Position numbers and translations under genes: made by a program. The notes under the pieces are model-generated. The model did not search any database and had not been told where the DNA came from. It saw only the letters and a list, made by a program, of their open reading frames with translations. This document shows positions 1-51,451 of a DNA stretch of 51,451 nucleotides, piece by piece (position 1 is the first letter of the stretch; every line of letters begins with the position of its first letter). The DNA comes from an uncultured Eubacteriales bacterium (GTDB lineage Bacteria; Bacillota; Clostridia; Lachnospirales; Lachnospiraceae), in assembly GCA_949299375.1 (NCBI GenBank), contig CASGAH010000005.1, positions 1 through 51,451 of the forward strand. The letters run 5' to 3'.

Positions 1-1814
1 ACCATCCACATAATGGCATCCAGTGTATTGTAGAGAAAATGTGGATTGATCTGCGCCTGAAGCGCCCGCAGTTCTGCTTTCTGAACATTGGCCTGCTCCT
101 TGCGGTTTCGTTCAATCAGAGCCTTGATATCGGTCAGCATGCGGTTATACTGTTTTTCTAGCACGGAGAATTCATTCTTGGACAACGGATGTGCAAGCGC
201 ATCCAGATTTCCGTCCGCAGCCATAAGCATGCAGTTTTTCAGGCGTTGAATAGGCCGCGTCATTCTTTTTGAAACGAAAATGTAAAGCGTGAAAGCCAGC
301 AGCAAAGCTGCTGCAATAACCATCAGCAACCATTCCAGTGTTTTGTAAAATTCGGACATCAACTCCTGCATAGGGGCATATCCAACGATATACCATCCCG
401 CCTTCGTCAGACGGCTAACCGCCACAAGATCCGGACCGATTTCTTCCATATAGGAATCCGACAGCGTTGTTCTCCCCGAGTAGCTAAAAATGCCTTCTGC
501 GATGCGTTGACTTTCATTCCCTGCGCCAAACAGGGGCATGCCGTGTGCGTCGGCAATAAAACAGGAGCCTCCTTCGCCAAGCGTTGCTCCCACAAGTACA
601 TCTTCGATCGCGTTGGTACGAAGTTCAATCGCCATATAGCCTAAAACGTTGCGAGTGGCTATTTGCAACACGGCGGTTCCAAGCAACAGGCACGGACCGG
701 TTTCTTCGCCATCAAGATAAATCAAGGTATCCGTTGCATTCACCACCGCATCAAAAATCGCCTTGGTACGCCCGTTTTCTTTAAGATAAAACAGGCCGGT
801 TCGTTCATTGTAACCATATCCGTCCGTATCGAAAAGATAAACGTTCTCAACTCCTTGGCCGATCATTCGACTATCCCGGAGATCCTGAAACGCCGCCACG
901 ACTGCGCTGGCCGTCGGCAGCTTCCCTGCACCCGGTCCGTAGAACATCAGATCCCCCATGACCGGCCCTCTCACAAGAATTCCGTTCATGACATCGCTGA
1001 CACTGTAAAGCGGATGGTCCTGTGCAATCATTGCGGGGCATACGACTGCCTCTGTCTTCTGGCCGTGCTGCCGGCACATTCCAAGCAGCTTGATGCTGCG
1101 GTTCATTGCGTTTGCGTATTCTATGTCTGTATGGCTGATGCTGCAGATTCCCTCCGTATGGATTGCCTCATAGGACACCTGTGACCCGAATGCAAGCGAG
1201 GCGAGGATGGCGATCTTTCGGCACGTGTCATACCCTTCGATGTCTGCGGAAGGGTTTCTCTCTGCATATCCGAGCTGCTGCGCCTCCCGAAGCACGTCGT
1301 CAAAATCCAGGTCGGTTCGCTCCATCCGCGTCAGCATATAGTTCGTCGTTCCATTGAGAATTCCTGTAATCTCACAAATCCGATCGGATGTCATGCACTG
1401 ATTCAGAGAGCGAATGATCGGAATGCCTCCGCCGACACTCGCCTCAAAGAGAAAGTTCACTCCATTTTCTGCCGCAATCGCCATCAGTTCCGCTCCATGC
1501 TGTGCCACCAGCTCCTTGTTGGAAGTTGCCACAGATTTTCCGGCTTCCAGACACGCCTTCACAAACGTGTAAGCGGGGCGAACCCCTCCCATCGTCTCAA
1601 CAACGACCTGAATTTCCGGGTCGTTCACAATGCTTTGATAATCTTTTACGATTTTATCTGCAAACGGGTCCCCTGGAAAATCTCTCAGGTCGAGTATCGA
1701 TTGAAGCACAATCTCCTCCCCCGCTTTCTGTCTGATGCACTCCCGATTGTTTTGCAAAACCCAGGCAACACCAGAACCGATGTTGCCATATCCCATAATA
1801 GCTGCTTTAACCAT
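1..1814 (-). CDS. Homoserine dehydrogenase fused to C-terminal part of a YesM-like sensor histidine kinase (3' end outside window)
   Basis: One reading frame stays open from the ATG at 1814 to base 1. Residues 1 to about 307 are a homoserine dehydrogenase: NAD motif GYGNIGSG at residues 8-15, NGTTN in the catalytic domain, and GAGKLPTASAVVA at about 295-307. In the family a final helix and usually a C-terminal ACT domain follow. Here the frame passes at about residue 308 into the second half of an extracellular dCache-like sensor domain (ending GWYIVGYAP), a membrane segment at about 490-511, a HAMP region from about 512, and the kinase motif QINPHFLYNTLD near 588-600. I checked the junction codon by codon and found no stop or shift. 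Hom makes homoserine for Thr/Met synthesis. The kinase part has lost its first membrane segment, so its topology is probably wrong for signalling. A genomic deletion or a chimeric assembly would both explain it. The neighbouring ACT-protein gene is the usual partner of hom. Confidence 0.85.
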   Translation of the reverse strand, partial: MVKAAIMGYGNIGSGVAWVLQNNRECIRQKAGEEIVLQSILDLRDFPGDPFADKIVKDYQSIVNDPEIQVVVETMGGVRPAYTFVKACLEAGKSVATSNKELVAQHGAELMAIAAENGVNFLFEASVGGGIPIIRSLNQCMTSDRICEITGILNGTTNYMLTRMERTDLDFDDVLREAQQLGYAERNPSADIEGYDTCRKIAILASLAFGSQVSYEAIHTEGICSISHTDIEYANAMNRSIKLLGMCRQHGQKTEAVVCPAMIAQDHPLYSVSDVMNGILVRGPVMGDLMFYGPGAGKLPTASAVVAAFQDLRDSRMIGQGVENVYLFDTDGYGYNERTGLFYLKENGRTKAIFDAVVNATDTLIYLDGEETGPCLLLGTAVLQIATRNVLGYMAIELRTNAIEDVLVGATLGEGGSCFIADAHGMPLFGAGNESQRIAEGIFSYSGRTTLSDSYMEEIGPDLVAVSRLTKAGWYIVGYAPMQELMSEFYKTLEWLLMVIAAALLLAFTLYIFVSKRMTRPIQRLKNCMLMAADGNLDALAHPLSKNEFSVLEKQYNRMLTDIKALIERNRKEQANVQKAELRALQAQINPHFLYNTLDAIMWM

Positions 1815-1930
1815 TTCGCCTCCATCTTACCCTATCTGTTCAAATTTTATTTCTGTCGGCCGCCTTAGAACCATTTGTCCGGGGCTTCCGCACATTTCTG
1901 GCAAATGTGTTCCGATCCGTTCCCAATCTC

Positions 1931-2392
1931 TCACCCGCTCTGTCGGATCGATTCCTCCCTTGACAGAATCTTCATATACTGGATTCCCTCCAGCGCTTCG
2001 ACACCGCCGATCATCTCCGCCACGCTTTCCGTATCGTCGGACACTTCAATGCTCAATGTGAGCATCGCCGTCCCATTTACCGGAATGCTCTGATGAATCG
2101 TCAAAATATTGGCACGGCACTGTGCAATCTTTTGCAGCACTCTGGATAACACGCCGCTCTCATCCGTCATCTGCAGCAGAAATGTAATGGTCTTGCCCCG
2201 GACGTTCTCGTAAAACGGGTGGATATCATCTTTATACTTGTAATAAGAGCTTCTGCTGATCCCTACACGCTCGACGGCATCGTTGATGGTCAGGACCTGC
2301 TCTGATTCCAGCAGCTTTCTGGCCTCTATCACTTTCAGAAGGACCTCTGGCACTGCTTTTTCTTTTATCAAATAGTATGTGTTTCGATCCAC
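1931..2392 (-). CDS. ACT domain-containing protein (UPF0735/PheB-like)
   Basis: A 153-residue protein with a short N-terminal helix-turn-helix-like segment (INDAVERVGISRSSYYKYKD) and a C-terminal ACT domain. This is the architecture of PheB/UPF0735 proteins, which lie beside hom in many Firmicutes and are thought to sense amino acids. I chose the GTG at 2392 because GGAGAG stands just before it and the product then has the family's usual length; an ATG at 2506 would add 38 residues without family resemblance. The gene lies 116 bp upstream of the hom part of the fusion, on the same strand, so both are probably co-transcribed. Since the hom portion has lost its own ACT domain, this may be the only ACT module left for the pathway here (inference). 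Confidence 0.85.
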   Translation of the reverse strand: MDRNTYYLIKEKAVPEVLLKVIEARKLLESEQVLTINDAVERVGISRSSYYKYKDDIHPFYENVRGKTITFLLQMTDESGVLSRVLQKIAQCRANILTIHQSIPVNGTAMLTLSIEVSDDTESVAEMIGGVEALEGIQYMKILSREESIRQSG

Positions 2393-2558
2393 TTTCTCTC
2401 CATCCTTTCTTCCGGGTAATCGGATCGGGAAAGATTCCTCTCCCGATCCGCCCGCGATGCTTTGCTCATCTTGCGGCATAAGCCGTTTGATGGCCGTATC
2501 GCGCAAAAAGGTAAGCGCAAACCAATGTTGTGGACTCTGGCCTGCACTTACCCTTTTG

Positions 2559-3687
2559 TTATTCTTCTTCTTTCCAGGCGCCGCCGGTATTGTGCCATTT
2601 CAAGTAGGCGTTCATATACAGATCTATGCCGCCGTCCAATACAGCGCTTGCGTTGCTGCTTTCCGCACCAGTTCTATGATCTTTTATCATCGTGTAAGGC
2701 TGCAGCACATAGGAACGGATCTGGTTTCCCCACGCAATGTCTTTTACTTCTCCCCGAATGTCGGATACTTTTTCTGCATTGGCCTGTTTTTTCAAAAGGA
2801 ACAGCTTGGCCTTTAACATTTGCATTGCTTTGTCTTTGTTCTGAAACTGGGAACGTTCATTCTGGCACTGCACGACAATGCCCGTCGGAATGTGTGTGAT
2901 GCGGACCGCGGAGGATGTTTTGTTGATGTGCTGTCCTCCTGCGCCGCTGGACCGATACGTGTCAATGCGCAGATCTTCCGGATTGATGTCAATGTCCAAG
3001 TCTTCCTCGATCTCCGGCATAACATCACAGGAGACAAACGATGTCTGTCGTTTTCCGGCCGCATTAAACGGTGAAATCCGCACAAGACGATGGACGCCAT
3101 GCTCCGACTTGAGATATCCATAGGCATTTTCTCCATTCACCTGAATGGTCACGGATTTGATGCCCGCCTCATCGCCTTCCAGATAGTCAAGGATTTCGTA
3201 CGTATATCCCTTGCGCTCCGCCCATCTCGTATACATCCGGTAGAGCATTCCCGCCCAGTCGCAGGATTCTGTTCCGCCCGCCCCGGCATTGAGACGAAGA
3301 ATCGCATTGTTGTGATCGTACGGCTCCGACAGGAGCGTCTGGATGGTCATCTGCTCCAGCATTTCTGAGAAATGCTGCATCGATTCCTGGATCTCCGGAA
3401 TCACTTCCGGATCGTTCTCCTCATATCCCATTTCCAGGAGAATCTGAATCTCCTCATACTCCTGCTCCATCGATTCATAGTTTTTGACTACATCCTGCAG
3501 GTTTTTTAGTTCCTTCATGATCTTCTGGGAGCGATCCGGATCGTCCCAGAATGTCGCTTCCTCCATATAACGGCTCAGCTCTTCGATTCGCTCACGTTTT
3601 GCCGCTAAGTTAAAGTGAATCCCTCAATTCGTATAATGGTCTTTCATAAGCAGAGAGTGTATATTTAAACTGATCCAACTCTACCAT
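2559..3687 (-). CDS. prfB: Peptide chain release factor 2, with +1 programmed frameshift
   Basis: RF2 is encoded in two frames. The zero frame starts with ATG at 3687 (AAGG ribosome site upstream) and runs 25 codons to a stop at 3612-3610. A +1 shift at CTT-TAA-C gives ...RDSLNLAAKRERIEE... and enters the main frame, which ends at 2559, for about 375 residues. The main frame has the RF2-type anticodon loop SPF (VRISPFNAAGKR) and the catalytic GGQ loop (GAGGQHINKT, near residue 250). An AGGG element lies just before the shift site, as in the E. coli autoregulatory signal. The in-frame stop is TAA instead of the usual TGA. The gene lies 33 bp behind secA, the common secA-prfB arrangement. Confidence 0.93.
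3606..3625 (-). promoter_or_regulatory. RF2 programmed +1 frameshift site with UAA stop
   Basis: On the minus strand the sequence reads GAGGGATTCACTTTAACTTA: a Shine-Dalgarno-like AGGG, five bases, then CTT TAA C. Moving +1 at CTT continues into the RF2 frame without interruption, and the residues on both sides fit the family. The canonical site is CTT TGA C, where RF2 itself competes with the shift. UAA can also be read by RF1. Confidence 0.85.
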
Positions 3688-3720
3688 AACCACACCTTCT
3701 TTCTTTGTTCTGTTTTTGTC

Positions 3721-6288
3721 TCATTGTTTCCTTCCGCAGCAATTCTTATACTTTTTGCCGGAACCGCACGGGCAGAGATCGTTTGGATAGATCTTCTTCT
3801 CGGAACGGCGCTTCGGCGCTCTGGCGACAGAGTCATCCTTGTTCGTTCCGGTAATCTTTGCCACCTGTTCTCTCTCTGGCGCAAGTACAAGTCTCGTGTG
3901 ATAGAGAATCCGAACGGTGTCTTCCTGGATGGAGGCGGTCATGTCGTCAAACATATCATATCCTGCCATCTTATACTCCACAAGCGGATCTCTCTGGCCA
4001 TATGCCTGCAGGCCAATTCCCTGGCGAAGCTGGTCCATGTCGTCAATGTGCTGCATCCACTTGGAATCAATGCATTTTAAAAGCGTATTGCGCTCGTGTT
4101 CCCGGAGCATTTCGATCTCCGGAAATTCTGCTTCTTTCCCCTCGTAAAGCTTGACTGCCTTTTCTTTCAGTTCCTGCTTGAGCTGGTTTTTCGTATACGT
4201 GCGCCCTTCTTCCAGCTCTACGCTTGGAAGCGGAATGATCGGCGTGAGAAGACCGCTCAGTTCGGCCATATCCCAGTGGCTCTGATCGTGTTCGTCGGAG
4301 ATGCAGTGGTCTACCGCGCCCTCCACAATGTCCTGGATGAACTTCATAATAACATCCCGCATGTTCTCTCCATCCAGCACTCTCATTCGCTCTTTATAGA
4401 TGATCTCGCGCTGCTCGTTCATGACTTCGTCATACTTCAGGAGGTTTTCACGAATGCCGTAGTGGTTGCTCTCCACCTTTTTCTGCGCCCGCTCAATGAC
4501 AGAAGACAGCGCCTTGTGTGTGATCTCCATCCCGTCCTCCACGCCCAGACGCTGGAACGTATTCATCAGACGTTCTGATCCGAAGAGGCGCATCAGATCA
4601 TCTTCCAGGGACAAATAAAAGCGGGACTCTCCCGGATCTCCCTGGCGTCCGGAACGCCCCCGAAGCTGATTGTCAATTCGTCTGGACTCATGGCGCTCTG
4701 TGCCGATGATCTTTAATCCGCCGGCGGCTCTCGCCTCCTCGTCCAGTTTAATGTCGGTGCCTCGTCCTGCCATATTGGTGGCAATGGTGACAGCCCCGTG
4801 AAGTCCGGCATCCGCTACGATCGCCGCCTCCATCTCATGAAACTTCGCATTCAATACATTGTGCCGGATTCCTCTCTTTTTCAGAAGTCCGCTGACTTCC
4901 TCCGACGCTTCAATGGTAATCGTTCCGACCAAAACCGGCTGTCCCTTTTTGTGGGATTCCTCCACCGCATCCACAACCGCGTTTAGTTTCTCCCGGCGCG
5001 TCTTATACACCGCATCTTCGTGGTCGATTCTCCGAACCGGGCGGTTGGTCGGAATCTCAATAACATCCATTCCGTAGATGTTGCGAAACTCCTTTTCTTC
5101 TGTGAGCGCGGTACCAGTCATACCGGCTTTTTTCTCAAACTTGTTGAAGAAATTCTGGAATGTAATCGTTGCCAGCGTCCGGCTCTCCCGTTTGACGTCA
5201 ACGCCTTCCTTTGCCTCTATGGCCTGATGAAGCCCGTCGGAATACCGCCTGCCCGGCATAATACGGCCTGTGAATTCATCTACAATCAGCACCTGATTGT
5301 CTTTTACAACATAGTCTTTGTCCCGGAACATCATATAGTTGGCTCTGAGCGCCAATATGATGTTGTGCTGAATTTCCAGATTCTCCGGGTCTGCCAGGTT
5401 TTCGATGTGGAATGCCTGCTCCACGGCGCGGACACCCTGTTCGGTGAGATGAACGTTCTTTTCTTTCTCATTGACAATGAAATCGCCCGTCTCTTCGATT
5501 TCTTCTCCCATGATCGCGTTCATCTTGGAAAATTCTCCGGAGGACTCTCCCTTTTCCAGCTGCTTTGCAATGATATCACATCTTTGATAGAGCGCAGTCG
5601 ATTTGCCGCTCTGGCCGGAAATGATCAGGGGCGTTCTCGCCTCATCGATCAGAACCGAGTCCACCTCGTCGATGATTGCATAGTGAAGTTTGCGAAGGAC
5701 CATCTGCTCCTTGTAGATCACCATGTTGTCGCGCAGATAGTCAAATCCCAGTTCGTTGTTGGTCACGTACGTAATGTCACAGCGATACGCTTCTCTTCTC
5801 TCATCGTTGGACATCGAGTTCAGCACAACGCCCACGCTCAGTCCGAGGAATTGATGGATTGCCCCCATCCACTCCGCATCTCGCTTTGCCAGATAGTCGT
5901 TTACCGTAACAATGTGAACACCCTCTCCTGTCAGCGCATTCAGATAAGCCGGGAGTGTCGCCACAAGCGTCTTTCCTTCTCCTGTCCGCATCTCTGCGAT
6001 TCGACCCTGGTGAAGAACAATTCCTCCCATCAGCTGAACGTCATAGTGTTCCATATTCAGCACCCGCCGTCCGGCTTCCCGAACAACTGCAAAAGCTTCT
6101 GGCAGCAATTCGTCCAGCGTCTCCCCTTTTTGGTAGCGCTCCCGGAATTCCGCCGTCTTGGCACGCAGCTCCTCATCCCTCATAGCCATCATTGCATCTC
6201 TGAGAGAATTGATCTTGTCCACAGTTGGCCGAATCATTTTCAATTCTCTTTCGCTGTGAGTTCCAAAGATTTTTTCAATCAAGTTCAT
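3721..6288 (-). CDS. secA: Preprotein translocase motor subunit SecA
   Basis: An 855-residue SecA, the ATPase that drives Sec-dependent export. Visible are the Walker A region [11 protein letters not shown] (about residue 100), the DEAD-like [16 protein letters not shown] (about 205), the helicase-like second ATPase domain ([25 protein letters not shown]) and the C-terminal zinc/SecB-binding tail [13 protein letters not shown]. The length is normal. The start MNLIEKIFG agrees with the family. A promoter lies at 6398-6426, and prfB follows 33 bp downstream on the same strand. The gene is complete with no irregularity. Confidence 0.98.
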
Positions 6289-6397
6289 AACACATTACCC
6301 CATACAAGTTTGTAGATACAGCGCAGAAACAAATTGATCTCTCCATTCTGTCTGCAGAAATTGTTGGGCTCCCATTTTACCCTACCATAACTTCTAC

Positions 6398-6426
6398 ATT
6401 GTAGCACTGTTTTTCATTTTATTCAA
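6398..6426 (-). promoter_or_regulatory. Promoter of secA-prfB
   Basis: On the minus strand TTGAAT (6426-6421) and TACAAT (6403-6398) are separated by exactly 17 bases. Transcription would start near 6391, about 100 bases before the secA start codon. Confidence 0.6.
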
Positions 6427-6615
6427 CCTTTTCTCCATAGGTTTTTTGCAGATATTACAAATCCTGCCGCAGCGGCCGTCCCCCCTTCATTCGAATTCTT
6501 CTGCAAAAAAACAGATAATTTTCGTTCCTCCGTGCCCGCACCCAATTTATCCATTTTGCACAACGGTTTTCTCTGTTTCCGTTTTTTCCCCCATTATTTT
6601 CTCCGATCCCCTTAC

Positions 6616-6698
6616 TTATCCACATTTTCTTCTTCGTTTTATACACCGGACTTTGCCCGGTTTTCCGGTTATACACCAACTTATCCACTTTATCCACA
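6616..6698 (+). promoter_or_regulatory. Cluster of five DnaA-box-like 9-mers
   Basis: Five same-strand 9-mers match the DnaA box: TTATCCACA 6616-6624, TTATACACC 6639-6647, TTATACACC 6669-6677, TTATCCACT 6681-6689 and TTATCCACA 6690-6698. The first and last are the perfect consensus, and the last two abut. A weaker TTATCCATT is at 6547-6555. The neighbours are secA and hpf, not dnaA/dnaN or rpmH, so this is not the expected oriC context. It may bind DnaA for regulation, titration or a secondary role. Confidence 0.6.
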
Positions 6699-6938
6699 TT
6701 TTTTCGTCTGTGAATCCCCCACTTTGCGTCCCTCTCACCCGAATGTCTGTTTTGTCGATATCGCACAAATTTTCACTCTGCGCTCCTTTTTTATCCTTCT
6801 GTCAATAAGAGAATTCGTCTTTCTTTCTCGCCCCTTTCCGATTTTTTTGCAATAATTTTTAAGAACATTTTCTTCCTCTCTTATATTTTCTCTTTTTGTA
6901 AATTTTTCATGAAATTGTAGTGTCGTTTCAATAAGTTG

Positions 6939-6967
6939 TTGCTTTTTTTTTCAATGTATGGTACACT
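6939..6967 (+). promoter_or_regulatory. Promoter of hpf
   Basis: TTGCTT at 6939-6944 and TACACT at 6962-6967 with a 17-base, T-rich spacer. Transcription would start near 6974. Confidence 0.5.
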
Positions 6968-7021
6968 GTTGCTATGATGTCGCAGCCAAAACATTTGGCA
7001 AAGTCGCCGCGAAAATCAAAC

Positions 7022-7068
7022 AATGTCTTTTTTGGATCGTCCCGGGACATTCCAAAAAGGACATTTGA
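7022..7068 (+). promoter_or_regulatory. Hairpin in hpf 5' leader
   Basis: The leader can form a long stem: ATGTCTTTTTTGGA pairs with TCCAAAAAGGACAT (one G-U), with an inner pairing GTCCCGGGAC. It ends a few bases before the AAGGAGG ribosome site at about 7073-7079, so it could affect mRNA stability or translation. No T-run follows, so it is not a terminator. Confidence 0.45.
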
Positions 7069-7086
7069 AGATAAGGAGGACACGAT

Positions 7087-7617
7087 ATGAATTTTATTAT
7101 TACTGGCAGAAACATTGAAGTCACCGATGGCTTACGTTCCGCAGTGGAGGAAAAGATCGGGAAGCTGGAGAAGTATTTCACCCCGGATGTCGATGTCTAT
7201 GTCACGCTCAGTGTACAAAAGGACCGTCAAAAAATCGAAGTCACGATTCCGGTAAAGGGCAGCATCATCCGTTCGGAGCAGACAAGCAGCGATATGTACG
7301 TATCCATTGACCTAGTAGAGGAAATTATTGAGCGCCAGCTGAAAAAATATAAGACCAAGCTGACCGCGCAGAAGCAGAGCGCCCCCTCCTTCAGCAGAGC
7401 ATTTCTGGAAGAAGAGTACGAAGATACCGACAAGATTAGAATCGTCCGCACAAAGCGCTTCGGCATCAAGCCGATGGATCCCGAGGAAGCCTGTGTTCAG
7501 ATGGAATTGCTCGGACATTCCTTCTACGTATTTTCCAACAGCGAGACAGACGAGGTAAACGTTGTCTACAAGAGAAAAGATGGCACATACGGATTGATTG
7601 AGCCGGATTTTGAATAA
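7087..7617 (+). CDS. hpf: Long-form ribosome hibernation promoting factor
   Basis: A 176-residue protein. Its N-terminal S30AE/YfiA domain (about 1-100, beginning MNFIITGRNIEVTDGLR) binds the decoding region of the 30S subunit. A linker leads to the C-terminal dimerisation domain (about 118-176, KRFGIKPMDPEEACVQMELL...FVF). This is the long HPF that pairs 70S ribosomes into 100S dimers in Firmicutes at stationary phase. AAGGAGG lies 7 bases before the ATG. It is the only plus-strand gene in the first 11 kb and is closed by a strong hairpin terminator at 7660-7713. Confidence 0.96.
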   Translation: MNFIITGRNIEVTDGLRSAVEEKIGKLEKYFTPDVDVYVTLSVQKDRQKIEVTIPVKGSIIRSEQTSSDMYVSIDLVEEIIERQLKKYKTKLTAQKQSAPSFSRAFLEEEYEDTDKIRIVRTKRFGIKPMDPEEACVQMELLGHSFYVFSNSETDEVNVVYKRKDGTYGLIEPDFE

Positions 7618-7659
7618 ACCAATTCATTGTGAACATCCGCAACATCTGGCAACATCTGC

Positions 7660-7717
7660 AACAGGAAGGAACCCCAAACGTCCTCTCAAGGACATTTGGG
7701 GTTCCTTCCTGTTTTAT
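7660..7717. terminator. Strong, probably bidirectional terminator between hpf and the NlpC/P60 gene
   Basis: Perfect 19-bp arms (7660-7678 and 7695-7713, AACAGGAAGGAACCCCAAA and complement) enclose an inner GTCCT/AGGAC stem, followed by TTTATTTC. It lies between two convergent genes and can serve both. Confidence 0.85.
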
Positions 7718-7729
7718 TTCACCTATTTT

Positions 7730-9397
7730 TTATCCTAAAATAGAAACTGCACAAGCTGGCTGCTTGTAGTACATATTGTCTACTCCAATTCCAGCAGATG
7801 GATTTTTGGCATGTACAATCTTTCCATTTCCAACGTAGATGGCAACGTGTCCGATTTTGCTGCCGTTATAGTAGAAGACAAGGTCTCCCGGCTGCACTTC
7901 ACTCAGTGCAATTCTTCTTCCCATCGTAGACTGTGCTGCAGCCGTACGCTTTAATGTAATTCCAGCGATGTTGCGGTACAGGCAAAGGGTAAATCCGGAG
8001 CAGTCTACCGCACCGCCAACGGTTAAATTCGTTCCGCCCAGTACATAGTTGCATCTGCCCGGCCATTTGAGCGCCTCTGCTGCCAATGCCTGACGAACCG
8101 CAGCGACATTTCCAACAGACGGTGTGGACGGCGTCGATGGTGTGGAAGGTGTCGATGGTGCGCTTGGCTTTGGCGTCGTGGTTGTGCTGGAGGAAGATCC
8201 TGATGCGGAGGAGGAGCTGGAGTTTGCTGCCGCTGCGGCTGCGGCTGCAGCGGCGGCGGCTGCCTCAGCGGCTCTCTTTTCTTCTACCTCTGCAACCTTG
8301 TCCTTTGCACTCTGAAGATATGTCTCTCCCTTTGCAGCTTCCTTCTGGCCAAGGGTGATGACTTCTTCTGCCTCGTAGTTTTCTCCAATTGCAACAATGC
8401 TCTCTGCAAGCGTGATATATTCCTGCGCGGATTTTACTGCTTTCGTGTAAGCTCCGCTCTCCATGTTGTCCTGATATGCTGCATAGACAGTTTCCAGATT
8501 TGCCTGAACGCTCTCTGCTTCCGCCTGTGCCTTCTTCAGATTCCGAGCAGCCTCTTCCTCCCGAATCTTCTGTGCATACTCTTCCTTCGTCAATGCCCAT
8601 TCGAAAATATACTGAACGTTCAGATATTCCTCTGCGACATATCCCTCTTCTTCGTTCTCTGTAAGAACTTTTACAAATCCTTCTTCTGCTTCTCCCTCGA
8701 TCAGGCAGGTGTCCCCTTCCTGCATGTTCACAATGACAGCTCCCTGAAGGCTCGGCTCTTCTCTCAGACGAAGCGCTGCTGTATCAACCGTTCCCTGCTT
8801 CTGGAAGATCTCCTCAGCAAGTGTTCTTGCCTCTTTTCCAACGATTACATAATCGCTGTGAATATATCCTTCTGTGTTTCCGGATGTCACCTGATACCAG
8901 AGTCCGTCTTCGCCCTCCAGCACATCCTCCACAACAACGGCATTGTTGTGATATGCCTTTCCGACGATGTTTTCCTCATTCTCTGTCGTTGCAGAAGAGC
9001 GGATGTTTACCTTTCCATCGCACTGCACAATTCCCAGATGATTCAGCATATTTTTGTAAGAAGCATCGCTGTCTTCTTTCAGCTCAAAATCGCGGTTCTT
9101 TGCGATCCGAACGGTCTGACCGTCCTGATAAATTGTTGCGCTCTCTGCGCTCTCCTTCATAACAGTCAAATCTTTTGAGAGAGAATATGTATTTTGTACC
9201 CCTGTTTTCTCTTCCAGGTAGTTTGTCATCCCTTCCACCGAAAACTCTTCCATTGGGTACGTTTCTAAAATCGTTGCGGTCTCATTGCGCACACTGTCGT
9301 TTCCCAGTCCAGCGGCTTTTGCTTCCTGTGCATTTCCTGCAATCGCCAGCACTGTCGTAAGATAAAGCGCCGATGCTGTAATGAGTTTCCATTTCAT
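7730..9397 (-). CDS. Secreted SH3-domain NlpC/P60 cell-wall hydrolase
   Basis: A 555-residue exported protein. It has a signal peptide (about 1-29, ending AQEAKA), two bacterial SH3-like repeats (about 120-185, VNIRSSATTENEENIVG; about 205-265, ALRLREEPS), a helical/coiled-coil segment (about 270-390), a linker with an Ala run, Ser/Thr runs and tandem PSTPST repeats, and a C-terminal NlpC/P60 domain (about 440-555). The catalytic Cys is in GGAVDCSGFTL and the His in IGHVAIYVG, with a further His in VHAKNPS. The family cuts peptidoglycan stem peptides (gamma-D-Glu-diamino acid endopeptidases). The gene stands alone behind a good promoter and a WalR-type box. The repeat linker could vary in length between strains. 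Confidence 0.93.
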   Translation of the reverse strand: MKWKLITASALYLTTVLAIAGNAQEAKAAGLGNDSVRNETATILETYPMEEFSVEGMTNYLEEKTGVQNTYSLSKDLTVMKESAESATIYQDGQTVRIAKNRDFELKEDSDASYKNMLNHLGIVQCDGKVNIRSSATTENEENIVGKAYHNNAVVVEDVLEGEDGLWYQVTSGNTEGYIHSDYVIVGKEARTLAEEIFQKQGTVDTAALRLREEPSLQGAVIVNMQEGDTCLIEGEAEEGFVKVLTENEEEGYVAEEYLNVQYIFEWALTKEEYAQKIREEEAARNLKKAQAEAESVQANLETVYAAYQDNMESGAYTKAVKSAQEYITLAESIVAIGENYEAEEVITLGQKEAAKGETYLQSAKDKVAEVEEKRAAEAAAAAAAAAAAAANSSSSSASGSSSSTTTTPKPSAPSTPSTPSTPSTPSVGNVAAVRQALAAEALKWPGRCNYVLGGTNLTVGGAVDCSGFTLCLYRNIAGITLKRTAAAQSTMGRRIALSEVQPGDLVFYYNGSKIGHVAIYVGNGKIVHAKNPSAGIGVDNMYYKQPACAVSILG

Positions 9398-9484
9398 ACG
9401 CGTTCCTCCTGATTTCTTCTCGTCCTTGTTCTCATCGATCTATGTCTTGTTTCCCTAATTTCATTCCACGGGTGTGAATCATTT

Positions 9485-9501
9485 GTTACAAGATTGTTAC
9501 A
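9485..9501 (-). promoter_or_regulatory. WalR (YycF)-type direct repeat
   Basis: TGTAAC-AATCT-TGTAAC on the minus strand matches the published WalR consensus TGTWAH-N5-TGTWAH exactly. It lies just downstream of the predicted start of a wall-hydrolase gene, a functional class that WalRK controls. Position after the -10 would favour repression (inference). Confidence 0.55.
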
Positions 9502-9510
9502 ACCAAGAAG

Positions 9511-9539
9511 ATAATACCACGCTTTTCTTTCTTTGTCAA
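9511..9539 (-). promoter_or_regulatory. Promoter of the NlpC/P60 gene
   Basis: On the minus strand TTGACA (9539-9534), 17 bases, then TGG-TATTAT (9516-9511) with an extended -10. Predicted start near 9504, about 105 bases before the ATG. Confidence 0.75.
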
Positions 9540-9883
9540 GCCTTTTTTGTCATATTTCTTTTAAAAATTCACATGTTTTTCTCTTTCCCGTCCTGTTTTC
9601 CCTCTGGTTCCCAAAAAGTGCCCGTCCCTCACCCCCGCCTCCCTCCCTTTTCTCTGCTGCATCGGACGATTTTTTCCCGCTTTGACCGCCTCTTCGGTGG
9701 GCACGGCATCCGTTTCCACATCAAAAAGGAGAACCGATCCCCTGTTTTACCATCGCAGGAAGCTTTCGATTCTCCTTTTTTTGTTTTTTTTGCGCTCTGT
9801 TTTTTTACATTGTCCCGCCCAAATTTGTAACACTTTCGTAATATTTTTTTGTCTTTTCCCCCCAAAAACGCGCCGTCTTTGAA
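9540..9883. other. Gap without recognisable gene between NlpC/P60 gene and trxB
   Basis: Pyrimidine-rich DNA with T-runs. Open frames here have repetitive Ser/Phe/Pro or Lys/Arg translations and no ribosome sites. No convincing hairpin terminator for trxB was found. Confidence 0.6.
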
Positions 9884-10786
9884 TTAGAGTTCTTCTTCGA
9901 TGGAGGAAATGGCGTTGGCTCCGTCTGAGGCCGCAGTAATGATCTGACGAAGTTTTTTCGTTCTCACATCCCCGGCTGCATAGTACCCTTTGCGCCCGGT
10001 CTTGCCGTCTTCTCCCGCCCGAATGTAACCGGCTTCGTCCAGGTCGACAATCCCTCTTGCCAGCTCACTCTGGGGAACGGTTCCAACCGCGATGAAAATT
10101 CCATCTACTGCAAGCGGAGTCGTCTCCCCCGTTTTCCGATGGTGCACCTGAATGCGGCTGACCCGCTTCTCCCCTTCGATCGCCGTCACCTCGCTGTCCC
10201 AGATCATCTCCACATTGTCAAACGAAGCCAGACGGGTCTGGAGGCTCTTTGCGGCGCGCAGTGTGTCTCTCCGGTGAATGACATACACTTTCTTGCAGAG
10301 TCTTGCCAGATAGATCGCGTCTTCCACCGCCACATCTCCGCCTCCGACAACCGCGGTTGTCTTATTTCGGAAAAAGGCTCCGTCACAGGTTGCGCAGTAG
10401 GACACCCCTCTTCCGGTAAATTCCTGCTCCCCTGCTGCCCCCAGGAGACGATGCGTCGCGCCCATGGCAAACAGGACATTTTTCGTCTGGTATATCCCCT
10501 GCAGTCCCGTCAGAATCTTTCCCTCCTGCATCTCCTCAATTGAGACAATCTCATCCTCGGCAAACTCCGCCCCCAGGTTTTGCGCATGTTCCCGAAATTT
10601 CATCGCCATATCAAATCCATTGATTCCCGGAAGGCCCGGATAGTTGTCCACCTCACTCGTATTGATGACCTGTCCTCCGCTCATATAGTTTTTCTCGACA
10701 ACGAGAAGATTCATCTGCGCCCGGCACCCGTAAATTGCCGCCGCAAGCCCCGCAGGTCCGGATCCGATAATTACTACATCATACAT
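9884..10786 (-). CDS. trxB: Thioredoxin reductase
   Basis: A 300-residue NADPH-dependent flavoprotein that reduces thioredoxin. The FAD motif GSGPAGLAAAIYG is at 8-20, the redox pair CATCDG at about 135, the NADPH motif GGGDVAVEDA at about 150, and the second FAD motif (YYAAGDVRTKKLRQIITAA) near the C-terminus. Length and domain order are standard. It appears monocistronic, with an extended -10 (TGG-TATACT, 10868-10863) and a weak -35 (TGGAAA) 17 bases upstream. Confidence 0.95.
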   Translation of the reverse strand: MYDVVIIGSGPAGLAAAIYGCRAQMNLLVVEKNYMSGGQVINTSEVDNYPGLPGINGFDMAMKFREHAQNLGAEFAEDEIVSIEEMQEGKILTGLQGIYQTKNVLFAMGATHRLLGAAGEQEFTGRGVSYCATCDGAFFRNKTTAVVGGGDVAVEDAIYLARLCKKVYVIHRRDTLRAAKSLQTRLASFDNVEMIWDSEVTAIEGEKRVSRIQVHHRKTGETTPLAVDGIFIAVGTVPQSELARGIVDLDEAGYIRAGEDGKTGRKGYYAAGDVRTKKLRQIITAASDGANAISSIEEEL

Positions 10787-11043
10787 TCTGTCTTCCTCCC
10801 TATCCTTTTAAAATCCGCAAGTTCTGGAACGCGTTTTCTGCTCCATTCGATCCTAGTATTTTAGTATACCACGAGTTGTCCCTTTTTTCCACATTTTCTT
10901 GGAAAATTGGCGCATTTGCTCCCCTTGCGTTTTTCGCAGAAAGACAGTAAAATGAAACCAGATTTCTGCCGGTTTCCGGATGCCCCTCTCCTCCGTCAAA
11001 CCGGACAGACACAGCAAAGAAACGAGGAAAACGAAAAAACGCT

Positions 11044-11769
11044 ATGAAAACAGCACTGATTACCGGATCTTCCCGCGGCATCGGCAAGGCCATCGCCCTG
11101 GCATTTGCCGACGCAGGCTACGGAATTGTTTTAAACGGGCGCACGCCGTCCGCCGAATTGCAGGAAACGCACCGTCAGATTTCAGAAAAAAAAGTCCCCT
11201 GCCTTGCTCTGGCAGGGGATGTCGGAGATGCTTTGTTTTGTGAGCGGATGTTTGCCGAGACGCAGCGGCAGCTGGGCAGCGTAGATGTGCTCGTCAACAA
11301 CGCCGGGATTTCCCACATCGGACTGCTGCAGGATTTGACGCCGCAGCAGTGGGACCGTCTTTTGCGCACCAATCTCTCTTCCGCTTTTTATTGCTGCCGG
11401 CTTGCCATCCCTTCTATGGTCGCACGTCAATCCGGATGCATTCTAAACATCTCTTCCGTATGGGGGGTGTACGGCGCCTCGTGCGAAGCCGCTTACTCCG
11501 CCTCCAAGGGAGGATTGAACGCTCTGACCCGTGCTCTGGCCAAGGAGCTGGCTCCCTCCGGCATCCGCGTCAATGCCATCGCCTGCGGCGCCATTGATAC
11601 GGACATGAACCGGTTTCTGGACGCCGAGGAGCGCGGCGCCCTTTTAGAGGAAATTCCCGCCGGGCGCATGGGAGATCCCCGGGAAGTTGCAGCGCTTGCT
11701 CTGCAGCTTGCTCAGGCCCCCGACTATCTGACCGGACAGATCATTCAGATCGACGGCGGCTGGATCTGA
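11044..11769 (+). CDS. Short-chain dehydrogenase/reductase, FabG-like
   Basis: A 241-residue classical SDR: cofactor motif TGSSRGIGKA near the N-terminus, NNAGIS at about 88, catalytic Ser in LNISSVWG and the YSASKGG (Tyr-x3-Lys) pair at about 150. The family uses NAD(P)H to reduce ketones or oxidise alcohols. FabG-like sequence suggests a 3-oxoacyl-ACP reductase, but it stands alone, away from fab genes, so the substrate is open. It is transcribed towards the pan operon and ends 35 bp from the panD stop. Confidence 0.88.
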   Translation: MKTALITGSSRGIGKAIALAFADAGYGIVLNGRTPSAELQETHRQISEKKVPCLALAGDVGDALFCERMFAETQRQLGSVDVLVNNAGISHIGLLQDLTPQQWDRLLRTNLSSAFYCCRLAIPSMVARQSGCILNISSVWGVYGASCEAAYSASKGGLNALTRALAKELAPSGIRVNAIACGAIDTDMNRFLDAEERGALLEEIPAGRMGDPREVAALALQLAQAPDYLTGQIIQIDGGWI

Positions 11770-11803
11770 CCTGCGCCGTGGAAAAGATGCCGCCCGATGA
11801 CGC

Positions 11804-12211
11804 TCATCCGGCGTTTTCGGGTTCGGCGTCCTCCAGCCTTCCATGTTTTTCGTAACTGCTCACCCGAAAGATACGGTTTTCCTCATCTACAAAGACAACT
11901 TTCGGAGTGTGGGTTTTGGCTTCCGTTTCTTCCATCTGCGCATATGCCATCAAAATGATCTTATCGCCTTTCTGTACCATCCGCGCGGCTGCGCCGTTTA
12001 GGCAGATAATCCCGCTTCCCCGCTCTCCTGCAATCGTATACGTGGCGAATCGCGCTCCATTGTCCACATCCGCGATCTCTACCCGCTCATATTCGTAGAT
12101 TCCCGTTGCTTCCAGCAATTCTTCATCTACTGTAATGCTCCCTACGTAGTTCAGTTCCGCCTGCGTTACGACAGCACGATGAATTTTTCCCTTTAACATG
12201 GTAATCAGCAT
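11804..12211 (-). CDS. panD: Aspartate 1-decarboxylase
   Basis: A 135-residue pyruvoyl enzyme that makes beta-alanine from aspartate. The self-cleavage site Gly24-Ser25 lies in LNYVGSITV, and the N-terminus [13 protein letters not shown] matches the family. I start at ATG 12211, preceded by GGAGCG, because an upstream in-frame start (12253) adds residues that overlap panC. Last gene of panG-panB-panC-panD. The C-terminus (from about 115) is somewhat longer than usual. Confidence 0.95.
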
Positions 12212-12227
12212 TGTTTTTCTGCGCTCC

Positions 12228-13073
12228 TTATTTCTCAAATACAAAATTATCAATCAGACGGGTTGTTCCGATGTAGACGGCGATGGCGACAAGGACCGGT
12301 CCCTCAATGAAATCTACCGGTTCGATGGAATCCCGGTCAACCATCTGCACATAATCGATGCGCGCCATCGGTTCTTCTGAAATCAGCTTCCTCATGGCAT
12401 CTGTAATGACTTTCCCGCTTCTCTCCCCGTTTTGGGCCATCGACTGCCCAAGAAAGATTGCCTTGCTCAGGACAAGCGCTGCCTGTCGTTCCTGCGCATT
12501 CAGGTACGTGTTTCGGGAACTTTTTGCCAGGCCGTCTGCTTCCCTGACAATCGGGCATCCTACGATTTCAATGTCCATGTTCAAGTCGCGGACCATCCGC
12601 CGGATTACCGCAAGCTGCTGCGCGTCCTTTTGCCCAAAATATGCTTTCTGCGGTGTTACGATGTGAAACAGCTTGCTGACAACCGTGCAAACTCCCCGAA
12701 AATGGATGGGACGGCTTTTTCCGCAAAGCTCTTTTGTCACACCGTTCATGTCTACAAAGCTGCAAAAATCCGGCGCATACATCTCCTCTACCGACGGGTG
12801 AAAAATCAAATCTGCTCCGGCCGAGGCACAGACGGCCTGGTCTGCCGCCAGATCACGCGGATAGCTGGCAAAGTCTTCATTTGGCCCGAACTGCATCGGG
12901 TTGACGAAAATGCTGACCACTGTTTTGTCGCACTCGGACACCGAACGCTCGATGAGACTTTTGTGCCCTTCATGAAGATATCCCATCGTCGGGACAAGTC
13001 CGACACAAAGGCCTTCCTTTTTCCACTGTTTTACCTGTGCTCTCACTTCTTCAATTGTTGTTACTGTTTTCAT
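12228..13073 (-). CDS. panC: Pantothenate synthetase (pantoate-beta-alanine ligase)
   Basis: 281 residues. Joins pantoate and beta-alanine with ATP. The nucleotidyltransferase motif HEGH ([13 protein letters not shown], about 25-38) and SKSSRNTYL-like KSSRN motif (about 180) are present. 16 bp before panD and 33 bp after panB, same strand. Complete. Confidence 0.96.
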
Positions 13074-13106
13074 GTCTTCCTCCCGGTTTCCGATTCCAAT
13101 CGCCTG

Positions 13107-13934
13107 TCAATACAACTTTTCCAAAACTTCGTCGGAGATGGAAAATTCATGTTCCGGTCCCGGAAAGGTTCCTTCTTCAATCTCCTCCCGATAGGCCGTA
13201 AATGCCGCTTTCATCTGTTCCCCGATGTTCGCATATCGCTTTACAAATTTGGGCGTAAAGTCTGCATACATGGCGAGCATATCCTGATAGACAAGAATCT
13301 GTCCGTCACATCCTCTTCCCGCGCCAATTCCAATGGTTGGAATGGAGAGCTGCTCTGTCACAAGCGCCGCAAGCTTTGCCGGGACACATTCCAGCACGAC
13401 GGCAAAAGCGCCCGCCGCCTCAACCTGTCTGGCATCTTCCAGAAGTTTTTTGGCAGCTGCTTCTGTCTTGCCCTGTACCTTAAATCCGCCGAAGGCGTTG
13501 ATCGACTGGGGCGTTAACCCAAGGTGCGCCATAACGGGTATGCCCGCCTGGGTGATGGCTTTGATCTGAGGCGCCACCTCCGCGCCGCCCTCCAGTTTGA
13601 CCGCATTTCCCCTTCCCTCTTTCATCAGACGTCCCGCATTCACAAGCGCATCATATACCGACGTCTGATACGACATAAAGGGCATGTCAATGACAACAAG
13701 CGCATTTTTTGCCCCTCTGGCCACCGCCGCTCCGTGGTGAATCATATCCTCCATTGTCACAGAGACGGTATCTTCATATCCCAGCACGACGTTTCCGAGA
13801 GAATCCCCGACAAGAATGCCGTGAATTCCGGATTCGTCCATCAATTTTGCCGTTGAATAATCATATGCTGTCAGCATGGACAGCCGCTTTCCTTCTTTTT
13901 TTGCGTTTAAAAATGTCGTAACTGTATTTTTCAT
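13107..13934 (-). CDS. panB: 3-methyl-2-oxobutanoate hydroxymethyltransferase
   Basis: 275 residues. Transfers a hydroxymethyl group to 2-oxoisovalerate to give ketopantoate. Recognisable blocks are [31 protein letters not shown] (metal/substrate loop), AVKLEGG and [10 protein letters not shown]. 9 bp downstream of panG. Complete with no anomaly. Confidence 0.97.
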
Positions 13935-13943
13935 ATTTCCCTC

Positions 13944-14852
13944 TCATTTCTGCCGCCCGGCGGCCTGTTCTTCCCTTTGCAGACTTTGTGAATCCGCTTC
14001 TTCGAATCCTGTCAAAACGCTTTCCAACGCATCATAGTTGTCCTGCCTCTCGGGATGTTTTTCTCTTGCCAGCTTCAGCAAAATTTCTGACATCAGCGCA
14101 TACAGTGCCCTCTCTTCGTCGCCTAGAACAGACAGATGCTTGCGGACGGTTTCCAGATCGGCGCGCTCCACCGGCCCTGTCAATGCCTGGACGGGATCTT
14201 TTCGCGCCAGTGTTCTGGCATTGTCCAGAAACAGCGGCAAAAGTGCCTTGCCTGCGCAATCCGGCGGGAATCCGCACTGCTGCAAAAGAGACGTCCCTGT
14301 AAAAAACAGTCCCGTCACAAAGTTACTGACAAAAACGGCTGCCGCGTGATATTTGCCCTTGCAGTCTGCCGAAATCACCTCAGCCGGATTTCCAAGGCGC
14401 TGAAAAAAATCCTGCCAGAATGCAAGATGCTCCGAGGCGCCCTCGATCGTAAAAAACGCATTGGATAAGGATTCGTCAGAGTCCCCTTTGCCCGATATGG
14501 CGTACAGGGGATGAATGGAATAGCCGAACGATTGTTTCTGCTCAATTTCAGAAAAAACGGCACTGGACAGTGCCCCGCTGCAATGGCAGATCATTTTGTT
14601 AGAGAAAGAAATGTGTTTCATGGAATCCCAGACAGACGGAATGGCTCCATCCGGAACCGTCAGGAATATCACATCACTGTCTGCGATGAGTGATTCCATG
14701 TGATTGTACTGTTTTGTACCTGTAGCATCTGCGGCAAATGCAGCAGACGCCTCTGTTTTGCTGCAGTATCCCGATACATGGATCTGATGCTGCACAAAAT
14801 ACGTTCCAAGCGTAACCCCCACTTTGCCCGCTCCAATAAAACCAATGACCAT
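13944..14852 (-). CDS. panG: PanG-type ketopantoate reductase (Rossmann/DUF2520)
   Basis: 302 residues. An N-terminal Rossmann domain (GFIGAGKVGVTLG at about 4-16; FLTVPDG) and a C-terminal helical DUF2520 domain (HPLYAISGK..., KYHAAAVFVSNF). These resemble PanG, the alternative ketopantoate reductase described in Francisella and some Firmicutes including Clostridioides difficile. As first gene of an operon with panB, panC and panD it supplies the one step (ketopantoate to pantoate) that panE would do, and no panE is visible. I start at ATG 14852, 5 bases after AAAGGAGAG. The same frame stays open up to 15110, but that stretch lies in the leader RNA and has no family similarity. Confidence 0.88.
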   Translation of the reverse strand: MVIGFIGAGKVGVTLGTYFVQHQIHVSGYCSKTEASAAFAADATGTKQYNHMESLIADSDVIFLTVPDGAIPSVWDSMKHISFSNKMICHCSGALSSAVFSEIEQKQSFGYSIHPLYAISGKGDSDESLSNAFFTIEGASEHLAFWQDFFQRLGNPAEVISADCKGKYHAAAVFVSNFVTGLFFTGTSLLQQCGFPPDCAGKALLPLFLDNARTLARKDPVQALTGPVERADLETVRKHLSVLGDEERALYALMSEILLKLAREKHPERQDNYDALESVLTGFEEADSQSLQREEQAAGRQK

Positions 14853-15118
14853 GAATATCTCTCCTTTTTCGGTGACATCCTGTAAAGTCCCATTCTGACC
14901 CGGTTTCTCCGACGATTCGGATTCCCGTTTTCTGATATAAGCTTCCCTTATGGTCTGATTTCCGGAATTGTTTCGCCGCAAAAGGCATCGCGCCCGCTCC
15001 GGAAGACGGGACATTAAACCAAAATGATGAATCGCACCGGTATCGCTTCCATCCTGGAATACCATCCGGCTATTCGTTTTGATCGGATGGGGAGAGATTT
15101 CTCTCCCCATCCGAATCC
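14853..15118 (-). ncRNA. Structured 265-nt leader of the pan operon (candidate cis-regulatory RNA)
   Basis: The leader begins about 5 nt after the predicted start with a perfect 14-bp hairpin (15084-15097 with 15100-15113). It continues with a possible stem-loop GGUAU-UCC...GGA...AUACC and other GC-rich pairings, and ends at the panG ribosome site. I see no terminator with a U-run and no T-box motif. A family called the pan motif is known upstream of pan genes in Firmicutes. I cannot confirm membership by eye. Confidence 0.4.
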
Positions 15119-15124
15119 TGAGAC

Positions 15125-15153
15125 ATCATACCACGATTTCGAGAAAATGTAAA
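15125..15153 (-). promoter_or_regulatory. Promoter of the panGBCD operon
   Basis: TTTACA (15153-15148), 17 bases, then TGG-TATGAT (15130-15125) on the minus strand. Start near 15118. Confidence 0.75.
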
Positions 15154-15257
15154 GAAGTGTGCATGTACTTATCCGGATACAGAGGGCCGTATCTCTGGCT
15201 TATTTTGCGCGCATCTCATGCTATCCGGGGCAAACAACATTGCGGTCCCCGCATCTG

Positions 15258-16175
15258 TTACCAGTTCTTTGTCTCCTCCACGGCCTGTCTGATTTCCCGG
15301 TAGAGCGCCACAATGGCAGGATCTTCTGTGCTGACCGGCAAAAACGGAAGTCTCGGCTCCCCAATCGGACATCCATCCAGATGGATGATTGCCTTTACCG
15401 CACCGTACATCGAAGGAAATGCGCACAGTTTATAGATCAGCGGCGTAATGATTCCCTGCACCTTCTTTGCCGTCTCATAATCTCCCCGGCGAATCAGCTC
15501 CTCCAGTTTTAAATACAGTTCCGGCATCGCGCCATACGTGCCGCCGATTCCGGCATCCGCCCCCATCATGCGCCCCGCAAGGTACTGTTCATCCGGACCG
15601 TTAAATACGATAAAATCGTCTCCACCTGCCTGCTTAAAGCGCATAATGTCATGCGCCGGGTCCGACGAGCACTTGATTCCGGCCACCCGCTCGTTTTGAA
15701 GCATCCTTTCAAAAAGCCCCATCGACAAGTTGAATCCGGTCAGCTGCGGGATGTTATAAATAAAAAACGGGAGATCTGCCGCTTCCGTGATGGCAGTCCA
15801 ATGGCGGTACACTCCCTCCTCCCCCGGGCGATAATAGACACACGGGACGGCTGATGTCGCGTGGGCGCCCACTTCCCAGGCGTGCGTTGCCAGGTCAGCC
15901 GACTGTCTTGTGGACGCGGTTCCCACATGAACAATGATGTTCATTTCCGCCCCCACTTCTTCCATGACAGCTTCTACAACCCGCTTTCTCTCTTCATTTG
16001 TGAGAAGGAATCCCTCCCCGGTGCTTCCGCACACATAGAGGCTTTTGACCCCTTTGTTGTGAAAATAGCGAACGACACGCTTGACTGCGGAAAGATCCAC
16101 TTCCCCCTCTTTGTCAAACGGTGTGTTCAGTGCAACCGTTACATTCCGAAATCTGGAACAATCATAGCGAGACAT
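15258..16175 (-). CDS. DapA/NanA-family aldolase, N-acetylneuraminate lyase-like
   Basis: 305-residue class I aldolase of the dihydrodipicolinate synthase/N-acetylneuraminate lyase family. GSTGEG lies near residue 50, the catalytic Tyr in IYNIPQLTG (about 140) and the Schiff-base Lys in AGIKCSS (about 168). AVPCVYYRP and GADAGIGGTYG look more like sialate lyases than DapA. It would cleave sialic acid or a related 2-keto-3-deoxy sugar acid to pyruvate and an aldehyde. It lies 63 bp behind a PfkB kinase, which fits sugar breakdown. No other nan genes are near, so the substrate remains uncertain. Confidence 0.85.
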   Translation of the reverse strand: MSRYDCSRFRNVTVALNTPFDKEGEVDLSAVKRVVRYFHNKGVKSLYVCGSTGEGFLLTNEERKRVVEAVMEEVGAEMNIIVHVGTASTRQSADLATHAWEVGAHATSAVPCVYYRPGEEGVYRHWTAITEAADLPFFIYNIPQLTGFNLSMGLFERMLQNERVAGIKCSSDPAHDIMRFKQAGGDDFIVFNGPDEQYLAGRMMGADAGIGGTYGAMPELYLKLEELIRRGDYETAKKVQGIITPLIYKLCAFPSMYGAVKAIIHLDGCPIGEPRLPFLPVSTEDPAIVALYREIRQAVEETKNW

Positions 16176-16238
16176 TTTCTATCTCTCCTTTCTTCTTTTT
16201 ATGATGCTATTCAAACATGATGCATCCCGTTAAATCTT

Positions 16239-17213
16239 CTATGATAAATCGGATAGCGGCAGGACCTCTACCCGCTCTGGAATCTTTTCCAACAAGTCCT
16301 GCACGTCTGCTTTTGTCGCAAACTGTTCGGAAAATGCGCTGGCGCTTCCCGCCGCAAGCCCCATGCGAAACGCATGAGCATACGATTCCGACTCCATCCA
16401 TCCCGCCAGAAATCCGGCAACCATTGAATCGCCGGCTCCCACTGCATTTACAAGCTGTCCTTGCGGCGCCTTGGCACTGTACGCCGTATTGTCCTCCGCC
16501 GCAAGAACCGCGCCCTGGCCAGCCAAAGAGACAAGAACATTTCTGGCGCCCATCGCCTGAAGCCGCCTGGCAAAAAAGAGCGCTTCCTCTCTTGTATGAA
16601 TTGGCGTCTGAAACAATTCCGCCAGCTCCTGCGCATTGGGCTTGATGAGAAACGGATGCTGCAAAAGCGCGCTGCAAAGAAGGCTTCCCGCCGCATCCAC
16701 AACCGTGAGCACGTGTCTGCCCTCCACCTGGCGCAGAAGATCCGCGTAAAAAAATGGGGAGACCGAAGCGGGCACACTTCCGGCAAGCACAAGAACGTCC
16801 CCTTTCTGAAGAAGCGCGATGCGCTCCCGGAGCCTGTCTCGGGCATCCAACGGGACATCCGGCCCTTTTCCGTTGATTTCTGTCCCATACAGATCGCTTA
16901 TTTCGCCGCTCGGCGTTTTGGATGTGCCGTGAAGTTTGATGTTAATCCGGGAATTTCCTTCCTCCAGAAAAATCCAGTCCCCAAAAACGCGGCACGCATT
17001 TGTTCTTCTTTGAATTTCCCGCCCCGTAAAGCCTGCCAAAAAGCCGAGCGCTGTACTCTCCACGCCCAGATTGCGCAGCATTCTTGACACGTTGATCCCT
17101 TTGCCACCGGGAACCACCAGCTCCACATCTGTGCGGTTTGTCTTTCCTGTCTGAAATCCATCCAGCGAGATGTTGTAATCCAGCGATGGATTGCACGTTA
17201 CTGTGTAAATCAT
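16239..17213 (-). CDS. PfkB-family sugar phosphate kinase (1-phosphofructokinase/tagatose-6-phosphate kinase type)
   Basis: A 324-residue ribokinase-fold enzyme. Signature 1 is VPGGKGINVSRML (about 35-47); signature 2, with the catalytic Asp, is NAVGAGDSMVAGFLAGW (about 255). The N-terminus IYTVTCNPSLDYN is typical of FruK/LacC. These phosphorylate fructose-1-P or tagatose-6-P with ATP. No PTS or deoR gene adjoins it, so I leave the exact substrate open. Downstream lies the NAL-like aldolase, upstream (15 bp) nth. Confidence 0.88.
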   Translation of the reverse strand: MIYTVTCNPSLDYNISLDGFQTGKTNRTDVELVVPGGKGINVSRMLRNLGVESTALGFLAGFTGREIQRRTNACRVFGDWIFLEEGNSRINIKLHGTSKTPSGEISDLYGTEINGKGPDVPLDARDRLRERIALLQKGDVLVLAGSVPASVSPFFYADLLRQVEGRHVLTVVDAAGSLLCSALLQHPFLIKPNAQELAELFQTPIHTREEALFFARRLQAMGARNVLVSLAGQGAVLAAEDNTAYSAKAPQGQLVNAVGAGDSMVAGFLAGWMESESYAHAFRMGLAAGSASAFSEQFATKADVQDLLEKIPERVEVLPLSDLS

Positions 17214-17228
17214 CTCTTCTCTCTCTTT

Positions 17229-17864
17229 TCATACCCCGATTTGAGGGCAAATTCCATTTAAGCAGCACCGGTTACAAAACGGCTTTGTTCGGGCCGTGCA
17301 GACCGCTCTCCCGTGCATCACAAGGCGATGGCAGAAGCTGTTGCCTTCCTCGGGCGGAATGAGTTTCCACAGCGCCATCTCCACCTTTTTCGGATCTTTG
17401 ACTCCGTCCACAAGCCCCATTCGGTTGACAAGCCGGATGCAATGCGTGTCGGTCACAATGGCGGGTTTGCCAAACACATCCCCCATAATGAGATTCGCGC
17501 TTTTGCGCCCTACGCCGGGCAGCTTTAGCAGCGCCTCGAATGTCTCCGGGACAGCGCCTTCGTATTCGTCCCGCAGCACTCTCATGCAGGCACAAATGTC
17601 TCTCGCCTTGCTGCGCCCAAGACCGCACGGCCTGACAATCGCTTCGATGTCTTCTTCCTTCGCCCCTGCCAGCGCATTGACATCCGGATATTTCTTGTAA
17701 AGTTCTTGTACTACAACGTTGACCCTCGCATCGGTGCACTGTGCGGCCAGACGGACACTCACCAAAAGCTTCCACGCCTCATCGTAGTCCAAGCTGCAGT
17801 CCGCATCCGGATATTCTTCTTTCAGGCGCACGATCACTTCAAGCGCCGCCTCCTCTTTCGTCAT
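17229..17864 (-). CDS. nth: Endonuclease III
   Basis: A DNA glycosylase/AP lyase for oxidised pyrimidines. The helix-hairpin-helix LPGVGRKSANLI contains the catalytic Lys, VTDTHCIRLVNRMG contains the catalytic Asp, and the C-terminal cysteines C-x6-CNRC-x5-C bind a [4Fe-4S] cluster. I prefer ATG 17864 (MTKEEAALEV, 211 residues, family length) to an in-frame start at 17894. It sits between sugar-metabolism genes on the same strand, probably by co-transcription, not functional linkage. Confidence 0.95.
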   Translation of the reverse strand: MTKEEAALEVIVRLKEEYPDADCSLDYDEAWKLLVSVRLAAQCTDARVNVVVQELYKKYPDVNALAGAKEEDIEAIVRPCGLGRSKARDICACMRVLRDEYEGAVPETFEALLKLPGVGRKSANLIMGDVFGKPAIVTDTHCIRLVNRMGLVDGVKDPKKVEMALWKLIPPEEGNSFCHRLVMHGRAVCTARTKPFCNRCCLNGICPQIGV

Positions 17865-17955
17865 TGTTCCGATCCATCCGCTTTCTCTCTCCATCCGTCT
17901 GACGTCCTCTCTTTTTCTCTGCCCGGGGAGCGTTTGCCGCTCTGCCCGGATGTTT

Positions 17956-20376
17956 TTAGTCCATTTTTAGGATCAGCTCCAAAATGCGCTTTGCGCATTG
18001 CTCCATTTCTTCCCGGCTTAATACGCCCTTTTCTTTTGCCAAAAGGAGCCGGTCTGAAAATCCGCGCGCCATTTTCACATCGTTTCCGGCTTTGACTTCC
18101 TTGTAGTGTTTTCCCATCGTCCACCAGTCCGTCGTCACCATCCCCGAAAATCCCCATTCATCCCGCAGAATTCCCTGAAGAAGCTCCCGGTTTTCCGATG
18201 CTCGGTGTCCATTGATGATGTTGTAGGATGTCATAATGCACCAGGGATCGGATTCCGTCACAATGATCTCAAACGCCTTCAGGTAGATTTCCCTTGCCGC
18301 CCGCTCCGACACTCTGGAATCGCTGTTTTTTCGGTTTGTCTCTTTGTTGTTCAGGGCAAAATGTTTGACCGCCGCGCTGATGTGCTGGGACTGAATCCCC
18401 CGCACCATAGCGGACGCCATTTTTCCGGTCAGGAAGGGGTCTTCTGAATAATATTCGAAATTTCGCCCGCATAGCGGACTTCTGTGAATGTTGACGGCGG
18501 GTGTCAGCCATACGGCAATGTTGTTTTCCCGGACTTCTTTTGCCCCGGCCTCTCCGACCTGCTCTGCAAGCTGCGGATTCCATGTACAGGCCAGAAGCGT
18601 CGCACATGGCCATGCCGTAGCGGACACACCGCATTTTGGCTCAATGCGAAGTCCCGCCGGTCCATCCGCGGTCATCACAGATGGGATCCCGTATTCCGGC
18701 ATATTTCCAAATCCAAATGTGTTGGCAACGCCTGTGTTCGGCTGGCCGCCCAGCAAATGGGCCACTTCCTCATCCGTCATCTGCGCCAGAAATTGATCCA
18801 GCGTCATCCTTCCCTCTGCAGCCTCGCTGAGAGGACGGATTCCTTCTTTGTATTTCTGCGTCCACAGATTGACTCCTGCCCGTCCTCTCACATCCGGGCT
18901 GAGGCCGTCTAAAGATTCCTTTTTGAGGACCGGAATTTCACACGCATCCGGATCGTTTGGCTTCGACAGCGGCAGGCACTCCGCTCCCCCGTCCGCAGTC
19001 ATCCGCTTTTTCAGGGAAGTCGGCGCAATTTTCTGCGTCAGCTGTCTCACAATCCGATCGCTCGGAACCGAATACACAAAATCAAGGACGGATCCCTCTC
19101 GCACAGATGTCCCGACAAAAAACTGATACGTTCCCTTTTCCAGCACATATGCCGATTTTTGAATTTTTCCAAGGTCGTCGTAAGATGCCATCTGTCCGAC
19201 CGGAAACGTCAGGGTTATGACCTGCATTTCCCCCGTTTTTAGGAGGCGGGTCTTTGCAAATGCCAGCAGACTCTTTTGGGCCTTTCCGAGGACCCCCTGC
19301 GGCGCAATTCCGTATACCTGCAGCACTTCTTTCCCTTCCAGTTCTCCTGTGTTGACAATCTGCACGCGGATGATGATCTGATCCTCTTTTTCCCCGGCCC
19401 AGACGATCTTCCAGTCAAACGATGTGTAGGAAAGTCCAAACCCAAACGGATAGATGACTTGCTCTTTTGCTCCCGGGATCGTCTCAAAATAGCGGTATCC
19501 GACAAAGATATCTTCGATGTAATTTACATACCGCTCCGATTCATGAAAGCAGCAGGAAGATGGATACGCCTCCAGACTTGCGGCAAACGTGTCAGACAGC
19601 TTTCCGGACGGATTTCCAATTCCGCAGAGCAATTCCGCGGCGGCGCTTCCGCCCTCCATTCCTCCCTGCCATGCCAGCAGTACCGACGAAATGGCTTTTT
19701 CCTCTGCAAACCATCCGGAGTCCAAAATTCCTCCGACGTTCAGGACAACGACAATTTTTGAAAAATAGCGCTTTACCGTTTCCACCAGGGTGCGTTCTGC
19801 GGCGGACAAATAGAAATCTCCCTCCTCAAACAGGGCACTCGATTGTTTCACGATCGGATCCTGTATCGCTTCCAGCGTTTCGTTTCGGTCCAGGCGGCTC
19901 GTCCGGTCCCATCCCTCTCCGGAAAAACGGCAGATTGAAATCACCGCCACATCGGCAAAATGCCGGGCGCCCTGATACAGCGGCTCCGGAACAGACGGCT
20001 CCGCCATTATCCCAGGAACTGCCCCGGATTCATACTGTTCCTTCACATACGCGCGGTAAAAATCGGCCAGCGGCGCGTAGATTTGTACGTGTCCCTTCTG
20101 CTTCTGAAATCCGTCATACAGATTGGTCAGAGAAGAAACTGTCACATCGCCGCTTCCGCCGCCTCCCTTGACATAATCAAATGTCCCCTTTCCAAACAGT
20201 GCAATTCTCGTCCCTTTTGCAAGCGGAAGCAAATGGCCTTCATTTTTCAAAAGAACCATTCCCTCTTTTGCTGCCTCCTTCGACAATTGCCGGTGTGCTT
20301 TGCAGTCCGTCACCCGCCGTCCGTCTTCTCCCAGCGGAATTCCGGGCTGATACAAAACTCTTTGCCATCGACTCAT
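17956..20376 (-). CDS. GH3 beta-glucosidase-like hydrolase with permuted domain order
   Basis: 806 residues, no signal peptide, so cytoplasmic. Usual GH3 enzymes have the TIM barrel first. Here the alpha/beta sandwich (GH3 C domain) occupies about 1-300 (GMVLLKNEGHLLPL at about 40; YPFGFGLSYTSF near 310), then a fibronectin III-like domain (to about 430), and the catalytic barrel lies at the C-terminal end (about 530-806). The nucleophile Asp should be the D in GMVTTDWWTMG (about 750), and KHFALNNKETNR is the substrate-binding block. The same inverted order is known from rumen beta-glucosidases such as Ruminococcus albus and Butyrivibrio. Likely releases glucose or a similar sugar from imported oligosaccharides. 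Confidence 0.9.
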   Translation of the reverse strand: MSRWQRVLYQPGIPLGEDGRRVTDCKAHRQLSKEAAKEGMVLLKNEGHLLPLAKGTRIALFGKGTFDYVKGGGGSGDVTVSSLTNLYDGFQKQKGHVQIYAPLADFYRAYVKEQYESGAVPGIMAEPSVPEPLYQGARHFADVAVISICRFSGEGWDRTSRLDRNETLEAIQDPIVKQSSALFEEGDFYLSAAERTLVETVKRYFSKIVVVLNVGGILDSGWFAEEKAISSVLLAWQGGMEGGSAAAELLCGIGNPSGKLSDTFAASLEAYPSSCCFHESERYVNYIEDIFVGYRYFETIPGAKEQVIYPFGFGLSYTSFDWKIVWAGEKEDQIIIRVQIVNTGELEGKEVLQVYGIAPQGVLGKAQKSLLAFAKTRLLKTGEMQVITLTFPVGQMASYDDLGKIQKSAYVLEKGTYQFFVGTSVREGSVLDFVYSVPSDRIVRQLTQKIAPTSLKKRMTADGGAECLPLSKPNDPDACEIPVLKKESLDGLSPDVRGRAGVNLWTQKYKEGIRPLSEAAEGRMTLDQFLAQMTDEEVAHLLGGQPNTGVANTFGFGNMPEYGIPSVMTADGPAGLRIEPKCGVSATAWPCATLLACTWNPQLAEQVGEAGAKEVRENNIAVWLTPAVNIHRSPLCGRNFEYYSEDPFLTGKMASAMVRGIQSQHISAAVKHFALNNKETNRKNSDSRVSERAAREIYLKAFEIIVTESDPWCIMTSYNIINGHRASENRELLQGILRDEWGFSGMVTTDWWTMGKHYKEVKAGNDVKMARGFSDRLLLAKEKGVLSREEMEQCAKRILELILKMD

Positions 20377-20449
20377 CTGATTTTTCTTCTCCTTTCCATG
20401 TCGTTTGATCTCTCACTGCAAGCTGCGGTATTCGATTCTCCTATGTTCA

Positions 20450-20478
20450 ATTATACGGATTTTGAGGGATTATTACAA
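20450..20478 (-). promoter_or_regulatory. Promoter of the GH3-nth-pfkB-aldolase run
   Basis: TTGTAA (20478-20473), 17 bases, TATAAT (20455-20450) on the minus strand, about 75 bases before the GH3 start. Confidence 0.7.
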
Positions 20479-20542
20479 GTCAAAAGTGATTTTTGAGCGG
20501 ACAAATCGGCATCTTTTCAAAGATCTTCCGACAAACAGACGC

Positions 20543-20571
20543 TTGCAATGAATCTTTCTTTTGGATATAAT
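20543..20571 (+). promoter_or_regulatory. Promoter of larE-larB
   Basis: TTGCAA (20543-20548), 17 bases, GGA-TATAAT (20566-20571). Diverges from the GH3 promoter in the same 263-bp gap. Confidence 0.7.
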
Positions 20572-20639
20572 GGTCTTGATATTCCGAATGAATTCGTGTG
20601 AAATTACTTTCGCACTTTTGAGAAAGGAGCTTTGGCAAG

Positions 20640-21401
20640 ATGAGCTGCTGTGACCTGAAATTAGAAGATTACTTTACCCGTTTCCCCCATGTGTCCGTGG
20701 CGTTTTCCGGCGGTGCGGATTCGACGTATCTCTTGTATGCGGCCCGAACATACGCCAAAACGGTTCGCGCCTATTTTGTAGAATCGGCATTTCAGCCCCG
20801 GTTTGAGCGGGAAGATGCAAAGCGGCTGGCCAGACAGCTTGGAGTCGAGCTGCGAATCCTTCCCCTTGATCCGCTCTCCATCCCGGAAGTGGCAGGCAAT
20901 CTGCCGGACCGATGTTATCACTGCAAAAAAGCCATCTTTCAGGCGATCCTGCAAGCCGCAGCGGAAGACGGCTGCACCGTCCTTCTCGACGGGACGAACG
21001 CCTCGGACGATGCCAAAGAACGGCCGGGAATGCGCGCTCTGGAGGAACTTTCTGTCCGTTCCCCGCTTCGGGAGTGCGGACTTGAAAAATCACAGATTCG
21101 CCAGCTCTCTAAGCAGGCCGGACTGTTTACGTGGGACAAACCCGCCTACGCCTGTCTGGCAACCCGGATTGCCGCCGGGGAGGAAATCACGCCCGACAAA
21201 CTCTCGGCAGCGGAGGCGTCAGAAGAAGATCTGTTTTCCCTTGGATTTACGGATTTTCGCGTCCGCTCCCAAAACGGACACGCCCGCCTGGAACTTCCCC
21301 TCGCACAGTTTCCCCTGGCGCTAAAGCATCGGGAAGAAATTCTTCACAGGCTAAAAGCATATTATCAAACGGTATCTCTAAATTTGGAGGCAAGAAAATG
21401 A
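20640..21401 (+). CDS. larE: ATP-dependent sacrificial sulfur transferase LarE
   Basis: 253 residues of the PP-loop ATPase family. LarE adenylates the pyridinium dicarboxylate mononucleotide and donates sulfur from its own cysteine in building the nickel-pincer nucleotide (NPN) of lactate racemase-type enzymes. Seen: PP-loop SGGADSTYLLYAA (about 22-34), DRCYHCKKAIF (about 90) and the block KPAYACLATR holding the cysteine equivalent to the sacrificial Cys of Lactobacillus LarE. AGAAAGGAGC precedes the ATG. It overlaps larB by 4 bases (ATGA), so the two are translationally coupled. Confidence 0.93.
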   Translation: MSCCDLKLEDYFTRFPHVSVAFSGGADSTYLLYAARTYAKTVRAYFVESAFQPRFEREDAKRLARQLGVELRILPLDPLSIPEVAGNLPDRCYHCKKAIFQAILQAAAEDGCTVLLDGTNASDDAKERPGMRALEELSVRSPLRECGLEKSQIRQLSKQAGLFTWDKPAYACLATRIAAGEEITPDKLSAAEASEEDLFSLGFTDFRVRSQNGHARLELPLAQFPLALKHREEILHRLKAYYQTVSLNLEARK

Positions 21402-22183
21402 GCGATTCCCTGAATCATCTGTTAGAAAGTGTTAGAAATGGAACCGTTTCTGTGGAAGAAGCGGCATTGGAACTGAAAAAGAAGCCATTTGAGGACATCG
21501 GATATGCCAAAGTGGATCTGCACCGGAAGCTTCGTCAGGGCGCTGCCGAAGTCATTTACGGGGCCGGCAAGACGCCGGAGCAGATTGTCGGAATTGCCGA
21601 TGCGATGAAGCGAAACGGACAGACTGTCATCCTCATCACCCGCTTGTCCGAGGCGTCCGCCATGCAGATTCAAAAACAGCACCCGCTGCAATACTACAAA
21701 GACGCCCGGTGCGGCGTCATCGGGACAATCCCCGAGCCAGACGGGATTGGAACCATTGTCGTTGCCACCGGCGGGACAAGCGACATTCCTGTGGCGGAAG
21801 AGGCCGCAATCACCGCCTCAGTTCTTGGAAGCCGCGTCGTCCGCTTGTACGACGTCGGAGTTGCCGGACTGCACCGGACATTGGCTCATCTGGACGACCT
21901 GATGGGTGCGTCGGTCATCATTGCCGTCGCCGGGATGGAAGGTGCGCTTGCCAGCGTCATCGGAGGACTTGCCGACTGCCCGGTTATCGCGGTTCCCACA
22001 AGCGTCGGCTATGGGGCTTCCTTCGGCGGTCTTGCCGCATTGCTCTCTATGCTGAACTCCTGCGCAAGCGGGGTATCCGTTGTCAACATCGACAACGGGT
22101 TCGGCGCCGGATTTCTCGCCAACCGGATCAACCATCTCCACCGGAAGGCCGAAACCACTTGCGGATGCGAAACCAAACCGTAA
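21398..22183 (+). CDS. larB: Nickel-pincer cofactor biosynthesis protein LarB
   Basis: 261 residues. LarB carboxylates and hydrolyses nicotinic acid adenine dinucleotide, the first step of NPN synthesis. The C-terminal half is PurE/AIRC-like (VVATGGTSDIPVAEEAA; VAGMEGALASVIGGLADCPVIAVPTS), and the N-terminus carries the LarB-specific helical part. The start at 21398 is set by the overlap with larE and TTTGGAGG upstream. LarC (nickel insertion) and LarA do not follow. The last 56 bases overlap the convergent S26-protease gene. Confidence 0.93.
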   Translation: MSDSLNHLLESVRNGTVSVEEAALELKKKPFEDIGYAKVDLHRKLRQGAAEVIYGAGKTPEQIVGIADAMKRNGQTVILITRLSEASAMQIQKQHPLQYYKDARCGVIGTIPEPDGIGTIVVATGGTSDIPVAEEAAITASVLGSRVVRLYDVGVAGLHRTLAHLDDLMGASVIIAVAGMEGALASVIGGLADCPVIAVPTSVGYGASFGGLAALLSMLNSCASGVSVVNIDNGFGAGFLANRINHLHRKAETTCGCETKP

Positions 22184-22610
22184 ACAACGGCTTCCGAAAT
22201 GGAAACAGCTTCATCCAGAGATATGAGGCAAGTCTCCATTTCCATCCGGAACAGACAATCTCATTTCCTCTGTGCGTCAAACAGACCACCCGGGCGCGGA
22301 CACAGGAAATGGGAAATGTCCCGTCCCGGAAGAAATTCCCGTCCCCGGTCGTTTCTACTCCCTTTTTCGTAATCTTTGTCACCCGATGGAGCAGGTAATT
22401 TCCAAACGGGGTCTGCAATAAAATAATGTCCCCTGTCCGAAGATCCTCCCCGATACAGGATTCCACCGTCACCTGATCTCTTCCGTGGCACAAGAGCGGC
22501 CACATACTCATTCCCGTGACAGTAAAAGCAGCCTGCCGGTTCTGGGCAAGCTGCTCCATAATCAAAGGGAACAGGACCCGGGCTGGAATTTGCTTTCTTT
22601 CTCTCTCCAT
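22128..22610 (-). CDS. S24/S26 signal peptidase-like serine protease of the peptide cluster
   Basis: A 160-residue SipW-like peptidase. Candidate catalytic residues are Ser in VTGMSMWPLL, His in YLLHRVTKI and Asp in TTGDGNF. This Ser-His-Asp order is that of ER-type signal peptidases, not the Ser-Lys of type I. There is no clear N-terminal membrane segment. The C-terminus (RLASYLWMKLFPF...) is basic and amphipathic and may touch the membrane. I chose ATG 22610 (GGAGGG upstream; homology begins here), giving a 49-base overlap with the HprK-like gene. As last gene of the pqqD-rSAM-precursor-kinase run, it is the natural candidate for leader-peptide removal (inference). Confidence 0.75.
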   Translation of the reverse strand: MERERKQIPARVLFPLIMEQLAQNRQAAFTVTGMSMWPLLCHGRDQVTVESCIGEDLRTGDIILLQTPFGNYLLHRVTKITKKGVETTGDGNFFRDGTFPISCVRARVVCLTHRGNEIVCSGWKWRLASYLWMKLFPFRKPLFTVWFRIRKWFRPSGGDG

Positions 22611-23494
22611 TGCGGCAATCCCTCCAACGCTGTCTGAAGAATCTCTACCGATTCTGGATCCGGTCTGCACTTGAAACGGATCACCGGAATCTTCCGCAGC
22701 AATTCCTCCAGAATGTCCATTGCTTTTCCGCTCTGCCCGGCATCCCATGTAGGACAGAGAATATGGGGAAGAACCGCACCGAACGCCTGCAGCTGTTCCA
22801 CCCGGTATGCCTCATTTTTCTCCCCGCGCTCCAGCACAGCGATCGCTTTTATGGGAACGCTCCGGTTGATCTGTTCCCCGCTCGTCCCCGACCATGGCAA
22901 GCCATATCCGGTCCAGATCCCATCCGCCTTCCTGCACACAGCCCGGTCTCCGTTGAGAATCAGCGCATTCCGTTTGTCCCTCCACAGTCTCGCGTGCGTC
23001 GTCTTTCCGGTTCCAGATGGTGCACAGAGAATCACGCCTTTTCCCTCATACTCCATCAAAACGCCGTGGAGGGTGAGAATCCCCGAATCCAACATGCAGG
23101 CGGGGACAATGTGACATAAGTACTCAAAAGCCGTCTGTCCCCGGGTAGCACTGTGATCCTCCAGCAAAACAACCTCGCTCCTGTCACGGCTCACCCGGTA
23201 AGAAAGGAAAACCTCCCCATTCTTCTTTCGCACTGACCGCCAGAGCGTGCTGCCATCCGACAGCGCAGACACTTGGCGAAGGAAAAATCCTTCCTGAACC
23301 TCATACATTCTCTCCGAGACAGAAGGGAGCGCCTCCCCGAGGTCTCGATTTCGAAACCAGAGATCCGGCGCAGACGCCCGCGCAATGCGGTAGGGATCCA
23401 GCTTCCACTTCCAAAACTCCGAAAACTCCCCTCTCGCAAACCCGTCAAAAGAATATACGACTCCTGCAAAAAAGACTCTAAAAAAATCCGGCAT
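22562..23494 (-). CDS. HPr kinase/PEP carboxykinase-like kinase of the peptide cluster
   Basis: 310 residues. A Walker A loop CAPSGTGKTTHARLW lies at about residue 160, followed by NGDRAV and the block GLPWSGTSGEQINRSVP, as in HprK-like kinases found in RiPP clusters. Relatives in lasso peptide clusters (ThcoK/PadeK) phosphorylate the C-terminal serine of the precursor. The N-terminal 150 residues are not recognisable to me. The gene begins 3 bases after the precursor stop codon, whose last residue is serine. No HPr-type context (ptsH, hprK neighbours) is present, so a role on the peptide is more likely than on carbon control. Confidence 0.8.
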   Translation of the reverse strand: MPDFFRVFFAGVVYSFDGFARGEFSEFWKWKLDPYRIARASAPDLWFRNRDLGEALPSVSERMYEVQEGFFLRQVSALSDGSTLWRSVRKKNGEVFLSYRVSRDRSEVVLLEDHSATRGQTAFEYLCHIVPACMLDSGILTLHGVLMEYEGKGVILCAPSGTGKTTHARLWRDKRNALILNGDRAVCRKADGIWTGYGLPWSGTSGEQINRSVPIKAIAVLERGEKNEAYRVEQLQAFGAVLPHILCPTWDAGQSGKAMDILEELLRKIPVIRFKCRPDPESVEILQTALEGLPQWREKESKFQPGSCSL

Positions 23495-23497
23495 CTA

Positions 23498-23848
23498 TTA
23501 TGACCAGCTTGGGCTTGGATTGTCTGGAATTACGGTCGTGCCCTCTCCAGCATATGGGTTTCCAGATTCGCCTCCACTAGCTCTGAGTATGTTATCAAGG
23601 ATTTTTATCTGATCCTGTGTCGCATCGGTTCCACCTGGATGCTCATCCGAATAATACATCACATTAATTAAATTTAATGTACATGAGCCTTCCATAATCT
23701 GAAATGATACGTATCCTTCTCCCGGTATATCACAATATAAAAGATTGTCCGTCCCGTGATATCCCCAACAGGTATTTGCCACTGCCTCTTTGCTTCTCAG
23801 CTCTACAAATTCCATCGCTGGTTTTTCATATTTTATTTTTGTTTCCAT
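23498..23848 (-). CDS. Putative RiPP precursor peptide
   Basis: 116 residues starting at ATG 23848 behind AAGGAGG. The N-terminus METKIKYEKPAMEFVELRSK resembles leader peptides next to clostridial radical SAM/SPASM genes (KYEKP-x-ME-x-x-x-L). The rest is rich in Gly, Asn, Asp and Ser with three Cys (NTCWG, LYCDI, GSCTL), an aromatic MYY, and ends NPSPSWS with a terminal Ser. It overlaps the upstream radical SAM gene by 16 bases and is followed at 3 bases by the kinase gene. It is long for a RiPP precursor, so the leader/core border is unclear. That it is the substrate is inferred from position. Confidence 0.7.
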   Translation of the reverse strand: METKIKYEKPAMEFVELRSKEAVANTCWGYHGTDNLLYCDIPGEGYVSFQIMEGSCTLNLINVMYYSDEHPGGTDATQDQIKILDNILRASGGESGNPYAGEGTTVIPDNPSPSWS

Positions 23849-24945
23849 GTTTTTTTCCTCCTTAATAATTCCACAACTGCGGCAGTGTCTCTGCACACAT
23901 AATCCGGACATCCTCCAAGGTCGCCCGTCTCCGCGTATCTTGATGCACAGCAGACATTGCATATCGATTGATTGTCACAGCTTCTGCATTTCTCATTGGT
24001 CTGCGGAAGCTTCACTGATTTGGGGAAATCTTCCCACGCCTTTTCAAATCCTTTCCCGACGGCATCTTCCGAGAAGTTGTCCATCATCTGACATGCCAGC
24101 AATTTTCCGTCCCACGATATGGTGTAGTTCTGCATTCCTGCATTGCATCCAAACAAGGTAAGCCTTGGCTGGAAAACACTATCCCTGTTCTCCTCGCGGA
24201 TTTCCGCGTACAGATTTTTCTCATCGTATGATTCTCCAATGTATTTTTTAATGAGATTGATTCCGCGATGAAAGGCCAGTTCCACATTCTGTTTCGGATC
24301 CAGCCGACACGATTTGACATCCGTGCAGGCTCCGCGTACAGAGTTTGTCACAATCCTTGTCTGTATCAGCTTATATTGCTCACCAAATTCCTTTTTCACC
24401 AACTCACAAATGTTGTCAAAATCCGGATAGTTGTCCCGGATGATCGTCGTCCGAAACTCCATCTGAGACGGAAGATGCATGAGGCGGTGCATTCCATCCA
24501 CCGCTTTGTAGAATGCATTGGCATTTCCACATACTTTCTCGTAAGTATCCGGCGATGCCCCGTAAATGGTGACGCCAATCCGGTGCGGCGGATACTTTTG
24601 CAATGTCTCCATGACTTTGTCTGTCACAAGGGTTGCGTTGGTATAGAGTGTGAGAAGAAATCCTTTTTGATAGATACCCTCCCAGATTTCACAAAAATCC
24701 GGACGCAGCAGAGGCTCTCCCCCGGTCACAAGAAGGCTGATTGTTCCTGCCTTTGCCGCCTGGTCTGCCAGCTCCACCCACTGCTTCGCGGTCAACTCTC
24801 CCGCTGCAATCTCTGCATTTTCTGAATCATCGTGCCGAAAAAGACACATCTTACAGTGCAAATTGCAGCGAATGGTCAGTTCAAAAGTTCCATCTGTCGG
24901 ATATCGTTTTGGCATTTCCTGTATTACAATTGGTCTTTTATCCAT
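23833..24945 (-). CDS. Radical SAM/SPASM peptide maturase
   Basis: 370 residues. The radical SAM cluster motif CNLHCKMC is at about 28-35, GGEPLLRP in the SAM-binding region (about 75), and the C-terminal SPASM cysteines run from FGCNAGMQN through KCRSCDNQSICNVCCASR to GGCPDYVC, for auxiliary Fe-S clusters. Such enzymes install thioether, C-C or epimerised residues in ribosomal peptides. It is 14 bp behind the PqqD gene, the usual peptide-recognition partner, and overlaps the precursor start. The exact modification cannot be read from sequence. Confidence 0.9.
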   Translation of the reverse strand: MDKRPIVIQEMPKRYPTDGTFELTIRCNLHCKMCLFRHDDSENAEIAAGELTAKQWVELADQAAKAGTISLLVTGGEPLLRPDFCEIWEGIYQKGFLLTLYTNATLVTDKVMETLQKYPPHRIGVTIYGASPDTYEKVCGNANAFYKAVDGMHRLMHLPSQMEFRTTIIRDNYPDFDNICELVKKEFGEQYKLIQTRIVTNSVRGACTDVKSCRLDPKQNVELAFHRGINLIKKYIGESYDEKNLYAEIREENRDSVFQPRLTLFGCNAGMQNYTISWDGKLLACQMMDNFSEDAVGKGFEKAWEDFPKSVKLPQTNEKCRSCDNQSICNVCCASRYAETGDLGGCPDYVCRDTAAVVELLRRKKTWKQK

Positions 24946-24959
24946 AACAATCCAACTCC

Positions 24960-25259
24960 CTACTGCACCGTCACCATATCATGGCTTCCAAGCTCCTCCA
25001 AAAAGTCTGTTACATCCTGAACCGCCTGTTCCTGAGGAATGCCGTACTTCTCTTCCAAAAAACGCTCCAGCTCTGCGCGTGTGCTCGGCTTCGCCAAACG
25101 CTCCCAGAGTGCAGCTGCACTCTCATTCAACTGGATATACCCGTTGAAATTTGCAATGTTGGCGCCGATGGAAATCAATACGTCTGTATCTGCTATTTTC
25201 CGATGGATATAATTGCCTGATGTTTGATATTTCTGATCTGCCTGATCTTTCGCTGACAT
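24960..25259 (-). CDS. PqqD-family peptide recognition protein
   Basis: About 99 residues from ATG 25259 (MSAKDQADQ, preceded by GGGGGTG); in-frame starts at 25298 and 25280 are possible. The region ANFNGYIQLNESAAALWERL and FLEEKYGIPQEQAVQDVTDFLEEL is a PqqD/RRE winged-helix domain, which binds precursor leaders and presents them to the SAM enzyme. First gene of the five-gene operon. A possible promoter is TTGTAA - 17 - TTTAAA on the minus strand at about 25342-25370. Confidence 0.88.
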   Translation of the reverse strand: MSAKDQADQKYQTSGNYIHRKIADTDVLISIGANIANFNGYIQLNESAAALWERLAKPSTRAELERFLEEKYGIPQEQAVQDVTDFLEELGSHDMVTVQ

Positions 25260-25503
25260 AAACACCCCCACTCTTTTCATGAAACGTTGTGCTTCCATAC
25301 CTGTTTCAAAACCTACACTTTATGAAACTGGGAGTTTTTAAACGTAAATTACATAAATTTTACAAGAAGTGTGAAAAAAGGCTTGCTTTTTTGCGGGGAA
25401 TGATTTACAATTAGAGATGTACCCTTTGGGTCATATAGTGTATTATTTGAGAGGCGAGATCATTCGGATTGAAATTGCAGCACTTGATTTTGATCAAACC
25501 GAC

Positions 25504-25686
25504 CTACAGCATAAGGCCTGAAGACATTCTCGATGATATGATTCGATGTGAAGTATTTTCGTCTAACAAATCGTTCTTCCTATGTGGCTTCTGATTTTTC
25601 GCACAGGTCACCGCAAGTTCTTCATCCCAGCCGAGATAATATTTTCCTGCCAGCATTTTTCTTTTTCCGTCATCATTTTCCTCCAT
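25504..25686 (-). pseudogene. Remnant of a maltose/galactoside O-acetyltransferase
   Basis: A 60-residue frame beginning MEENDDGKRKMLAGKYYLGW looks like the N-terminal Mac domain of sugar O-acetyltransferases (KMLAGKxY-x-x-x-DEEL) and stops at 25504 before the left-handed helix domain. The same frame continues upstream with a fragment like the C-terminal end of such enzymes (VWLGNPATILR, about 25755-25790). No intact acetyltransferase is present, so this is a decayed or rearranged copy. Confidence 0.5.
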
Positions 25687-25792
25687 AAAATTCCGATTTT
25701 TGTTTCTGATTTTTAATCGCCTTTGCGATGCGATACAAAGAACTTTCCGAGGATGGCCGCGCAGTATTGTTGCTGGATTGCCAAGCCATACC

Positions 25793-26125
25793 TTACCGGA
25801 CCAATTTCCCTTCAAAATACTGCTCTTGAAAAGAAATGGCTTGCAATATTTCATCATCAGAATAGTCGGAACCATTCAGCGATACGATCCATTTATCTTC
25901 CACATCTTTGAAACGACGATATACAGCAATTACTTTCCCCTCAAATGATTGTATTGGTTCGTTTGTACCAAATACATAAACATCTTGTGGCTCCCCATCA
26001 CCCGCGGCAAAACCGTCCGCATACCCATAATTTATCGGATAAATCATATCCGGGTATCGCGGATGATGGCTTCCAATTGGCCGATCTATTTTCCCACTGA
26101 CTCTTTTCCCAATTACATCTCGCAT
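25793..26125 (-). CDS. Short inorganic pyrophosphatase-like protein
   Basis: 110 residues of a clostridial family annotated as inorganic pyrophosphatase. DRPIGSHHPRYPDMIYPINYGY and DGEPQDVYVFG carry the Ppa-like Asp/Tyr pattern, but the protein is about 60 residues shorter than bacterial Ppa, so pyrophosphatase activity is not assured. I chose ATG 26125 after GGAGAAAAGG; the start at 26182 adds a basic tail not seen in the family. Confidence 0.75.
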   Translation of the reverse strand: MRDVIGKRVSGKIDRPIGSHHPRYPDMIYPINYGYADGFAAGDGEPQDVYVFGTNEPIQSFEGKVIAVYRRFKDVEDKWIVSLNGSDYSDDEILQAISFQEQYFEGKLVR

Positions 26126-26318
26126 GACCTTTTCTCCTGCAAAAACTTCTCCACACGTTCTATCCACTTTTTTCGCTCGCATCTGTATTCTAACATAAAG
26201 TCCCTAAAATGGATAGAAGAAAATTACTTCCCCGATCCGATCTCGCGATTTTCGCATCGCTCGATCATAACTCCTCGCTGTCCGTTGCCCGCCAGATGTC
26301 TGCCCATGCAAGGGACAG

Positions 26319-26355
26319 AAAACAGCTCCAGCTTAGTATTAAGCCAGAGCTGTTT
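26319..26355. terminator. Hairpin terminator behind the P-type ATPase gene
   Basis: AAAACAGCTC (26319-26328) pairs with GAGCTGTTTC (26346-26355), with an inner GCTTA/TAAGC stem. On the minus strand it ends in TTTTCTGTC, about 75 bases after the ATPase stop. Confidence 0.65.
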
Positions 26356-26429
26356 CTTATTGTGATACGCTCGGAGGGCGACCGCCGTGCTTCACGATTG
26401 TTTACATCATGTCGAATCTCTGTGTATAC

Positions 26430-28430
26430 TCAAAGTTTTTTTACAAACAAGGCGCGGATGGCATTGAGAACGGCAATGATCATCACTCCTACGTCAGCGA
26501 ACACGGCAAGCCACATGTTGGCCAATCCGAGTGCTACCAGAATCAGGCACACGAGCTTGATGCCGATTGCGATTACGATGTTCTGATAAACAATTCTCAG
26601 ACATTTGCGGCTAATCTTGATGGCCTTTGATATCTGCATCGGATCATCATCCATGAGGACAATGTCTGCCGCCTCGATGGCAGCGTCCGATCCCATTGCT
26701 CCCATCGCAATGCCGATGTCAGCACGCCGAAGAACCGGTGCATCGTTGATGCCATCCCCTACGAAGGCCAGTTTCGCCCGGGACGGTTTGATCGTTAAAA
26801 GTTCCTCGACTTTTTCAACTTTGTCCGCCGGCAGCAGCTCACTGTAGACATGGTCGAATCCGAGCGCCTGTCCGACATGATCTGCCACTTTTTTGGCATC
26901 TCCGGTGAGCATAACAGTTCTGTGAACACCTGCCGCTTTCAATGCCTCAATCGCCTGTTTGGAGCGGGGTTTGATCACATCCGAGATCACGATATGTCCG
27001 GCATATTCCCCTCCCACTGCCATATGTATGATCGTTCCCACTGCATGGCAGCTGTGATACGGGATTCCAAGATGATCCATCAGCTTATCGTTTCCGGCTG
27101 CAACTTCCATTCCGTCTACCATCGCAATTACGCCATTTCCGCTGATCTCTTGTATGTCTGTCACCCGGCTGCGGTCAATCTCTTTGCCGTGTGCCCGCTG
27201 AAGGCTCTTGCTGATGGGATGGCTGGAAGCGCTCTCCGCCAAGGCAGCATATTCGATCAGCCGTTCTTTTGTGTAGGGGCTGTGATGCACGCCATTGACT
27301 TCAAACACACCCTGCGTCAGCGTTCCTGTCTTGTCAAAGACGACAACTCTTGTCTGGGACAGTGTTTCCAGATAGTTGGAACCCTTCACAAGTACACCCG
27401 CTTTGCTGGCACCGCCGATACCCGCAAAGAAGGACAGGGGGATGGAAATGACAAGTGCACAGGGGCAGCTTGCGACAAGAAACGTCAGCGCGCGGTATAC
27501 CCATGTCTCCCATCCGGCGTCCAGATCCAGAAAAATCACCCGGGCAAGAGGCGGCAGAACCGCAAGCGCCAGTGCGGCATAGCAGACCGCCGGAGTATAA
27601 ATTTTAGCAAAACGGGAAATGAAATCTTCCGATTTCGATTTGCGGGAAGAGGCGTTCTCCACGAGATCCAAAATCTTTGAGACGGTAGATTCGCCAAACT
27701 CCTTTGTCGTCTGAATGTGCAGCAGGCCGGTCATGTTGATGCAGCCGCTGACGATCGAATCTCCCACTGCCACTTCGCGGGGCAGACTCTCGCCGGTCAG
27801 GGCGGCCGTGTTCAGCGTGGAAGCTCCCTCCACCACCGTTCCGTCAATCGGGACTTTTTCACCGGGCTGCACGACAATGATAGAACCAATTCCCACTTCG
27901 TCGGGATCAACCTGCTCCAATTTGCCTTCCACTTCAATGTTGGCGTAATCCGGGCGAATATCCATCAAATCACTGATGTTGCGGCGGCTCTTTCCGACTG
28001 CATAGCTCTGAAACCATTCGCCAACCTGGTAGAACAGCATAACCGCAATGGCCTCCAGATAATCTCCATTCTCATACACCGCCAGGGCAAGCGCGCCAAG
28101 CGTGGCAACTGCCATCAAAAAATTCTCGTCAAACACGCGGCCGTTGCGAATTCCCTTGAACGCTTTGCGCAAAATGTCATATCCGATCACCAGATAGTCC
28201 ACCAGGAAAACCGCCAGCCGTACAAAGCGTCCGGCTGGTCCGAACACATCAAACGCTTCTGCGCCAAGAACCTGCAGTACAAGCAGCAGCGCCGCAGCAG
28301 CCAAAATACGCCACAACATCACCTTTTGCTTTCTGGTCATGCCAGCGGAAGGCCGTAAGCCAATGATCTGGAGAATCACAGCCAAAAGCGCCACCGCAAT
28401 CAGCAAGCCGTTTACGATATACTCCTGCAT
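26430..28430 (-). CDS. P1B-type heavy metal ATPase (zinc/cadmium/cobalt exporter type)
   Basis: 666 residues. The metal-binding membrane motif ASCPCALVIS (CPC), phosphorylation site DKTGTLTQG, HP motif SASSHPIS and GDGINDAPVL are all present. There is no N-terminal HMA domain: the protein starts directly in the first membrane segments. A separate HMA protein is encoded just upstream (28479-28697). CPC with this layout fits CadA/ZntA-type divalent-cation efflux. It is the second gene behind a consensus promoter with a palindromic operator. Confidence 0.93.
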   Translation of the reverse strand: MQEYIVNGLLIAVALLAVILQIIGLRPSAGMTRKQKVMLWRILAAAALLLVLQVLGAEAFDVFGPAGRFVRLAVFLVDYLVIGYDILRKAFKGIRNGRVFDENFLMAVATLGALALAVYENGDYLEAIAVMLFYQVGEWFQSYAVGKSRRNISDLMDIRPDYANIEVEGKLEQVDPDEVGIGSIIVVQPGEKVPIDGTVVEGASTLNTAALTGESLPREVAVGDSIVSGCINMTGLLHIQTTKEFGESTVSKILDLVENASSRKSKSEDFISRFAKIYTPAVCYAALALAVLPPLARVIFLDLDAGWETWVYRALTFLVASCPCALVISIPLSFFAGIGGASKAGVLVKGSNYLETLSQTRVVVFDKTGTLTQGVFEVNGVHHSPYTKERLIEYAALAESASSHPISKSLQRAHGKEIDRSRVTDIQEISGNGVIAMVDGMEVAAGNDKLMDHLGIPYHSCHAVGTIIHMAVGGEYAGHIVISDVIKPRSKQAIEALKAAGVHRTVMLTGDAKKVADHVGQALGFDHVYSELLPADKVEKVEELLTIKPSRAKLAFVGDGINDAPVLRRADIGIAMGAMGSDAAIEAADIVLMDDDPMQISKAIKISRKCLRIVYQNIVIAIGIKLVCLILVALGLANMWLAVFADVGVMIIAVLNAIRALFVKKL

Positions 28431-28478
28431 TTCAATAACCTCTCTTTGCTTCGTTCTGCCTTTCCCGTCAGACTCCTC

Positions 28479-28697
28479 TTACAGGAAAATTTCACAGTCA
28501 GGCTCCACCTTCTTGCAGGCTTTGCGCACATTTTGCATTACTTTCTTCGGATCCTGTCCCTCTTCGAATTCCACATTCATCTTAAGGGTCATGAAATTCA
28601 CCGTCGCACCTGCCACACCCGAAACTTTGCGGGCGGCATCTTCCATCAGGTTGGCGCAGATGGCACAGTCTACATCGATTTTGTACGTTTTCTTCAT
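28479..28697 (-). CDS. Stand-alone heavy metal-associated (HMA) domain protein
   Basis: 72 residues from ATG 28697 (GGAG ribosome site). A single ferredoxin-like HMA domain with metal site VDCAICANLME (C-x-x-C), and a final Cys near the C-terminus (EPDCEIFL). It probably delivers metal to, or regulates, the adjacent ATPase, which lacks its own HMA domain. Replacement of the usual GMTC by VDCAIC is notable. Confidence 0.85.
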   Translation of the reverse strand: MKKTYKIDVDCAICANLMEDAARKVSGVAGATVNFMTLKMNVEFEEGQDPKKVMQNVRKACKKVEPDCEIFL

Positions 28698-28731
28698 TTC
28701 GAAAATCTCCTCTCTCTTCTTTTTCAAACGA

Positions 28732-28747
28732 TTAAACAATTGTTTAA
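28732..28747. promoter_or_regulatory. Palindromic operator TTAAACAATTGTTTAA
   Basis: A perfect 16-bp palindrome starts about 4 bases after the predicted transcription start of the metal ATPase operon. Such AT-rich palindromes after strong promoters are typical of ArsR/SmtB-type metal repressors. No repressor gene is in the window. Confidence 0.6.
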
Positions 28748-28757
28748 CTGTACTGTC

Positions 28758-28786
28758 ATTATATGCGAAAAGTCCGCTCCTGTCAA
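28758..28786 (-). promoter_or_regulatory. Consensus promoter of the HMA-ATPase operon
   Basis: Perfect TTGACA (28786-28781), 17 bases, perfect TATAAT (28763-28758) on the minus strand. Predicted start near 28751. Confidence 0.85.
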
Positions 28787-28890
28787 TACCTTAAAATAAA
28801 TTTTTGCCGTTTTTCAATCAAGCCTTTGTCTGTGCAGGCAAGCTTCCCCCTAAAAAGATCCGCTTGACTCGCTTATCGATCGGATCGATC

Positions 28891-28923
28891 AAAAAAAGAC
28901 ACCCAGCACAGGCCGAGTGTCTC
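28891..28923 (-). terminator. Terminator behind the DUF3737 gene
   Basis: On the minus strand GAGACACTCGG... pairs with ...CTGGGTGTCT, followed by seven T. Serves the three-gene run 30740-29002. Confidence 0.8.
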
Positions 28924-29001
28924 TTCCTCAAATAGGCATCTATTCGCACGCTTTTCAAATACTTCTGTCCTTACAGACACCAAAATTCGTTCCGGCATTC
29001 G

Positions 29002-29868
29002 TCAGGCGCAGGCGCAGATATTGGTTTTCTGTTTTGAAGTCTTCACCGTTCCGGTTCCTTCTTCGATGTCCCGAATGACTTCCCCTACGCATGGTACCGT
29101 AATGCAGCTTCCGGCCAGCGGGTTTTTGATGCTCACCACCGGTGTTGTGATGGTCGCTTCTACCTCGCTGCGCTCAAAGGCCAGATCGCAGCCCTCCATC
29201 TCGCAGTTGATCAGTTTCAGGCCTTTGCAGTAACACAACGGCTGTGTGCCGATGATCCTGCAGTTTTCAAAGGTGACATTCTCGCAGTACCAGGCGAGAT
29301 ACTCCCCTTTTACTACGCTGTTGCGGACGGTGATGTTTTTTCCGTGCCAGAAGGCATCTTTCGTGTCGAACGTGCAATTTTCAAACAGAGCATTCTCAAT
29401 ATACTGGAATGAATATTTTCCTTTCATGCGCACATTGATAAAGTGAAGGTTTGTGGATCGCATCATAAAATATTCACTTTCGACGTCGCAATCTTTCATT
29501 TCAATTCCCCGGACAGACCAGCCAAACTCCGGAGAAACAACATCACAGCCCTGCATCCTTACTTCTGCGCATTCCCGCAGCGCTTTGATGCCGTGGAGTT
29601 TTGTATTTTCGATGTTGATCTGCTCAGAATACCACAGCGCTGCCCGGCACTTCTCGGTCAGCTCCGAGTTTCGGATGGTAAGGCCATGGTCGTGCCAGAA
29701 CGGATATCGAAGGTTGAAAAAGGTGTCCTCCACCCGCACATTTTTGCACTCCTTAAATGCGCTCTCGCCGTCGGCAGGGCCATCAAAGGAACAGTTTTTT
29801 ACCAAAATACAATTCTCGCCGTAAAGGGCGCGTTCTGCGTCAAATGTCTGATTCTGAATGATTCTCAT
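29002..29868 (-). CDS. DUF3737 family protein (right-handed beta-helix)
   Basis: 288 residues from ATG 29868 (AAGGAG 8 bases upstream). The sequence is a row of 20-25-residue repeats with the pattern (V/I)-x-(V/I/F)-x-(N/D)-(C/S) (KNVRVEDTFF, ENVTFENCRIIG, KGLKLINCEMEG), as in parallel beta-helix proteins. It belongs to DUF3737, whose function is unknown. It is rich in Cys and ends TNICACA. No signal peptide. Third gene after a lipoprotein and a small helical protein. Confidence 0.85.
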   Translation of the reverse strand: MRIIQNQTFDAERALYGENCILVKNCSFDGPADGESAFKECKNVRVEDTFFNLRYPFWHDHGLTIRNSELTEKCRAALWYSEQINIENTKLHGIKALRECAEVRMQGCDVVSPEFGWSVRGIEMKDCDVESEYFMMRSTNLHFINVRMKGKYSFQYIENALFENCTFDTKDAFWHGKNITVRNSVVKGEYLAWYCENVTFENCRIIGTQPLCYCKGLKLINCEMEGCDLAFERSEVEATITTPVVSIKNPLAGSCITVPCVGEVIRDIEEGTGTVKTSKQKTNICACA

Positions 29869-29898
29869 AAGAAATTCTCCTTCTATCATCAATTTTTG

Positions 29899-30153
29899 TT
29901 ATTTTCTCTGCATCTGATAGAGCAGATAGTCGAGACAATCAATCCGCTTTTCCTCCCGATGCAATTCCTCCAGCAAATGCCTGCGGTGTGTAAAGAGAAG
30001 CTTTAACTGCTGCTCTTTGTCGTCATCCCCATCCAGCGCGATGAATTTCTCCACAATCTCATCGCTGCATCCCGCATCTTTTAGGTTTTGCAGTACCGAA
30101 TACGCATACGGATTTTCAAAGACATCCATTTTCTTTGTTTTTCTGCTTTTCAT
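29899..30153 (-). CDS. Small helical protein of unknown function
   Basis: 84 residues from ATG 30153, whose GGAG site lies in the end of the upstream gene; a GTG at 30159 is also possible. The C-terminal half LLFTHRRHLLEELHREEKRIDCLDYLLYQM is a long helix, likely a coiled coil. I do not recognise a characterised family. It lies between the cyclophilin-like lipoprotein (3-base spacing) and DUF3737 (30 bp), so the three are co-expressed. Confidence 0.7.
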   Translation of the reverse strand: MKSRKTKKMDVFENPYAYSVLQNLKDAGCSDEIVEKFIALDGDDDKEQQLKLLFTHRRHLLEELHREEKRIDCLDYLLYQMQRK

Positions 30154-30155
30154 AC

Positions 30156-30740
30156 TCACTCTCCGGCGCTGATCACCGCGATCTGATTTCCCCTTCCTTC
30201 CAGAACCGGGTTGTTGACAACTGCATGGATGAATTCTTCCGTCGCGTCAAATGTGCCGATCCGCGTGTACGCCTCGTTGATCTCGGCATCCGCATAATAC
30301 AGCACGATCCGATTCGGGTCGGAATAGAAGACATCTCCCGCATGCGCCTGCGTCACCGTCACACTGTTATCCGGAATGTCATAGCGGCTTGGAATGTCGT
30401 AGTATTCCATGACATCCGACTCATCGTAGCTGTAGATGGGCAGATTCCAGGATGTCGTTCCCACATAGCGGGCAATCGCCGCTGCTGTGCTGTTGTCCTC
30501 CAGATGCATGACAAACGGTTCCCCGCCGTTTCCGAAGCGGACGATGAGATGTCTTGTATCGGTTCCCGAATTTCCGTCTTCCGACACAGCTTTGCTGCTC
30601 GGCGCAGCAAAAGATTCCGAAACGGCTGCATTTGTTTCCCCAGGATTTGATTCCTCCGTCCCGGAAGATCTTCCGCATCCAATCGTCGTCATACAGAGTG
30701 CCAAAACCAATCCCACAAATATCAAAAATGTTTTTTTCAT
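30156..30740 (-). CDS. Cyclophilin-like-fold lipoprotein
   Basis: 194 residues from ATG 30740 (AGGAG upstream). The lipoprotein signal sequence KKTFLIFVGLVLALCMTTIGC gives Cys22 or an earlier Cys as lipid site. A Ser/Glu-rich linker follows to about residue 65, then a cyclophilin-like fold (FVMHLEDNSTAAAIA..., NSVTVTQAHAGDVFYSDPNRIVLYY, YTRIGTF). This fold occurs in gut Firmicutes without proven isomerase activity. First gene of the operon with the small helical protein and DUF3737. Confidence 0.8.
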   Translation of the reverse strand: MKKTFLIFVGLVLALCMTTIGCGRSSGTEESNPGETNAAVSESFAAPSSKAVSEDGNSGTDTRHLIVRFGNGGEPFVMHLEDNSTAAAIARYVGTTSWNLPIYSYDESDVMEYYDIPSRYDIPDNSVTVTQAHAGDVFYSDPNRIVLYYADAEINEAYTRIGTFDATEEFIHAVVNNPVLEGRGNQIAVISAGE

Positions 30741-30852
30741 AACACAAACTCCTATTGTTATACTACTTTTCAGTCCACGATAGAAATGGAGCCTGTTTGT
30801 TCCTATAAAACTCCATTTTTTCACCTCTTTCCTCCGGATCGTTTTTCGGTTT

Positions 30853-31013
30853 CTAGTACAGTGAAAAATAAACGAGTCGCTATATCACGCAGAATGATTT
30901 CTTATGCAAGGCGGAGGAATGAGGCGTAGCGGTGGCTACGTCGATTGACGACAACGCAGCAATGAAAAATCAGGCAAGTGATATGACTGATTATTTATTA
31001 TTCACTGTACTAG
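30853..31013. repeat. MITE-like palindromic element
   Basis: About 160 bp bounded by inverted ends CTAGTACAGTGAA-AATAAA (left) and the complement of TTATTATTCACTGTACTAG (right). The interior can also fold back (GATTT...GGCGTAGC-GGTG-GCTACGTC...AAATC). There is no open frame of interest. It sits 33 bp after the stop of the decayed ABC permease. Internal blocks such as GGCGGAGGAATGAGGCG remind me of a repeat scattered in Lachnospiraceae genomes; copy number cannot be judged here. Confidence 0.65.
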
Positions 31014-31046
31014 TATACTACTTCCGGAAAAAAAGATCAAATACTT

Positions 31047-32068
31047 CTATTTCAAGGGAATCACTGCTCCTCTGCAAGAGAATCCAAAGACGAATTCTGA
31101 ATTGCTCTGCTGGAAAGGAAAGCGAACAGGAAAAAACAGTGCCGTCACCACCAATCCGGGAAGGAGAACAGTTCCGATCCCTGGATGCGAGGCGAAATTC
31201 CCAATCCCCTCCATCCGCATCAGCACCGCTGTCAGCGGGTCGGTGGCAAAGGCGCTGAGAATGGTTCCCAAAATGCTGCCAAGCAAAGCGACCAGCCCGA
31301 ACCGCAGCGCAAAGCAGCGGCGCAGTCTCCCGGAAGAAAACCCGATGACGCGATAGATGGTCAAATCTCTTTTCTCTGCCCGCAGAAGTTTTCCCGCAGT
31401 GAGCAGCGTTGCCACAAGCACAAATAAGATCACCATACTATATAGAAAAACCATCAGCAGCCTCATGGCGGAAAGGATGCCGGAAAGGCCCGGCCACCTG
31501 TTTTCATGGAAGTACACATCCCCGCCGTAAGTATCTGAGAGCACCTGCATGATCTGCGGCTGGAGGGAAGGGTCGGCCAGAAAATAATGGCTGCACCACA
31601 TATTGGACGTCTCCCGGCCAATGCGCGCATATCCCTCCCGGCTCAGACCTATATTCATCCCCATATCGTTGGCGCACTGATAGATCCCGCTGATCACATA
31701 CGCTCCGCTGCCAAGCGTACCTGCCACAGTGACCGTATCCCCAATGGAAACGTCAAGATCTTCCGCAACAAATTCTGTCAGCACAATCTCCTCCGCCGTC
31801 CGGCATGTCTGGCCGGACAGCAAGTGGAACCGCTCCGGCTCTGTAATCACATTGGCAGTCAAATCCACGCCCTCAACCGACACGCTGGGCATGGCAAGAT
31901 CGTAGCAGTCTGTGATGGCAGTATAACGCTCGATCGTCGCCTCCACTTCTTCCAGAGACGTCTCTCCCATGGGCTGAGCGGCAATGTGCAGATCTGCGGG
32001 GTGAAACGCATCCATAAGGCCCTCCCGTTTGGCCCCAGCCAGTCGTTCACCCGGCCAATCAAAGAGGC
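31047..32068 (-). pseudogene. Fragment of a FtsX/MacB-type ABC permease
   Basis: The readable frame has a MacB periplasmic-core-like part (ADLHIAAQPMGETSLEEV...IGDTVTVAGTLGSGAYVISG) and one FtsX block with about four membrane segments (MVILFVLVATLLTAGKLLRAEKRDLTIYRVIGFSS). The N-terminal membrane anchor is missing: the frame emerges at about 32065 directly from ATPase sequence. Near the 3' end a T6 run (about 31130-31136) appears to hold one T too many. Removing it gives the more natural end FLFAFLSSRAIQ... with a stop at 31063-31061. Not a functional permease as it stands. Confidence 0.75.
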
Positions 32069-32639
32069 AAAAAATGTAAGCAGATCAAGTATTTCTTCGC
32101 TGTTTTTTCGGTTCAGCGCCCCGGTCGGTTCGTCCGCGAAAAGCAGCTCCGGCCGGTTGATGATGGCTCTCGCCATGGCCGTCCGCTGGGCCTCACCGCC
32201 GGAGACCCGGGAAGGAAGACGGTCCTTCGCCGAATCCACATGCATTCTGGAGAGCAGTGCCAGCGTCCGCTCCCGGACTTCTTTTGAGGACTGTCTCGCA
32301 TCCAAAAAGCCTGCCACCGCCACATTTTCAAACAAGGTCAGATTGCTCACCAGATGCGTCTTCTGAAACACAAAGCCAAATTCGTTCGCCCGCAAAGCTG
32401 CCATTTTCTTTTTCGGAGAGCGAGCCAAGATCCCGATCTTTATAAAAGACATGTCCGGAATCTACCGGTTCCATTCCGCTTAACGCATAGAGCAGGGTAG
32501 ATTTTCCCGCCCCGGAGGGACCCATCACAACGGTGAAATCTCGTCCATAAATTTCTGTGCTGATGTTTTGCAATACCGGCTCCGGTGCGCCGGGATACGT
32601 TTTCGTAATCTCTTTTGCTGCAAGAATTTTCTCTTTCAT
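32066..32639 (-). pseudogene. Frameshifted and truncated ABC transporter ATPase
   Basis: Starts at ATG 32639 (MKEKILAAKEITKTYPG). Walker A GPSGAGKSTLLYALSG and, in another frame, signature SRVSGGEAQRTAMARA and Walker B LLFADEPTGALN. The frames part at 32404-32407: GAAAAAGAAAATGG with one A fewer would restore LSEKEMAALRANEFGF. After NSEEILDLLT the ATPase sequence stops and permease-derived sequence begins, so the last 50-odd residues are lost. The first codons overlap the end of the adenylating-enzyme gene, showing it was once part of that operon. Confidence 0.8.
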
Positions 32640-34003
32640 ACTGCCTTCTCCAACTCCAGTTTTTCATACGGCACGATCAGCTGCTTTTTCCCGGTTCTAT
32701 GGCTGGGCAGGATCGTGTCGACAAACCGCACGCAAAACTGCACGTACTCCAGCTGCTTTTCCCTCAAAATCGCTTCCATCTGGCGAAGCATCTGTGTCTT
32801 GATTTCCGCCGTCCGCGCATTCGGCGCCGTTTCCGCCAGCATTTCAAAGGCATCCGGCGCAGTCTGCCGGAACTGATAGTCTAGCAAGCCCTCTATGCAA
32901 AATCCTTCCACAGCCAATGGATGGAGAAAATCCCGATGTCCCATCCCATCCTCAAACCACAGAAGGTCCTCGCTGCGCCCGAGCAGAATCTCCGCGCGGG
33001 TAAAGGGACTTCCCTCCATCGTTTTTTTGAGCCGCAGATGGTCAGAAATTCGGCAGCGGATCAGCGGCTGGGCAAAATTATACAGACACGTCAGATACAT
33101 CGCGCCATCTTCCACTTCGATTACGTTCAAATCGTCAAACAGCAGCATCCCATCCTCCGTACCGGTCTCCACGCCCAGCGCCAGCGATTCGCTTGCTCCG
33201 TAAATGTTGAGGAGAGGGCATTGAAACGTCTGTTCCAGAAAGAAGCGGAGTCCGCTGCTTAGGGGTTCCCCGCAGGAGATCACTCGCTTGATCTTCACCT
33301 GGACTTGACCTTCCTCCACCAGTTCCGCCAAAATCTTGATCGCAGATGGATATCCGATGATGATATTGGGCTTAAAACGATGGACATTTCTGACCCAATC
33401 CTCCAGGGGTGTTTTAATGTCCAGATACATCTGCCGGGCCCCCACACCATCAATGCCGTCCCCCACCGCCATGGCTCCGCCATAACGCCCGTCTGTGGCC
33501 GCGATGTACAAAATGCGGGGTCTTCCGGCCAAAAGTTTTAGAATCTGCGCCATCGGCATCCTCCACAAGGCTCCCCGGATGATCCCGAGCAGCATCGTGT
33601 GCCAGGCATCCTCATCATACAGAAAATATGCCGGTTTTCCTGTACTGCCGGAAGAGTGAATCACATGGTATTTTCCCTGATACGGCGTGCGGTCCGCCGC
33701 AGTTTCCGCGTCAAATCTTCGCAAATCTTCCTGACACAAATCCGATACAGTGATGATCTCGTCAAAGTGCTCCATCAAATCCGTTTTGTCCATTACGGGA
33801 AACGCAGAAAGCGGCAGACAGTCCAGCTGCTCCTTTGTAATACCGGCACGTTCAAAGGCATTCCGATAAAAGGGAGAGTATTCCCAGACAAAATGAAGCA
33901 ATGTCCGAAGTTTCTCATTTTGCAGCTTCTTCATCTGTGTCTCTGTCAAACGGGTGTTTTTTTGAAGGATGGACAGATCCTTCAGGATTTTGAAAACATT
34001 CAA
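32636..34003 (-). CDS. PaaK/CapK-like adenylate-forming enzyme
   Basis: 455 residues of the phenylacetate-CoA ligase-like AMP-binding superfamily. The ATP/AMP P-loop is VIHSSGSTGKPAYFLY (about 113-128), then NIIIGYPSAIKILAEL (about 215), NIYGASESLALGVE (about 270) and LGRSEDLLWF (about 345). Family members activate carboxylates for thioester or amide formation. The substrate is unknown. It lies between a secreted amide hydrolase (18 bp upstream) and a decayed ABC ATPase (4-base overlap), and may belong to an amide-forming/export module. Confidence 0.82.
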   Translation of the reverse strand: MNVFKILKDLSILQKNTRLTETQMKKLQNEKLRTLLHFVWEYSPFYRNAFERAGITKEQLDCLPLSAFPVMDKTDLMEHFDEIITVSDLCQEDLRRFDAETAADRTPYQGKYHVIHSSGSTGKPAYFLYDEDAWHTMLLGIIRGALWRMPMAQILKLLAGRPRILYIAATDGRYGGAMAVGDGIDGVGARQMYLDIKTPLEDWVRNVHRFKPNIIIGYPSAIKILAELVEEGQVQVKIKRVISCGEPLSSGLRFFLEQTFQCPLLNIYGASESLALGVETGTEDGMLLFDDLNVIEVEDGAMYLTCLYNFAQPLIRCRISDHLRLKKTMEGSPFTRAEILLGRSEDLLWFEDGMGHRDFLHPLAVEGFCIEGLLDYQFRQTAPDAFEMLAETAPNARTAEIKTQMLRQMEAILREKQLEYVQFCVRFVDTILPSHRTGKKQLIVPYEKLELEKAV

Positions 34004-34021
34004 GTCTGCATCTCCTTTCTG

Positions 34022-35104
34022 TCAGTCTCCCAACCGGAAGGTGTAGTTTTTCCTATAATTCTCCCGGTGGTAATACTGGGCCTCCCCGGTGGTGAGGTTC
34101 ATGACAATACTCCACTCGGTGTATTCAAATTCTCCGAAATTGTCCTTGCTGACGCGGTCCAGCGCATCCCGAACGTCCTGCATCTCCATCTGAGGCGTCT
34201 CTTCCAGCAGATTCATCAAAATCTCATAGCGTTCCTGAGACTGCTGTGTTCCGATCCCCTTCTTTTCTCCTTCTGCGAGATAGAAATTCGTGACCACAGG
34301 CGTTTCTGTGACGATCCTTTCGTTGTCTACATACTCCACCACCACGCTGCGGCCTGTGGAATCGGCGATGGCAAAGTGAATCATCATACCCATAGAGCCG
34401 TGAAGATCATACTCCCCAAGCAGCTCTAGCGCCTCCTCCACGCTCCCGGCCTGGTCCAGGAGAAGCCGAATGGCGGTGGTCGTCGTCAAACCCGGCTTGC
34501 CCGTATTCTGATCGATGACAGCGCTGTCCTGAATCATATTGACAGACACTGCCAGTCCCGCCTCATTCATCCCATCCAAAGGGGCATACAGCGCAGCCAG
34601 CGTTTTGACTGCATCGAAGTTCAAAGCCATCCCCGCCATACCGCCTGCGTTTTGGGTGATAAAATCCATGTTGACCGTAGAAATCGAAGCGTATCCATTT
34701 TCCGGGTGGGCTTCCACGACCATGGCCTCACAATCTTGCCAGTCAAAATTTCGTCCAAACAGAAACGCTCCGCCCGGACTCTGCACGGCGATGGTGCTGC
34801 ATCCGAAAACGCCGCCAATGAGATCACCCATATCCAGTCCAGGAAGCACCTCCCTGGCCAGAAAGCGGATCACCTCCGCGTCTGAGGATGCCCCTCCCTG
34901 CTCCAAAAAACGGTCAAATCCAAAGTCCCCATCGAAGCGAACCGTAGATAACCCGTCCTCAAGCGCCGTAATCTCCGAAGAGGGCTTCACAAGTTCAGAG
35001 CCCTCCCTCTCATCCTCCTGGCGTTCTGCACGCAAACCACATCCGGTCGCCATCGCTGCGGCAAACATAAGCAGTGTCGCACATAAAATCCAGCGGGCTC
35101 GCAT
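34022..35104 (-). CDS. Secreted lipoprotein of the linear amide C-N hydrolase (choloylglycine hydrolase-like) family
   Basis: About 360 residues (start ATG 35104 MRARWILCA or 35119). The lipobox FAAAMATGC anchors it outside. The Ntn-hydrolase core begins at GCSTIAVQSPGGAFLFGRNFDW: the Cys in GCST is the expected nucleophile and GRNFDW the conserved block. Later GLAVSVNM, TTTTAIRLLLDQA and EWSIVMNL follow the C59/C45 pattern. Relatives cleave bile-salt, penicillin V, N-acyl-homoserine lactone or ceramide-type amides. Here an N-terminal extension, not autocatalytic exposure of Cys2, precedes the nucleophile, so processing may be needed. A divergent LysR gene adjoins it. Confidence 0.82.
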   Translation of the reverse strand: MRARWILCATLLMFAAAMATGCGLRAERQEDEREGSELVKPSSEITALEDGLSTVRFDGDFGFDRFLEQGGASSDAEVIRFLAREVLPGLDMGDLIGGVFGCSTIAVQSPGGAFLFGRNFDWQDCEAMVVEAHPENGYASISTVNMDFITQNAGGMAGMALNFDAVKTLAALYAPLDGMNEAGLAVSVNMIQDSAVIDQNTGKPGLTTTTAIRLLLDQAGSVEEALELLGEYDLHGSMGMMIHFAIADSTGRSVVVEYVDNERIVTETPVVTNFYLAEGEKKGIGTQQSQERYEILMNLLEETPQMEMQDVRDALDRVSKDNFGEFEYTEWSIVMNLTTGEAQYYHRENYRKNYTFRLGD

Positions 35105-35153
35105 CTGTTTCTCACCCATTTGAAACTCCTCCTGTTCGTTCTGTTACACTATC

Positions 35154-35182
35154 ATTATACGAGATTGCCAATGATATATCAA
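35154..35182 (-). promoter_or_regulatory. Promoter of the amide hydrolase operon
   Basis: TTGATA (35182-35177), 17 bases, TATAAT (35159-35154) on the minus strand, in the gap shared with the LysR gene. Confidence 0.7.
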
Positions 35183-35209
35183 ATACCAATTATTTATGAC
35201 TTTCTATCA

Positions 35210-35238
35210 TTGACACTGATAAAATTTGAAGATATACT
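35210..35238 (+). promoter_or_regulatory. Promoter of the LysR-type regulator gene
   Basis: TTGACA (35210-35215), 17 bases, TATACT (35233-35238). It diverges from the hydrolase promoter, the classic LysR arrangement. Short inverted segments such as ATTGCCAATGAT lie between the two. Confidence 0.7.
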
Positions 35239-35281
35239 AGATTTCAAGAGAAAACAACACGAACGGAGGAACGCGCATTCT

Positions 35282-36187
35282 ATGGAATTTCGTATGCTGG
35301 AAAACTTTTTGGCGGTTGCCAGAGAACAAAATATCTCTTCCGCGGCACAGACGCTGCACATCTCCCAGCCAGCTTTGTCCGCCCAGTTAAAAGCGCTGGA
35401 GACAGAACTCGGAAAGCAGCTTCTGATCCGGGGCACCAAAGGTTCCCGCAAAGTGATCCTGACAGAGGAGGGAATGATCCTGCGCAAGAGAGCGGAGGAG
35501 ATGGTCACTCTAATGCGGCGCACAGAAGAGGAAATCTCCGGTGAGGGGGATACCATCGCCGGAAATGTGTTTATTGGAACCGGAGAAACAGAAACGGTTC
35601 GTCTGTTCGCCCGGGTGGCGAAACAGCTTCAAAAAAAATATCCGGACATCCGCTGCAATCTTTCCAGCGGAAATGCCGAACATGTCCTAGATTATCTGGA
35701 CAAAGGACTCATTGATTTCGGACTGCTGTTCACCCGGATTGATCCCCACAAATATGAGGCCATTCCCGTCCCCATTCGGGACAACTGGGGGGTTCTCATG
35801 CGCAGAGATGCACCTCTGGCAAAAAAAGATGTCATTTGCCCGGAAGATCTCTGGGACAAGCCTCTGATCGTCTCCCATCAGAAAGGCGATCCTGTCCCAA
35901 TCCAGCAATGGCTTGGAAAGCAAGAGTCCGAACTTCGGATCGTGGCCACATACAATCTTCTGTTTAATGCCTCTTTGTTTGTCGCAGAGGGACTTGGTTA
36001 TGCGCTCTGCTACGATAAAATCATCAACACCTGCGGAAGCGACCTCTGCTTTCGCCCTCTTTCCCCGTCTCTGGAAGTGCGGGGATATATCGTCTGGAAG
36101 CGCTACCAGGTATTTTCCAAAGCGGCAAAAACGTTTCTGCACTGTCTGCAGGAAATTATGACGGCAGAAGAATCCTCCCGGCGTTGA
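35282..36187 (+). CDS. LysR-family transcriptional regulator
   Basis: 301 residues from ATG 35282 (GGAGG upstream); an in-frame start at 35120 would run through the promoter. An N-terminal winged helix (MEFRMLENFLAVAREQNISSAAQTLHISQPALSAQ..., split here by family blocks) and a C-terminal periplasmic-binding-like effector domain (VFIGTGETETVRLF; IDFGLLFTRI). It probably controls the divergent hydrolase/adenylating-enzyme operon. The effector is unknown. Confidence 0.9.
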   Translation: MEFRMLENFLAVAREQNISSAAQTLHISQPALSAQLKALETELGKQLLIRGTKGSRKVILTEEGMILRKRAEEMVTLMRRTEEEISGEGDTIAGNVFIGTGETETVRLFARVAKQLQKKYPDIRCNLSSGNAEHVLDYLDKGLIDFGLLFTRIDPHKYEAIPVPIRDNWGVLMRRDAPLAKKDVICPEDLWDKPLIVSHQKGDPVPIQQWLGKQESELRIVATYNLLFNASLFVAEGLGYALCYDKIINTCGSDLCFRPLSPSLEVRGYIVWKRYQVFSKAAKTFLHCLQEIMTAEESSRR

Positions 36188-36268
36188 TTTCAGAAATGGA
36201 TCATCCAATCACAGTACCGATCTTATCTGGAACGTGTCCGCTTCTGCAAGCGGCGGGCTCGTTCTGCA

Positions 36269-36328
36269 CACACGACAAAAGCATGGATGCTTCTTATTCC
36301 TTTGAAGCATCCATGCTTTTGTCGTGTG
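36269..36328. terminator. Perfect 25-bp hairpin between LysR gene and small membrane protein gene
   Basis: Arms 36269-36293 and 36304-36328 are perfectly complementary around a 10-base loop. The gene ends flank it from both sides (LysR 36187; small protein 36359), so it is probably a two-way terminator, though no long T-run follows. Confidence 0.65.
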
Positions 36329-36358
36329 AGAACCCGATCCGGATCCTATATTTCTTTC

Positions 36359-36523
36359 TTAATCGATGGCGTCCAGTACTAGAAGCACCAGCCCGCCATA
36401 AACCAGGCTGATCAAGAGAACTACAATGCCTGTAATCTGAAGCATCTTCCTAAGCCTGCGTTCCCTGACCGCAAATCCGGCGATCAGTGCCGCAGCGCCC
36501 AATGCTATGCCCGCCATCCACAT
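36359..36523 (-). CDS. Small two-helix membrane protein
   Basis: 54 residues: MWMAGIALGAAALIAGFAV, a basic turn RERRLRK, then MLQITGIVVLLISLVYGG and LVLLVLDAID. Two membrane helices with a positively charged loop are evident. AGGAGG stands 6 bases before the ATG, so it is surely translated. It lies 19 bp behind the DUF3137 gene and ends the LemA operon. No family recognised. Confidence 0.75.
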   Translation of the reverse strand: MWMAGIALGAAALIAGFAVRERRLRKMLQITGIVVLLISLVYGGLVLLVLDAID

Positions 36524-36542
36524 CGCTTACCTCCTGTTGTTG

Positions 36543-37772
36543 TTATGCCATTTCGATCTCCTTCTCGGTGAGAGCGCCTACGTTTTCCATAATATCGCCA
36601 AGATCTTTGATCTCTTTGCGGATCTTTTCCTTCAGTTCATCGACCTTTTTCGCCTCATCTACCTCAAAGAAATCGACCCGTTTCAAAACGATCAGCAGCA
36701 CACCATCTGCACGAAACTGGAGTCCCATCCTCATCCTCTTCTCTCTGACGGTGGCCATCAGTTTCTCCATGAACTGGGGTGTCAGCACGAGGAATGCTGC
36801 ATGTCCCGAGTCTTCTTTGACAGACCAGGCTCTGGTGAACTCGATGCTTTCTGTCTTGATCTCTTTGAAATATCGCGAGAATTGCGTCATTGTCACGTTA
36901 TTTGAAAGCCTGAGCCCGTGACGGCAGACGGCCATCAGGCCGCTAAAGGACGTACTGACTTCTTTGATTCTTCTTCCTTCACTGTCTGTTGTACTATGTT
37001 CACACTGTATCTCAAACTCGCAGAACTCTACCGGCATCCCCCTCAGGATACCTTTTACATAATCTCCGCATTTTCCGATACGGTCACGAGATCCAAATGC
37101 AAAGTCTTCCCACATATATCCCTGATCCACGCTTCCCGTCTGGTCATACTTCTCCAGCTTGTCCATAGCCTCGGAAAGCACACCGGGAATGTATTGAAGC
37201 GCCAGCTGTTTTTGTCTGTTGTCCACTTTCGAAAATACGATGACTCCGACGAATAGAAAAATGATTGTCGCACACGCCAGCACTGCAATAAAAGCGCTGT
37301 TGTACGTTATGTCGAACATTCCGCCTGCGACGGCGACCACTGCGCAGACACCCATGCAGATCAGTCCAATCAGAAACATTTTGGAAGAGATTTTGTTCAG
37401 GGTGGCCAATCTCAGAAACTCTTTGTCCATCTCAGCAGGAGATGCGACCAATTCTCTTATTTTCTCGTCGTTCTTTTTTTCTGCCTCTATCTCATCGGGC
37501 ATTTTTTTGATTCCCATCTCAAGCTGCAAAATACGGGCACTCCGCTTTGTCGCGTCACCTCTAAAAATGAGAAAAGCAGAAAGAATCATCAAACCAACCC
37601 AAACGATATTGGGGATGCTAAGATCCAATTGGGAAGAAATCGCGAGCATCAGAATCGTGACTCCGATAAGCACATAGCCACAGCGCTTCATCCACTCTCC
37701 CTGATTCTTTTTCCGTGTTACCGCCTTCACCTTCCGATCCGATGCGTCTATGGGACGATCTCTGTCTGTCAT
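36543..37772 (-). CDS. DUF3137 membrane protein
   Basis: 409 residues. Two membrane segments near the N-terminus (about 30-70) and two at about 135-185, then a large soluble DUF3137-type domain (GMPVEFCEFEIQ...; SGLMAVCRHGLRL; TESIEFTRAWSV), ending in a charged helix. DUF3137 proteins often follow lemA, as here (lemA 63 bp upstream). Function unknown, with links to envelope stress suggested for relatives. Operon: lemA - DUF3137 - small membrane protein. Confidence 0.8.
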   Translation of the reverse strand: MTDRDRPIDASDRKVKAVTRKKNQGEWMKRCGYVLIGVTILMLAISSQLDLSIPNIVWVGLMILSAFLIFRGDATKRSARILQLEMGIKKMPDEIEAEKKNDEKIRELVASPAEMDKEFLRLATLNKISSKMFLIGLICMGVCAVVAVAGGMFDITYNSAFIAVLACATIIFLFVGVIVFSKVDNRQKQLALQYIPGVLSEAMDKLEKYDQTGSVDQGYMWEDFAFGSRDRIGKCGDYVKGILRGMPVEFCEFEIQCEHSTTDSEGRRIKEVSTSFSGLMAVCRHGLRLSNNVTMTQFSRYFKEIKTESIEFTRAWSVKEDSGHAAFLVLTPQFMEKLMATVREKRMRMGLQFRADGVLLIVLKRVDFFEVDEAKKVDELKEKIRKEIKDLGDIMENVGALTEKEIEMA

Positions 37773-37835
37773 TGTCGAATTCCTCCTTTTCTCAATCGCT
37801 GCAGTTCTCAGGCATCCCCTTCCACGGAAGACATC

Positions 37836-38363
37836 CTATTCGAATTTCATTTTGACGTCTTCTTTTTTCTCATCCTCTGCCTCATAAAACTCCTTGGCTT
37901 TGTATCCGCCCGCAAGAAGTCTGGCCGGGAACATAGCAATAGAAATATTGAAATTCGAGACGTTGGCATTGTAAAGTCTTCTTGCTGCCTGCAGATGTTC
38001 TTCTGCGTCGCGGACACCGTGCTGCAGCTGTACGAAAATATCACTCGATCGAAGCTCGGGGTAATTCTCAGCCACTGCCATAATGCGTCCTGTGAGTTCC
38101 CCCATCTGCCGGTCTGCCTCGCCCATCTCACCGACGCTCATGCCGCGGCGCAGATGGATGACATTTTCCATCAGCTCGGACTCATGCTTCATGAATCCCT
38201 TGGTGATGTCCAAAAGCTTTGTAAGGGTATCATAGCGCTTTGTAAGTGCAACCTCTATGCCCGACAATGCCTCATCAATCTTTATCTCCTTGCGCTTGAA
38301 ACCGTTCATGGTAACGACGGCCCATACCACTGCTGCAGCCAGTATAATTCCTATTATCATCAT
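37836..38363 (-). CDS. lemA: LemA family protein
   Basis: 175 residues from ATG 38363 (AAGGAAGGAAAACGTACT): one N-terminal membrane helix (IIGIILAAAVVWAVV) and a four-helix LemA domain (EIKIDEALSGIEVALTKRYD; LTGRIMAVAENYPELRSSD; YNANVSNFNISIAMFPARL). Standard length. A GTG at 38468 with a very strong GGGGGAGGTGAA site opens the same frame 35 codons earlier. That would place soluble residues before the membrane helix, so it may be leader translation or an alternative start. Confidence 0.88.
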   Translation of the reverse strand: MMIIGIILAAAVVWAVVTMNGFKRKEIKIDEALSGIEVALTKRYDTLTKLLDITKGFMKHESELMENVIHLRRGMSVGEMGEADRQMGELTGRIMAVAENYPELRSSDIFVQLQHGVRDAEEHLQAARRLYNANVSNFNISIAMFPARLLAGGYKAKEFYEAEDEKKEDVKMKFE

Positions 38364-38527
38364 AGTACGTTTTCCTTCCTTTCTGTTTTGTCCCTCCGGT
38401 TCCGATGAGATCTCATCCTGAAACCATCCTGCATCGCCAAACTGCCAAATTTGAAAGCTTCCCCACACTTCACCTCCCCCAAAAAATCAATCCGATCTTC
38501 GCGATACCCTGCGCCTCTCGCGGTGCT

Positions 38528-38567
38528 GCCGATAACAAATCATAAGATCTTATGATTTGTTATCGGC
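38528..38567. repeat. Perfect 40-bp palindrome upstream of lemA
   Basis: GCCGATAACAAATCATAAGA followed by its exact reverse complement, with no loop, centred on AAGATCTT. It lies between the MFS terminator and lemA. It could be a second terminator, a large operator or a mobile-element footprint. Confidence 0.7.
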
Positions 38568-38607
38568 ATTCAATGTCTCCCCGCCTGTACAAGGCTTATC
38601 ACACAGG

Positions 38608-38648
38608 AAAGAGGCTGCTATACAATTCTATTGTACAGCAGCCTCTTT
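38608..38648. terminator. Terminator behind the MFS gene
   Basis: AAAGAGGCTGCT-A-TACAA pairs with TTGTA-C-AGCAGCCTCTTT around TTCTA, flanked by T/A on both sides. About 85 bases after the MFS stop on the minus strand. Confidence 0.7.
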
Positions 38649-38731
38649 CTTGTGTATTGAGTACTCAGGTACCAATTCAGGTACCAATTTTCAAAAGATG
38701 TGCCATGCGGTTTTTTTCCTGCCTCCCACAG

Positions 38732-39922
38732 TCATCTCGTCATTGTCCATCCCGTCCTAAGCAGCTGACTTTTTGCAATTGACCGGTAGGCCCATTCCAA
38801 AAAAGCAAAGTTCATCGCGGCAAAGACCGCAAGGTACAGCGGCATGACTCCAATTCCTGCGTTTTGCTGAAGAAAGCCAAACACAGTGGGCATAAACGTG
38901 CTTCCAATATAAGCCGATGCCATTTGCAGTCCAATCACCGGGGCGCTGTACTTCTTTCCAAAATGATCCGGTGCCATGTGCTGAATCGACGGGTAAATCG
39001 GCCCCATGCCTGTGCCGATCAGCAAAAATCCCAGCATGGCAATAACATAGTGGGAGCCGGAAATCAGAATCAGAACAATGCCCAGGGCTTCCACCGCCAG
39101 ACCAATTCGGATTCGTTTTTCATCCCGGATCTGGTCGGGGATCAATCCGGAGATTAGTCTGCCAAACATCAATCCGCCAAAGATCAGAGATCCAAAGGAT
39201 GCGATCAGTTCCTGGCTCATCCCCTCCTTCGTCCCGGCAAAATAACTGGATGTCCACAAAAAACAGGTTGCCTCCCCGGCACAGTAGGCAAAAAATGCGA
39301 TCAGCGTAAAGACGACGCCGGGAACCTGCAGCGTTTCCCGGATCCCCGCAGCATCCGTGTCACTGTCGTCTGCCTGATCCACTGCCTTCCACAGCGGCAG
39401 CGAGAGAATACATATGATCAGAATCCCGATCTGAACAAGCGCGGTCCAACGGTATCCTTCGTTCCAGCGGGCATATTTCAGCGCCAACGCCATAATGTTG
39501 GGGCTGATGACTGCGCCCAGTCCATAGAAGCAGTGCAGAAAATTCATCACCCGCACAGAATAATGATTGGCCACATAATGGTTCAGAGCGGCATCAATCG
39601 AGCCTGCCCCCAGGCCATAGGGAAGGGAGAACAAAAGCAGCATCCCAAATTGGCTCGAGCAGGAAAAACCGATCAGCCCCAGCACAGTAAGTGCAATGGA
39701 AACGATCACAATCCATTTTGTTGCAAATCTCTGTATCAGCCGGGGGCTGAGCAGAGACGACACAATCGTCATAAACGAAATTGTCATGGAGACATACCCC
39801 GCATAAGAGGAGGGAACCCCCATTGCTCCCTGCATGGTAGGCCATGCAGAACCGAGAAGCGAATCCGGTAGGCCAAGACTCGTAAAAGCGAGGTAGATCA
39901 CGGCGAGAAGTAACGATGTCAT
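38732..39922 (-). CDS. Major facilitator superfamily transporter
   Basis: 396 residues with about twelve hydrophobic segments in two halves. The N-terminus SLGLPDSLLGSAWPTMQ and FGRLISGLIPDQI between halves resemble the sugar/drug-type MFS group common in Clostridia (FucP/YfkF-like). The substrate cannot be inferred and no metabolic gene adjoins it. Single gene with its own terminator. Confidence 0.85.
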   Translation of the reverse strand: MTSLLLAVIYLAFTSLGLPDSLLGSAWPTMQGAMGVPSSYAGYVSMTISFMTIVSSLLSPRLIQRFATKWIVIVSIALTVLGLIGFSCSSQFGMLLLFSLPYGLGAGSIDAALNHYVANHYSVRVMNFLHCFYGLGAVISPNIMALALKYARWNEGYRWTALVQIGILIICILSLPLWKAVDQADDSDTDAAGIRETLQVPGVVFTLIAFFAYCAGEATCFLWTSSYFAGTKEGMSQELIASFGSLIFGGLMFGRLISGLIPDQIRDEKRIRIGLAVEALGIVLILISGSHYVIAMLGFLLIGTGMGPIYPSIQHMAPDHFGKKYSAPVIGLQMASAYIGSTFMPTVFGFLQQNAGIGVMPLYLAVFAAMNFAFLEWAYRSIAKSQLLRTGWTMTR

Positions 39923-40133
39923 AATCCTTTCTCTTCCTTATGTAATGATATTATGCACCCGCAGCCATACGAATGCACTTCGCCAGTATATCACGTTCCT
40001 CTCATCCTTTCAATCCTCTGGAAAAAGAATTCCGCAAACCGTGCCAGGGCATCCTCTGCCCCACAGGCAGCATCATCCAGAGGGAACGGATCCTGCCCTT
40101 GAAGCCTCTTTTGAAAAAAACAAAATTTGCGTA

Positions 40134-40162
40134 TTGACTTTTGTTCTTTGCTGTGCTATATT
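40134..40162 (+). promoter_or_regulatory. Promoter of pnuC
   Basis: TTGACT (40134-40139), 17 bases, TATATT (40157-40162). Predicted start near 40169, giving a leader of about 117 nt. Confidence 0.75.
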
Positions 40163-40168
40163 CAACGA

Positions 40169-40285
40169 GGTTAAATAAAGAAAAATCTGCCACCGGGTAG
40201 ATAGGCGAAAGCATTCGATGCACATCGTTAGGTCGTTGAAGATGTGTAGATGAATGCTTTTTTTCTTAACAGGAGGTATTTGTTT
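40169..40285 (+). ncRNA. pnuC leader with attenuator; probable riboswitch
   Basis: The leader first forms a 7-bp stem AUCUGCC-loop-GGUAGAU (about 40184-40202), then AGGCGAAAGC, and then a long hairpin (AGCAUUC 40210-40216 with GAAUGCU 40252-40258, inner CACAUC/GAUGUG) followed by seven U. The U-run ends right before the AGGAGG of pnuC, so the hairpin is an intrinsic terminator inside the leader: transcription attenuation. The NAD+-II (pnuC-motif) riboswitch is one candidate; I cannot match its consensus by eye. Confidence 0.6.
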
Positions 40286-40999
40286 ATGAATGCAAAATGG
40301 CAAAAATCTATGTTGGATTACTTTACAAAAGGGGAAGTCGCATTGTGGTGCGTCTCCGCGGCCCTCATTGTCCTGTCCTTTCTTCTATTTGGCGGTGACA
40401 ACCCGTTCACGCTTGCTGCATCTTTGATTGGCGTAACATCATTGATCTTTAATGCAAAGGGGAATCCGTTCGGGCAATTTCTTATGGTTATATTCAGTAT
40501 ATCTTATGGTATAATTTCCTTTACATTTTCCTACTATGGAGAGATGATAACTTACCTTGGAATGACTGCGCCAATGGCGATCTTTGCACTGATCTCATGG
40601 CTGCGAAATCCCTATGACGAGAATTCATCGGAGGTAAGGGTAAACAGGCTGAAATTTAAGGAAATCCTTTTTATGCTGCTGTTGACAGCGATGATCACAA
40701 TTGTTTTTTATTTTATTTTGGCAGCTTTTCACACAGCCAATCTCATTCCCAGTACAATCTCTGTCACAACAAGTTTTCTTGGGGTATATTTGACGTTTCG
40801 GAGAAGTGCCTATTATGCACTTGGCTATGCGGCGAATGATATTGTGCTCATTATACTATGGATATTGGCAACCATTTCCGATCCATCCTATTTTTCTGTC
40901 GCTGTCTGCTTTGTCGTTTTTTTGGCAAATGATATTTATGGATTTGTCAATTGGTCAAAAATACAAAAGCGCCAGGAGGCCGAGGGAGCGCTGCTTTAA
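40286..40999 (+). CDS. pnuC: PnuC-family vitamin/nucleoside transporter (nicotinamide riboside type)
   Basis: 237 residues from ATG 40286 (AGGAGG 9 bases upstream); an in-frame ATG at 40250 lies inside the terminator hairpin. About seven to eight membrane helices, with the family blocks NAKGNPFGQFLMVIFSISYG and ALGYAANDIVLIILWI...FLANDIYGFVNW. PnuC proteins take up nicotinamide riboside by facilitated diffusion, trapped inside by NadR-type kinases. Related PnuT/PnuX carry thiamine or riboflavin, so the substrate is inferred. Confidence 0.88.
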   Translation: MNAKWQKSMLDYFTKGEVALWCVSAALIVLSFLLFGGDNPFTLAASLIGVTSLIFNAKGNPFGQFLMVIFSISYGIISFTFSYYGEMITYLGMTAPMAIFALISWLRNPYDENSSEVRVNRLKFKEILFMLLLTAMITIVFYFILAAFHTANLIPSTISVTTSFLGVYLTFRRSAYYALGYAANDIVLIILWILATISDPSYFSVAVCFVVFLANDIYGFVNWSKIQKRQEAEGALL

Positions 41000-41029
41000 G
41001 CATGTGGCGCTTCCAGGCGCTCTCGCAGC

Positions 41030-41110
41030 AGCGTGTTCCTCCAGATTCACCGACTGGATGATGCCACTGTCTCCGTTGAAGACTTCTTTCTCGTAATTGT
41101 TTTTGATCTG
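41030..41110 (-). pseudogene. Fossil of a RecD2-like helicase gene
   Basis: On the minus strand the codons from 41110 read QIKNNYEKEVFNGDSG, closely like the conserved NNYdkeVFNGDxG block of RecD2/RecD-type helicases. A stop codon lies directly upstream, and no other helicase motif is found nearby. The gap 41000-41370 otherwise holds no gene I can recognise. Confidence 0.4.
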
Positions 41111-41377
41111 CTATTTCCCCAACTAGTATAACACAAAATTGACATAATTTCTACAATAAAAGCCTTCACCTCTGTCTGAATATGGATGTACTTCCAGTCA
41201 GCAGCTACCACCATCGGGGGATCAAAACCATTGCCCTTTTCTGTGCTTTCCTTGACGCACTGCGTTGAAACAACATCTGCGCTTCCCATTCGGCCGTCAT
41301 CCTAAGGCCAAGAAACATCGGATCAATCGAAATGCTCCAGGCTGCAAGCAGAAACCGAAAAAATTTATCCGTCTATA

Positions 41378-41406
41378 TTGACACAGTGTCAGAGTTGTGC
41401 TATACT
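41378..41406 (+). promoter_or_regulatory. Promoter of the alcohol dehydrogenase-flavodoxin operon
   Basis: TTGACA (41378-41383), 17 bases, TATACT (41401-41406). Its -35 lies within the first operator copy. Confidence 0.75.
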
Positions 41407-41427
41407 GCAATCACTGACACCGTGTCA
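41379..41427. promoter_or_regulatory. Two copies of operator TGACAC-N-GTGTCA
   Basis: TGACACAGTGTCA at 41379-41391 overlaps the -35, and TGACACCGTGTCA at 41415-41427 lies about 10 bases after the -10. Centres are 36 bp apart. Two identical 6-bp half-site palindromes flanking a promoter indicate a dimeric repressor, likely TetR-type. No such regulator gene is in the window. Confidence 0.7.
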
Positions 41428-41478
41428 ATATAGGAGCGTTCTGATTGGAACAATCCATTCATGAAGGAGGACTTTCAA

Positions 41479-42651
41479 ATGTTAGGAAATTTTTCGTACT
41501 GCAATCCGACCAAATTGTATTTTGGAGCGGGATCGCTGGAATATCTGAATCGCGAGCTGCCAAAATACGGTTCCCATGTCGTGCTGATCTATGGAGGCGG
41601 CTCCATTCGGAAGAACGGCATCTACGATGAGGTGCTTCGTCTTCTCAATGAAAACGGAAAAAATGTCGCCGAGATCTCTGGTGTAATGCCGAATCCGACG
41701 GTGGATAAGCTTTATGAAGGCGTTGCAATTGCGAGAAATCATCAGGCGGATCTGCTTCTGGCAGTAGGCGGAGGTTCTGTCTGCGACTACGCGAAAGCAG
41801 TGTCTGTCTCCGTAAATTGCGAGGAAGACCCGTGGGAGAAGTACTATCTGCGCTTTGAGGAGCCTTCCTGCGAGACGCTTCCGGTGGGCTGTGTCCTGAC
41901 CATGGTTGGAACCGGTTCGGAAATGAATGCCGGCGCAGTCATCACCAATCCTCATACCCATCAGAAAATCGGGCACGTGTTTGCGGACGAAAAGATCATG
42001 CCAAGATTTTCTATCCTTGATCCAACGTATACGCTGACACTGCCTCACTACCAGATGGTGTCCGGAATCTACGACATCTTTAACCATATCTGCGAGCAGT
42101 ATTTCTCCGACGAGGATGACAACACCAGCGACTATATCAGCGAAGGACTGATGCGCTCTGTGATTCATTCCAGCCGCATCGCAAATGGCGATCCGCAGAA
42201 TTATGAAGCAAGAAGCAATCTGATGTGGGCGGCGACCTGGGCGCTGAACACACTGGTTTCCCGTGGAAAATCCACCGACTGGATGGTACACATGATCGGC
42301 CAATCGGTCGGGGCGTATACCAATGCCACCCACGGGATGACGCTGGCGGCTGTCTCCCTCCCTTACTATCGTCATATCCTTCCCTACGGTTTGCAGAAGT
42401 TCAAACGGTTTGCCATAAATGTATGGGATGTAGATCCAAAGGGCAAGACGGATGAGCAGATTGCCCGGGAAGGCCTGGTGGCCATGGAAGCATGGATGAA
42501 GGAACTGGGGCTTGTGATGAACATTTCCGATCTGGGAGCCACAGAAGATATGCTGGAAGGAATCGCAGACGGCACCATCGCCCTGCCCGGCGGATACAAA
42601 GTTCCGAATCACGATGAGATCATTGAGATTTTAAAGGAGAGTATGAAGTGA
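41479..42651 (+). CDS. Iron-containing alcohol dehydrogenase (BdhA/YqhD-like)
   Basis: 390 residues from ATG 41479 (AAGGAGG upstream). N-terminal NAD(P)-binding half (YGGGSIRKNG; VGGGSVCDYAKAV, where GGGS-x-x-D is diagnostic) and C-terminal metal half with IYDIFNHICEQY and ATHGMTLA holding the His/Asp metal ligands. Such enzymes reduce aldehydes to alcohols with NAD(P)H. It is co-transcribed with a flavodoxin-like gene (4-base overlap) under a tandem operator, consistent with an aldehyde or redox-stress response (inference). Confidence 0.92.
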   Translation: MLGNFSYCNPTKLYFGAGSLEYLNRELPKYGSHVVLIYGGGSIRKNGIYDEVLRLLNENGKNVAEISGVMPNPTVDKLYEGVAIARNHQADLLLAVGGGSVCDYAKAVSVSVNCEEDPWEKYYLRFEEPSCETLPVGCVLTMVGTGSEMNAGAVITNPHTHQKIGHVFADEKIMPRFSILDPTYTLTLPHYQMVSGIYDIFNHICEQYFSDEDDNTSDYISEGLMRSVIHSSRIANGDPQNYEARSNLMWAATWALNTLVSRGKSTDWMVHMIGQSVGAYTNATHGMTLAAVSLPYYRHILPYGLQKFKRFAINVWDVDPKGKTDEQIAREGLVAMEAWMKELGLVMNISDLGATEDMLEGIADGTIALPGGYKVPNHDEIIEILKESMK

Positions 42652-43007
42652 AAAAGACATTGATTGCTTATTTTTCCGCCAGCGGTGTTACCGCTCGTGC
42701 AGCGAAGGAGTTGGCAAAGGCCGTGAATGCCGATTTATACGAAATTTGTCCAGTGGAGCCCTACACAGACGCGGATCTGAATTGGATGGATAAAAAGAGC
42801 CGAAGCACCGTGGAGATGAATCATCCGTCCTGCCGCCCTGCCATCGCACATCCGGTAACGAATATGGAGCAGTATGATACAGTTCTGATCGGATTCCCCA
42901 TTTGGTGGTATGTAGAGCCTCGCATCATCGATACGTTTCTTGAAAGCTACGACTTTTCCGGCAATCCGTCAAAGTCATATTGTTGTAGTGGTCAAGCTTT
43001 TTTGTAA
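42648..43007 (+). pseudogene. Flavodoxin-like gene truncated at IS3 remnant
   Basis: Starts with GTG 42648 overlapping the dehydrogenase stop. The first about 105 residues are a good flavodoxin (LIAYFSASGVTARAAKEL FMN loop; VLIGFPIWWYVEPRII). After DFSGN, at about 42962, the frame leaves the family and enters foreign DNA (PSKSYCCSGQAFL, stop 43007). The C-terminal third, with the second FMN contact, is gone. The protein is unlikely to bind FMN normally. Confidence 0.82.
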
Positions 43008-44025
43008 CATTTGTGGCTGAGATTTATTGGATTGTTGCCTGCATGTTATCGGAACTGTCAGCTTTTATCAATGGTGCTTCGCTTCTGTCCGAAATTCGTA
43101 CAGATTGGTGCATTCATTCTTCAACGTGTTAAAGTACCTCTCCATCGGTGCATTGTCGTATGGATATCCAGCTTTACTCATGCTCTGGGTCACATGGACA
43201 GATTCACAGAACTCTGTGAATGCTTTTGACGTATACTGGCTACCTTGATCACTATGCAGTATCAAGCTGTCTTTTGCTGGACGTTGGGATTCCAATGCTC
43301 TCTGCAACGTACGGATCGCAAGTTCGCTGGTGATATGACGGTCTGTTATGCTCGCCACCACGCTCCTGTCATGGAGGTCTATGATGGCACAGTTATAGCG
43401 CACATCTCCATTTTTCAAAAACAGATATGTGAAATCCGTACACCATTTCTGGTTCGGTTTGTCCGCATGGAAGTCCTGCTTTAGCTTATTCTCGAATACT
43501 TTATGGGGCTTGCCTGGCTTTAATCCCGGCTTTTTGGGGCGAACGATGGAGCGCAGACCCATCTCCGTATTCATATATTTATGGATGGTTGTGGTGCTGT
43601 AGCTATATCCTGCCCGCTTCAGATAAACAGTCATGCTACGGTAGCCATCTACCCCATTATGACTGTGATAGATGTTGCGGATCTGCTCCTGAACCTCTGC
43701 TTTTTTGGCATAATAATCTGCCTTCCGGTGCTTGCGGTAGTTGTAGTAGGCATTCGGGCAGATCCCCAGCCGCCGCAAGAGCCAACGAACGCCGAATTCT
43801 TCCTGATGACCGTCAATAAATCGATAAGCCTCTAATCGATTTCCTTTGCAAAGAATGCCGCTGCTTTTTTTAGGAAGGCAATCTCCTTCCGTAATTCTTC
43901 ATTTTCTCGTTTTAATCGAAGATTTTCCTTCATAGAGTCATAATCTTCTTGGGCTTGAGGGTTTGTCTGGCATTCTTTGCTAAATTCGCTGCACCACTTG
44001 GAGATGCTGGCTTTGGATAAACCTT
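42984..44025 (-). mobile_element. Truncated IS3-family (IS150-like) insertion sequence
   Basis: The left end TGTAGTGGTCAAGC begins near 42984. orfA is cut at its N-terminus (first residues LSKASISKWCSEF near 44021) and ends KKAAAFFAKEID at 43828. orfB is read by a -1 shift at the A7 run (43871-43865). OrfB (43068-43871) carries DDE residues CTDFTYL, LHSDQGSQY and DNAPMERYFNTLKNE but stops early (TEAKHH) without the usual C-terminal block. The right terminal repeat is missing. The copy is therefore inactive on its own. Confidence 0.85.
43068..43871 (-). pseudogene. IS3-family transposase OrfB, C-terminally cut
   Basis: rve-type integrase core of the OrfAB transposase with all three DDE positions present (D in WCTDFTY, D in HSDQGSQ, E in APMERY). 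Upstream residues NRLEAYRFIDGHQEEFGVRW join orfA through the A7 slippery run. The C-terminal region after KNECTNLYEFRTEA is replaced by KHH and a stop, about 40 residues earlier than in relatives. Confidence 0.8.
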
Positions 44026-44238
44026 ATTATAGCACTTCACTTTGTGGATCAGGAAGCGGGCTGCCGGGTTGCAGGTCTCCCTGCCGTATCCGATGCCTAC
44101 CTGGTCCCCATCGTTGTACCACCGGTACCCGATCCTTGCCATCGCCCTGACCAGTTCCCCTGCCAGGTTCTCCGCCTTGCCGCTCGCTGGCACCAGTTCC
44201 TCAAAAAGCTGATTGATCCGTTCGTGATTCTTCGTCAT
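44026..44238 (-). pseudogene. Mobile-element gene of unknown function, 3' part cut by IS3 remnant
   Basis: From ATG 44238: MTKNHERINQLFEELVPASG, then AENLAGELVRAMARIGYRWYNDGDQVGIGYG and CNPAARFLIHKVKCYNKV. The frame then enters orfA DNA (to a stop at 43930). Similar small proteins occur on conjugative elements of gut Clostridia, function unknown. A shared promoter module lies upstream at 44290-44320. Confidence 0.6.
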
Positions 44239-44270
44239 GTTCCGTTCCTCCGTTTCTGGTTTTCGTTTCT

Positions 44271-44320
44271 GTTTTCCCTTTCGGTATGTGCATATTACCG
44301 TCATGTGCCTAAGATAGCAA
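44271..44320 (-). promoter_or_regulatory. Repeated promoter/leader module, copy 1
   Basis: On the minus strand TTGCTA, 17 bases, TAATAT, then GCACATACCGAAAGGGAAAAC. The 33 bases 44271-44303 are identical to 47829-47861. The conserved part covers the -10 and early leader; the -35 TTGCTA is also shared. Confidence 0.6.
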
Positions 44321-44452
44321 GCGGCTAAAGTACACGATCATCCGCCCTTATCTTTGGTACATTTATGGCCCCGGATTGACTTGATAAATACCGGTTTTAG
44401 AGCGAATATACACACAACAAAAGAAAACACACACCACACGGAGGGAACCACC

Positions 44453-44701
44453 ATGAAGAAGAATTTTACCGAAATTGAAGAGATCATTGAAAACCGCATC
44501 GCAAAACTTGAAGAAGAATACGACCTTGACCGCTATGACATCGAGGAGATCCGGACGGAAGCCTACCGGGAAAACGGATGGAGCAGCGACCCCTTCCCCC
44601 TGGATGAGGAAGAAGCGGAAGAGCCGGAAGAAGAATGGCACTACCGCAGCATCGAAGAGCAGCTCGCCGAGGTCGGCATGAGCATGAGGGACTTCCTTTA
44701 A
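44453..44701 (+). CDS. Small acidic protein of the mobile element
   Basis: 82 residues from ATG 44453 (GGAGGG upstream): MKKNFTEIEEIIENRIAKL, then EEYDLDRYDIEEIRTEAY and a run of Glu (EEEAEEPEEEW), ending MSMRDFL. Strongly acidic and helical. The acid charge could suit DNA mimicry or an anti-restriction role, but nothing shows this. The only plus-strand gene of the segment. Hairpin 44718-44742 closes it. Confidence 0.65.
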   Translation: MKKNFTEIEEIIENRIAKLEEEYDLDRYDIEEIRTEAYRENGWSSDPFPLDEEEAEEPEEEWHYRSIEEQLAEVGMSMRDFL

Positions 44702-44717
44702 AGGGAAGCCCCGGCCC

Positions 44718-44742
44718 GGACAGCCCCGCGTGGGGCCTGTCC
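44718..44742 (+). terminator. Hairpin behind the small acidic protein gene
   Basis: GGACAG-CCCC-GCGT-GGGG-C-CTGTCC, GC-rich, about 17 bases after the stop. A weak T-content tail follows (CTCGTGGTTTCCTTT). Confidence 0.55.
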
Positions 44743-44904
44743 CTCGTGGTTTCCTTTCGTGTGTGTCTATATAACCAATCTCATGGCTGTATCTTTGTGC
44801 AATGTATTTCGCGTATACCGCTTGCTAATCTTGCAAACGGGAGGTAAGATACAGGAAACTGGAGGAGGGGCCTGATGATTTCGGGCCCCCATTTATCGTG
44901 GAAA

Positions 44905-45363
44905 TTATCCTCTCCATTCCTTTTTTACAACCCACCACTCCACAAGCGGCAGCCGCTCTAAAAGCCCCGCGTCTTCAAGCCCTTCCAGCATCCCACAGTC
45001 CTCGCACACCGTGATGTCTGCCCTGCGGCTGAGCGCCAGAAGCCGGTTCCCCGCTTCCTCATATGCGCCGCACCTGGGGCAGCGTGCGCCCCTGTGGCGG
45101 CTTCTGCCCAGCCAGTCAAGGCTTTCCTTGATCTCCGTCTCGGAGGCCACACGGTGGCATGTGTCGGCGCCGTAGGCAACGTTCAGGGAGCCTCCGCCGT
45201 CCCAGCTGGCCAGGATATTCCCGGCGTCATCCACGCCCCGGCATACGCCCTGTGTCCCCGCCGCAGGGGCTTGCGGGTCATCCATACTGTCCAGGACGAT
45301 CCGGCAGCCCGCAGGGAACTCCCGGCGGAGCTTCTTCAGCTCTTTCTCAGTGGGAAACTTCAT
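44905..45363 (-). CDS. DUF4314 protein with zinc-ribbon-like C-terminus
   Basis: 152 residues. The DUF4314 domain is at about 10-75 (FPAGCRIVLDSMDDPQAP, GTQGVCRGVDDAGNI, LNVAYGADTC). A C-terminal part has CPRCG and CEDCG, probably a zinc ribbon. DUF4314 is common on conjugative elements of gut Firmicutes; its function is unknown. The start at ATG 45363 follows GAGAAGGGGC and overlaps the end of the upstream gene by 17 bases. Last gene of the run 46770-44905. A GC-rich hairpin (GGGGGCCC...GGCCCC, about 44862-44890) follows. Confidence 0.82.
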   Translation of the reverse strand: MKFPTEKELKKLRREFPAGCRIVLDSMDDPQAPAAGTQGVCRGVDDAGNILASWDGGGSLNVAYGADTCHRVASETEIKESLDWLGRSRHRGARCPRCGAYEEAGNRLLALSRRADITVCEDCGMLEGLEDAGLLERLPLVEWWVVKKEWRG

Positions 45364-45868
45364 GCCCCTTCTCCTTCCTGCCCGGGAAGGCCAGGCTGCA
45401 GGCTCCAAGCCGGCGGATGGCTTTCTCTCTGCCAATGCTGTCGGCCAGGGCTTGCTCCAGGATATGCATCGGGAAGTGGAATGCCCGGTATCCATCCGCC
45501 AGTACCTTGTAATAGGCAGGTGAAGGCTCTGCCAATGGATGCCCGTCTGCCATGAGGTAAACCATGGCGGTCAGCCGGATCGGGTCTCCGCCTTCCAGCG
45601 GAAATACCTCTACAGGAAGTTCCCTCTTGAAATAATAAGCCGGGTATCCCTCATAGCGGTCGAGATTTTTCTCATCCGCCTCCGAGATCGCCCACACTAG
45701 CACCGGTGTGTTTTTCTCCGGGTTTTCCTCAATGGTGGCGTGATACCGGAATAAAAGCTGCCAGCCGGTAAGGATGGCTGTCCCCACGATTGTCGCATCC
45801 GGCGTCCGGTATCGCATCTGCTCTGTTGAAAGGTTGCTGCCATAGGCAATGTAGTATCTCTTGCTCAT
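45347..45868 (-). CDS. Gamma-glutamylcyclotransferase-like (AIG2) protein 1
   Basis: 173 residues from ATG 45868. YYIAYGSNLSTEQM is the substrate loop and the Glu in DRYEGYPAYYFKR (about 75) is the expected catalytic acid. These enzymes release 5-oxoproline from gamma-glutamyl compounds. A close paralogue is directly upstream (45984-46523), and an amidoligase lies in the same cluster, so a role in undoing amide links made by the ligase is plausible (inference). Confidence 0.85.
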   Translation of the reverse strand: MSKRYYIAYGSNLSTEQMRYRTPDATIVGTAILTGWQLLFRYHATIEENPEKNTPVLVWAISEADEKNLDRYEGYPAYYFKRELPVEVFPLEGGDPIRLTAMVYLMADGHPLAEPSPAYYKVLADGYRAFHFPMHILEQALADSIGREKAIRRLGACSLAFPGRKEKGHEVSH

Positions 45869-45983
45869 AAATTCCTCACTCCTTTTCTCTTGCGGTATTG
45901 GTATATTCGCTCTATGTTTGGTAATTATCAAGGGATTTCCCGCCTAAATCTTCCACAAAGATGTGCTGGAAAGATTGTGCGGT

Positions 45984-46523
45984 TTACAGCTTCTGGAATT
46001 TTGCCAGGTAAGCCTTGGCCGGCTTTACGCCGATGCTGTCCGACAGCCCTTTGTCCAGGATCTCCACATCAAAGCCCCAGCGGGCGTATCCGTCATACAG
46101 GAGTTTATAGTACTCCATGCTGGGCTCGCCCAGCTGCCGCTCCTCATGGAGCACATACGCCATGCACTGCTTATTTCCCTTGAGCCGCCCGCCCCGCAGG
46201 GTTTTGACCGCCAGCTGGAAATACCGCTTGTAGTAAAATTTCGGGTACCCTTCGTAGCGGTTCAGCAGCGCCTCGTCAAATTCGCTGATCTTGTAGACCA
46301 GAGCCGGCACAAAGCAGTTGGCGTCCTGCTCGATGGTGGCGTAAAACCCGCTGCCGCTTTTCTTGAAGAGCAGCCGGTACCCTGGGATCTTCGCAGTCCC
46401 GGCGACCACGGCATCCGGGCATCTCTTTGCCATCCGTTCCAGGGAAAGGTTGCTCCCATAAGCCAGGTAATAGATGGCCGGCCGGTGGGAGACCTCAATA
46501 CTGAACCTGTTCCATGCGTCCAT
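45984..46523 (-). CDS. Gamma-glutamylcyclotransferase-like (AIG2) protein 2
   Basis: 179 residues from ATG 46523. YYLAYGSNLSLERM and LNRYEGYPKFYYKRYF correspond to the loop and catalytic Glu of protein 1; both share the C-terminal pattern EILDKGLSDSIG / HILEQALADSIG. The two are tandem duplicates, diverged to perhaps 35-45 percent by eye. It overlaps the DpnD/PcfM gene by 29 bases. Confidence 0.85.
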   Translation of the reverse strand: MDAWNRFSIEVSHRPAIYYLAYGSNLSLERMAKRCPDAVVAGTAKIPGYRLLFKKSGSGFYATIEQDANCFVPALVYKISEFDEALLNRYEGYPKFYYKRYFQLAVKTLRGGRLKGNKQCMAYVLHEERQLGEPSMEYYKLLYDGYARWGFDVEILDKGLSDSIGVKPAKAYLAKFQKL

Positions 46524-46770
46524 TCCCGTCACCGCCTTCCTCAGTCTCTGTAACCTCCCTGGCTTCAAACTCCACTCCGGAGAAATCTTCCGCCACAAGG
46601 ATGATCTGGCCGTTGTGCCACCAGTCGCTGACTGTCTGTTCCGCGTCATCCGGTGTGGGGGCCTTCAGCTCCGATTCATGGACGGTGACCGTCCGCCGCC
46701 GTGTTTCCGTAATCGTCACCTGGTATGCCCGGCCTGTTGGCTGTATCTGGCGTTCCTGTTTTTTCTTCAT
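46495..46770 (-). CDS. DpnD/PcfM-family protein
   Basis: 91 residues with AAGGAGG before ATG 46770. The core YQVTITETRRRTVTVHESE, AEQTVSDWWHNGQIIL and FSGVEFEARE matches the DpnD/PcfM domain of plasmids and conjugative elements; function unknown. First gene of the tightly overlapping set DpnD - GGCT2 - GGCT1 - DUF4314, 83 bp behind the amidoligase. Confidence 0.82.
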   Translation of the reverse strand: MKKKQERQIQPTGRAYQVTITETRRRTVTVHESELKAPTPDDAEQTVSDWWHNGQIILVAEDFSGVEFEAREVTETEEGGDGNGRMEQVQY

Positions 46771-46852
46771 GGTATCTACCTCCTTCTTCTACCACCCAAA
46801 GGGCGGCCATGCCGCCCGGAGGAGTCCCGGTTTCCCGTTTTGGGTGGTGTCC

Positions 46853-47797
46853 CTATCGTTCGCTGTGCCGCCATGCGCAGTTGCCGTCCATGTTGGCAAG
46901 GAAGAAGTCCCTCGCCGTTTTGAATTCCTCCCCGATGAACCCGAGGCGGAGCATCCAGCACCGGAAGGCGTAGGCTTCGTTCTCGGTCTGCTGTGGCTTG
47001 GGGCTTGCGAAGCGTACCTGCTTGGCAAGCTGGCTCATGGCCAGGCAAAGCTGGATCATCGCCTTGAGGTGTCCCGCGTGGAGCCCGTTCTGCTTGCCGT
47101 CTGCCGGGGCGTCGAATTGGAAAAGCCTGAATTCAATCGTGTGCTTCGTGAAGGTCGCGTGGAGGTTGAGCATGTGGTACCGGCTGTCGTTGTAGTGGTG
47201 GCTTCTTCCGTACTCGCAATGCTGGCTTTCGTACCAGACATCCGCAAGCTGGCTCATGGTCGAGGGTTTCTTCCGGTTGATCTGTTCCAGGAATCTGGGG
47301 TCCACCGTCCGGCAGTATCTGCGCTGCCGCCAGGAATCCACCTTGATGGCTTTGGCAATCTGGCTCTCATGGCTCGCCATGATGTTCACCAGGTTGCGGA
47401 TAGTCTGGGGCGTGTGCCCCTTGGCTCCGATGTGGATGTGGACTCCGCAGCCCCTTCCGGCGTCGCTCTTCATCCCGGCTTTCCGGAGAATCCTCACCAG
47501 CCCCTGCAGAAGCTCCATGTCCGCGTAGGTCAGAATCGGCGTGACCATTTCACATTTCTGGTCGTCCGGGCCTTCGATGCTCACGTCTCTCTGGAACTTC
47601 CATTCCCTGCCCTGGGCATCCCAGGCGCTCCAGGTCATGTAGCCGTTCCGATGCGCGGTGTATTCGCTCCGGCTGGTCCCAAAGTATGCGGCGGCTTTCT
47701 CGGCAGCCTTCTGGCGGGTAATGTTGTTCCCCTCAATCTCAACCCCGAATGTCTGGTTTTTCATGTTCTCGATCTGGATCCTCGTTGCTTCCTTCAT
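46853..47797 (-). CDS. Amidoligase
   Basis: 314 residues from ATG 47797. The glutamine-synthetase-like amidoligase fold shows its metal/ATP residues: FGVEIEG (about 17-23), CEMVTPIL (about 83), GCGVHIHIGAKGH (about 113) and TIEFRLFQF (about 220). Amidoligases form amide bonds using ATP, and neighbourhoods with AIG2-type cyclotransferases have been described for this superfamily. The substrate (peptide, amine or nucleotide) is unknown. It follows copy 2 of the repeated promoter module. Confidence 0.87.
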   Translation of the reverse strand: MKEATRIQIENMKNQTFGVEIEGNNITRQKAAEKAAAYFGTSRSEYTAHRNGYMTWSAWDAQGREWKFQRDVSIEGPDDQKCEMVTPILTYADMELLQGLVRILRKAGMKSDAGRGCGVHIHIGAKGHTPQTIRNLVNIMASHESQIAKAIKVDSWRQRRYCRTVDPRFLEQINRKKPSTMSQLADVWYESQHCEYGRSHHYNDSRYHMLNLHATFTKHTIEFRLFQFDAPADGKQNGLHAGHLKAMIQLCLAMSQLAKQVRFASPKPQQTENEAYAFRCWMLRLGFIGEEFKTARDFFLANMDGNCAWRHSER

Positions 47798-47828
47798 GGT
47801 TCTTATCTCCTTTGCTCTGTGGCTTGTT

Positions 47829-47882
47829 GTTTTCCCTTTCGGTATGTGCATATTACCGTCAGTGCCCCACAATAGCAAGTCA
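47829..47882 (-). promoter_or_regulatory. Repeated promoter/leader module, copy 2
   Basis: TTGCTA, 17 bases, TAATAT, GCACATACCGAAAGGGAAAAC on the minus strand, ahead of the amidoligase. 47829-47861 is identical to 44271-44303. A looser relative (TTGCTA ... ATTAAT, about 49234-49284) precedes the next upstream gene. Confidence 0.65.
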
Positions 47883-48037
47883 ATATCGGACCATAATGTA
47901 CACAAACATTCCAGCTAAAGATCGTGTAGTTTATGCCGGGAAACGCCGTTGCTATTTACACATTTCAGAGTTAATATGGCTACAATGGGAGAGGGCCTCG
48001 CATAGGATCCGGCCCCCATTTTCGGGCGGACAGGCGC

Positions 48038-49192
48038 TCATGCGCCTGACGCCATCAGCTGAAGCTCCGTCGGGGAGGCATCTGCCGCAGATCTGTTTTC
48101 CCGGTTTTCCGCCGCCAGTCTTGCGGCTTCTTTGGCCGCCCGCAGCTCATCCCGCTTTTTCTGCGCCTTGACCTTTGCCTTTTCTGCCTCCGCCGGGGTG
48201 CGGAATGCGCTGTGTCCGGTAAGCTTCTCCATCAGGATCTTCCGGGTCTGTTTGAACTCATCGCCGTCCATGCCGATGCGGACCAGCCAGATGCGCATGG
48301 CGTACTTCTCGTTGGCAGCGTCCACCGCCTTTGCCTGGATCCGTTTCTGGTGCAGTGCCTGATTGTTCATCATTACCGCCAGGTGCCCAAAGGCCCGCAG
48401 GTGGTCCACATCCGCCGCTTCCCCAAATCCTGTAAAGCTCACCGACTCCGGCGTAATCGTCAGGCCGTAAAGACTCTTTCCATGCTGATCCTCATAATCC
48501 GCGATTGCACGGAAGAAATTTGCCCGCGTGTAGGTGCAGCGGTCATCCTTGAGCGCTTCGATCAGCCCCGCGTCCGCTTCAAAGTGCCCGCCGGTCGCCT
48601 GGTTGACCAAGGGCCCCCGGCTGTAGATCAGGTTGACCAGGTTTCGGAGGGTGGCGCCTGTATGGGCTCCAAGAGGGATCTCGAAGTTCATGTTCATATC
48701 GAGAGTTTCCTCTCCCGTGGCATCGCCGTCGGTATTCTCCGAATTTTCGGGATCCGCACAGCCTGTCCCCTCTGTGTCTGGTCCGGCACTCTGCGGCTCC
48801 CCGGTAACGCCCTCTTCGGAAACGTTCTCTTCAGAGACGCTGTCCGGGACCGTCATTTCAGGCTCTGTGCTTTCAGAATTCTCTGTTTCTGCTGATTCAC
48901 CCACTCCGTCCTGGGCCTCCCGCGCTTCCTGCGTCCCGTCCGGTTCCCGGTCATCCGCTTCCCCCACCACCTCACCGCCGGTGATCAGCCCTTCGTTCAT
49001 GAGGGCGGTCAGGATGTCGGCGTCCGCCTGTTCCTCGTCCACAAACAGGTCGCCGTCCCGGTCAACGGTGTAGGGGCCAATCTCATAAGCGTATCGCGGG
49101 GCCCTGGTATAGAACGGCTGCATCCCGGTCAGTTCACCCAGGCGGGTGGCAATAGTTTTTCTTTCTTCCGTATTCCTGTTGAATTTCAGCAT
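48038..49192 (-). CDS. Catalytically degenerate amidoligase paralogue with acidic linker
   Basis: 384 residues. A new N-terminal domain (about 1-70), a long Glu/Ser/Asp/Thr-rich linker (about 75-165), then a region parallel to the amidoligase: HTGATLRNLVNLI versus HTPQTIRNLVNIM, AFGHLAVMMNNQAL versus AGHLKAMIQLCLAM, and KYAMRIWLVRIGMDGDEFKQTRKI versus AYAFRCWMLRLGFIGEEFKTARDF (given in pieces in the family). The catalytic blocks are changed: VHIHIG becomes FEIPLG and IEFRLF becomes VSFTGF. The C-terminus is a charged Ala/Lys/Arg helix. Probably a non-catalytic partner or binding protein. Proteins of this kind are sometimes labelled virulence-related. Confidence 0.75.
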   Translation of the reverse strand: MLKFNRNTEERKTIATRLGELTGMQPFYTRAPRYAYEIGPYTVDRDGDLFVDEEQADADILTALMNEGLITGGEVVGEADDREPDGTQEAREAQDGVGESAETENSESTEPEMTVPDSVSEENVSEEGVTGEPQSAGPDTEGTGCADPENSENTDGDATGEETLDMNMNFEIPLGAHTGATLRNLVNLIYSRGPLVNQATGGHFEADAGLIEALKDDRCTYTRANFFRAIADYEDQHGKSLYGLTITPESVSFTGFGEAADVDHLRAFGHLAVMMNNQALHQKRIQAKAVDAANEKYAMRIWLVRIGMDGDEFKQTRKILMEKLTGHSAFRTPAEAEKAKVKAQKKRDELRAAKEAARLAAENRENRSAADASPTELQLMASGA

Positions 49193-49410
49193 ATGTTCTC
49201 GCTCCTTTCGTTCCCGCCGCTTTTCTTCCTGGCGGTATGGTATTAATCACTCAGACGTGGAAAAATAGCAAGGCCGTTTCATGATAAAGTTCAGATTCGG
49301 CCTATTACACAATCCCAGCGCAGGAAACTGTGCAGTTTACCTCTCCTTGCCTATGTACCCTGGCAGGAGCCAGCCATACCTCTTCCGGTAAAGCCGGCCC
49401 CTGCCATGCT

Positions 49411-51451
49411 TCATTTTGTTTCATCAAGCCCCGCCGCCCAGACGATGCCGGAGAGGACAAAATAAGCGCATGGAAGCGCGATGCCATTCCCCCACAGGCG
49501 GTATTCCGCGCTGTCGGAATAAGGGTCAGCCAGCCACTTGCGGATTTGCCTTTCCGTCTTCGGCTTCTTCGCCCCGGTGGCAGCTTTTCGGTGTGTTTCA
49601 AACACATCTGCCCAGAAAGCGATCTCTACGTCAGTCGGGTCAGCTGTCCCAAGATCCGCGCACCAGCCATCCGGAAAACCCTGGAGCCTTGCGCACTCGG
49701 TCGGGGTCAGACGCCGGACAATATAATACGGCTCCGTGATGATCGGCGCCTCATGGTTGCAGTTTAAGGTCGGGCACAGGTCCTTCCCGATCTCCGCGTT
49801 TGCCTGTCCGGTTGCCATGCACAGCGGCCCGCCTTCCGCAAGCCTCCCGCCCTCCGCTTCCTTGTCCGTATCCCACCCGTTGTCCTCTTTGATGACTACA
49901 TTAGGGTCTTTGTAATCCCTCGCCATGATCGGCGGGGACTGTTCGGCGCCCACCCTGGTAAATTCCCCGGCTGTGATGCAGTACGCCACCGCATGGCGGT
50001 CGCCGGTATCCAGTGTAAAGGATACATCCTCATTGACGCCGTCCCCCTGCGGCCCGTTCTTATCGGCCCGGCCGATCATGGAGCCCTGGAGGACGTAAGT
50101 CTGCTGTTTTGTCCCAGGCTCTGCCGCCAGCGCCCCAGACACATTTTTCAAATCCCGGACTTCATCGCGCTGGTTCTGGGAAAAGGCCACAACCGCGATC
50201 CCGCCCTGGGAGCAGTCCGGCCGCCCGCCGTTCTGGTCCAGCGTCCTCGCCGTATCCGCCTCGTAGAATCCGGTGTGCGGGTTTTCCGAGAGCATGGCGT
50301 GGCTGGCTTTGGAGCAGATGCCGTAGGGCACGAACACTGTCTGGTCATTATTGCAGCCGAGAGTAGCGGATTTTTCCACCTGTACCTGTGCGCCCTTGCC
50401 GCCTCCCTCGCATCCGGAGCGGATCTTCAAGGTCTGCGGCGGCAGTTCCTGACGGGTCTTTCCATCCATCACCAGCGGCACATTGTTCCCACCGGTACCC
50501 ATCCGGCTGGTCAGGGTCTGGATCGTGTCCGTTTCCCCGATGCCGATGCGGGAATCCGCCGGGTGGTAGTCCAGGGCAATGGCAGCCGGAACCACGCCGG
50601 CCCGAAGGGTTGGGGAGGTCTCTTCCTCATAGCCGATGCTTCTGGCATTTGCGCTGTGCTCGGTACAGAAACCAGCGGCCGCAGGTTCCCCCTCATCCAT
50701 CACCACAGGCGGGTGATGCGCCTCCGCCCGGAGGGTGCTGACCACATCCTCGGACACATCCATCCGGGAACCGCCCTGGTCGTTCAGGACGACCCGTCCC
50801 CATCCTCCCGCATCCGTTCCGCCTGCTGCTCCAGGGCTTTCTTCAGGATCTCCGGCAGTGCCTTGCCCCTGGCGGAAGCCCTGCGGAGTATACCCAGACA
50901 CGCCTTCCGACTCAAATAAAATCTCTGGGGCACGTCCGCCTGCAAAATCTGCGACAAGAAAGATTCTTGCCCTTCGTTGGGGGACGCCCCAGTACCTAGC
51001 GTCAAGAACGCGGTATGCCACGCTCCATCCGTCTTCCAGGTAACAGTCGGCGTAGGGCCACCTGCCTTTTTCAGGCGGAGGCAGCGGTGGCGCTTCCGGT
51101 TCTTTGATCCGGATGACCTCTTCGAGGACGGCTTTGAAGTCCTCCCCTTTGTTGGAGGAGAAGGCCCCCGGCACGTTTTCCCAGACGATAAATCTTGGTT
51201 TTTCTCCATGTGTTTTCTCCCTCATTTCTTTCACGATACGGATGGCCTCAAAAAACAGCCCGGACCGTGAACCATCCAGGCCGCTGCGTTTCCCGGCAAT
51301 CGAGAGGTCCTGGCAAGGCGAACCAAACGTGATGATATCCACCGGTTCCAGATCTGCGCCGCTGATGCCGGACACATCCCCGTAATGCCGCATCTTTGGC
51401 AGCCGCTTTGTGGTCACCCGGATGGCGAAGGGTTCTATTTCGGAAGCCCAG
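49411..51451 (-). CDS. C5 cytosine DNA methyltransferase with long repeat-rich insert (5' end outside window)
   Basis: The frame is open to the right edge (…WASEIEPFAIRVTTKRL) and ends at 49411; more than 679 residues are visible. Motif IV GSPCQDLSIAGKR holds the catalytic Cys. ENVPGAF is motif VI, QRRARIFLV motif VIII, RRLTPTECARLQGFPDGW motif IX and GNGIALP motif X. Between motifs VIII and IX, where the target recognition domain lies, there is about 370 residues of degenerate repeats of form S/T-x-TL-x(8-14)-VV. Such phage/element-type methyltransferases may modify the element's own DNA against host restriction. No restriction gene is visible. Upstream motif I is outside the window. Confidence 0.9.
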   Translation of the reverse strand, partial: WASEIEPFAIRVTTKRLPKMRHYGDVSGISGADLEPVDIITFGSPCQDLSIAGKRSGLDGSRSGLFFEAIRIVKEMREKTHGEKPRFIVWENVPGAFSSNKGEDFKAVLEEVIRIKEPEAPPLPPPEKGRWPYADCYLEDGWSVAYRVLDARYWGVPQRRARIFLVADFAGGRAPEILFESEGVSGYTPQGFRQGQGTAGDPEESPGAAGGTDAGGWGRVVLNDQGGSRMDVSEDVVSTLRAEAHHPPVVMDEGEPAAAGFCTEHSANARSIGYEEETSPTLRAGVVPAAIALDYHPADSRIGIGETDTIQTLTSRMGTGGNNVPLVMDGKTRQELPPQTLKIRSGCEGGGKGAQVQVEKSATLGCNNDQTVFVPYGICSKASHAMLSENPHTGFYEADTARTLDQNGGRPDCSQGGIAVVAFSQNQRDEVRDLKNVSGALAAEPGTKQQTYVLQGSMIGRADKNGPQGDGVNEDVSFTLDTGDRHAVAYCITAGEFTRVGAEQSPPIMARDYKDPNVVIKEDNGWDTDKEAEGGRLAEGGPLCMATGQANAEIGKDLCPTLNCNHEAPIITEPYYIVRRLTPTECARLQGFPDGWCADLGTADPTDVEIAFWADVFETHRKAATGAKKPKTERQIRKWLADPYSDSAEYRLWGNGIALPCAYFVLSGIVWAAGLDETK

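Follow-up and report, generated by a model that had tools for sequence, protein, structure and literature searches.

A five-gene Lachnospiraceae operon predicted to join radical SAM chemistry with peptide phosphorylation

In a 51,451-nucleotide stretch of DNA from an uncultured Eubacteriales bacterium of the family Lachnospiraceae (GenBank assembly GCA_949299375.1, contig CASGAH010000005.1; hereinafter the window), we identified a compact operon encoding a PqqD-type RRE, a SPASM-type radical SAM enzyme, a precursor peptide, an HprK-like kinase and a SipW-like S26 peptidase. Our preferred reading, which we consider rather likely, is that it makes a RiPP in which radical SAM chemistry is joined with phosphorylation at the C-terminus and with removal of the leader. 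This predicted chemistry builds on the observed gene set, its conservation, a ruler-like spacing in the leader, a pattern of terminal serines, and the motifs and folds of the enzymes. Radical modification, phosphorylation and leader cutting are each known singly; their combination, bringing two types of RiPP modification into one compact operon, looks new. The host is a gut-type bacterium.

Gene content, conservation and genomic context

The minus strand carries all five genes, which, as the preliminary description of the locus had it, are tightly packed: 14 bp separate the PqqD and radical SAM genes, the radical SAM and precursor genes overlap by 16 bp, 3 bp separate the precursor and kinase genes, and the kinase and peptidase genes overlap by 49 bp, counting the peptidase start at the Met at 22610 (an earlier in-frame ATG lies at 22748). 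The interval proposed there, 22128-25370, correctly holds the gene set, but its top end (25299-25370) falls upstream of the PqqD start. The first gene (24960..25298) codes for a 112-residue discrete, leader-binding RRE (Pfam PqqD, E 6e-15, passing the cut-off) found in 14/14 close loci, and the second (23833..24945) for a 370-residue radical SAM/SPASM peptide maturase (Pfam Radical_SAM, 3e-21, also passing), whose CxxxCxxC motif and six C-terminal Cys are invariant across 22 sequences. The 116-residue precursor (23498..23848; leader 1-24 and core 25-116 by the boundary proposed below) matches no Pfam or NCBIfam model and has homologues beside the enzymes. It is followed by the 310-residue HprK-like peptide kinase (22562..23494) and the SipW-like S26 leader peptidase (22128..22610; 160 residues from Met47 of the long frame), which matches the archaeal-type signal peptidase I model TIGR02228 at E 2.3e-9, below its cut-off. 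Among the five proteins, the Pfam matches to SPASM (0.04), the HPr kinase C-terminal domain (0.04) and Peptidase_S24 (0.02) are likewise sub-cut-off; the family names are upheld by the alignments, in which the radical SAM Cys and the active-site residues of the kinase and peptidase are invariant, and by the kinase structure model.

The PqqD, radical SAM and kinase genes occur together in 14/14 close loci from 13 other genomes (L008-L020 and L026; L011 and L016 belong to a single MAG). The carrier of L009, Ruminococcus turbiniformis CLA-AA-H200, is in culture. With tblastn, 13 of these loci yielded a precursor homologue next to the enzyme genes, and the L013 precursor, with a run of N inside its sequence, was spotted by eye; this rules out the precursor being an orphan or chance ORF, and the conservation of precursor with enzymes that the preliminary description had named as its check is thus borne out. 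The S26 gene is present in 13 of the 14, the exception being L016, whose contig runs out some 90 bp past the kinase gene; L014 has a different order, with S26 ahead of the kinase. The five-gene set is therefore a real unit, beyond chance. It is highly improbable that the window copy is a decayed or silent relic: promoter- and terminator-like sites do not exceed their number in shuffled sequence, no exporter lies nearby, and the relatives L008, L011 and L026 carry breaks, yet in the window none of the five frames is interrupted, every residue that is invariant in relatives is retained and the coupling of the genes is tight.

In the host's order the kinase family is common (71/392 genomes at E <= 1e-15). 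Among the same genomes 25 of the 30 matches to the radical SAM subfamily have a kinase match within ~5 kb, three lack one nearby (L238-L240) and two more sit on short contigs; proximity was read by hand, and the best 4-6 candidates per genome were scored in each search. Sharing across the host family was considered and rejected, the radical SAM enzyme being recovered at E <= 1e-60 in only 2/200 family genomes, the window genome included. Within the genus, 3/3 genomes have a version of it, at ~40-55% identity outside the window genome; none of eight tested window flank proteins matches the few kb flanking L212 or L178, and the clusters of these relatives appear to lie at a different genomic site. 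A phage search with the radical SAM enzyme gave no match at 1e-20, and a plasmid search gave three weak kinase matches.

The preliminary description had also reported the absence of a transporter. This holds for the operon and for the window, where nothing matches three ABC exporters from related clusters, but not for the wider set: 14/34 related loci have an ABC exporter match (two of them partial), and one is in another kinase/RRE cluster of the window genome, on contig C10. Speculatively, export might proceed via an ABC transporter encoded elsewhere, possibly beside that second cluster. In a flank survey of 18 loci (the window, L008-L023 and L026), an ABC transporter recurs in six (L018-L023) and no other family in more than three; a P-type ATPase near the window operon has counterparts in L009 and L026 that are only 24-32% identical.

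The precursor leader and core

An alignment of 13 precursors showed invariant Y7, P10, A24, C27, G43, G45, C56, G101 and S116. Residues 7-10, YEKP (23819..23830), form the predicted RRE-binding motif, corresponding to the YxxP-type motif that lasso and LPP (linear polyphosphorylated peptide) RREs bind (PMC13381572, extracts); as is known for those RREs, the PqqD-type protein would bind the leader here and present the precursor to the enzymes. We next considered group A, comprising clusters with the radical SAM enzyme, the kinase and [YW]xxP leaders, the motif being present in 38/38 leaders by construction of the search. Counted from its Tyr/Trp, position +16 is V/I/L in 38/38 and position +17 is Ala in 34/38, with the first core Cys mostly at +19/+20 (not among the 38 are L008, whose leader region is interrupted by a frame break, and L013, with its run of N; for L227 the tabulated Cys offset is +1, with another Cys at +20).

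In the window the Ala at +17 from Tyr7 is Ala24, placing the candidate cleavage site at A24/N25 (23774..23779). In the LPP system the SipW homologue LppS cleaves the leader, helped by the RRE (PMC13381572, extracts); by analogy, the S26 peptidase, whose Ser81, His121 and Asp136 are invariant in 17 sequences, probably cleaves on the C-terminal side of Ala24, the residue 17 positions beyond the Tyr of the RRE-binding motif, which would release a 92-residue core with Cys27 as its third residue. A strict link between S26 and Ala at +17 was not upheld by loci on either side: seven group-A loci have the Ala with no S26 gene in the fetched stretch (L024, L025, L118, L121, L126, L180 and L188), and three have Phe at +17 despite S26 (L207, L227 and L235).

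The window precursor has three Cys, as first noted, of which Cys27 and Cys56 are invariant in the 13 aligned sequences and the third is not. Since these two are invariant, Cys chemistry is compatible with the small number of Cys, which corrects the first reading of that number, and Cys27 and/or Cys56 may tentatively be put forward as the most likely targets of the SPASM enzyme in the core. The PDB sequence relatives of that enzyme are SkfB (the best), 'Radical SAM' 5v1q and PqqE.

The precursor could instead be a small folded protein with a beta-beta-beta-alpha core, its product acting as a protein and not as a small natural product, and carrying one or two modifications only. Its AlphaFold model has strands at 37-41, 45-51 and 60-66 and a helix at 78-92, with block-mean pLDDT of 71-89 over residues 31-90, and the 92-residue length of the core and the invariant G43 and G45 are in keeping with a fold; however, overall pLDDT is only 66 and pTM 0.56, from 13 sequences, and no PDB match is better than E 0.38. 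We regard this as somewhat unlikely, and it is compatible with the main explanation.

The C-terminal serine and the kinase

The precursor ends in Ser116 (23501..23503), and Ser is the last residue in 35 of 40 hand-curated group-A precursors, the five others being L016 (..WSL), L235 (..GST), L207 (..SGL), L186 (..SPF) and L209 (..SSC). Lasso precursors, taken as a positive control, end in Ser in 12/12 cases, and outside group A and the lasso set none of 32 does: 0/21 in group D, comprising kinase clusters with no radical SAM enzyme detected, 0/8 with a radical SAM enzyme and a short kinase (L125, L183-L185, L187, L189-L191), and 0/3 with a radical SAM enzyme and no kinase. The short-kinase clusters thus do not uphold a link of the terminal Ser to just any kinase plus radical SAM enzyme. 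Over 38 precursors the entropy at position -1 is 0.81 bits versus 2.8-3.7 at -2 to -10, Ser making up 7.4% of core residues; of nine core subfamilies unjoined by BLASTP, six have all or all but one member ending in Ser.

The set of 40 takes in L008, with its frame break, and L013, whose end was assigned by inference, while that of 38 excludes both; L120, L122, L123 and L124, with no complete precursor, are uncounted, and L003 and L207, being one locus, enter the count a single time. Group D covers part of the radical-SAM-free clusters, since for most of them the [YW]xxP filter returned no precursor; its lack of a radical SAM enzyme means that the A2 profile gave no match at 1e-15, and for some of its members the distance between precursor and kinase is 2-4 kb. 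In group E, L232 has no kinase in the fetched stretch. The groups were drawn by hand once the pattern had been noticed, and among related sequences, so a Fisher value for it is not a probability.

Four kinases of lasso pathways, PadeK, ThcoK, SyanK and PsmK, place phosphate on the Ser that ends their precursors (PMC9266682, extracts). The terminal Ser pattern suggests that the kinase described here probably acts likewise, phosphorylating, or polyphosphorylating, Ser116. The operon could alternatively follow an LPP-like course, in which the kinase targets a residue near the new N-terminus, as LppK does Ser3, and the C-terminal Ser serves, for example, radical SAM recognition or export. The combination of S26, kinase and RRE is indeed the LPP set (PMC13381572, extracts), and the LPP-like relatives L127, L227 and L235 have Ser at +18/+19, near the place of the group-A first core Cys. 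However, the first Ser of the window core is residue 48, 24 past the proposed cut; Thr26, near the cut, is variable, and LppK is inactive on the S3T variant (PMC13381572, extracts); moreover, the split in Ser ends between the kinase clusters lacking radical SAM and the lasso precursors speaks against it. We judge this course unlikely.

The kinase assignment itself has to be weighed against a homologue whose H-K-x-D site serves to transfer or remove some other group, or which is a scaffold only. The structure model (pLDDT 92) has PEPCK and HprK as its best PDB matches (Foldseek E 4e-7 to 1e-6), PEPCK ranking first and TM-scores being low throughout (0.23-0.62); the Pfam HPr kinase model and the NCBIfam HPr kinase/phosphatase model TIGR00679 (15.4 of 240 bits) both remain below cut-off. 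In the window clade the Asp-Asp of lasso kinases is Gly-Asp, the first Asp being replaced, so that kinase activity is not assured. Nevertheless, all 23 aligned sequences retain His143, the P-loop Lys164 and Asp183, and 14/14 close loci have the gene; we hold a non-kinase role to be distinctly unlikely. There is perhaps an even chance of a RiPP class whose single RRE passes the precursor on to a radical SAM enzyme, to a kinase of the C-terminal Ser and to a leader protease resembling signal peptidase, yielding a radical-modified phosphopeptide or small protein, together with a Clostridia-wide rule that radical-SAM-linked HprK-like kinases mark Ser-ending precursors. Given how common these kinases are in the order, rules that place their target at the precursor's final residue and the leader cut at the Ala in position +17 would help to parse and express many unknown clusters. 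The window genome also appears to have both YxxP- and WxxP-type leaders, the kind of setting where RRE discrimination was proposed.

Relationship to known systems

A RiPP pathway combining an RRE, a SPASM enzyme, an HprK-like kinase and a dedicated leader protease, as originally proposed for this locus, is supported. Its claimed novelty holds for the added radical SAM enzyme and no longer for the kinase-protease part, since LPPs, made with an HprK-like kinase, a SipW-like leader peptidase and an RRE, were published in 2026, with the lpp cluster of Paenibacillus alginolyticus as reference (PMC13381572, extracts). Among the open-literature listings, the only paper naming both HprK and radical SAM was a Pelobacter genome paper, and we found none on RiPPs combining the two enzymes and none on SynChlorMet. 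NCBIfam models of the SynChlorMet cassette match the kinase (ScmC, 34.6 of 125) and the radical SAM enzyme (ScmE, 100.6 of 400) well under their curated cut-offs.

Several maturation systems share single elements with the operon. The Ni-type superoxide dismutase maturation protease is of the S26 type and trims a short leader off a single partner protein; its model TIGR02754 gives the window peptidase only 19 of 63 bits. The maturases of sactipeptides and ranthipeptides (SkfB, PapB family) are likewise radical SAM enzymes of the SPASM type with peptide substrates, but the PapB model gives the window enzyme 64 of 340 bits, and their Cys-rich cores contrast with two conserved Cys, plus a kinase, here. 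Lasso systems of the paeninodin type (PadeK, ThcoK, PsmK) have in common with the operon the RRE, the HprK-like kinase and the conserved C-terminal Ser (PMC9266682, extracts); they differ in a WxxP rather than YxxP leader, in Asp-Asp rather than Gly-Asp in the kinase, and in having a macrolactam-forming lasso cyclase and a B2 protease, neither of which Pfam and NCBIfam models find among the five window genes, whereas the radical SAM enzyme and S26 peptidase belong to the window operon.

The LPP systems come closest, sharing a discrete RRE, a YxxP leader, a SipW-like peptidase, an HprK-like kinase and a patchy spread (here and below, by extracts of PMC13381572). Of the LPP leader motif YxxPxVLxHQxIxFETxxS the window retains YxxP without FETxxS; near the place of the phosphorylated Ser3 it has a Cys, and in addition the conserved C-terminal Ser; and the NTP transferase and MsbA-like transporter of the LPP cluster are not packed into the window operon. 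The SPASM radical SAM enzyme is the addition in the window, and the main text of the LPP paper never mentions radical SAM. In the broad sense the operon belongs with the radical SAM/SPASM RiPPs, a SPASM enzyme (its Pfam SPASM match sub-cut-off), an RRE and a conserved precursor co-occurring; its product possibly represents a new class, and the 2026 LPP finding is extended to radical SAM systems.

Gene content and occurrence of the cassette

A re-reading of the sequence bore out the preliminary description of the five genes in strand, gaps and overlaps. Family scans returned clear names for two of them, PqqD and Radical_SAM, while the SPASM, HPr kinase and S24/S26 matches all lay under curated cut-offs and no family was found for the precursor. 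Alignments with relatives support the names of the radical SAM enzyme (CxxxCxxC and six more cysteines invariant; 22 sequences), the kinase (His143, Lys164 and Asp183 invariant; 23 sequences) and the peptidase (Ser81, His121 and Asp136 invariant; 17 sequences). The kinase was modelled with AlphaFold (pLDDT 92), and Foldseek ranked PEPCK and HprK structures first for this model (E 4e-7 to 1e-6); TM-scores were low.

Scanning genome contigs with the window's radical SAM protein, we kept 80 of 101 loci, among which 14 (L008-L020 and L026, with L011 and L016 from one MAG) encode proteins 49-69% identical to the query. They come from Lachnospiraceae, Ruminococcus turbiniformis, Blautia, Anaerofilum, Christensenellaceae, Onthomonas, Fusicatenibacter and other Clostridia. 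Each of the 14 has a PqqD gene together with those for the radical SAM enzyme and the kinase, and the S26 gene was seen in 13, the L016 contig stopping before its place. The precursor, earlier proposed as the substrate of these enzymes, is conserved beside them: tblastn found a homologue in 13 of the 14 loci, and that of L013 was recognised by eye. Y7, P10, A24, C27, G43, G45, C56, G101 and S116 are kept in all 13 aligned precursors (the L016 peptide has one extra residue beyond the Ser corresponding to S116); the third Cys of the window's precursor is not conserved. For the core, a model of modest confidence predicts three strands and one helix, a fold for which a structure search found no PDB match.

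Few members of the host family have the radical SAM enzyme (2/200 genomes at E <= 1e-60, counting the window's own), and all three genomes of the genus carry a version of it, with a quite different core. An ABC transporter recurs in the flanks of 6 of 18 loci, and other flank families occur in no more than three of the 18. Of eight proteins encoded in the window's flanks, none turned up next to the copies in the genus relatives, where only short flanks are available. These observations fit, without proving, horizontal spread of the five-gene cassette. Two MAG sequences have frame breaks, one in the leader region of the precursor (L008:1967-2326) and one in the radical SAM gene (L026:5995-7121), each reflecting assembly error or decay. 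L011:8308-10002 holds one truncated and one intact S26 gene, between which lies a repeat-bearing ORF (..LTGLRIGKLTVL..CDCG..).

Across 392 genomes (at most four candidates scored per genome; pairing read off both the radical SAM and kinase surveys), 25 of 30 matches to the radical SAM subfamily have a kinase match within about 5 kb; three lack a nearby kinase and two lie on short contigs. NCBIfam did not predict the enzyme's chemistry, all 25 matches listed (of 69) falling under cut-off, and by sequence its relatives in the PDB are SkfB, 5v1q and PqqE. Tentatively, the invariant Cys27 and Cys56 may be the best candidate sites for radical SAM chemistry.

The leader ruler and the C-terminal serine

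Numbered from the Tyr/Trp of [YW]xxP, position +16 is V, I or L in all 38 precursors from radical SAM-kinase clusters with such leaders, and position +17 is Ala in 34 (Phe in three, Ser in one); the first Cys stands at +19 or +20 in 34, or 35 if the +20 Cys of the L227 peptide is counted. In kinase clusters without a detected radical SAM gene, 12 of 19 precursors have Ala or Thr at +17, the peptides of L227 and L235, of the linear polyphosphorylated peptide (LPP) type, being set aside. The LPP leader is cut after a Thr by the SipW-like LppS, aided by the RRE (PMC13381572). Together with the +16/+17 ruler, this suggests that the S26 peptidase would cut the window's precursor after Ala24. Against a strict tie between S26 and Ala(+17) stand seven loci with that Ala and no S26 gene in reach, and three S26-bearing loci with Phe there.

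Relatives of the kinase were found with a kinase profile at E <= 1e-15 in 71 of the 392 genomes of the order (at most six candidates scored per genome); stretches around most matches were fetched and their clusters read, with C-terminal counts curated by hand. Precursors end in Ser in 35/40 cases from radical SAM-kinase clusters with [YW]xxP leaders, in 0/8 where the radical SAM cluster has a shorter kinase and lacks such a leader, in 0/3 from radical SAM clusters checked to lack a kinase, in 0/21 from kinase clusters without detected radical SAM, and in 12/12 from lasso clusters, which were located via the lasso RRE family and include one that has no kinase within the retrieved stretch. Among the 38 precursors, entropy at position -1 is 0.81 bits, as against 2.8 to 3.7 bits across -2 to -10; six of nine core subfamilies unlinked by BLASTP end in Ser with no more than one exception each. 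A kinase tree (126 sequences) places the Ser-ending radical SAM clusters in several clades and sets the lasso kinases apart. PadeK, ThcoK, SyanK and PsmK phosphorylate the C-terminal Ser of their precursors (PMC9266682), while the target is Ser3 for both BsfK (PMC10368454) and LppK (PMC13381572). From the C-terminal Ser pattern and the lasso precedent we infer that the HprK-like kinase would phosphorylate Ser116; the non-Ser exceptions, the hand curation and a Gly-Asp where lasso kinases have Asp-Asp keep this assignment provisional.

Export, neighbouring genes and further clusters

The absence of a transporter held for the window, where three ABC exporters of related clusters (ABC_membrane + ABC_tran) found no match, but not for the wider group, 14 of 34 related loci having one (partial matches only in L018 and L178). 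Of the 12 ABC matches in the window's genome, one on contig C10 is by far the best (41%, 1.6e-153; next 7e-54), and export in trans is possible. That exporter comes after genes for a kinase and PqqD in a second cluster (L249, G000:C10:1-14000, 137-4848), which comprises a radical SAM fragment close to the start of the contig, an HprK-like kinase, a 478-aa protein, PqqD and the exporter, and in which no precursor was recognised. A third kinase/RRE locus (L120, G000:C116:1-3078), reaching the contig end, has a WEEP leader (..NEYVAAC..), so leaders of both the Y and the W type seem to be present in this genome. At L018, a WERP and a YEKP cluster adjoin.

The operon is flanked by LarE/LarB-like genes (window 20640-22183, +), which have PP-loop-type and AIRC-domain matches. 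On the other side lie genes for a P-type ATPase and an HMA-domain protein (26430-28739, -); a weak pyrophosphatase match falls at 25793-26182.

At nine loci (L145, L149, L166, L172, L176, L177, L197, L204 and L208), a family of precursors with 'E[GS][VI][YF]xxSG'-type leaders lies no more than a few kb from large HprK-like kinases of 381-520 aa; these loci lack a radical SAM gene of the window's subfamily, and their S26-like genes are usually divergent from the kinase. Eight others (L125, L183-L185, L187 and L189-L191) combine PqqD, radical SAM, a short HprK-like kinase and a 121-136 aa ORF, without [YW]xxP and Gly-rich by eye, and may represent another RiPP-like type. At L024 (from about 7130) and L025 (from about 2455), a large secreted-looking protein, by eye perhaps a glycosidase, follows a radical SAM and kinase cluster whose upstream precursors end in FTS.

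Relation to known systems

We found no description of a RiPP pathway combining radical SAM and HprK-like kinase in the open-access library to which our search was confined. LPP clusters consist of an RRE, the SipW-like LppS, the HprK-like LppK, an NTP transferase and a transporter (PMC13381572, 2026); the main text of that paper nowhere uses the terms 'radical SAM', 'rSAM' or 'SPASM'. The operon has three enzyme parts in common with LPPs yet lacks some of their defining features; with paeninodin, a phosphorylated lasso peptide, it shares the C-terminal Ser but again lacks features that define that class. It would be LPP-like in processing and paeninodin-like in its probable phosphorylation site, with radical chemistry in addition.
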